Of a stretch of DNA of 33,782 nt, positions 1-33,782 are shown piece after piece. The position numbers were made by a program, and so were the translations under genes. The notes below the pieces were generated by a model. The model was not told where the DNA came from. It saw only the letters and a list, made by a program, of their open reading frames with translations, and did no database searches. Location: NCBI GenBank assembly GCA_945907765.1, contig CAMDTO010000015.1, forward strand, positions 1 through 33,782, given 5' to 3'. Source of the DNA: Thermoflexus hugenholtzii JAD2 (GTDB lineage: Bacteria > Chloroflexota > UBA11872 > UBA12225). Position 1 is the stretch's first letter, and each line of letters begins with the position of its first letter.

Positions 1-763
1 CCGGACCGAAGGTCAGACCTCCGTCAAGACTGCGTGCAACGATCCGCCGACCACGGCGCGCCTCATCCCGGCAATTCAGGTACACCCCGCCGTCGGCAGT
101 TTCAACAGCAACACTCTCGTTGGTGCCTTCGACGTCGATGATTCCACCAGTCCGCCACGTCGCACCGTGATCATCGGAGATGATGACGTGTGAGTGCCTC
201 GCCTCGGAACCGTCGCGTGCATTGCGGCTGCGATGATCGCACGGGATGAGGAGCCGCCCAGATCTCACCTGGATCCCGTGGCAGGGACCGGTCGCGTACC
301 ACGTCCACTCGGGTCGCTTCACATCGGCAGTGATCTCCACCGGATCGGCCCACGTGATGCCGTCGTCATCGCTGGATGTGACCCAGACCGTCCGTGAATG
401 AAGCCCCTTTCGAATGTCGTCTTCATGGGCGTCGGCCCGGTTGCGGGTTGTGAGAAGCCACAGGGTCCCTGTCGACTGGTCCACGACCGGGGCGGGATTG
501 CCGCAGGTCATCCCGTTTCGCGCATCCACGACCTGCGACGGCGACCATGACAACCCACCGTCAACACTGCGCCGCAGCAGAAGTTCAATTTCACCAGCAT
601 CTCCAGACCCATGCCGGCGACCCTCGCAGAACGCCATGATGGTGCCGGCCGTCGTGACGACAATCGCCGGGATCCGGTAGGTGTGATACCCGCCGATCCC
701 ACTTGTCCAGAGATCCTGAGCATCGGGATTGGGGTTCGTGCGCCTGCCCAATGCGCTCCTCAT
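1..763 (-). CDS. Sialidase (exo-alpha-sialidase / BNR-repeat) family protein, 3' end outside window
   Basis: The frame stays open for 254 codons from the ATG at 763 to the window edge, so the C-terminus is missing. The protein has the sialidase arginine motif near its N-terminus (YRIPAIV, about residues 28-34) and at least four Asp-boxes of the form SxDxGxTW: SVDGGLSW, SSDDDGITW, SDDHGATW and SLDGGLTF. This is a six-bladed propeller of the GH33 type, which would release terminal sialic-acid-like sugars. No signal peptide is visible (the start is MRSALGRR), so export is not supported. The ATG overlaps the TGA of the upstream isomerase gene by one base (TGATG), which suggests translational coupling within the long minus-strand operon. 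The fold is clear, but the substrate is not: many bacterial members of this family act on other glycosides. Confidence 0.85.
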   Translation of the reverse strand, partial: MRSALGRRTNPNPDAQDLWTSGIGGYHTYRIPAIVVTTAGTIMAFCEGRRHGSGDAGEIELLLRRSVDGGLSWSPSQVVDARNGMTCGNPAPVVDQSTGTLWLLTTRNRADAHEDDIRKGLHSRTVWVTSSDDDGITWADPVEITADVKRPEWTWYATGPCHGIQVRSGRLLIPCDHRSRNARDGSEARHSHVIISDDHGATWRTGGIIDVEGTNESVAVETADGGVYLNCRDEARRGRRIVARSLDGGLTFGP

Positions 764-1566
764 CACAAGGCAAACAGCGACCGTGCGAATGCCAAGTCCT
801 CGCGCACCAGACGAATGAGGTCAGTTTCGTCGGTGTACTCGGCCGGCAGGCACACGGGCGCGTCGTAGCCGCGTTGCTTGACCAGTTCAACGACATCGGG
901 CCATGGAGCGAGCCCACTCCGGCCAGACGTCCAGTACGGTGCAAACCTCGCGACCGATGCCTCCGGGCCATTGACCTGCTTCCAGATTGCATTCTTGAGG
1001 TTGAGAAGGCGTAGGTGGGGCCAGATGATGTCGACGGCGTGTTCGGGTATCTCGCCGTTCAGGGCCGTGTGCGCCGGGTCCCAGACCGCGCATATCTGAT
1101 CAGGATCAAATGGCCTGACGAGTTCCCGAAGACCGAGTGCATGCGAGATGTCATGCTGACTGTGGTTCTGCACGCCGAGCGCAATCCCGGAGGCAGCCAG
1201 GCGGGGCGCAGCCTTTTCGAATTGCCGTTGCAGGTCGGAAATCCGTTCGAGGTAGACAACGCCTCGTGGCATGCCGACACAGACGCGCATCAGTCGCGCG
1301 CCACTCGCCGCGCACGCTTCGATCATGCGGTCGGTCAACGCCTCCGAGAGTGGCGGTGCAACGGTATCGATCACCACACCAGCATCGGCAAGGACGCGGA
1401 CTGCTTCGGGAAGCGACGCGCCAACCGCCTCAGGCGTGACCTGGAAGCCCGGGCGGACCGGGAGTTCGACACCCCAGAACCCGAAGGATGAAACCGTTTC
1501 ACCAAGTTCGGAAAGCGTCTGGTCACGCCATGGCTTCGTAAACACCGTGAACCGGATAGCAGACAT
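763..1566 (-). CDS. Sugar phosphate isomerase/epimerase (xylose isomerase-like TIM barrel)
   Basis: This 267-residue protein has the AP_endonuc_2 / xylose isomerase-like TIM-barrel layout. Candidate metal ligands are the Glu in WGVELPV (about residue 34), the Asn-His in GVQNHSQHD, the Asp and His in VWDPAHT and the Glu near the C-terminus in LPAEY. Such enzymes isomerise or epimerise ketoses, or dehydrate inososes, with a divalent metal. The ATG at 1566 has AAGGA eight bases upstream. The gene lies 47 bases downstream of a hydroxyacid dehydrogenase gene and overlaps the sialidase start by one base, so it belongs to the same transcription unit. The specific substrate cannot be read from the sequence. 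It probably acts on the sugar handled by the neighbouring oxidoreductases. Confidence 0.85.
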   Translation of the reverse strand: MSAIRFTVFTKPWRDQTLSELGETVSSFGFWGVELPVRPGFQVTPEAVGASLPEAVRVLADAGVVIDTVAPPLSEALTDRMIEACAASGARLMRVCVGMPRGVVYLERISDLQRQFEKAAPRLAASGIALGVQNHSQHDISHALGLRELVRPFDPDQICAVWDPAHTALNGEIPEHAVDIIWPHLRLLNLKNAIWKQVNGPEASVARFAPYWTSGRSGLAPWPDVVELVKQRGYDAPVCLPAEYTDETDLIRLVREDLAFARSLFAL

Positions 1567-1613
1567 GTCAGTATTCCTTGACCAAAGTATGGCGGGACCG
1601 ATCGGCTAGACGG

Positions 1614-2627
1614 TCACGCCATCGTAGCGAGTCGTTCGGCGAGGATTTCATGGCGCAATGGTTCAACCTGGACAAACCTGGTGATTTCGTCGGCCATGAC
1701 CTCACCCATGCGCGAACGCGCCTCCCAAGACGCGCCCGCAATATGGGGCGTCAGGAACACGTTTGGAAGCGTTCGAAACGGATCATCGGGCGCCAATGGT
1801 TCACGCGGATAGACGTCAAGGGCCGCGCGAATCCTGCCCGACCGCAGTTCGGCAAGCAAGGCGTCCTGGTCAATTGCGCCGGCGCGTGCCGAGTTGACCA
1901 GCAGAGCGCCACGACGAAGGCGTGCGAGTTGTGGTGCCCCCACCAACCGGTCGGTCTCCGGTGTGGTTGGGACGTGGTTTGAAAGCACGTCGGCCCACGC
2001 GCACAAGTCATCGATTGCGAAAAGCCTGCGTACCCCAAGCGACGACGCCGCTTCGTCAGACAGGTACGGATCGTAGACCCCGATCTCACACCCGAAGGGC
2101 GCAAGCAAGCGAAGGAATGCCCGCGCTGTCTGGCTCATCGCGATCAGGCCCACCCGCTTCCCCGCGAGTTCGTTTCCGTGGCCCTCATGCGACGACTTCC
2201 ACGCACCGGCACGCATGCTCTCGTGGAATGACATCGCCAGACGCAACCCGGAAAGTGTCGCCATCAGGCACCACTCGCCGACCGCCGCCGCAATCACGAC
2301 CGCGCCGTGCGTGACCCTGATGTCTCGCGCGAACACCTCCGGCGTGACAAACCCCTTGACCGTGCCGGCACCGTGCGCAATCAAACGCAGGCCCGGAAGC
2401 GTGTCAAGCAATCCACTGTCAAAGTTTGGCATGCCCCAGGCCCCAAGGACGATGGATACATCGTTTCGTTCGACCCGCCACGTGTCAGGGTTCCGGGAGG
2501 AAGCGTCGTCGGCAAGCCAGCGGATCGAGGCAACCGCTTCAATCCGGGCCACGGTGGCCGGATGGAAGAGTTGTTCACGGATAATCCCGTTCACCAGGCA
2601 TAGGACGATCGGCTTGGCGTCGGACAT
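1614..2627 (-). CDS. D-2-hydroxyacid dehydrogenase family protein, atypical Rossmann loop
   Basis: This 337-residue protein belongs to the D-isomer-specific 2-hydroxyacid dehydrogenases, which interconvert 2-keto and D-2-hydroxy acids with NAD(P). The catalytic triad is visible: Arg in NSARAGAID, Glu in DVYPREPLAP and His in LTPHIAGAS. The substrate-side motif GAGTVKGFV is also present. The dinucleotide loop is odd. Where the family normally has GxGxxG, this protein reads VGLIAMSQTARAFL, with both later glycines replaced. The other two paralogues in the window keep the usual loop. A relative family with GASRVGR-type loops exists, so the change need not inactivate it. The start ATG at 2627 has only a weak, distant purine tract (AAGGGAA). 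The gene is 78 bases downstream of the Gfo/Idh/MocA gene in the same operon. Confidence 0.85.
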   Translation of the reverse strand: MSDAKPIVLCLVNGIIREQLFHPATVARIEAVASIRWLADDASSRNPDTWRVERNDVSIVLGAWGMPNFDSGLLDTLPGLRLIAHGAGTVKGFVTPEVFARDIRVTHGAVVIAAAVGEWCLMATLSGLRLAMSFHESMRAGAWKSSHEGHGNELAGKRVGLIAMSQTARAFLRLLAPFGCEIGVYDPYLSDEAASSLGVRRLFAIDDLCAWADVLSNHVPTTPETDRLVGAPQLARLRRGALLVNSARAGAIDQDALLAELRSGRIRAALDVYPREPLAPDDPFRTLPNVFLTPHIAGASWEARSRMGEVMADEITRFVQVEPLRHEILAERLATMA

Positions 2628-2705
2628 CGGTGTTTGCGTTCCCTTCTGGCCACACGATCATGCATGCGCGGTGGGCTTCGGGTCGACCTGACGAGGGATC
2701 TCCAG

Positions 2706-3707
2706 TCAGCCGGTCGCCAGCAGAGCCTGTGCGAGAATCCTCTCGGCGACTTCCATGGTCTTGATGGCATCGCGGAACGGTGATGAAGTCAGGTGTCGTC
2801 CGGTCAACAGGGAATCGATGAACTCGCGATCCTTCGCGAGGAACCCGCGCGCGTCTATAGTCCTGTCGGTTCCCGAGACCGCTTGCGCCTCGTAATGCAC
2901 ACCCTCTCCCGGCGCGGTGGTTGCGTCGAAGTAGTGCATGACACCCTCCTGGTCTCCCTCGGCGCACGCGCCCGGGGCATGCATCTCGATCCGGAAGATC
3001 CGGCGTCCCGAGGCCCAGTTGCACAGGATGATCCCCTGGGAACCATTCGCGAACGTCAGTGAGGCGTGAATCCAGTTGATATCCGGCGTGCCAATCCGAC
3101 GGCACCGGCTTTCGACGGCAACGACCTCGGCACCGCTCTGGGTACCCGGGCCATCGCCGCAGAGCCACCTGACAGTGTCGATCGCGTGGACGCAGTCGTC
3201 CATCATCCGGTCACGCGCGCCGATCATCGGTTCGGGACCGGGCTTGTAGAACTGGACCATCGCTTGGGTGATTGGACCAGACGCGCGGACACGTTCCCGA
3301 AGCGTCACGAGGATCGGAGCGGCCCGCCTTTGGAAGCCGACCTGGGTCACGACACTGGCGGTCTCGGCGAGGTGCGTCAGGATCCGCGCCTGGTGCATCG
3401 AAAGACCAAGCGGCTTCTCGATCGCCAACGGCAGGCCTTGCTGGCGGCACCAGACCCAGATGTCGTACATCAGGTGGGGTTGCCCGATGACAAAGACCCC
3501 GTCCGGCTTCATCTCCGACACCATGCGCCGGTAGTCCGAGTAGCGTCCCGTAATCCCGTACCGGTCAGCCGTGGACGTCAGTACGGCATTGTCAATGTCA
3601 GCAACGGCGACGATGTCGACGTCCGGGAATGACGCCAATGACGGGTAATGGACGGAGTTGGCGAGGCGGCCCGCACCGACCATCGCAATCCGGACCCGTT
3701 CCTTCAT
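2706..3707 (-). CDS. Gfo/Idh/MocA family oxidoreductase
   Basis: This 333-residue NAD(P)-dependent sugar oxidoreductase starts MKERVRIAMVGAGRLANS, with the N-terminal Rossmann motif GAGRLA. The family EKP motif (IEKPLGL, about residue 96) carries the catalytic Lys, and DDCVHAIDTVRWL gives the conserved His of the C-terminal domain. Family members oxidise or reduce cyclic polyols, amino sugars or sugar acids, or cleave glycosides by an oxidative route. The reading frame is open further upstream to 3956, but that part overlaps the preceding gene and is not family-like. The ATG at 3707 has GGAG 12 bases before it and lies 34 bases after the stop of the NHL gene. It is in a co-directional run with two hydroxyacid dehydrogenases and an isomerase, consistent with a sugar-acid pathway. 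Confidence 0.9.
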   Translation of the reverse strand: MKERVRIAMVGAGRLANSVHYPSLASFPDVDIVAVADIDNAVLTSTADRYGITGRYSDYRRMVSEMKPDGVFVIGQPHLMYDIWVWCRQQGLPLAIEKPLGLSMHQARILTHLAETASVVTQVGFQRRAAPILVTLRERVRASGPITQAMVQFYKPGPEPMIGARDRMMDDCVHAIDTVRWLCGDGPGTQSGAEVVAVESRCRRIGTPDINWIHASLTFANGSQGIILCNWASGRRIFRIEMHAPGACAEGDQEGVMHYFDATTAPGEGVHYEAQAVSGTDRTIDARGFLAKDREFIDSLLTGRHLTSSPFRDAIKTMEVAERILAQALLATG

Positions 3708-3741
3708 CGAACCAATCACTCCGATCCATCCACCCGACCCG

Positions 3742-4893
3742 TCAATCCAGGTCAATCCGGACGATACGGTGGTTGCCGGTATCCGACACGAACATCGTGC
3801 CATCATCATGGACGGCAATCCCGCGCGGCGACGAGAACTCGCCGTGGCCGCTGCCCGCGGGCGCTTCGGAGGCGTCCATCCCCGGCACACACTGCACCCC
3901 ACAAGGGAGCCCCCACGTCGCCATAGGGCGTCCATCAGGATCGAGCTTCTGCACACGGTTCAAACCGGCATCGGCCACAGGGATCGCTCCATCCCACCCG
4001 AATGCCACGCCGGCGGGACGCATGAACTCGTCCGCTCCTGTCCCCCTTCGACCGATGCCAAACGACGCGAATGGAGAAATCGGAGCGATTGGACTGGAGG
4101 ACTGGTCTGGTAGCCCGCCGACGACGATCTCGAGCCTGCTATCGCCATCGTCGTCCATCGCATACCGGTCGGTCTCGGCGATGACCATGCTCCCAGTCCG
4201 GTCAACTGCCAGACCTGCAATCTCATATGCGTGGCCACCATCGCTGGCGATCTTGGAGATCGAACCAGTTGCCACCCCGTCGGGTGCCTGACAACAGATC
4301 CAGCTTGAAAGAACCCGGATCAGTCCGTTCGACAAGTGTGTCCAGGACGTGTTGATCGTGCCGTCAGGGCCAACGGCTATGGCCTGCGGTCCCTGAAGAA
4401 CCATTCCAGCAGTGACAAACGGCGCGACTTCCTTCTCGAACTCAGTCCCGGAGACGATGCCCGGGGCTGCCCACGCATCCCGGAAACGACCGGAGGGCGA
4501 GAAGCGTTGAACGCGCTTGGCACCCCCGGTCTCAGTCACGTACACATCACCGGACGGATCCACTGCAACCCCGTGGATATATGTGAACTCGCCCGGGCCG
4601 GTGCCTTGGCCACCCCAACCCGACTGGAAGACCCCATCTCGTGAAAACCGTTGGATGGGTTCATTTCCAGTGTCGACCACCAGAAGCGACCCTCCGGGTT
4701 CAATCGCGAGGGACCGCGGCTCAATGAACTGGCCGTCGCCACGCCCGTGCGACCCGCAGGCAATGACCGGTGCCTGCCGTGACCCGGCTTCGGTCCGACC
4801 GGCACGCATCGCGGTAATCCCTGCCGCAACGTGACCGAGCATCCGCCGGGCCAGACGCATGAGGGGACGCCAATCCATCTGGACATTACACAC
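3742..4893 (-). CDS. NHL-repeat six-bladed beta-propeller protein
   Basis: The protein is 383 residues long if the GTG at 4893 is used. ATG codons at 4878 and 4860 are alternatives, and none has a strong ribosome binding site. At least five NHL-type blades follow the pattern GxF-x(2)-PxG(I/V)A(V/F)-x(3)-DGxxxVxDxGNxR(I/V): for example GVAVDPSGDVYVTE, GVAFGWDGAIPVAD and GIAVHDDGTMFVSDTGNHR. NHL propellers bind carbohydrates, peptides or other proteins, and some act as enzymes. There is no clear signal peptide, although the first 30 residues are basic. The gene sits between a hydroxyacid dehydrogenase (24-base gap) and the Gfo/Idh/MocA gene. A lactonase-like or glycan-binding role in the same pathway is possible but is only inference. 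Confidence 0.8.
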   Translation of the reverse strand: MCNVQMDWRPLMRLARRMLGHVAAGITAMRAGRTEAGSRQAPVIACGSHGRGDGQFIEPRSLAIEPGGSLLVVDTGNEPIQRFSRDGVFQSGWGGQGTGPGEFTYIHGVAVDPSGDVYVTETGGAKRVQRFSPSGRFRDAWAAPGIVSGTEFEKEVAPFVTAGMVLQGPQAIAVGPDGTINTSWTHLSNGLIRVLSSWICCQAPDGVATGSISKIASDGGHAYEIAGLAVDRTGSMVIAETDRYAMDDDGDSRLEIVVGGLPDQSSSPIAPISPFASFGIGRRGTGADEFMRPAGVAFGWDGAIPVADAGLNRVQKLDPDGRPMATWGLPCGVQCVPGMDASEAPAGSGHGEFSSPRGIAVHDDGTMFVSDTGNHRIVRIDLD

Positions 4894-4917
4894 CGCCTAC
4901 CAATCTGCCCCGTCAGG

Positions 4918-5865
4918 TCAGTACCCCAGTGACTTGTCGACCAAGTTGATGAGCGGTTCGCCGGTGATGTAGCGACGGAGATTTTCGGCAAAGATGTCGA
5001 CCCCACGTTGACGCGTGAACGGGGTCGATGCGCCGTTGTGCGGTGTCACCAGAGTGTTCGGCGCCGACCAGAACGGGCTATCTGCGGGCAACGGTTCCAC
5101 CGAATGAGCATCCAGGCCGGCACCGGCGATCCAACCCTCGTTCAAGGCACGCAGGAGGGCATCGTCGTCGGCAATCCCGCCTCGTGAGAAACAGATGTAG
5201 TACGCCGTCCGCTTCATCGCACGGAACTCGGCCTCGCCGAGCATGCCGGTCGTCTCAGGCGTCCGCGGTGCGGTCACCACAATGAAGTCCGACTCCCCAA
5301 GGAAATCGTGAAGTTGGTCCTGGCGGTACAGGTGATCCACGTTTGGTGTCGGTTGGGGCGTCCGGCGAATCCCGACGACCCGCATGTGGAATGCCTTGCA
5401 CTTGAGCGCGAGGTCGACCCCGGAATAGCCGAGACCGATGATCCCGCAGGTGAGGCCGTTCAGTTCCGGGTGGCTCCATGCATCCCACCGGCGTTCCACT
5501 TGCGCACGCATCCACCGGGGCATGTCACGGTTGAGCATCAGCATCAGCATCATCGCGTGTTCGGCAAGCGGTATCGCGCCGTTGCTCTTGCACGACGTCG
5601 CGATCACCGGGCTTTCGATGAATGCCGGATACATCAGTTCATTCGGCCCGGCGGCCCAACTCTGGACCCACTTCAGTCGGGTCGCCCTCGCCAGTGCGCT
5701 AGCCGACACGTGCCCTGCGACGACATCGGCTTCGTGAATCACCGCTTCGAGATCCTCGCGCCGCGAAAAATAGCGAACGTCAGCCGTTGGCGATGCCCCC
5801 CGGATCTGTGCCAACTGCGGTTCGGTCACGGCACCGGAGATCAGTACAACAAGGTTCGTGGTCAT
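4918..5865 (-). CDS. D-2-hydroxyacid dehydrogenase family protein
   Basis: This 315-residue protein is a D-2-hydroxyacid dehydrogenase with a complete glycine loop (GIIGLGYSGVDL) and the catalytic Arg (CFSRGGIAD), Glu (HSVEPLP) and His (VTPHNGAS). It reduces a 2-keto acid or oxidises the D-2-hydroxy acid with NAD(P). The frame extends upstream to 5937, but two adjacent ATGs at 5868 and 5865 follow AAGGAAGAG. The ATG at 5865 has the better spacing (seven bases after AGGA) and gives a family-like N-terminus, MTTNLVVLISG. It ends in DKSLGY. The C-terminal half resembles that of the paralogue at 13302-14246 more than the one at 1614-2627. It lies 87 bases downstream of the Arg/Ile/Asp-rich gene and 24 bases upstream of the NHL gene. 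Confidence 0.88.
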   Translation of the reverse strand: MTTNLVVLISGAVTEPQLAQIRGASPTADVRYFSRREDLEAVIHEADVVAGHVSASALARATRLKWVQSWAAGPNELMYPAFIESPVIATSCKSNGAIPLAEHAMMLMLMLNRDMPRWMRAQVERRWDAWSHPELNGLTCGIIGLGYSGVDLALKCKAFHMRVVGIRRTPQPTPNVDHLYRQDQLHDFLGESDFIVVTAPRTPETTGMLGEAEFRAMKRTAYYICFSRGGIADDDALLRALNEGWIAGAGLDAHSVEPLPADSPFWSAPNTLVTPHNGASTPFTRQRGVDIFAENLRRYITGEPLINLVDKSLGY

Positions 5866-5952
5866 CATCTCTTCCTTTGCCACCGCCGGACCGTAATGTA
5901 CTTGGGTACGGACTACCGGTGCGCAGTGCGGTCGCAACCCAAAAGCGACGGG

Positions 5953-6417
5953 TCAACCGTCCTCGGGATCAAGATGGACCCTTGACCTGATCAAGGCACG
6001 GCTTCGGTAGTCGATGAGATCCTCGATGCGCGAGGAAATCTGGGACCGGACCCGTGCCGAGATCAGCGCGTCGTCGATCCAGTGGTCGATCCGTTGGTCA
6101 GTGACCGCTTCGCCGGCCAATTCCGTGTCCGGAGCCGTCATTGCGACGATCCGGGCATCGATGCGCTCGTCAATCCGTGCGTCAACGTGATCATGCAGGA
6201 GTTCGCGGATGCGGCCGGCGACGCGTTCATCGGTCATCCATTCCCCAATCCGTCCGATCGTGATGGCATCGGTCATCGTGACCAAGCGGGCACGAATACG
6301 CGGATCGACCCTCGCCTCGATCCGGGCCAAGGTCATCGCGCGGACCAACGCGTCATCAATCCAGTAATCAACCACGGCAGCGACCCGAGATTCGGCGCGG
6401 GTTCTGGCATCACTCAT
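5953..6417 (-). CDS. Unrecognised Arg/Ile/Asp-rich helical repeat protein
   Basis: I do not recognise this 154-residue protein. It starts MSDARTRAESRVAAV and is almost entirely predicted amphipathic helix, dominated by Arg, Ile, Asp, Ala and Leu with a four-residue rhythm (for example DARIDERIDARI). There appear to be three internal units of roughly 45 residues, opened by YWIDDALV, EWMTDERV and HWIDDALI. The first and third are clearly alike over about 30 residues. There are no membrane segments, cysteines or signal peptide. The frame is open upstream to 6624, but that part runs through the DUF6855 pseudogene. The ATG at 6417 has no Shine-Dalgarno sequence but has a TATCTT hexamer six bases before it, suggesting a leaderless start. 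A coiled or helical adaptor is plausible. No function is assigned. Confidence 0.6.
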   Translation of the reverse strand: MSDARTRAESRVAAVVDYWIDDALVRAMTLARIEARVDPRIRARLVTMTDAITIGRIGEWMTDERVAGRIRELLHDHVDARIDERIDARIVAMTAPDTELAGEAVTDQRIDHWIDDALISARVRSQISSRIEDLIDYRSRALIRSRVHLDPEDG

Positions 6418-6429
6418 ACGGCGAAGATA
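6418..6429 (-). promoter_or_regulatory. Putative -10 element for a leaderless start
   Basis: On the minus strand TATCTT (6429-6424) is followed by six bases and the ATG at 6417, which has no Shine-Dalgarno sequence. The same TAnnnT + 6 + ATG geometry occurs at 20932 and 31035. No convincing -35 box is seen. Confidence 0.35.
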
Positions 6430-6458
6430 ACTGGCGGGATGCAACCGGATGCTGGTGT

Positions 6459-6914
6459 TCAGGTGCCCGCGCGGGACCGTGCGCAATTGTTCCGAGGAGC
6501 GTGTTCCCGTTCGCACCGTCCAAGCAGTTTCAGAAGCGGAGGGATGTACACCGCAAACCGTCCGCGGTACCCATTCCGGTGGCCTTACCAACCACCGATC
6601 GGGTTCGACGGATCGCGAGCCCATGCCTCCACACTATCCTCGGTAGGCGTGCGCTGTTCGTCGGCCCCACCAAGATCAACCCAGTCACTCCGGTGCCGCA
6701 ACATCTCATGAAGGTCATCGACGCATCGCGCGTCGTAGTGCAGGACCGTCTTGCCGACGGTGCACACCAGCACCCTACGACTGGCAAGGTCTGCCAGGTG
6801 GATCGTGTATGCCGACGCCCCGGGCGCCGTGGTGAGATGCCACGGGGTTGAGGCATCACGCGTCTCCTCACCCGGGAACGATCCATTGGGCGCCAACTGC
6901 GAGGTTCTGTCCAT
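6459..6914 (-). pseudogene. DUF6855-like small protein gene interrupted by an in-frame TAA
   Basis: The ATG at 6914 has AGGA seven bases upstream and starts a frame MDRTSQLAPNGSF that continues with TAPGASAYTIH, VGKTVLHYDARCVDD, WVDLGGADEQ and DPSNPIGGW. This pattern matches my recollection of the DUF6855 family, small proteins of unknown role. Directly after GGW there is a TAA (6587-6585) where the family has Tyr. The same frame then continues for 41 codons, including GRFAVYIPPLLK and ending at a TGA (6461-6459), and this part again looks like the family C-terminus. A single TAC/TAT to TAA change therefore splits an otherwise intact gene of 151 codons. A sequencing error or readthrough is possible. 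It lies in the operon 25 bases after the heparinase-fold gene. Confidence 0.65.
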
Positions 6915-6939
6915 TACAGCATCCTGCAACTCGCGAACA

Positions 6940-9090
6940 TCAAGATGTGCCGTCACGTGATTGCCCAACACCGCGGTCAGCGTAGCCTAGACCCGGGCCC
7001 AACCCGGGCACCGCACACACGAGCTTCCATGCACCCTTCGACAACGCACCCATGGCGTGCAAGCGGACACGCCAGATGCGGTCCCCCCAAACCCGCCGGA
7101 GACGGGGATCAGCGGTCGAAATCTGTTCAATCTCAGGTTCAAGCACCAACCCGACCTCCACGCTGCCGGGTCCATGATGTACTGCCTCGTAGGACACGGA
7201 AAGCGCGCGTCCCGGTGAAGAAACCCTGAGGAGGCCCGGGGACACCACGACTGGTAACCCAGACACCATCAGCGAGAGCGAAAGCCGGTGGGGGGCCTCG
7301 GACGCCAGATCCCAGGCGTCCGAGATGGTGATCACCCCGTCAGGAGACGTGACCGGGTCACGGTCGAGGGTAATCGCGCGCCACCAGTCGCGAATGCCCG
7401 CCTCCTCGGGGTACGCCCCGGCCAGGTTCATGCGCATCGTCACCCGGTCTGGTGCCACATCGCACCCAACCGCACGCGCGCCGAACTGCCGTCCGGGTGA
7501 CTGGTCAAACCCGTCGACCGACGGCAGGTTGTGGTACCCGCTCTGCATCGTCCAGATGGAATAGCGTTCGGGACCGAAGGTCTTGGCCGAATAGGTCTCA
7601 ACCCCTACGTCAACCAGGACCGGATGGCCGTCGACCGCAACGATGAATGAACCAACATCATTGTGATTATGCGAATCACCGTTGTGGCCCGCACGTGCCG
7701 AGACGAAGAGCCCCCTCGGATCGCCAGTCCGGGCACGCGCGACGAGAACCTGCACGTTGGGCAGCCACGCCTCCCCGATCAGCGGCTGGCGCGCTTCGAT
7801 CGCCGCTTTCCCGAGTTCCGATGCCCCGAAGAGTGCCGGCAACGTCCGCCCGATTGAGAGGATGTTGTCGCCAATCACTGGCTTCCGTTGGGGCCGCTGG
7901 TCGGCTTGCTCCACGCGACCACGAGCGACGTTCCGTGAGGCGGCGTACGCACCGTGGGCCGAAAGCGCAGCATCTCCCGTCCGGAGGCCGTACCGCCACG
8001 CAAGGTCGGCATCGACATCGACCCGGGCCACCCCATCGGCATAGTTGACGTACCAGTCACCGGAGACGTGCATCCTGGGCAGGTACAACCCGATCTCTCG
8101 GATGAGCGGCAGGCCCCACACCGCCAGTTTCCCGTCACTGGCCAGATCAAGCCATTCGAGCGCCTCGAACAGGCTTGCGCCGGCACGCTGCCAGTAGACC
8201 GTTCCCTCATCACAACCGCCATCGGCACCATAGCCACTCAGGAAGACATCGATGCCCGCAATGCAACGGGATAGCAGTTCAAGCCGAATCTCCGGATCCG
8301 TCTCGACGAGCAGGATGCACGCAATCAAGTTGGAATGGATCCACGGATTCCAGTTGTTGTCGGGCCGGTTCCCGCACCGCAACCATGGCCACCAGGCGAC
8401 ATTCCGGTACGGGTCGATCAGGCGCGTGCGGACCTCGTGATGGATCCGGTCGGTCACAATGGCGGTGTGCGGGTCGGCGTCGATGCGCGCGCCGAGCAGG
8501 GACCGCGTCCACGCAAGCAACGCACCGGTCTCCGCAGCAAAGAGGTCGACGACCGGATAGGTGACCTCTGGCAGGCCCGCGTGCGGGTGGAGGGGCGCAA
8601 AACTGTGGGGAGGTATCCCCCAGAAACTTTCCTCGCAGATCGCCCAGATGCCGTTGATGACCGCATCGAGGAAGCGGCCTTGCCCTTCGGCACACTCGGC
8701 CAGGACCAGATGGTGCAAGGCATGGCGGCGCGTGAAGTGCACGTCCTCAAACCGCGAACGGTTGCCACCGCGCCGGAACTCGAGGAAGGTCGTTGCGAGG
8801 ATTGGAGCCCAATCGTAGTCGTGCCACGCGTCACCCTGACTGATGAGTTCCTGGCGCAGGGTCTCGGGAAGTGCGGTCCACGTCTCGCGGTTCCCCACGG
8901 GCGGGAACGGTTGCCAGTCGCCAGGAAGTGACAGGTGCGCGCGCAACCGGTTGGGCGTCAACCGTTCGGAGAGGACGTCCCGGGTTTCCATGGCCATGAC
9001 GAGAGTATCCCCCGCCGTCATGGCTCTCACGGTGGCGCGCCTATGGGTGCGCAACGATGATTGCCCGGGCGACGCGAAGATGATGCTCAT
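6940..9090 (-). CDS. Heparinase II/III-fold family protein
   Basis: This protein is up to 716 residues long. An N-terminal (alpha/alpha) toroid (about 60-400; motifs NNWNPWIHSN and GYGADGGCDEGTVYW) is followed by the heparinase II/III-like beta domain, with GHNGDSHNHNDVGSF at about residue 470 carrying the conserved His/Asn/Asp cluster. Known family members are polysaccharide lyases that cleave uronate-containing glycans by beta-elimination. No signal peptide is seen, so a cytoplasmic role on imported oligosaccharides is more likely. The ATG at 9090 overlaps the TGA of the SelA-like gene (ATGA), which suggests coupling. ATG codons at 9021, 8997 and 8991 are alternatives, and the one at 8997 has GGGGGA 10 bases upstream. 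The substrate cannot be told from the sequence. Confidence 0.85.
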   Translation of the reverse strand: MSIIFASPGQSSLRTHRRATVRAMTAGDTLVMAMETRDVLSERLTPNRLRAHLSLPGDWQPFPPVGNRETWTALPETLRQELISQGDAWHDYDWAPILATTFLEFRRGGNRSRFEDVHFTRRHALHHLVLAECAEGQGRFLDAVINGIWAICEESFWGIPPHSFAPLHPHAGLPEVTYPVVDLFAAETGALLAWTRSLLGARIDADPHTAIVTDRIHHEVRTRLIDPYRNVAWWPWLRCGNRPDNNWNPWIHSNLIACILLVETDPEIRLELLSRCIAGIDVFLSGYGADGGCDEGTVYWQRAGASLFEALEWLDLASDGKLAVWGLPLIREIGLYLPRMHVSGDWYVNYADGVARVDVDADLAWRYGLRTGDAALSAHGAYAASRNVARGRVEQADQRPQRKPVIGDNILSIGRTLPALFGASELGKAAIEARQPLIGEAWLPNVQVLVARARTGDPRGLFVSARAGHNGDSHNHNDVGSFIVAVDGHPVLVDVGVETYSAKTFGPERYSIWTMQSGYHNLPSVDGFDQSPGRQFGARAVGCDVAPDRVTMRMNLAGAYPEEAGIRDWWRAITLDRDPVTSPDGVITISDAWDLASEAPHRLSLSLMVSGLPVVVSPGLLRVSSPGRALSVSYEAVHHGPGSVEVGLVLEPEIEQISTADPRLRRVWGDRIWRVRLHAMGALSKGAWKLVCAVPGLGPGLGYADRGVGQSRDGTS

Positions 9091-10301
9091 GCCGAGCGCA
9101 GGATGCGACGGAGGACATCGGCAATGACCGCCGCCTCGCCGGGTCTCAGGGTCTGCGGATTGACGTGGAACCCGTCGTCACCCTCGTTCCAGACCGCAAT
9201 CCGCGGACGGTTTCCCATCAGCCGAACCTGCATCCGGTCCCGTGTGAGTGGTGCCTCCGGTCCGAACGTCACCAAGGCACGTGCCATCGGTTGGCCAGAC
9301 TCCGATGGCCAGACCCTGGTTGCAACCACACCACGGATGCCGTCAACGCCATCGATCACGGTCCGGACGTCCGCCTCATACCGCCGGGCAAGCGCGGTGA
9401 AGTCGGTCGCAAGGTACCACTCGACCGCGGCGACGATCCCGCAGATCTCCTCCTTGCCAACCTTCATCGGGCGCCCGATCAGCGGATTGGGACTGCCCTG
9501 GCGCGTGATCGAATCGATCAAGTCTGGCCGACCGAGGAGCAGCCCCGTCGGTGCCGGGCCACACAGGCCCTTGCCACCGGAGAAGATCGCAAGGTCCACC
9601 CCAAGCCCGGCAACGCTTTCGGGCGCACTCTTTGTGACCCCTGCCGCATGCAGCGCGTGCGCCCACGGAGCGGGTCCGCCGTGGCCGGAGAAATGCCAGA
9701 GGTTCTCGACGGCCGGTATCTGCGATGCGGCGTCAACGATGACCGGAACCCCGTGCGCATGCGCAATCGTCACGACCTCACCGATTGGCAAGGCACCATA
9801 CGTATGCGGCCCGTTCGGCACCATCAGCACCGCCGCGACGGATCCATCAAGGACCCGCGCGAGTTCGTCCGGGGAGGTCCGCACCCCGCGCAACGATTCC
9901 TCGCGGGTTGGGCCAATCTCCACAAATGAGATGCCGGTCGACCGCACCGAGAAGTCATACGAGAACCGTTCGCAACGGTGAATCACCACCTTGGTAGGGA
10001 CACCGGCAACCGTTCCCGGGTGCGGGAAGGCGGCCATGACCGCCGGATCGTCCCCGCTGATGCACGCAGCCGTGGCAAGGACAAGACCGGCCGTGGCACT
10101 CGAACAGATGTAGGCGGCGTCATTGCGTGTCAGTTGGGCAATCCGGCGCCCAGCGGAGGCAAGAAGCTCGTCGATCAGGACGTACGACCCACTCGCCTCG
10201 CGCATCGCGGCGATGACCGGTTCCGGCATCAGCGAACCGCTCACCCGGGTTGCCGTCCCGAACCCGTTGATCACGGGTACTACGCCCAGTGCCTCATACA
10301 T
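9087..10301 (-). CDS. SelA-like PLP-dependent enzyme (aminotransferase V fold; lyase/transferase)
   Basis: This 404-residue fold-type I PLP enzyme is of the SelA / D-glucosaminate-6-phosphate ammonia-lyase (DgaE-like) type. The PLP Lys is in IFSGGKGLCGPAPTG (Lys244) and the cofactor-binding Asp is in VIVDAASQIP (Asp190). The N-terminal VINGFGTATRVSGSLMP is typical of this subgroup. Neighbours are sugar enzymes and no selC, selB or selD is present, so an ammonia-lyase or aldolase-type reaction on an amino-sugar acid is more likely than selenocysteine synthesis. The frame is open to 10394, but the ATG at 10301 has GGAGG eight bases upstream and gives the family N-terminus. It is the first gene of the minus-strand operon, and its stop overlaps the heparinase-fold start by four bases. 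Confidence 0.85.
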   Translation of the reverse strand: MYEALGVVPVINGFGTATRVSGSLMPEPVIAAMREASGSYVLIDELLASAGRRIAQLTRNDAAYICSSATAGLVLATAACISGDDPAVMAAFPHPGTVAGVPTKVVIHRCERFSYDFSVRSTGISFVEIGPTREESLRGVRTSPDELARVLDGSVAAVLMVPNGPHTYGALPIGEVVTIAHAHGVPVIVDAASQIPAVENLWHFSGHGGPAPWAHALHAAGVTKSAPESVAGLGVDLAIFSGGKGLCGPAPTGLLLGRPDLIDSITRQGSPNPLIGRPMKVGKEEICGIVAAVEWYLATDFTALARRYEADVRTVIDGVDGIRGVVATRVWPSESGQPMARALVTFGPEAPLTRDRMQVRLMGNRPRIAVWNEGDDGFHVNPQTLRPGEAAVIADVLRRILRSA

Positions 10302-10835
10302 GTATCCGTCCTCCGACTTCGACCAGGTGCGTCCCAAGAACGCCAGCGTAAGGCAAATCAGGAGGGGCCGGTCGGCGGGATGGCGCGAGTCCACTGGTCC
10401 GCCGGCATCGATCCCCGCAATGGGCTTGGGCGGCGACCAGAAACTGTCCGTATCAGGCAGGTCGCTCCGGCATCCTGGGACCGCTGGGACCCTCGCCGGC
10501 CCATCTCTCCTGACCGGCCGTCCTTACCCAGCCGGAACCACCGCCCAACCGTCAACGCTCGTCTCAATCCCACCAACCCGCGGGCCCCTGCCGGCGAGGT
10601 CGCCGGCGCTCCCAGGAAGGACCCCCCATCAAAAACCACGGTGGCCTCCACTCTGCCTTCCCATCTTGCTGGGGTGGCAACCCAAAACCGCCCGGATCAG
10701 ACTGGGTGTGGACACGGGTGGCGAGAATGACCACGAAGGGCCCGACCCCGACATTGCAGACGCCCTCGCCCTGCTGCATCGTTTACCGTTGATGAACATC
10801 GTGTCTTGCGAGGCCCACTCCCAAGGAAAAACATC
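10302..10835. other. Divergent intergenic region without a supported gene
   Basis: These 534 bases lie between the start of the minus-strand sugar operon and the plus-strand pentapeptide gene, so both promoters should be here. The open frames in this stretch look like random GC-rich frames. I see an 18-bp palindrome (10590-10607) and a direct repeat TGGGACC-GC-TGGGACC near 10482-10500, but no convincing -35/-10 pair. Confidence 0.5.
10590..10607. repeat. Perfect inverted repeat, 8-bp arms with 2-base centre
   Basis: GCCGGCGA, GG, TCGCCGGC. It lies in the divergent intergenic region about 290 bases upstream of the SelA-like start and 229 bases upstream of the pentapeptide start. It could be an operator, but high GC makes such palindromes easier to find by chance. 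Confidence 0.45.
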
Positions 10836-12002
10836 GTGAACATCATCCGCCTTGCCATCGCGGTTGCCCTGTCGCTCCTTCCCGCGACCGCCCTGACGGC
10901 TCCGGCGCACGCACTTGCCCGTGGGACCGTGATCGCCCTCACCGGCACCGATCACATCTGGGTGGCCGATGACGAAGGAATCTTGCACTGGGCCGGCGAT
11001 ACCCGCGCCCTTGCCGACCGGTTTGTCGATTGGGGCGCACGGCAGGAACTCTCGGCCAGCGAGATTGCGAGCCTGCCCAAGGGCGATCCGTGGCTTTCGG
11101 CAGGTCTGGTGAAACTTGGGACACCGATCTACCTGGCCAAATGGGAGGTGACTGACGCCGCGCCCCAGTTACTGCATATCCAGGCTATCGAGGACGCGGC
11201 ACTCTTCGGCATCACCGGATCGAACTACGGCACCTTTGTCATGGAGGAAGACGCCTGGAAGGCGCGGTTCGGGTTCGAGACCTCTTCGCTCAAGACCGCC
11301 GAACTGCCCTCTGCATCCGGGTCACCCGGCGCCAAGACGAATCAGCCAACGCCGGCAACAACACCCCCGCCCGCGCCGGTCGCAACTCCAGTCATCCCTC
11401 CGGCACCGCCCACCCCATCCGGCCAGTCCTTCCTGAACCAGGACCTGACCGGTCGAACATTCAACAACGCCGTGCTGGTCCGGGCGAACTTCACCGGCGC
11501 GCGTCTCAATGGCGTGCGCCTCTCGAACACCGACCTGACTGGCGCAGTCATGACCAATGCACGCATGGCGAACACGATCCTTGCGGGCACCGACCTGATC
11601 GACGCGTACCTGGTCGGTGCGGACCTGTCCGGGGCCTCGTTCACCGACGTGAATTTCCGCCGGGTCATCCTGGCCGGAAGCAACCTCTCGGGCGCAATCC
11701 TTCAGTACGCCGACCTGAACGCCGTCAACCTTTCCGGCGCAACGCTCGATGGTGCGTACCTCTACAAGGCAAACTTCTCCAATGCCACCATGGTCGGGGC
11801 AAGCCTCAAGGGCATCCACGCGTCCGATGTGAACTTCACCGGCGCCAATCTGGCCGGCGCAAACCTGCGTGACGCCAAGCTGACCGGGGCGATCCTTTCA
11901 AGCGCCAACCTGTCTGGCGCCGACCTGACCGGGGCTGACTTTCGTGACGCAAAGTTCTCCGGTACGAACCTCGACGGCGTGACCGGATACGTCAAGCCGT
12001 AG
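10836..12002 (+). CDS. Secreted pentapeptide-repeat protein with N-terminal extra domain
   Basis: This 388-residue protein starts at the GTG at 10836, with AAGGA eight bases upstream. An in-frame TTG at 10806 is less likely. A signal peptide (IIRLAIAVALSLLP, cleavage after APAHA, about residue 26) is followed by a domain of about 130 residues with HIWVADDEGILHWAGDTRAL. A Pro/Thr-rich linker (about 165-195) follows, then about 185 residues of A(D/N)LxG pentapeptide repeats forming a right-handed beta-helix (for example ANLSGADLTGADF). It would act outside the membrane, so it is unlike the cytoplasmic Qnr/MfpA gyrase-protecting proteins. The exported helix could be structural or a binding surface. 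No catalytic motif is seen. It is transcribed alone and divergently from the sugar operon. A second secreted pentapeptide protein lies at 30322-31035. Confidence 0.85.
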   Translation: MNIIRLAIAVALSLLPATALTAPAHALARGTVIALTGTDHIWVADDEGILHWAGDTRALADRFVDWGARQELSASEIASLPKGDPWLSAGLVKLGTPIYLAKWEVTDAAPQLLHIQAIEDAALFGITGSNYGTFVMEEDAWKARFGFETSSLKTAELPSASGSPGAKTNQPTPATTPPPAPVATPVIPPAPPTPSGQSFLNQDLTGRTFNNAVLVRANFTGARLNGVRLSNTDLTGAVMTNARMANTILAGTDLIDAYLVGADLSGASFTDVNFRRVILAGSNLSGAILQYADLNAVNLSGATLDGAYLYKANFSNATMVGASLKGIHASDVNFTGANLAGANLRDAKLTGAILSSANLSGADLTGADFRDAKFSGTNLDGVTGYVKP

Positions 12003-12116
12003 TGGCCGGCTCTGCCGCCAACGGTAAATCTTTCTCTGGATGGCGCGCGCGTGACACATGGCCCCTCGGGCGCCCGCACTGTCAATTGGATGCGCGTCGC
12101 CCGGCCGGTTTGGTTG

Positions 12117-13268
12117 CTACCGGACGACCGACGCAAGTGCATCACGCGCACTATCCAGAAGGACTGCGCGATAGTCGTCGGCTACCCACGCGTTGCGCGC
12201 AATGCGCAGGAGGGTCGTGGCGAGATGGAACGGGGTGCGTGAGCAGATGTGCGCGAACGCGGCGTGACGATCCGGAAAGTGGCAGGCGTATTCCCACAGG
12301 AAGTGCCCGATGAACGGTTCGGCGGCCCGGCGAGAGTTGCGGTGACGGAGGAAGGCGTGTTGCAGTTCCCCGGCAATCCGCCCGACATCGTATGAGCGGT
12401 CACCGAAGTGACTGCGTTCGAAGTCGATCCCGCCAACCCACATTCCACTCCTGAATAGGAAGTTCGCCGGAGTCGCATCACCATGAAGGAGGACCTTTTG
12501 ATCCTCCCACATCGGCCCGAAACCCATCCACCGGTCCCCGAGTGCCCGGAATTCACGGTCGGTCGACTCCCCGAGATGCCCAAGTTCGCGCAGCGTCCGC
12601 GTCAGTTTCCGCAAGTACTTCACGTCCGTCGCAAATGCCACCAATTCCTCACGTGCAGTCCTGTTGTGCATCGTGGCTAGGAAGTACGCCAGCGCCGTGA
12701 GGCGGGCGTACAGGTCGCCTGACGACTGCTTGCCTTGTGCGACGGCATCGAGGACCACCCCTAGGGTCTCACCATCGAGATGCTCAAGGAAGAGCGCCCC
12801 GCCGATCTCCGGAACGGCCGCAAATACACGAATCACCTGATGGGGATGTCTATCAAGTCCGATCTCACGCATCCGTTCGATCGCCCGGTACTCTCGGAAC
12901 ATCCGGTTCATGACGTCCCCGGATGCCGGCACGCCCGGACGGCCATAGAACTTCCCGATCACCTTCGCGCAACTCACACGGTCCTCGAATTCGAAGACCG
13001 CATTCGATCCACCAAGGCGGTATGCGCGGATGCGGGCGCGGTCACCATCCACCCCGAGTTGGGGAAAGACGTGGCGGACAAGGACCGCGTGGGACGGATC
13101 TGAACGAGGCAAGGGACCCAAGCGTTCGCGTATCACCGTTCGAATGTACCTGACACGCGCCCAAGCGAATGGAATGGTTCGGAATTCAGGGGCGAAGGTT
13201 GTGGAACCGGCGATCCCGGCGGGCGAGCGGGGGCGACACCACCACTCGACCCCATCACCCCCGATCAC
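12117..13268 (-). CDS. Aminoglycoside phosphotransferase (APH)-type kinase family protein
   Basis: This protein of up to 383 residues has the APH/choline-kinase fold signatures: the catalytic loop HGDATPANFLF (Brenner motif HGDxxxxN) and the metal-binding IDFERSHFGDRSYD segment downstream. The N-lobe has an AKVIGKFY strand with the likely ATP-contacting Lys and an EYRAIERM helix. Family members phosphorylate small alcohols such as aminoglycosides, choline, homoserine or hydroxylated sugars. The substrate is not evident. The start is uncertain: the GTG at 13268 has AAGG close by, but the first 45 residues are unlike the family, and a GTG about 45 codons in is an alternative. It follows the third hydroxyacid dehydrogenase gene by 33 bases on the same strand, so the two may be co-transcribed. 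It converges on the pentapeptide gene. Confidence 0.75.
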   Translation of the reverse strand: MIGGDGVEWWCRPRSPAGIAGSTTFAPEFRTIPFAWARVRYIRTVIRERLGPLPRSDPSHAVLVRHVFPQLGVDGDRARIRAYRLGGSNAVFEFEDRVSCAKVIGKFYGRPGVPASGDVMNRMFREYRAIERMREIGLDRHPHQVIRVFAAVPEIGGALFLEHLDGETLGVVLDAVAQGKQSSGDLYARLTALAYFLATMHNRTAREELVAFATDVKYLRKLTRTLRELGHLGESTDREFRALGDRWMGFGPMWEDQKVLLHGDATPANFLFRSGMWVGGIDFERSHFGDRSYDVGRIAGELQHAFLRHRNSRRAAEPFIGHFLWEYACHFPDRHAAFAHICSRTPFHLATTLLRIARNAWVADDYRAVLLDSARDALASVVR

Positions 13269-13301
13269 TTGCCCTTCTATTGACCCACCTGGTCCGGGGA
13301 C

Positions 13302-14246
13302 CTAGTAGCCGCGTCGCACGTCGATCACGTTCTGCAGTGCCTCGCCCTTCTCGAACCGGCCGACGTTCTCCACGAACATCCCCCAGTTGAGGCTTGTCGT
13401 CTGGTGGGAAGTGCCAGACACGTGCGGTGTCAGCAGGACGTTCGGCGCACCCCAGAGTGGGCTGCCTTCCTCCAGTGGCTCGTTGCCAAAGACGTCCAGC
13501 CCCGCACCCGCAAGGTGGCCCGAATGCAGTGCCGAGGCAACCGCAGCCTCGTCAACGATTCCTCCCCGCGACAGCACCATGAGGTAGGAACGTGGACGCA
13601 TCGCGGAGATATGCCCCGCATGGAAGAATCCACGCGTCTCCGGGGTGATCGGGATGGCGACCGCGATCACATCGGACTCCGCCACGAGGGTAGGCAATCC
13701 ATCGACCCGCAGCACGCGGTCGACAAATGACGGGCGGGGCACGTCATTCGCATCGAGAGCGATCACGCGCATGTCGAACGCATGTGCCCGCTTGGCAATC
13801 TCTGTGCCGATGCGCCCCAGACCGATCACCCCGATCGTCATCCCCGAGATCCCGACGTTATCGAGGTAGTTGCCGGCCCACCGATGCTCGCGTTGCGCAT
13901 CAATCAGGCGTCCGAGGCCCCTCGTGAAGTACAGGACCATCGCGAAGGTGTGTTCCGCAATCGTCTGGGCGTGGGCACCGCGCGTGTTCGTCACGGTGAC
14001 GTCCGAAGTGGCCAGACCGTCGCACGCGTGCACCCACTCCACTCCTGCCCCGGGCGAATGGATCCACTTCAGTCGATGCGCCGCGCGCAACTCTGCCCCG
14101 GTCAACCCGCCGCCGTACACCACATCCGCGTCCCCGATCACCTCGCTAAGGGAGGAGCGTTCCACCTCAACAATCTCGATCCGGGGGTACGCCGCGCGCA
14201 ACGCCGGCACATCAGCCCCGTGGGACCACGCCATCACGACCTTCAT
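13302..14246 (-). CDS. D-2-hydroxyacid dehydrogenase family protein
   Basis: This 314-residue NAD(P)-dependent D-2-hydroxyacid dehydrogenase has the normal loop GVIGLGRIGTEIAKR and the catalytic Arg (LSRGGIVDE), Glu (FGNEPLEEG) and His (LTPHVSGTS). The N-terminus is MKVVMAWSHGADV. The ATG at 14246 has AGGAG four bases upstream, and the 26 codons upstream in the same frame are not family-like. It is the third family member in the window, but it stands outside the large operon, followed by the APH-type kinase gene. It is closer in its C-terminal half to the paralogue at 4918-5865. The substrate is unknown. Glyoxylate/hydroxypyruvate reductase-like activity is common in such proteins. Confidence 0.88.
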   Translation of the reverse strand: MKVVMAWSHGADVPALRAAYPRIEIVEVERSSLSEVIGDADVVYGGGLTGAELRAAHRLKWIHSPGAGVEWVHACDGLATSDVTVTNTRGAHAQTIAEHTFAMVLYFTRGLGRLIDAQREHRWAGNYLDNVGISGMTIGVIGLGRIGTEIAKRAHAFDMRVIALDANDVPRPSFVDRVLRVDGLPTLVAESDVIAVAIPITPETRGFFHAGHISAMRPRSYLMVLSRGGIVDEAAVASALHSGHLAGAGLDVFGNEPLEEGSPLWGAPNVLLTPHVSGTSHQTTSLNWGMFVENVGRFEKGEALQNVIDVRRGY

Positions 14247-14560
14247 GACACTCCTGCCTTCCTCTACGCTGGCGCCTCGCACCGTGCACCTACCGTCAAC
14301 CGTTTCCCCATGCCCGGAGCCCATGCCCGGGGCTCGATACCCCGGCGGGCGTAATCTACCCCATCGCAGCGTTCAGTCCCCCATCCCACCCGGCGATCTT
14401 CGTCCGGACGGGACTGGAGCGCACACATTTACAAAAGGTTGGCCGGGCATCGGCAACCACGGGAACGGATTTGACATCGCCTTAGCAATGGATGCCGATA
14501 CTCCTGTTGTCGGTCGGGTGGAGCGGATCCACCACCGAACATCACACGGGAGACAGGCAC
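14247..14560. other. Divergent intergenic region
   Basis: This stretch holds the start regions of the hydroxyacid dehydrogenase gene (minus) and of the secreted protein gene (plus). A TTGACA at 14469 and GATACT at 14495 on the plus strand are separated by 20 bases, too far for a standard promoter, so I do not call one. No gene is supported. Confidence 0.4.
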
Positions 14561-15193
14561 ATGAACATCGACACCAAGCGGGCAATCCTGAGCAGCGTAC
14601 TGGTAGTGGCTATCGCCAGCGGTGCGGCCATCGCAAGCACAGGCGGGTCGGCGTCGGCCCAAACGGCAATGCCCCCGGTCAAGCCAGTGTCGGTCACAGG
14701 CGTCTACGCGCCGGGCACGAACAGCGAAGCCTACGAGGCCCGGTACGCCGCCCTTGAAGTCACCGCCGACATGATCGGGATCACCGAGGAACAGCTGGAC
14801 CTGGAACTGCATGACAAGTCCCTCGCGCAGGTTGCCGAGGCACATGGGATCAGTGTCACCGACCTCAAGTCGGCCATCATCGCCGATGCCACCACCCGGA
14901 TCGATGCCCAGGCCGTTGCGGGAGTCCTGACCGCCGAGAACGCGGCCGAGCGGAAAGCCGGTCTTGCGGACCACATCGAACGCTTGCTCGCCCACGTGCA
15001 TGGGGCACCGCCACCGGCAGGCGGGGGACGCCGTGGCGTGAACCCGCCACCGGGCATCGTACCCACCCGTCCGGGCGTGTCCTCAAGTGGTGCTCTTGAT
15101 CCGGTGCGACCGCGCGGGCAAGACCGACCCGCGGGGCAGGGAGGCATGCGCGGTCCGCGCGGTCCGCGCGGTCCGGTTGCGCCCCAGTCGTAA
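14561..15193 (+). CDS. Secreted helical protein with collagen-like Gly-Pro-Arg tail
   Basis: This 210-residue protein starts at the ATG at 14561 (GGAG nine bases upstream). It has a signal peptide (AILSSVLVVAIASGAAIAS, cleavage near ASAQT, about residue 34) and a central helical domain of about 100 residues. The domain has the LGITxEQLxxxLxxGKSLAQVAxxxGIS-type motif (here MIGITEEQLDLELHDKSL and VAEAHGISVTDLKSAI), seen in many exported actinobacterial and Chloroflexota proteins of unknown role. The last 60 residues are low-complexity Pro/Gly/Arg and end with GGMRGPRGPRGPVAPQS, a very short collagen-like run. A hairpin followed by a T tract lies 29 bases after the stop, so the gene is probably monocistronic. 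No function is assigned. It may bind the cell surface or nucleic acid through its basic tail. Confidence 0.75.
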   Translation: MNIDTKRAILSSVLVVAIASGAAIASTGGSASAQTAMPPVKPVSVTGVYAPGTNSEAYEARYAALEVTADMIGITEEQLDLELHDKSLAQVAEAHGISVTDLKSAIIADATTRIDAQAVAGVLTAENAAERKAGLADHIERLLAHVHGAPPPAGGGRRGVNPPPGIVPTRPGVSSSGALDPVRPRGQDRPAGQGGMRGPRGPRGPVAPQS

Positions 15194-15221
15194 GACATTC
15201 CTCCGCATCTCGCATCGGATT

Positions 15222-15258
15222 ACCCCGGCGGGGATTCTCGTCCGGGGTGTTCGTCTTT
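15222..15258 (+). terminator. Likely intrinsic terminator after the secreted helical protein gene
   Basis: A 7-bp stem (ACCCCGG / CCGGGGT, 15222-15228 with 15242-15248) and 13-base loop are followed by a T-rich stretch ending in TCTTTT (15253-15258). Confidence 0.5.
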
Positions 15259-15394
15259 TGGGGGCGGCAAGGCAGCGATTCACCAGCGTGCCTGATTGCC
15301 ACCGCACCGCCTCGTACAGTTCACGGTTGCTTTGGCAACGAAGACGGCGTTGAACTGTCCGTCGCGACATGCACCCACGGAAGGACCGGGCATC

Positions 15395-16540
15395 ATGGAC
15401 CAGCGTGCGCAGGACGCGACCACGCTCGCCCTCGACCAGGCAATCGCGACCCTCGGCGAGACGGGCCTGCAGGCCGCGGCCATCCATCAGGGAACGATGG
15501 TCGTGAACACAGTCGCGGGCATCGCTGATGTCTCAACCGGAACGCCAGTGACCCCGGACACTCTCTTCCCGATCTTCTCCATGTCCAAGGGAGTGACGGC
15601 CACCATCGTGCACCGGCTGGTGGAACGGGGTGTCCTTGCCTGCGACGAACCCCTGGCCCGATGGTGGCCGGCGTTCGCGGCGTATGGCAAGGAAGGCATC
15701 ACCGTCCGCCATGCGCTCTCGCACCGGACAGGGCTGCAGACGTTCAAGAACCTCGACCGGTCCGAGTACCCGTCTCTGGACGCAACGGGCCGGAACCTCA
15801 AGGAAGCCACGCCAGACTACGCACCCGGCGCGTCGATGGGCTACCACGGGATGACCTTCGGCACCCTACTGGGGAAGGTGATCGAAGGCGCGACCGGCAA
15901 ACCATTCGCCCGGGTCCTGCACGACGAAGTAACCGGGCCTCTGGGTATTCCCGACCTGTACTGCGGGGTCCCTGACGTGCCAGCCGTCACCAACCGTATT
16001 GCCGCCCTGTTGCCCGGGGGCATCCCGGACAGCGCGACCGGACTGGTGCAAATGACCGATGCCGAACGTGCGCCACTTGCAGTGACGGCGGCGAAGAGGG
16101 GCAAGCGCGAGTTCCAGACCGGGTGCATGCCGGCCGGAGGCATCATCACCAACGCCGCCAGCATCGTCCGGATGTATGGCGCGATGCGCGAACCCGGCCT
16201 CGATGGCGTGCGGATGCTGACGCCCGAGACGATTGCGAACGCCACCGTGCCGTACTTCGGCGCCGATGGCCGGCACATCGAATGGGTGGGACGCATGGGC
16301 CTCGGGTATGTCATTGGCGGTTCGGCTCACCTGGGATGTGGCGTGGTGATTCCTTCACCGTGGGCGGACTCATTCGGGCATACCGGTCTTGGCGGGTCGC
16401 TCGCGATGTACTGTCCGTCACGCGACCTTGCCGTGGCCCTGACCAAGAACGCCCTGATGCCCGGACGCCTCGAATGCCACACGTGGGACCTCGTCATGCG
16501 GGCAATCACCGGCGCCCTTGCCCTGCCGTACGAGGCATAG
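15395..16540 (+). CDS. Serine hydrolase, beta-lactamase / class C penicillin-binding family
   Basis: This 381-residue protein has the SxxK catalytic motif (FSMSKG; Ser62, Lys65), the second-motif Tyr in MGYHGMTFG (Tyr150, a YxG/YxN position), and a HTG motif near the C-terminus (FGHTGLGG). These are the hallmarks of the serine beta-lactamase-related family that includes esterases, D-aminopeptidases and EstB-like enzymes. The context HALSHRTGL is typical. There is no signal peptide, which favours a cytoplasmic esterase or amidase over a true beta-lactamase. The ATG at 15395 follows AAGGA by nine bases. The frame is open 33 codons further upstream, but that part is not family-like. It is probably transcribed alone. 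Confidence 0.88.
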   Translation: MDQRAQDATTLALDQAIATLGETGLQAAAIHQGTMVVNTVAGIADVSTGTPVTPDTLFPIFSMSKGVTATIVHRLVERGVLACDEPLARWWPAFAAYGKEGITVRHALSHRTGLQTFKNLDRSEYPSLDATGRNLKEATPDYAPGASMGYHGMTFGTLLGKVIEGATGKPFARVLHDEVTGPLGIPDLYCGVPDVPAVTNRIAALLPGGIPDSATGLVQMTDAERAPLAVTAAKRGKREFQTGCMPAGGIITNAASIVRMYGAMREPGLDGVRMLTPETIANATVPYFGADGRHIEWVGRMGLGYVIGGSAHLGCGVVIPSPWADSFGHTGLGGSLAMYCPSRDLAVALTKNALMPGRLECHTWDLVMRAITGALALPYEA

Positions 16541-16680
16541 CGCCAAGACACAAGCGGTGGTTCGCGGCCGGTCAGCCCGTTCCATGAAGCGCGGGTTGCC
16601 GCGCCTAGTCCCGCGGTACCCTCTCATCCACGCAACTCCGGGTGGCCCTGGCGATAGGTCACCATGCGCGGGATTGCGCC

Positions 16681-17010
16681 ATGTCAGGAATTGCAACGAT
16701 GACCAGGATGACGGGCGGACGCACTCTTGGTGGCATTCCCCTGCGGGCTGTCCCGAGCCGGGAGGCCCCCTCGCAGGAGAAGGAACTCCTGACCACCACG
16801 GCCGCCCATCTCCGCACCTGGTATCCCGATGGTGTCCCCGCCGATGTCGACCAGGCCGCGCGTCACCTATGCGCGGTGTGGGTCGATTACCGTTTACCGA
16901 TCGAGGACCGCACCTCTGACATCCTCGCCCTCATGGCGATGCACCCCCGCGAATTGCGCCTTCACGACCGCGACAAGGACGATGGATCCACGCGCGACCG
17001 ACGCCGGTAA
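16681..17010 (+). CDS. Small hypothetical protein upstream of thiL
   Basis: I do not recognise this protein of about 100 residues. The ATG at 16681 is one option. The ATG at 16699 has AGGA nine bases upstream and may be the true start. The central part looks like a real helical domain with aromatic residues (TWYPDGVPADVDQAARHL, AVWVDYRLP), and the C-terminus is basic and charged (HDRDKDDG then RDRRR). There are no signal peptide, membrane segment or cysteine motifs. It ends 30 bases before thiL on the same strand, so it could be co-transcribed with it. The frame is shorter than most neighbours and the call rests on its plausible composition only. Confidence 0.45.
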   Translation: MSGIATMTRMTGGRTLGGIPLRAVPSREAPSQEKELLTTTAAHLRTWYPDGVPADVDQAARHLCAVWVDYRLPIEDRTSDILALMAMHPRELRLHDRDKDDGSTRDRRR

Positions 17011-17040
17011 CGCCAGTCATCCCGGCACTGAGCAGCGGGT

Positions 17041-18090
17041 GTGATCGACGCACAGATGCAAGGTGATGATGCTCGTGGGCTGGCGATCGAACCGCAAGGC
17101 ACCCCGGTGACCGGGGGTCCCGACGAGTTCGCGCTGATCAACCGTTTGGCATCGTTGCTGGATAAACCGGCGCACGGCATCGGGATTGGTGACGATGCGG
17201 CGACGTGGTCGCCGACCCCTGGCACCGTGATGGTTGCGACCACCGACATGCTTGTGGAGGGCACCCACTTCCGCCTCGACTGGACCACTCCGGAGGACCT
17301 CGGCTGGAAGGCGATGGCCGTCAATCTCTCGGATATCGTTGCCATGGGCGCGACACCCCGTCACGCCTTGGTCTCCATCGCGCTTAGGCCAGACCAGGCC
17401 GGCATCGCGATCGAGATTTACAAGGGAATCGCGTCCCACTCTCGCGCGTCACGCACGTTCGTGATCGGCGGGGACACCGTGCGGACGGATGGGCCGCTCA
17501 CGATCAATGTCACCCTCCTTGGGGAGGCGGACCAGGCACGGCTCCTTCGTCGAGCGGGCGCACGGCCCGGGGATGTCCTAGCAATCACCGGTACTGTGGG
17601 CGGATCGGCCGCAGGTCTGGCCCTTCTCAACGGTGAACCCACCACTGACAACCAGGACATGTGCCGACGCCTGCTGAACGCGCACCACCGGCCAGCACCA
17701 CGCCTCCATGCCGGTCCGGCACTTGCGTCAATCGGCGTTGGGTGCGGGATCGATATCAGCGACGGCGTTGCCAGCGAGGCCGGTCACCTGGCACTGGCCA
17801 GCAATGTCTCAATCGTGATCGACGTCGATGCGGTTCCATTGCATCCGGACGCCATTGCGATGTTCGGCCTTGAACGTGCCCGCAGCCTCGGCCTGACCGG
17901 TGGCGAGGACTATGAACTCCTCGTGGCCCTGCCACCGTCGCTTCTGGACCGTGCGCGTGACGCGATTGCCACTGAGACGACCCTCACGGTCATCGGACGT
18001 GTGGTGCAGGACCATCAGGGAGGACTCGTTACCGTCACGTCCGGTGGTTCGCCGTTCACACTGGGTGCGGGTGGGTACGTCGCGTTCTAA
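17041..18090 (+). CDS. thiL: Thiamine-monophosphate kinase
   Basis: This 349-residue protein matches ThiL, which phosphorylates thiamine monophosphate to thiamine diphosphate with ATP in the last step of the pathway. Visible motifs are GIGDDAA (about 48-54), ATTDMLVEGTHF (66-77), the NLSDIVAMGA metal/phosphate site (95-104), VIGGDTVR, GIDISDGVA and GGEDYELL near residue 285. The fold is the PurM/AIR-synthase type. The start is a GTG at 17041 with a poor ribosome binding site. The ATG at 17056 is an alternative, and the first 25 residues are not conserved in the family. Its 3' end overlaps the convergent adaptor gene by 35 bases. No other thiamine genes are in the window. Confidence 0.93.
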   Translation: MIDAQMQGDDARGLAIEPQGTPVTGGPDEFALINRLASLLDKPAHGIGIGDDAATWSPTPGTVMVATTDMLVEGTHFRLDWTTPEDLGWKAMAVNLSDIVAMGATPRHALVSIALRPDQAGIAIEIYKGIASHSRASRTFVIGGDTVRTDGPLTINVTLLGEADQARLLRRAGARPGDVLAITGTVGGSAAGLALLNGEPTTDNQDMCRRLLNAHHRPAPRLHAGPALASIGVGCGIDISDGVASEAGHLALASNVSIVIDVDAVPLHPDAIAMFGLERARSLGLTGGEDYELLVALPPSLLDRARDAIATETTLTVIGRVVQDHQGGLVTVTSGGSPFTLGAGGYVAF

Positions 18091-18766
18091 CGAGGCGACA
18101 AACGGTGTGTCGGCCACACCCCAAACGGCTTTCTGTCACCAATATGCGCGCCGCCATGCCGATCATGAGATGCTCCGGCGGGTCGGCAAGATCGATCACC
18201 ACCGGATACTGCTCGCCAGTCGCGCTTGGGACCGGCTGCATTCCGACCGACCGGACAATCCCGGCGAAACCGCTCACCCCGAGGGCGGGATTGGCGATGG
18301 TCACCGCCTGGTCACGATGCAGCCTTGTCACGACGAACTCGTCGACATCCGTCGTTTCAAGCTGGAGACGTGACTTGTCCGCGACCACCATGAGGGTCGC
18401 ACCAGGCATGACCGTGTCGCCGTCGTGCACCGCAACCACGGTGACGGAGCCCTCCCGCGGAGACGTGACCAGTACCGCATCGCCACCGCCCGGCGGCTCC
18501 ACCCGGGCAAGTGCCTGTCCGTTCCCGACCCGGTCGCCAACAACGATGCGGTGCAGTCTCACGGTGCCACCAGCGAGCGATCCGGCGGCACTCTGCGATA
18601 CCGGCCTCACGACACCGCGTATCGAAGTGGCAACCGGCAATGCTGGGCAGCCTGGTCCGGGGCACGCTGCGGTGGGAGAGGCGGCCGTCCCACCGGCAGC
18701 CCAGCTACCCGGTGCCGTCCCGAAAGCAAGGGCCGACCAGGCCACGACCAGGCCGATCGCTAGCAA
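18056..18766 (-). CDS. HlyD/MacA-like periplasmic adaptor of an ABC exporter; start codon unclear
   Basis: The frame encodes a signal-anchor (LLAIGLVVAWSALAFG), lipoyl/barrel-sandwich half-motifs (VVGDRVGNGQALARVEPP and VAVHDGDTVMPGATL) and a beta-barrel domain (TDVDEFVVTRLHRDQAV). It resembles a short membrane-fusion adaptor that links to a MacB-type transporter. At about 236 residues it lacks a long alpha-hairpin, as in adaptors of single-membrane bacteria. The first ordinary start codon in frame is the TTG at 18766, inside the membrane segment. Upstream in the same frame are basic codons (KVPRVRRSRAYLF) that look like the genuine N-terminus but contain no ATG, GTG or TTG, while an ATG at 18822 is in another frame. 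A lost start or a small indel is therefore likely. Its partner genes are also broken. Confidence 0.6.
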   Translation of the reverse strand: MLAIGLVVAWSALAFGTAPGSWAAGGTAASPTAACPGPGCPALPVATSIRGVVRPVSQSAAGSLAGGTVRLHRIVVGDRVGNGQALARVEPPGGGDAVLVTSPREGSVTVVAVHDGDTVMPGATLMVVADKSRLQLETTDVDEFVVTRLHRDQAVTIANPALGVSGFAGIVRSVGMQPVPSATGEQYPVVIDLADPPEHLMIGMAARILVTESRLGCGRHTVCRLVRTRRTHPHPV

Positions 18767-18807
18767 TACGAACAGGTACGCCCGCGACCGCCGGACGCGT
18801 GGAACCT

Positions 18808-19552
18808 TTATTGGCGTGCCATACCGGGAAGGCTGCTAGACACTGATGGACCGAGTTCACTGATCGCCATCAACACCTCGGTGACCGTCCCATCCCGGAT
18901 TTCCAGACGGCGGGTACAGATCGACGCGACGCCGGCATCATGGGTCACCACCACGACCGTCCGTCCCACTGAGTGGAGATCCTGGAGCAACGCAATCACT
19001 CCGGACTTGTCCTCGCTGTGCAGGGCTCCGGTCGGTTCATCGGCAAGGATCAGGCGCGCACCGTTGGCGAGGGCACGGGCGATGGCCACGCGTTGTCGCT
19101 GGCTCCCGGACAGTTGCGCCGGCATTGCGAGCAACCGGTCGCCAAGTCCGACGCGATCAAGCAGAATGGCGGCCCGGGCATGCCGATCTGACGCGTTGAT
19201 TCCGGCAGCCGCCATCGGGATGGCGACATTCCCAAGCGCGGTCAGCCCTATCAGCAGGTGGAGGCGCTGGAATACGAACCCGATCTCATGCAGGCGCGTC
19301 CGGGTACGCGCACGGTCCGCGGCCGGCGACATCCAGCCCCTCAAACAGGATGCGACCCTCAGACGGTTGGTCTAGCAGTCCGATCAACTGCAGGAGCGTG
19401 CTCTTACCCGATCCCGATGGTCCGACGATCGCAAGGAGGTCGCCAGCGCCAATGCGGAGGTCGCACTTCTTCTGGGCCGTCAGGCGAGCACCTCCCGCGC
19501 CGTACGACCGGCCAACCGCCACCAGGTCGATCTGCACGCCGCCATCAGGCAT
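18808..19552 (-). pseudogene. ABC transporter ATPase (MacB/LolD type), frameshifted
   Basis: The ATG at 19552 begins a frame with Walker A ([15 protein letters not shown]), which ends early at a TGA at 19286. A second frame, one base on, continues with the Q-loop (EIGFVFQ), a signature reading LSGSQRQRVAIARAL (usually LSGGQ), Walker B (LILADEPTGAL) and the switch His (VVVVTHD), to a TAA at 18808. The joined product would be about 247 residues, a normal length, if one base in the GC-rich stretch around 19322-19335 were removed, giving LDVAAADRART. So a single-base insertion or an assembly error splits it. It would energise the neighbouring permease. Its start overlaps the permease stop by eight bases. 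The permease has its own lesion, which favours real decay. Confidence 0.75.
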
Positions 19553-20810
19553 CCCGGAGGAACTCCACGGGATCGACGCTCGTCGCCTGCCTCACCGGGA
19601 TGAGTCCTGACACCAGACCGACGACGACGGAGACCACCAGGAGTGTCGCGAACATTGGCGGATCCTCAACGTACAGGACCTCGACCCCATACTGCGGCGC
19701 GATGGACCGGTTCGTCCATCCGCCAAGCAGCGATGCCATCACCCACCCGCCGATGGCGGCGAGGATGCAGATGAGGGCTGCCTCACCGGCAACGGTTGCG
19801 AGGATCGTCCAGCGGGAGAGGCCGATTGTCCGCAGGGTGGCGAACTCGATACGACGCTCCGCGACGGATCGTACAAGGACGGTGCTCACGAACAGGGCAG
19901 CGATCGCCAACGTGAGGCCGATCATCATTCAGGAGAAGAACACCCCGGCGGACATGATCAGGTTGGATGCCGCCACAAGTTGGTCGGTGTCGAACAGGCT
20001 GACCGCGGCGATGCCGTTGAGGCGGCCCCGTGCCGCCTGGGCCGCCGGGTCTGCATCGAGTGCGCTTCCCGCAACTGGCGAGCGCAATGCGACCGCAGTC
20101 AGGTTCATCGCATCGGGAATGGCGATCCGTTGGCGATGCTCCTGATAGTCAATGTACGCGTATCCGTCGGAACCGAACGCCGTGCCCCGGAGGCGCCCCA
20201 CCCCGACCACGGTGAATGATCGCCCACTCAACCGCAGCGATGCGCCGACGCGCAGGCCAGTCTCGCGGGAAAGCTTGTCCCCGACGACGACCTCATCGGC
20301 CCGACGCACCCACCGCCCGTCGGCCAGGACGAGCAACCCGTCAATTTCGGCCGGTACCCCATCCACGCCTATTACGGTGACCAGCGGGGTCGGTTCGTCC
20401 GCCCGGGTCGCCCCCTCGGCGTCGCGGGTCAGACTGGCGAGAGTCATGCCGATGGCCAACCGGACCTCCCGCAGGCTGCGGATCTGTGCGAGAACCCCCG
20501 ATGCCTTCGGGATGGCCCCGGTCGTGTCGTCCAGCAGGACGGGCACCAGCGTGCCTCCTCCCTGCTGGACGACATAGATGTCAATATAAGTCTTGACAAC
20601 ATTGCTGATGTACAGATCAGTCTTGGCGCGGGTGACCCCAAGGAGAAGCATGCCGATGCCGAGCGCGATGCCAACCCCGAAGACCATTCCGGTGAGTGCC
20701 CGCGCGCGCCGAACAACCGTGCGCACAGCAAACGGCAACGACAAGATCCACGGGACCGATGGTGCCGATCTTCGGGGGCCGATGCGTGCCGACGCAGTGA
20801 ATACTCTCAC
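19545..20810 (-). pseudogene. ABC transporter permease (MacB/FtsX type), in-frame TGA
   Basis: The first part (20810-19929) has an N-terminal membrane segment (TGMVFGVGIALGIGMLLLG) and a MacB-like extracytoplasmic domain of about 200 residues. It ends AGVFFS followed by TGA (19931-19929). The next codons, in the same frame, are MMIGLTLAIAALFVS, a normal FtsX membrane helix, then the cytoplasmic RRIEFATLRTIGLS motif, two more helices and the family ending [10 protein letters not shown]. Restoring one codon, for example Trp (TGG), gives a permease of about 421 residues, a normal size. The start may be the GTG at 20810 or nearby. FtsX-family exporters move lipids, peptides or drugs out of the membrane. 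Recoding of TGA is unlikely because other genes here use TGA as stop. Confidence 0.75.
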
Positions 20811-20919
20811 TTCAAAGACATCGTACGCACTTGGTTCCGTACCGGATCAGACGGGCTTCCGCTGATTCCGTACCGTCCCCTCTGCATGGTGTGCCCACGA
20901 GGGTCTCGGTCTCCGTCCC

Positions 20920-20931
20920 TACACTTGGCGC
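20920..20931 (+). promoter_or_regulatory. Putative -10 element for a leaderless start
   Basis: TACACT (20920-20925) is followed by six bases and the ATG at 20932. It has the same geometry as at 6417 and 31035. No clear -35 box is visible. Confidence 0.3.
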
Positions 20932-21126
20932 ATGGACACCTCGTTTCACCACTTGGTCAAGACTGAGTGCGGGCGCGCCCGATTGGCCGAATTGCAGGCA
21001 AGACCGGGGCCGATTGCGCGTCTCCGTTTCCTGTGGTTCCTCGCCATCGCCACCCTGCGCGACCTGAGGAAGCGCTCAATCGTGTCGGCGACGCGCTCGG
21101 CAATCAAGCCGCTCTCACCGGATTGA
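20932..21126 (+). CDS. Possible small basic protein, 64 residues
   Basis: This short frame starts MDTSFHHLVKTECGRARLAEL, with a hydrophobic stretch RLRFLWFLAIATLRD in the middle and a basic C-terminus. I do not recognise it. There is no Shine-Dalgarno sequence, but a TACACT hexamer six bases upstream would allow a leaderless transcript. It lies between a decayed ABC exporter and an IS element, so it could also be debris or chance. Confidence 0.3.
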   Translation: MDTSFHHLVKTECGRARLAELQARPGPIARLRFLWFLAIATLRDLRKRSIVSATRSAIKPLSPD

Positions 21127-21191
21127 TCCGGTCATCGTGTCACAACCGGAGCTCAGACGGACCTGTCCGGTAGAAGTGGCAATGGCGCAAA

Positions 21192-21219
21192 TCGACTTGC
21201 ACCCAAAGAGTGGATAGTC
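21192..21219 (+). repeat. Left terminal inverted repeat of the IS3-like element
   Basis: It begins TCGACTTGCACCCA and ends GGATAGTC. Excluding the outermost two bases, it matches the reverse complement of the right end at 20 of 26 positions, with the first 12 identical. Confidence 0.7.
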
Positions 21220-21258
21220 GCCAGCGCACCGGCCACACTGGCCGGGCAAGGAGGCACC

Positions 21259-22338
21259 ATGGCCCGTCGACGCATTGTTCCCGTTCCGGTACCCGCACGG
21301 GGACCGGGAACGTCCGCCACCGACCAGCCGGGACCTGCCACTGCCACCGTCGTTGATCTGCCCATGCCGATCATCCGGCCGTACATCGGACCGTATTCCC
21401 CGGAGTTCCGTCACGAGGCCGTCCTGCTGACACGGTCCACGAGCGTTCCCATGACCCATGTTGCCCGGGAACTGGGCATCAGCAGTGACCGCTTGCGCGA
21501 CTGGATCGCCCAGGCTCGTCACGACCCGTGCCAACTGCACGAGGGAACCCTCTGCGAGACCGGGCAGGCCGAACTGGTCCGCCATCGTCGCCAGCGAGGG
21601 CACCACCAACGAACAGGGCAGGCGGTGACCGTCACGCCCGTCACTGGCGACCAGGCGGATTTCCCCACGGCACTGCGGTTCGCAGTCGTCGCCCGGTTGG
21701 CGTCACGCTGGCCGGTTGCCACTCTCTGCCAGGGGATGGGGGTTTCCCGGTCGGGGTACTACGCATGGAAGGACCGCCTCCGGCGCCTCCGGCGCCTCCG
21801 CGGCCGACAACCCGCGCCGGGTGGCCACGGGCGCGTTGTGCATGGCATCCGCACCGGTGACGGCTGGCTGCATCGTGCCGTCGTCATCGACCTGCGACTC
21901 CTCCAGCTCGTCGGCTCGGAGGCGTCCGCCACCCTGGATGCCTCGCTGACCGGAAACGCGGTGCGCATGGCCCTGCACCGCCGGCGACCGGCCAGGGGCC
22001 GGGAACGTGTCCACCATTCCGACCTCGGCAGCACCTACACCGCATGGGCCTTCCGGGCCCTGCTGCGACCGGCCGGCATCACCGGCTCCATGGGGAGGCC
22101 GGGCACCTGCCTCGACAACGCGGTCGCGGAGACCTTCTGTGCAACCCTGAAGGTCGAGCTCATCCACCGGCGGCCCTGGCCCTCGCGTGCCGACGTGGTC
22201 CAAGCCATCTTCGCCTCTGTCGAAACGTGGTACACCCCGCACCGTCGGCACCGAAGCCTTGGCTACCTCAGCCCCGTTGCCTTCGAAGCCTCCCAACCGT
22301 CTGCCCCCTCCGCTCCCAAACCATTGACTGTCCGATAA
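21259..22338 (+). pseudogene. IS3-family transposase, OrfA-OrfB fused, central deletion
   Basis: The 359-codon frame starts with an OrfA-type helix-turn-helix (YSPEFRHEAVLLTRSTS, VARELGISSDRLRDWIAQA) and runs, without the usual programmed frameshift, into OrfB (VATLCQGMGVSRSGYYAW). It then jumps through a low-complexity RLRRLRRLRGR stretch straight to RTGDGWLHRAVVIDL. The DDE core keeps the second Asp (HSDLGSTYTAW) and the Glu (LDNAVAETFCATLK), and ends with TWYTPHRRHRSLGYLSP. The HTH_21 region and the first Asp block, normally something like WVxDITYV just before the GWL motif, are missing, roughly 70-90 residues. The deletion kept the frame. Catalysis should be lost. The stop codon lies inside the right inverted repeat. 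Confidence 0.75.
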
Positions 22339-22353
22339 ATGGGTGCAAGTCCA
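22326..22353 (-). repeat. Right terminal inverted repeat of the IS3-like element
   Basis: The reverse complement begins TGGACTTGCACCCA and ends GGACAGTC. It overlaps the transposase stop codon (22336-22338). Confidence 0.7.
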
Positions 22354-22476
22354 CCTGCTTCCCCCGCGGATCCATCGGCGGTGTCACAAAACTCGTTCGG
22401 CGATACCTCTACGAATAGAACTGGCGATTTCGGGTGTGAGACGGGTCGCCCAATGCGTCCTTGAAGGGACATGCCC

Positions 22477-23376
22477 ATGAGCCCATCCACACGACCCGCT
22501 CCGTTGACACCGGTCTTCTACCACCCCACTCAGCACGCTTCCCACGACTTCATCTCGATCCAGAAGATCCCGGTCTTCATTGCCCAGTCTGGTCGCGATC
22601 CCATCGGTTTCGAGCCGTTTACGGATGACGACTTCGCGGTCGCGCATGACCCTCAATTCGTTGCCAACGTGTTTGGCCTGCGCACCCGCAACGGCTTCGG
22701 CACGATGGACGAGAACCTGAACCACGCCCTGCGGTATTCCAGTGCATCACTCTGGGCGGCCGTCTCCCACGTCCTGGAGGCAAACCAGGGCGGTTATCGC
22801 ACCGCGTCTGGCGTCGCGTGTTCCGCGACCCAAGGGTTCCATCACTCGGGCTACAAATTCGCCGGGGGCTTCTGCACCTTCAATGGCCTGATCATCGCCG
22901 CACGCAAGGCGCTGGCGGCGTATCCGGACGTTGCGCGCGTCCTGATCATTGACGGGGATGGCCACTACGGCAACGGTACCGATGACATCATCCAACACCT
23001 CAAGCTTCGCGACACGATCATCAACGTCACCCGCCAGGAGATCGGGAAGGGTGGAAACGGTGGGCCACATTCACGGTTCAGCAAGGATGACTGGGAGGCA
23101 TGGACACGTGACCTCATCACCACACACACACCCGGACTGGTGATCTTCCAATCGGGTGGCGATGCGTGGGATCTCGACCCGCTGGGTTCCGGATATCTCT
23201 CAAAGGAGGCGCTGGGCCACCGCGACCGAGGGGTGTTCGGCGCGGCGCAGTCGGCAGGCATCCCCTTGGTGTGGAACCTTGCCGGGGGCTACGCAAACCC
23301 GATGCAGCTCACCATCGACCTGCACCTGCAGACCCTGCGCATCTCGGATGAGGCCCTCGCAACTGTCGCGGGGTGA
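22477..23376 (+). CDS. Histone deacetylase-superfamily amidohydrolase
   Basis: This 299-residue protein has the arginase/HDAC-type deacetylase fold. Seen motifs are the His dyad in TQGFHHSGYKFAGGFC (His122-His123), the zinc site DGDGHYGNGTDD (Asp161, His163), the second zinc Asp in SGGDAWDLDPLG (Asp229) and the transition-state Tyr in LAGGYANP (Tyr272). These enzymes remove acetyl groups from lysines, polyamines or acetylated small molecules (AcuC, acetylpolyamine amidohydrolase). The usual DxDxHHG motif reads DGDGHYG here. There are two in-frame ATGs, at 22471 and 22477. The second has AAGGG eight bases upstream and is preferred. It stands alone just right of the IS element and converges on the large LamG gene. 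The exact acyl substrate is unknown. Confidence 0.88.
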   Translation: MSPSTRPAPLTPVFYHPTQHASHDFISIQKIPVFIAQSGRDPIGFEPFTDDDFAVAHDPQFVANVFGLRTRNGFGTMDENLNHALRYSSASLWAAVSHVLEANQGGYRTASGVACSATQGFHHSGYKFAGGFCTFNGLIIAARKALAAYPDVARVLIIDGDGHYGNGTDDIIQHLKLRDTIINVTRQEIGKGGNGGPHSRFSKDDWEAWTRDLITTHTPGLVIFQSGGDAWDLDPLGSGYLSKEALGHRDRGVFGAAQSAGIPLVWNLAGGYANPMQLTIDLHLQTLRISDEALATVAG

Positions 23377-23450
23377 ACGGAATGCGCCGCCGTTCCCGCA
23401 TTGGATACGGCATTGCCGGACTCTGGGAGGCCTCGGGGCGACTAGCCCCG
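23375..23450. terminator. Two hairpins in the convergent 3' region
   Basis: A stem GAACGG/CCGTTC (23375-23380 with 23390-23395) and a stem CGGGGC/GCCCCG with loop GACTA (23434-23450) lie between the convergent genes. The second overlaps the stop of the LamG gene. Neither is followed by a clear T tract, so bidirectional termination is only probable. Confidence 0.35.
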
Positions 23451-26400
23451 CTGCCCACCTGGTTCGGTTTCATTGCCAACGGACATGGTTGGCGCGGTAT
23501 TTGCAAACTTGCGGACGCGGAACCACGCGAACTCGTTGGGAGACGCAACGTTATTCGTTGACGTCACCGCCTGATACCCAAGATCCCATCCAGGAACCGT
23601 CCGGCTGTTCACGACCGCGTTCCCAAGCCGGTTCGTGACCGTCGTGCCGTAAACGTCAAACCGTGCAACCTGGCCGTTCCCCGGGTTGGGAATGCCAGAA
23701 TATTCGCCGTAGTACACCGCAGTCGCGCCCGACGAGTCACGCGCGACGCTCGTGATCCGCGTCATATCGATATTGAACAGCATGACGAACATCGGTGCGG
23801 ACGTCGCTGCCGATCCGCGAACCCCGAATGACCGGGTGTATATGTTCGGCGAGAGCTTGAGTATCAGGCTCTCGGTCACGTAAGGCCCCACGACCCGTGA
23901 CTTGGACACCAAGAACAGGGAGGTGTCCCCGGCCCACCACCAATCCCCAGCCGACGAAATGGAGAGGCGTCCACCCGATACGTTGACGGACCCGGAGGCA
24001 GGGTTCACGACGGTCCATCGGGTGGTGTCAACCGCGGTTCCGTTGAAATCGTCGAATGCGTCGAAAGTCGCGGCGCCATCGCTGCCATCCGAAAGTGCCG
24101 GATTGCCCCAGAACTGTCGCACGGTCACCGAACCGGACGCCGGGATCGCGGGGATCCGAACCCAGGTTCGTCCACCTGTCTCGCGCCAGAACGGCAGCGG
24201 ATTGTTGTTCCCATCGGCGTACCGAAGGGTAGTGGCTGACGACGACTGCACCCATGCCGACAGCAAGGGCACTTCAGCCGGACTTACCGCACGCGTGAAT
24301 ATTCGGATGTCGTCGATCTGCCCGACAAACTGTCCGTTGTTGTCCCGGATGTCGCGACCGATGGCAACGTTGATCGGGATCAGCGGACGCGGGGGCGCCG
24401 CATTGGAGCCATCAAGCACCCCATCAATGTAGATCCGGCCTGAACCATCGGCTTCCCGCGTGGCAGTGACTGAGTGCCACTGTCCATCGGTTACCGCACG
24501 TGTCGAGACAACCGTGAACCCATACTGTCCACCACCATATGACCACCATCGCAACGTCCCCTGACCGGTGGTGTGCAATTGGTATTCACCGTTGAAGTTA
24601 TTCGCATCACGCTGCTGGATGATGACCTGCCCAGCAACAAGCGACGTTCGGATGCGTGCATGGACCGCGAATGGCCCAGTGCCAGTGATGGAGGGTGCGG
24701 TGCCAAGTGACAGGTACGCGCTCCCGGACAGTGTCATCCCGGACCCTTCCGTGCCCGGCAACCACGTCACTCCACCTACGGCAGCGCCTACGTGTCGCTC
24801 CCCTGTGGCATCGACAACCCACGTCCCGGTGGCATCGTCCGGATGGGTAACCATCCACGCGCCGTCCGCATACGGTGCCAGAATCTCGACCTGATGATCA
24901 ACGAGCGCGACATTCGTCATGTTCGTGACCGTCACCGGACGATACGTTGAACCCGCACCAACTGGTGCAATCCCGGAAATGGGTGCGGTCGACCGTACCC
25001 AGCGCAGGCCACCGGAAAGAATGCCCGCGTGTCCATGATCCGACGCATCGGCCATCGTGACACCACGTGTCTCCGTCGAGAGGATCGGGTAATACACAAG
25101 AAGGCCAGCCTCGACACCGCGCAAACGAACCGGCATCGAGGCAGCGACTTGTCCCTCCGTCCGTGCATCCCCCCAGAACCGGACCTCGTCGATGGTCCCG
25201 GCGAACCCACTGGATACCCCCGAACCTGACCACCCAATCGATTGCGTGTTCGTGGCGACACTTGGTGAAGCCAGGCGTTCGCCGGTGCCATCGGTTTCAG
25301 ACGCAACCGTGGAGCCGTTGACATCGACCCGAACTACAGTGCCAGCCTCAAATGACACTGAGAGGTGCGACCAGACATTCACCGGCAGGGCTGGCGAGGT
25401 CGAGACGGCGATCCATTGCCACGGGACCTCGCGCGACATGACCCGGGTGCCGACTTCGGGTCGGCCGTCATTCAGGCGGATTGCCAGCACATCCGCACCA
25501 GTCACGTCGTTCTCGGCGTAGATCGTTCGGGAGCCGGTCACCGCCGACGGGCGAACCCACAGGTCGAAGGACCAATTCGGACGCAGCGCAAGTGATGGCG
25601 TGCCCGACCAACTGACCGCAACCGCGTCGCGGCCACCATCCAGGTTGACGGCCATGCCACCGAACGCGGGGTACTCTACCGACGTGGTTGCCGTTGCCGT
25701 GGCGGTTGGCGCCGGTGTGGATGTACGGGTTGCGACGCTGAGCGGAGCCGTGGACGTTGCGGTGCTTGTCTGGACTAGGGCTAGAGGAGTCTGGGTCACG
25801 GGTGTGCCACGGGCGGCCCCCAGAGGCGTGCCAGCCAGATTGACGCCAACATCCGAAGCACGCCACGTGAAGTCGAGGGCCGCTCCGGGTGCCCGGTTGT
25901 CTCCGTCTTCATCCGGGACCGCGAACGGCAACGATGCCCGCACCCTCAGGCTTGCACGTTCACCGGGATTGAGGACTCCCGGTACCGGAACGGGCATGAC
26001 CGTCGGCGTGGGCACGCTTGGCTTGGTGACGCCACGAGGCAGGGCAGGCCCTTCGTAAACCTGCACGACAGTTGCACCGGCCCCGGGTGTTGCGCCCTGG
26101 CAAGCCAGGCGACGTCCAGCCACTGGAGGCGTCGCGGTGCCCGGCGCAGTCGTCGCCTCAATCCACGGACCCGTTACGCATTGGTCGACGCGCAACTGGA
26201 TGCCCCGCACCGGGTCAAGTGCCAGCGCATTGCCATTCGCACCGGGGGCACTGACCCCCATTTCGAGGCGCACGCTGTTTGTCCCGGCATTCTCTAGAGC
26301 GACCGAACGATCAACCGTCTCGCCGGGCAGTAATGAATGAAGTTCGAAGAGGGGGGATCCGTCTGTCTCCCCTACCAGTCGGACGGTACCGGCCTGGAAG

Positions 26401-26543
26401 GTGTTGAACGGGTTGGAAGTGGCCGCCACGAAAGCGGCAACGGTGCGCCCGATGGCAGGCGATGCCAGCCCGACAAGCGCGATCGACACCACTCCGATGG
26501 GAATGACCCGACGCCGGACCCACTCTCGCATTGCGAACTTCAC
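23442..26543 (-). CDS. Large secreted LamG/DUF2341 protein with camelysin-like N-terminus
   Basis: This 1033-residue surface protein starts at the GTG at 26543 (GAGG seven bases upstream). It has a SipW-type signal (VIPIGVVSIALVGLASPAIG) and a camelysin/TasA-like segment (SNPFNTFQAGTVRLVGETDG, LLPGETVDRSVALENAG), then a Thr/Pro/Ala linker (about 255-290). Next comes a LamG/concanavalin-like domain (about 295-490, with WSFDLWVRPSAV and GTIDEVRFWGDART) and a DUF2341 domain. The DUF2341 domain seems split: YRPVTVTNMTNVALVDHQVE comes before, and TLRYADGNNNPLPFWRET with TWVRIPAIPASGSVTVRQFW after, a second LamG domain (about 580-760, with GQIDDIRIFTRAVSPAE). A final beta domain of about 190 residues follows. 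There is no C-terminal anchor. It is probably exported and binds glycans or forms surface fibres. No catalytic residues are identified. Confidence 0.85.
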   Translation of the reverse strand: MKFAMREWVRRRVIPIGVVSIALVGLASPAIGRTVAAFVAATSNPFNTFQAGTVRLVGETDGSPLFELHSLLPGETVDRSVALENAGTNSVRLEMGVSAPGANGNALALDPVRGIQLRVDQCVTGPWIEATTAPGTATPPVAGRRLACQGATPGAGATVVQVYEGPALPRGVTKPSVPTPTVMPVPVPGVLNPGERASLRVRASLPFAVPDEDGDNRAPGAALDFTWRASDVGVNLAGTPLGAARGTPVTQTPLALVQTSTATSTAPLSVATRTSTPAPTATATATTSVEYPAFGGMAVNLDGGRDAVAVSWSGTPSLALRPNWSFDLWVRPSAVTGSRTIYAENDVTGADVLAIRLNDGRPEVGTRVMSREVPWQWIAVSTSPALPVNVWSHLSVSFEAGTVVRVDVNGSTVASETDGTGERLASPSVATNTQSIGWSGSGVSSGFAGTIDEVRFWGDARTEGQVAASMPVRLRGVEAGLLVYYPILSTETRGVTMADASDHGHAGILSGGLRWVRSTAPISGIAPVGAGSTYRPVTVTNMTNVALVDHQVEILAPYADGAWMVTHPDDATGTWVVDATGERHVGAAVGGVTWLPGTEGSGMTLSGSAYLSLGTAPSITGTGPFAVHARIRTSLVAGQVIIQQRDANNFNGEYQLHTTGQGTLRWWSYGGGQYGFTVVSTRAVTDGQWHSVTATREADGSGRIYIDGVLDGSNAAPPRPLIPINVAIGRDIRDNNGQFVGQIDDIRIFTRAVSPAEVPLLSAWVQSSSATTLRYADGNNNPLPFWRETGGRTWVRIPAIPASGSVTVRQFWGNPALSDGSDGAATFDAFDDFNGTAVDTTRWTVVNPASGSVNVSGGRLSISSAGDWWWAGDTSLFLVSKSRVVGPYVTESLILKLSPNIYTRSFGVRGSAATSAPMFVMLFNIDMTRITSVARDSSGATAVYYGEYSGIPNPGNGQVARFDVYGTTVTNRLGNAVVNSRTVPGWDLGYQAVTSTNNVASPNEFAWFRVRKFANTAPTMSVGNETEPGGQRG

Positions 26544-26772
26544 GGGAATGCCTCGGGACGGGTGACGGGCACTGGGCTTCCGAGCCTGTCTGGCCCGTGT
26601 TGCCAACGCAGCCGGTCAAGCAATCGCCCCCACCATCTCACCGAAAGCGCCAACGGCTTGCCCATGCAATGACAGGTCCGGGCATCCGCGACTCCCTAAT
26701 CACCTCGGAAGTCTAACGATTACGGATGTTGCGCCACTGAACCATTTCCGTTGCCACTCCACCGGGACATCG

Positions 26773-27465
26773 CTAGGCGGTTTCCGGCACGCCGATTGCC
26801 CGGCGCAACCCCGCAAGGACCGCGTCGGTGACCGCTCCGACATCCATCGGGTCCGGGTTCCGCGTGGTGCCGACGGTTGCAAGGCCATGAACCAAGGACC
26901 ATGCGATGTACGGCGCGGCCTCGAGGTGCCTGCCGTCCATCATGTCAGCCTCGTTGAGGGCGGTCAGGCACTCCCCGAGCACCTCCCACGGTGACGGATC
27001 ATCTGGCGCGTCCGGCGCAGCATCGCACGCCGCAAAGGCCACCTCGAACAGACCCGGGTTCGTGACCGCGAAACTGATATAGGCCCGACCGACCGCCTCG
27101 AAGCGCACCAGTGCCCGCCTCGCTCCACCTTCATCGTTTCCCTCGTCCACACAAGTCGCGCCGGCAGCGGCTTGCATCGCACGGGCCAGGGCCTCGCGGG
27201 CGCGGCGTGAGACCGCAGCCAGGAGATGACCGTGGCTTGGGAAGTGACGGTACGCCGCCGACGGGGTCACCCCAACCGAGACGGACACCTCCCGACCAAC
27301 CAAGCCACGCAATCCACTGACCTCAACCCGGCGCACCGCCTCATCGATCAGGGCATTCCTCAAGTTCCCGTGATGGTAGGAGGCGCGAGGCACCACTCGC
27401 CCGACCTTGGCCTTCGACACGACAACAAGATTGTTCTGCTCCGAAAGCCGACTGTTTGTGCCCAT
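26773..27465 (-). CDS. TetR/AcrR family transcriptional regulator
   Basis: This is a protein of about 230 residues whose N-terminal helix-turn-helix (HGNLRNALIDEAVRRVE, then VSVGVTPSAAYRHFPSHGHL) is classic TetR. The C-terminal ligand domain is helical and variable. The frame is open to 27528. I prefer the ATG at 27465, because a -35-like TTGTCA and -10-like TATGAC lie directly upstream, but the ATG at 27477 is possible and neither has a good Shine-Dalgarno sequence. It is divergent from the NAD(P)H-binding oxidoreductase gene. A CAATG-ATG-CATTG palindrome in the shared region overlaps the putative -10 of that gene, which fits repression of the neighbour and perhaps autorepression. Confidence 0.85.
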   Translation of the reverse strand: MGTNSRLSEQNNLVVVSKAKVGRVVPRASYHHGNLRNALIDEAVRRVEVSGLRGLVGREVSVSVGVTPSAAYRHFPSHGHLLAAVSRRAREALARAMQAAAGATCVDEGNDEGGARRALVRFEAVGRAYISFAVTNPGLFEVAFAACDAAPDAPDDPSPWEVLGECLTALNEADMMDGRHLEAAPYIAWSLVHGLATVGTTRNPDPMDVGAVTDAVLAGLRRAIGVPETA

Positions 27466-27495
27466 CGCCAACGTCATACCGGTAGATCCGATCCC

Positions 27496-27524
27496 TTGAC
27501 AAGCACACCGGATCAACCAATGAT
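27496..27524 (+). promoter_or_regulatory. Putative sigma-70 promoter of the NAD(P)H-binding oxidoreductase gene
   Basis: TTGACA (27496-27501), a 17-base spacer and AATGAT (27519-27524) point towards the gene at 27589. The -35 lies in CTTGACAAG, whose other strand supplies TTGTCA for the TetR gene. Confidence 0.5.
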
Positions 27525-27530
27525 GCATTG
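27518..27530. promoter_or_regulatory. Candidate TetR operator palindrome
   Basis: CAATG-ATG-CATTG is a perfect inverted repeat with 5-bp arms, overlapping the putative -10 box between the divergent tetR-type and oxidoreductase genes. Binding by the adjacent regulator is inference. Confidence 0.45.
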
Positions 27531-27588
27531 ACCGCGGGCATGGAACGCCGTTCCTTGTGCAGATCGCCCGCCCTCAAGGGAGAGACCC

Positions 27589-28218
27589 GTGCGAATTGCC
27601 GTCCTTGGCGCATCAGGCCGTACCGGCAGGCATGTGGTTCGCCATGCCCTCGATGCCGGGCACACCGTCAACGCCCTGTTCCGGGACGCGTCCACCGCGC
27701 CACCGGCCCATCCAAGCCTGCGGGCCATTACCGGGCAGGCGACGGACCTTGGTGCCATCGCTGAGGTTCTCTCCGGCGCAGATGCTGCGATCTCCGCACT
27801 GGGTCCCCGTGTCGGAGGCCAGCCTGTCCCACTCTGCGCCACCGCGTCGGGCCACGTCATCGAGATCGCGTCCGGGTGCACTGGCTTTCGCTACATCGTC
27901 ATTTCGGCAGCCGGCGTCAAAGGCCCTCCCGACACGACCCCGTTCCTCGCCCGACTGCCGTCGCGGATCATCCGGGCACTCCTTGGCAAAACCTACCTTG
28001 ACAAGGACGCCGAGGCCGCGGTCATCGCCTCCAGTTCCATTGAGTGGGTACTCATCCGACCCCCAGGGCTGACCGATGGCACGCCAGGCGGGAACGTGAA
28101 GTCCGACGCGACCCGGGCAACCGGCGGGCGGATCTCGCGGGATGACCTCGCGCGGTTTGCCGTGCTGATGACGACCGATCCGACCTACGTCCGGCAGTCA
28201 CCATTCGTTGCCGGGTAG
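27589..28218 (+). CDS. NAD(P)H-binding atypical SDR oxidoreductase
   Basis: This 209-residue protein has an N-terminal Rossmann motif GASGRTGRHV (about 7-16) and the NAD(P)H-binding (atypical SDR, NmrA/BVR-B-like) architecture, with YIVISAAGVKG in place of the catalytic strand and WVLIRPPGLTDG near residue 150. Such proteins act as flavin/quinone reductases or NADPH sensors. The GTG at 27589 has GGGAG six bases upstream. The gene is divergent from the TetR regulator, with a promoter and palindrome between them, so it is probably the regulated target. It is followed on the same strand by a broken aldo/keto reductase gene 109 bases later. Confidence 0.85.
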   Translation: MRIAVLGASGRTGRHVVRHALDAGHTVNALFRDASTAPPAHPSLRAITGQATDLGAIAEVLSGADAAISALGPRVGGQPVPLCATASGHVIEIASGCTGFRYIVISAAGVKGPPDTTPFLARLPSRIIRALLGKTYLDKDAEAAVIASSSIEWVLIRPPGLTDGTPGGNVKSDATRATGGRISRDDLARFAVLMTTDPTYVRQSPFVAG

Positions 28219-28327
28219 CGAAGGTGATCCCTCGTCAGCAACTGCCCGGGGGCATCACATCGCGATTGGCACTTACCGCCATACAATCCTGGCAGACCCG
28301 ATGGCAACCAGGGAAGGTGATACCCAC

Positions 28328-29387
28328 ATGCGCACGAGACGGTTGGGACACACGGGCCGGCGTGTCTCGGAACTGTGCCTGGGAACCCTGACATTCGGCC
28401 ACCAGGCCGACCAGGCGACGTCGTTCCAGATCCTCGACACCGCCATTGAGAATGGCATCACCCTCGTTGATAGCGCTGATGTCTACCCCTCGCTTGCGCC
28501 ACCGGAACGTGCCGGCCTGAGCGAAACGATCCTCGGGCGCTGGCTTGCCAAGCGTGGCGGGCGAGACGGACTGGTGATCGCCACGAAGGTCTTCAACCGC
28601 ACGGGACCCCGTCCCAACGATGCGGGTCCCGGGAGAAAGCACGTCATCCAGGCGTGCGAGGTGAGCGTGCGAGGTGAGCCTGCGACGCCTCCAGACCGAC
28701 TACATCGACCTCTATCAGACGCACGCACTCGACCCGGACGCACCCCTCGCGTAGACACTCCGCGCACTTGATGACCTGGTTCACGCCGGGAAGGTCAGGT
28801 GCATCGGCACGAGCAACCTGAAGGCGTGGCAACTTGCCGATGCTGACTGGACCAGTCGCCACCTTGGCCTGCCTGTGTTTGCGTCGGTCCAGCAGCGATA
28901 CAACCTGCTTCACCGTGCAATCGAGGACGAAATCGTGCCCGCGTGCCAGTCGCTCGGCGTGGCCATCCTGCCGTGGAATCCCCTGGCCGGCGGTTTGCTT
29001 ACCAGCGCGTATTCCAACCGTCGACTTCCCGCAGGCAACCGGTTCGACTTGCCCGGTAGCCGGGGTGAGATGTACCGGAGACGGTATTTGAATAGGGCAA
29101 CCCTTGATGAGGTTGACCGCATCCGGGTATTCGCTGCGCGCCACGGCCATTCGCTGACCGACGTCGCGCTCTCGTGGGTGGCATCGCAACCCGGTGTGAC
29201 CAGCACGCTGATCAGTGCGGACAACCCGGAACAGTTGCGCGAGGCGGTTGGCTCATTAGCCGTCGTCCTTTCGGACGAGGAACGCGACGCATGCGACGCG
29301 GCGTGGTTCAACCTGCCCCGGACCCGGGATTTGGGGGTGCCGTCAACCCAGGAGCTCAACAATTCGGGCACGGCCAGGAGCACGTAG
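28328..29387 (+). pseudogene. Aldo/keto reductase with 13-bp tandem duplication and in-frame TAG
   Basis: The ATG at 28328 (GGAAGG upstream) starts a normal aldo/keto reductase: GHTGRRVSELCLGTLTFG, LVDSADVY (catalytic Asp and Tyr) and VIATKVF (Lys). At 28652-28679 a 13-bp unit GTGCGAGGTGAGC is duplicated in tandem, which shifts the frame. Removing one copy restores SLRRLQTDYIDLYQTH (catalytic His) and the rest of the barrel, ending with SADNPEQLREAV and a TAG after SGTARST. In that restored frame there is also a TAG at 28752-28754, where LAETLRAL would be expected (GAG to TAG). Without the 13 bp the length is 349 codons, an exact multiple of three. Two independent lesions make decay near certain. 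The original enzyme reduced aldehydes or ketones with NADPH. Confidence 0.9.
28652..28679 (+). repeat. 13-bp perfect tandem duplication in the aldo/keto reductase pseudogene
   Basis: GTGCGAGGTGAGC occurs twice back to back (28654-28666 and 28667-28679), and the period extends two bases to the left. The 13-base gain shifts the frame by one. Confidence 0.95.
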
Positions 29388-29421
29388 CGTCGTGGCGACG
29401 GTCGGAACAGGTAGAGACACG

Positions 29422-29727
29422 TCAGGTTAGCGACATCAGGATGTCCGCGTTGGCATCGCCACCTGACACGTATTCGCCATGCATGAGGTCCAAATGCATG
29501 GGGACGTCCCGCGACATCGCCGCCACGGCGATGCCGATGAAGCGGTCATACGAAGGACGATCTGGCCAGAAGCCCAGGAACCGCACGGTGTCATCGCACA
29601 CCTTGATGAGATGGACGTGCGCCGCCCCGTGCCCCTTGAGCGAGGTCGCGACCTCGCGGGCAATCTCGATGCTCGCGTCGGTCAAGCCACCCGGAACCCG
29701 CACGGTATGCCATCCGACAACACCCAT
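29422..29727 (-). CDS. Small hypothetical protein, possible dimeric alpha/beta fold
   Basis: This 101-residue protein starts MGVVGWHTVRVPGGLTDASI. The ATG at 29727 has GAGG eight bases upstream. The order is strand (VGWHTVRV), helix (IEIAREVATSLK), strands (HVHLIKVCDD, VRFLGFWP) and helix (YDRFIGIAVAAMS), then MHLDLMHGEYVSGG. This is similar in layout to ferredoxin-like or dimeric alpha/beta-barrel proteins, but I do not recognise a family. There is no signal peptide or membrane segment. It converges with the end of the aldo/keto reductase pseudogene (34-base gap). No function is assigned. Confidence 0.6.
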   Translation of the reverse strand: MGVVGWHTVRVPGGLTDASIEIAREVATSLKGHGAAHVHLIKVCDDTVRFLGFWPDRPSYDRFIGIAVAAMSRDVPMHLDLMHGEYVSGGDANADILMSLT

Positions 29728-30000
29728 TTCACATACCTCGCACTGACATGGAACGGTCCCCGACGCATTTTTCCTTCAATTTTCGTGATGTCCGTGTCCG
29801 GTCGCCCAGCACTCACGAGTGCTAGATTCATATCATGCTTTTTCTTCATCGTTTCATAACGCCTATTGTTGCTGAAGTACGGTATAATCAAGGACAGATT
29901 GCAGCTGATCGCTCCCGGGTTGGCAACTACTCGTCACACTCAAGACTCCACCCAATACGACGGCGGTCTGGTGTCGCACCTAGCGCAGGAGGCATCCGAA
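29728..30000. other. AT-rich intergenic island with promoter
   Basis: This stretch is much more AT-rich than the rest of the window, mainly 29765-29890. It separates two divergent small genes and holds a perfect TATAAT on the plus strand. A minus-strand frame of 69 codons here has no support. Confidence 0.45.
29883..29888 (+). promoter_or_regulatory. Perfect -10 box TATAAT for the gene at 30001
   Basis: TATAAT lies in an AT-rich stretch about 112 bases upstream of the ATG at 30001, which would leave a long leader. No good -35 is seen at 16-18 bases, so activation by another factor is possible. Confidence 0.4.
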
Positions 30001-30300
30001 ATGAGCATCTCGTGCACACTGATCGACCTTAACGGCGTGGAGGACGACCGAGACTTCCCTTTCACGTTCTTCGACCTGATCATCACGTGCAAGGAAGTCG
30101 GACCGATGTCTGCCGATGAGCGCACAAGTGTCCTTGGACGCCTGCTCTATGCCGACTCAGTCATCCACGCGTCGGAACTGCTCGACATGGTTGCCATCTA
30201 CTTGGGGATGGGGCTATCTGACCACGCAACGGAGGTCCTCGAAATGATCCGGGACGAAGCCCGGACACCTCACGGGCAGGATGAAGAGCTTCAGGATTGA
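30001..30300 (+). CDS. Small acidic hypothetical protein
   Basis: This 99-residue protein starts MSISCTLIDLNGVEDD. The ATG at 30001 has GGAGG eight bases upstream, which excludes the longer upstream frame. It is acidic and mostly helical in its second half (SADERTSVLGRLLYADSV, LDMVAIYLGMGLSDHATEV), with an EELQD tail. I do not recognise a family. It has no signal peptide. The long AT-rich leader with a perfect -10 box suggests regulated expression. It converges on the second pentapeptide gene with a 21-base gap. Confidence 0.6.
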   Translation: MSISCTLIDLNGVEDDRDFPFTFFDLIITCKEVGPMSADERTSVLGRLLYADSVIHASELLDMVAIYLGMGLSDHATEVLEMIRDEARTPHGQDEELQD

Positions 30301-30321
30301 GGGACGGGGCACCTCCCAGGC

Positions 30322-31035
30322 TTAGACAGGGAGCGGGACGTATCCCTTCGCGCCGGTCAGGATGGCGTCGGACATGTTTGCGCCAGTGAACGTGGTGTCG
30401 AAAAGTGCCGCATCCGTGAGGTCCGCGCCTGACAGGTTGGCCTGCGAGAAACTGGCGCGCGTCAAGTCCGATTGGAACAGGATGGCCCTCGAGAGGTTCG
30501 CCCCATCGAGGTTCGCGCTTCGCAGGGACACGCGCGATAGCTCAGTGCCAACCAGGATCGCCCCGCGCAGGTTGGCCCCGGATAGGTTCGAGTCCGACAG
30601 TTTGGCATTGGTCAGGTTCGCTCCAGCCATTTCCGCGTGCCAGAACGTCGACGCAGGCACGAACACACCAGTCAGGTTGGCACCGGTCAGTGTTGCCCCG
30701 AACAGGTCGGCATCCCGCATCGTCGCCCTGGTGAGGTTTGCTCCGGACAAGTCGGCGTAGGAGAGGCCCGCTCCGCGCAGGGTCGCCTTGGTCAGGTCCG
30801 CGCCGACGAGGATGGCACCCGTCAGGTCGGCGTTGTAGAGGGTCACTCCAGACATGATCGCGCCGGTGAGGTCCACCCCCGACAAATCGCACCCGGACAG
30901 ATCGGCGTTGACAAGGTTGCGCTTCACATTGCAATCGGGTGCCGCGTGCGTAACACCGGGCACCGCAATCATCACTGCAATCGCGACACCGACGGCACGC
31001 AGGGTAGAGGCCAGACCGGCCATGGACTGTCGCAT
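30322..31035 (-). CDS. Secreted pentapeptide-repeat protein
   Basis: This 237-residue protein has a signal peptide (LRAVGVAIAVMIAVPGV, cleavage after THA, about residue 32), a short DCNVKRNLV cap and then about 200 residues of A(D/N)LxG pentapeptide repeats (for example GADLTKATLRGAGLSYADLS), ending in a GAKGYVPLPV tail. The tail resembles the GVTGYVKP end of the pentapeptide protein at 10836-12002, so the two may be paralogues. This one lacks the extra N-terminal domain and linker. Export makes gyrase protection unlikely. The ATG at 31035 has no Shine-Dalgarno sequence but a TATCCT hexamer six bases upstream, consistent with a leaderless transcript. The left copy of a 155-bp direct repeat begins 21 bases upstream of the start. 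Confidence 0.82.
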   Translation of the reverse strand: MRQSMAGLASTLRAVGVAIAVMIAVPGVTHAAPDCNVKRNLVNADLSGCDLSGVDLTGAIMSGVTLYNADLTGAILVGADLTKATLRGAGLSYADLSGANLTRATMRDADLFGATLTGANLTGVFVPASTFWHAEMAGANLTNAKLSDSNLSGANLRGAILVGTELSRVSLRSANLDGANLSRAILFQSDLTRASFSQANLSGADLTDAALFDTTFTGANMSDAILTGAKGYVPLPV

Positions 31036-31047
31036 GACCGGAGGATA
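31036..31047 (-). promoter_or_regulatory. Putative -10 element for a leaderless start
   Basis: On the minus strand TATCCT (31047-31042) is followed by six bases and the ATG at 31035, with the same geometry as at 6417 and 20932. No clear -35 box is seen. Confidence 0.4.
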
Positions 31048-31056
31048 GCGCGGTTT

Positions 31057-31212
31057 CACCGTTGCGGCCCGGGCGGGCATCAAATACCGGACCGTGACCA
31101 AGGCCAGGTCGTCACGTCCGCGCATCATTGGCGGATTACCGGCGACCCACAAGGGCTATTGTCCCCGCCGGGCCCAATTCACGACGTCGCGGAAGCCGAT
31201 GGCGGGCGCCCG
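31057..31212. repeat. Left copy of a ~155-bp direct repeat flanking the SDR gene
   Basis: Two conserved blocks, 31057-31084 (CACCGTTGCGGCCCGGGCGG and on to CATCAAA) and 31178-31212 (TTCACGACGTCGCGGAAGCC and on to GGGCGCCCG), are joined by a poorly conserved middle. The blocks are 121 bases apart here and 120 in the right copy. Block 1 contains a small hairpin (GCCCG-CC-CGGGC). On the minus strand block 2 is open as APAIGFRDVVNWARRG and may be a gene remnant. Confidence 0.8.
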
Positions 31213-31282
31213 AGGGTGCCCGCCGGGCCCGGCGAAGTCGGCGTGGTTGAAGTTGGCGAGCGAGCCTTCGGTTGAGAGCAGG

Positions 31283-32269
31283 CTATGCGGACAATTCCTG
31301 AGCCATTTCCTTGAAGGAGACTTCGATGGGGGTCGGCTTCCAGTCGAGCAGCTCGAATGTGGCGCGGTTGTCGTACGACGCCTTCTTGCCCAGGAACGGC
31401 GCCATGCCCCGCGCCTCGCGATCAAAGAGCCCCATGAACCGCAGCAGGAAGCTTGGCGCCCGGCGCGACGGCACCTTGCTGTAGCCCGCGCTCTTGAGGA
31501 CGCTCGCCATGCTGGCCATCTCGACGGGCACCGCGCTCGCGGCGATGAAGCGCTTTCCGGCCACGCCGGGCGCCGTCAGGGCCTTGACGTGCAGGCGCGC
31601 GACGTCGCGCACGTCGATCATGCCCATCGCAACGTCGGGGATCATCGGCACCTTGCCGGCGATCATGTCGGTCATCATCGCCACGCTCTGGCCTTCGAGG
31701 TTCGCGCCCAACGACGGCCCGAAGACGGCCCCTGGATTGATCACGACGAGTTCCATCGTGCCACCCTCGGCGGCCTTCCATGCGGCCCGCTCCGCGAGCG
31801 TCTTGCTCTTCGAATATGATCCGATCTTGGCGTTGACGTCGGACCACGAGTCGGGCCCGTACTTGCCGGTCTCCTTTCCGGCTGTGACCGCAACGATCGA
31901 CGAGGTGAGCACGAGGCGCTTCACGGCGACGCGCTGGGCCGCGGCGATGACGCGCTTTGTACCCTCGACGGCAGGCGCGATGAGCTCGTTCTCGTCTTTG
32001 GGCTCTGCGATCGCGAAGGGCGACGCGACGTGCATGACGAAGGTGCAGCCCTTCATCGCCTCGTTCCACCCGGAATCCGAAAGGAGATCGGCCTCGGCGA
32101 AGGTCAGATGGTCAGTCGACGTTACCTTCGCAAGAGCCGCTGTGGTCACGTCCGCTTTGGACCGAGATCGGATCGTCCCGACCACTTCAAATCCTTGTCG
32201 CAAAAGTTCAGCCGCGCAGTGCTGTCCGATGTAGCCGGTAATGCCTGTCAGAAGAACACGCTCTTTCAA
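31283..32269 (-). CDS. Extended SDR (NAD-dependent epimerase / dihydroflavonol-reductase-like)
   Basis: This 328-residue protein starts at a TTG at 32269, with GGAG eight bases upstream, giving LKERVLLTGITGYIGQH and so the extended-SDR GxxGxxG motif. The catalytic residues are Ser (VLTSSIVAV), Tyr and Lys (SYSKSKTLAERAAW, YxxxK), followed by VINPGAVFGPSLG. This pattern is typical of the dihydroflavonol-4-reductase/aldehyde-reductase group, which reduces aldehydes or ketones with NADPH. Its codon use differs from its neighbours (more G-ending codons such as GCG and ACG, and more Lys), and a 215-codon frame is open in an alternative reading. It is bracketed by direct repeats (31057-31212 and 32378-32532), so recent arrival by transfer is likely. 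Confidence 0.85.
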   Translation of the reverse strand: MKERVLLTGITGYIGQHCAAELLRQGFEVVGTIRSRSKADVTTAALAKVTSTDHLTFAEADLLSDSGWNEAMKGCTFVMHVASPFAIAEPKDENELIAPAVEGTKRVIAAAQRVAVKRLVLTSSIVAVTAGKETGKYGPDSWSDVNAKIGSYSKSKTLAERAAWKAAEGGTMELVVINPGAVFGPSLGANLEGQSVAMMTDMIAGKVPMIPDVAMGMIDVRDVARLHVKALTAPGVAGKRFIAASAVPVEMASMASVLKSAGYSKVPSRRAPSFLLRFMGLFDREARGMAPFLGKKASYDNRATFELLDWKPTPIEVSFKEMAQELSA

Positions 32270-32377
32270 GAAAATTACTCCGTGGGTGACTGGATGGAGC
32301 GGATTCGACTGGTGGTACCGAGTGATACGTAAAAAATAGCCGACGAAGCACGCCCCGTCAACGGTGAAGTGCCGACC

Positions 32378-32532
32378 CACAGTTGCGGCCCGTGCGGGCA
32401 TCAAACGCGGAGCCGTTACCTGGGTTTCGGTGTCAGAGGGTCTCACTGTTGCAGGGATCGCACATGACCCAATGATCTACTGCTCCGCCGGACCCTGTTC
32501 ACGAAGTCGCGGAAGCCGATGGTGGGCGCCCG
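32378..32532. repeat. Right copy of the ~155-bp direct repeat flanking the SDR gene
   Basis: Block 1 is 32378-32405 (CACAGTTGCGGCCCGTGCGG and on) and block 2 is 32498-32532 (TTCACGAAGTCGCGGAAGCC and on). Block 1 differs from the left copy at only two positions and block 2 at two or three. Block 2 overlaps the 3' end of the DUF5069 gene in another frame. Confidence 0.8.
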
Positions 32533-32954
32533 CCGACCGGCACGACCCGCCCCTCGTCCAGATCCATCAGGTCGAACCCTGTGACAACGTCAGTACGGCC
32601 CCTCAAACCAATCCATTGGGACTCGTGCAGCCAGTCGGCGCCCTGCGTGTCGCCATCGGGCCAGCCAGACATTGCGAGGTTGCACGCCGCGATCTCCCCT
32701 GCACTCGGGTCGTGGATGGAGGCAAGTGCTGAGAGGACCGCTTGGTCGGAGGCGTGCGCACGAACGATCTGTTCAAAGCCCGTGGCGTCCGTCCCGAACA
32801 GCGTGAACACCATCGGAGACATGCCAACGTGAGACCGATAGTCCCCAACGGTTCCCGCCAGGGAGCCTCTCATCTTGTCGATGGATCGTGGCAGCATGTA
32901 CACGCCACCCAAGGCCTCCCAGGGACTGCGAGGCGGATCCTTGGTCAAGTCCAT
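32499..32954 (-). CDS. DUF5069 family protein
   Basis: This 151-residue protein starts MDLTKDPPRSPWEALGGVYM, followed by LPRSIDKMRGSLAGTVGDY and the C-terminal FDLMDLDEGRVVP, which fit DUF5069, a small cytoplasmic family of unknown function. The ATG at 32954 has GGGGAA six bases upstream. The frame is open 28 codons further, but that part lies in a 170-bp repeat also found upstream of the DUF3303 gene. The last dozen residues (GGRPPSASATS) are not family-like and are read from the direct repeat at 32498-32532, so the native C-terminus may have been altered by the arrival of that repeat. It is preceded on the same strand by the DUF3303 gene. Confidence 0.8.
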   Translation of the reverse strand: MDLTKDPPRSPWEALGGVYMLPRSIDKMRGSLAGTVGDYRSHVGMSPMVFTLFGTDATGFEQIVRAHASDQAVLSALASIHDPSAGEIAACNLAMSGWPDGDTQGADWLHESQWIGLRGRTDVVTGFDLMDLDEGRVVPVGGRPPSASATS

Positions 32955-32970
32955 GACTGTTTCCCCAACG

Positions 32971-33137
32971 CCGGTCTGTGTGCGACGGACTCCACCAGCA
33001 CGCCCGTGCGTCTGGTCTTCGGTCCCGTGCTGGTCCACCGGCGATACAGGCTATCCGCATTCGCAACACCATGCGTGGAGACGAAACCGCCCGGCCATCA
33101 CGTGGATGTGCCGGGCGGCTGATCAGTGTATGCGTGG
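32971..33137. repeat. Direct repeat copy A, leader of the DUF5069 gene
   Basis: By eye this is about 80-85% identical to 33464-33634. It contains, in minus-strand order, a strong hairpin (33118-33087) and a second potential stem ACCAGCACG/CGTGCTGGT. It ends 16 bases before the DUF5069 start. The last part is also open as a frame (DQHGTEDQTHGRAGGVR). Confidence 0.85.
33087..33118 (-). terminator. Strong hairpin after the DUF3303 gene
   Basis: A 9-bp perfect stem CCGCCCGGC/GCCGGGCGG extends inward with CATC/GATG past one bulged base, and is followed on the minus strand by TTTCGTC. It lies 32 bases after the DUF3303 stop. It is also part of the repeated leader. Confidence 0.5.
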
Positions 33138-33150
33138 ATCAGGCGTCGCG

Positions 33151-33444
33151 CTATCCGAGTTTGGAAAGAATGACCTTGCGGACGGAAGCATCGTCGAGGA
33201 CAGGTGTGACGGTGATTGCCATGAACTCTGCCCAATTGAGGATGTACGCATAGACGACGTCCGCGGACTTTGCCTCCACGATGTTGACATCGCTGCCGTC
33301 GGCAATGTTGTGCCAGCGGCCGATGGTGCGCATGTCCGGACCCTCCTGGGCACGGTCATCGGCCTCCGTCTGATGGGCAAAATGCTTGAACACCTCCATT
33401 TTTGTCGAGTGTTCGCATTTATACGTGATTAGATAGGTAGTCAT
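33151..33444 (-). CDS. DUF3303 family small protein
   Basis: This 97-residue protein starts MTTYLITYKCEHSTKMEV. It has the GRWHNIADGSDVNIVEAK and VTPVLDDASV segments typical of DUF3303, a dimeric alpha/beta-barrel-like family of unknown role. The ATG at 33444 follows GGAGG by nine bases. The frame is open much further upstream (to 33735), but that part is repeat and spacer. It is upstream of the DUF5069 gene on the same strand (196-base gap), and both genes carry the same about 170-bp leader repeat. Confidence 0.8.
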   Translation of the reverse strand: MTTYLITYKCEHSTKMEVFKHFAHQTEADDRAQEGPDMRTIGRWHNIADGSDVNIVEAKSADVVYAYILNWAEFMAITVTPVLDDASVRKVILSKLG

Positions 33445-33463
33445 ACCTACCTGCCTCCCAGTG

Positions 33464-33634
33464 CCGGTCTGTGCGTCACGGACTCCACCAGCGCGCCCGT
33501 GCGTCTGGCCTTCGGTCCCGTGCTGGTCCACCGGCGATTCAGCGTATCCGCATTTGCAAGTCTGTGCGTGGAAACGGCGCCGCCCGGCCAACACGTGGAT
33601 GCACCGAGCGGTGGGTGTCAGTGGATGCGTGTGG
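33464..33634. repeat. Direct repeat copy B, leader of the DUF3303 gene
   Basis: This is the counterpart of 32971-33137. The outer hairpin is weaker here (CCGCCCGG/CCGAGCGG with one mismatch) and the inner stem has one A-C mismatch. The unit ends 19 bases before the DUF3303 start, much as copy A does for DUF5069. Confidence 0.85.
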
Positions 33635-33782
33635 GAGTAGCGCCCGTACTCATCGTGACCGGTGTTGGGAACGAATGGGGACGTAGCTTGCCGATGGTCC
33701 GGATCGAGGATGCCGGGAACACAGGCCTTGCCCATTGGCGGGTGGGACGCTTCACCCTGTGCGGCCTTGGGTCGCTCCTCGT
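33635..33782. other. Window end, no gene established
   Basis: A plus-strand frame from the ATG at 33625 (MRVGVAPVLIVTGVGNEWG and on) and a minus-strand frame ending near 33620 both stay open to the edge. Neither has a ribosome binding site or a recognisable domain within the window, so no gene is called. Confidence 0.4.

Follow-up and report, generated by a model that had tools for sequence, protein, structure and literature searches.

The window, the whole stretch of 33,782 nucleotides analysed here, is contig C15 of the draft genome G000, and its right-hand end carries an array of small genes separated by repeats (Table 1). A pentapeptide-repeat gene, an SDR gene, a DUF5069 gene and a DUF3303 gene, each with a Pfam match, all lie on the minus strand, and the first-pass annotation's description of four small genes in one direction with paired direct repeats is borne out. 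The array continues past the window, as the contig ends at 33782 inside a further gene of the same kind. The C-terminus of this truncated gene (..FVPNTGHDEYGRYS) resembles that of gene A, predicted to have the NIPSNAP fold, in the sister genome G001 (..FVPGITHDEFWRYS), with 60% identity over 20 aa. DUF3303 looks acquired at the window site, since searches of the other eight genomes of the family returned no homologue of it. The last 150 bp of the window match no other G000 contig except in the repeat itself, and no tRNA genes were found near the arrays. The stop codon of the truncated gene has been lost, so that its frame continues through the intervening repeat (M1-M2, below) into DUF3303 as a single open frame of at least 209 aa (33151-33782, minus strand). 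Three sister genomes of the same freshwater Chloroflexi genus (G001, G002 and G003) serve for comparison, which thus rests on four fragmented draft genomes of the genus that are 81-89% complete.

Table 1. Genes, repeats and repeat modules of the array in the window
Feature	Position	Strand	Remarks
Pentapeptide-repeat gene, signal-like N-terminus	30322-31035	-	Pfam 2e-58; conserved right-hand flank begins here
L/R repeat, downstream copy	31057-31212	-	in-frame remnant of DUF5069 C-terminus (GRPPSASATS*) and intergenic DNA
NAD-dependent epimerase/SDR gene	31283-~32275	-	Pfam 1.3e-26; same site occupied in G001 and G002, not in G003
L/R repeat, upstream copy	32378-32532	-	3' end of DUF5069 and intergenic DNA
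DUF5069 gene	32499-32954	-	Pfam 5.5e-24; 3' end within L/R repeat; final residues GGRPPSASATS
Junction of M2 and native DUF5069 leader	32955-32969	-	GTTGGGGAAACAGTC; in relatives, GGGGAAACAGTC preceded by an unrelated leader
M2 copy a, promoter/leader-like, fused to native DUF5069 ribosome-binding site	32970-33082	-	R2 E 5.8e-32
M1 copy a	33070-33140	-	CGCGACGCCTGA (RDA*) just before
DUF3303 gene	33151-33444	-	Pfam 1.7e-14
M2 copy b, promoter/leader-like, upstream of DUF3303	33463-33575	-	R2 E 6e-28
M1 copy b	33563-33635	-	hairpin CCGCTCGG..CCGGGCGG, then CCGTTTCC core; R1 E 1.9e-16
Truncated array gene, 3' end	33634-33782	-	contig end cuts gene

Modules of the A/B repeat

The two copies of the A/B repeat, ahead of DUF5069 (32964-33118) and ahead of DUF3303 (33457-33611), are 85% identical over 155 nt without gaps, and the best equivalent match among 20 first-order Markov shuffles reaches 45%. 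Blastn extends the match to 175 bp at 83%; the first-pass annotation gave about 170 bp. The repeat consists of two modules, M1 followed by M2 in the gene direction. M1, a terminator-like hairpin 3' of the upstream stop codon, reads GATCCACGCATCCACTGACACCCACCGCCCGG..CATCCACGTGATG..CCGGGCGG, then NCCGTTTCC. M2, a promoter- or leader-like stretch, runs through CCGTTTCCACGCA..TTGCGAATGCGGATANNNTG..CGCCGGTGGACCAGCACGG..GACCAGACGCACGGGCGTGCTGGTGGAGTCCGTCGCACACAGACCGGC and ends at the ribosome-binding site of the next gene, just before its start codon.

The one window copy of M1 that was folded forms a strong hairpin (z -3.2). Across 13 M1 copies, 95% of the pair cells in the stem are standard pairs; the stem varies by G-U changes only, none of which alters both sides, and so offers no proof of covariation. 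M2 folds no better than its own shuffles (z -0.5 and -0.2) and is without a significant fold in most copies, one excepted. The statement that all the repeats contain hairpins is therefore true for only part of them, holding for M1 and failing for M2, and M2 was rejected as a candidate structured RNA. An Rfam search of the arrays returned sub-threshold chance matches only. Most M2 copies have TANNNT at a -10-like position; this motif, together with the location ahead of the ribosome-binding site, suggests that M2 most likely serves the following gene as promoter and leader. M1 is most likely the transcription terminator of the preceding gene. A simple consensus scan for sigma-70 promoters and terminators called neither signal in M1-M2.

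Each module also occurs alone. Lone M1 copies are found after ilvD, before the ABC-transporter gene and twice in contig C51 of G000, and diverge from the consensus of the fused copies at most a few bases past GTTT; two lone M2 copies meet that consensus at CCGTTTCC. In lone copies of either kind the break thus falls on the CCGTTTCC core, where the fused copies join, or no more than a few bases from it.

Blast and covariance models place the modules on three G000 contigs: the window, C51 and C172. M1 is present in all three sister genomes and M2 in two of the three, for 13 strong M1 copies and seven full M2 copies, all within the genus. Among 31 genomes, the M1 model matched the genus only and none of 27 further relatives, and M2 was found in none of five other family members searched. 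The M1 pattern retrieves three records from the GTDB genomes, all of them Chloroflexi metagenome-assembled genomes that are the three sister genomes themselves, one from deep Lake Baikal. There was no match to the M1 and M2 patterns in IMG/VR, nor to M1-M2 in phage and plasmid records. Two weak M1 hits (G001 C105:6768 and G000 C57:15800) match in the hairpin only, look like ordinary terminators and were discarded. About 1.5 kb from an array, contig C51 also carries a bacteriorhodopsin-like gene (13925-14680; Pfam 1e-39); rhodopsin genes have been reported in several freshwater Chloroflexi clades (PMC6169038). Literature searches returned no description of such an array.

Gene content at the repeat-bearing sites

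A simple local duplication had been the explanation expected by the first-pass annotation if the repeats occurred only here and gene order were fixed in relatives. Instead, the units stand beside different genes at three G000 loci, and the relatives vary. Between ilvD and the ABC-transporter gene, G002 has one M1 and no gene, an empty site of the kind that the annotation had proposed looking for. In G001 the same site holds genes A, B and C, separated from one another by two shortened junctions, with M1-M2 ahead of A and M1 after C; in G000 (contig C172) and G003, a first M1 is followed by opposite-strand genes and then by M1-M2, a C gene that TAG interrupts, and a last M1. Genes A, B and C are paralogous and lie in tandem (46% identity between B and C, and 32% between A and the A2 gene of C51). 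Among the M1 copies of the other genomes, those on the ABC side come nearest to the single M1 of G002 (80% to that of G001). The left flank of this M1 matches the ilvD side and its right flank the ABC side, so that one repeat bears the outer flanks of both copies, the configuration expected of repeat-mediated deletion or insertion. This M1 would be either the product expected from recombination between the outer M1 copies or the pre-insertion state; ilvD stretches from other genera, none of which includes the ABC gene, do not polarise gain against loss. The shortened junctions of G001 (C105 9264-9314 and 9668-9720) are without the right arm of M1 and the promoter-like part of M2, so that A, B and C would form one operon. 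On C172, the opposite-strand genes at the ilvD site (1883-2555, plus strand) are two ORFs without a clear Pfam family, situated between M1 copies.

Contig C172 is 97-99% identical to contig C8 of G003 over most of its length, as against 88-89% for the first 18 kb of the window, so that C172 may be a recently transferred segment or a mis-binned contig. With C172 left out, two G000 contigs still carry the modules, as do all three sister genomes. DUF5069 has its native leader in G003, in G001 and in C51 of G000. In the window the order is M1-M2-DUF3303-M1-M2, and the last M2 is joined to DUF5069 at the gene's own ribosome-binding site, GGGGAAACAGTC. At the edge of C51 (1-220), a second DUF5069 start with the native leader is 97% identical to 32747-32966 of the window. 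Two DUF5069 starts in G000 would reflect strain variation or else a duplication that surrounds the array. That the first 220 bp of DUF5069 occur twice in G000 with different leaders, that C172 is nearly identical to G003, and that G000 comprises 270 contigs with 3.4% contamination could all be accommodated by an assembly or strain mixture, in which the arrangement is partly a chimera of strains or species in a metagenome-assembled genome. This origin is very unlikely. The same modules and arrangements recur in separately assembled genomes, one of them from Lake Baikal, and a misjoin driven by the repeats is unlikely given that their copies in the window differ at about 15% of positions.

The L/R repeat flanks the SDR gene as described, and the length of about 155 bp given for it is a span rather than a conserved length, because similarity is confined to two blocks (48 nt at 90% and 43 nt at 81%) on either side of a diverged middle. 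L/R, which is unrelated to A/B, is a local duplication in its own right, made up of the 3' end of DUF5069 and intergenic DNA. The SDR is absent from G003, where a single hybrid L/R resembles the upstream copy in its left part and the downstream copy in its right part; here again, the relative that lacks the gene has a single repeat, bordered by the outer flank of each copy. Since the SDR stands at the site in G000, G001 and G002, the simplest reading would be that G003 lost it through L/R recombination. G002 has an inserted DUF1330 gene beyond the SDR, enclosed by two exact 18-bp copies of the SDR's last codons. Beyond the SDR of G001 (C43 1435-1980), where the other genomes have the pentapeptide gene, lies an IS5-like transposase with a DUF772 domain.

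Remnants of gene ends accompany both repeats. CGC GAC GCC TGA (RDA*), 3' of the DUF3303 stop codon and ahead of M1, matches the ends of gene-A-type genes, and so do ..ERQFWRDA* before the middle M1 of G000 and ..ERLLWRDA* before its G003 counterpart. Gene A2 (C51) ends in DEFWSDA* and gene A (G001) in DEFWRYS*, with both stop codons at the same M1 position. After the SDR, the downstream L/R copy preserves the C-terminal frame of DUF5069, GRPPSASATS*. These gene ends indicate that the repeats may be the tails and leaders of older, replaced reading frames, and those before M1 suggest an origin of M1 and M2 as duplicated flanks of a single unit with a NIPSNAP-fold gene, the reading frame of which was swapped. 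Gene A is predicted to adopt a NIPSNAP/ABM (antibiotic-monooxygenase) fold (model pLDDT 93; PDB 5ixu, E 8e-6, TM 0.74); the structure model for genes B and C was of low confidence and was left unused. The A/B/C family was not found outside these arrays in nine family genomes.

The gene A remnants ahead of M1, and the tandem paralogues A, B and C at the ilvD/ABC site, are features that plain local tandem duplication and divergence would leave if the array were a duplicated gene family and the repeats its conserved intergenic parts. The genes of such an array would be homologous from unit to unit; A, B and C are, whereas DUF5069 and the lumazine-binding-like gene are related neither to them nor to each other. 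M2 copies are nevertheless 76-96% alike upstream of DUF5069, DUF3303, lumazine-binding-like and NIPSNAP-fold genes, and those ahead of DUF5069 and the lumazine-binding-like gene are 93% identical. Since the flanks resemble one another more closely than do the genes they enclose, simple co-duplication with the genes is ruled out. The units are spread over three contigs, and DUF5069 follows a native leader both in relatives and on a second G000 contig. Tandem duplication explains the origin of the units and not the genes now within them, is already insufficient for DUF5069, and is unlikely as a full account.

Comparison with known repeat systems

Tandem gene arrays change by unequal crossing-over between direct repeats. 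The window array is like them in the tandem paralogues A, B and C and in a gene loss that leaves one hybrid repeat (L/R of G003), and unlike them in having unrelated genes between the same flanks and units at several loci. MITEs and other intergenic mobile repeats are short intergenic repeats with a hairpin, present in several copies. M1-M2 resembles them as a hairpin repeat of about 160 bp that lies between stop codon and ribosome-binding site, at several loci and in one genus only, and might accordingly be read as a small non-autonomous element inserting between genes. This reading is improbable. Seven full M2 copies in four genomes are few, terminal inverted repeats are not obvious by eye, and the half-elements share one internal break point, contrary to dispersal of the element as a whole. 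The border is constant and modular, joined to gene starts and ends, and the native leader of DUF5069 has been replaced rather than left beside an insert, the far side lying beyond the contig end.

Integron cassette arrays and CALINs likewise have small single accessory genes, mostly in one direction, with related hairpin-bearing repeats between them; they share with the array the empty and filled versions of a site and, in the case of CALINs, a neighbourhood without an integrase. CALINs, which are attC clusters lacking an integrase, outnumber integrase-bearing integrons in bacteria (PMC9668308). Empty and filled versions do occur among relatives at the ilvD/ABC site, and other mechanisms predict the same. 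Unlike integrons and CALINs, the array has no attC boxes (RYYYAAC/GTTRRRY) in five A/B units or four L/R regions, and none of the four genomes (drafts 81-89% complete) has a match over the cut-off to the integron integrase (TIGR02249); the first-pass annotation had likewise seen no integrase and no GTTRRRY core. Only two conserved tyrosine recombinases are present in each genome, G002 included. The junction also differs in being a terminator-like module joined to a leader-like module, halves that are found alone as well. With attC boxes and integron integrase both lacking, assignment to the integrons is not supported.

An integron-like, site-specific array might still be envisaged in which M1, with its CCGTTTCC core, is the site, M2-gene-M1 units are cassettes, and the recombinase is unknown or acts in trans. 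The geometry M1-(M2-gene-M1)n, with one M1 at an empty site, would suit such a system, as would a break point that is constant in lone M1 and M2 copies and accessory genes that occur nowhere else in the family and mostly face one direction. It is decidedly unlikely on account of the missing boxes and integrase, and also because the break points coincide with a natural terminator/promoter border and because L/R and the 18-bp repeat of the SDR tail have a similar geometry without M1 or M2.

Probable gene turnover at duplicated flanks

Repeat-linked gene turnover, as gain, loss or swapping of genes at the repeats, is supported by units beside different genes, by the empty site with one M1 and by the hybrid L/R of the SDR-less G003. 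This part of the cassette-like growth and exchange first proposed is borne out; a site-specific cassette system, with neither integron integrase nor attC boxes in the four genomes' units, is not supported. The preferred explanation, with the balance of probability slightly in its favour, is that the flanks of an ancestral NIPSNAP-fold unit were duplicated and that general recombination, without any dedicated recombinase, replaced or removed the reading frames between them. The ancestor would have been one transcription unit of the gene A type, M2-gene-M1, which was duplicated in tandem and of which copies also reached other loci. Homologous recombination between flank copies, or illegitimate recombination at their edges, would then have replaced or eliminated the enclosed reading frame, and the outcome would be small genes that are each expressed independently and differ between species. 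L/R would be a second, independent case with the same geometry, in which an intergenic stretch and the tail of the preceding gene were duplicated around one gene, and recombination between the copies would remove or add the enclosed gene. General recombination at duplicated flanks is preferred because it explains M1/M2, L/R and the SDR tail by one geometry and calls for no unknown enzyme. Judged from four fragmented draft genomes, it is most likely the route taken.

As a counter-point, the shared break point of M1 and M2 would also fit a recombination core. The M1/CCGTTTCC/M2 junction could then be a recombination site for circular M2-gene-M1 cassettes that operates without attC or an integron integrase. 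This is a highly improbable reading, under which each inserted gene would arrive already insulated and expressed.

The empty, one-gene and three-gene versions of a single site provide a comparative set for testing integrase-free cassette turnover. If general recombination at duplicated flanks is the right explanation, the duplicated terminator and leader would act as exchangeable sockets, in which a newly arrived gene is expressed immediately without disturbing its neighbours, and lake Chloroflexi without a detected integron could renew their small accessory genes.
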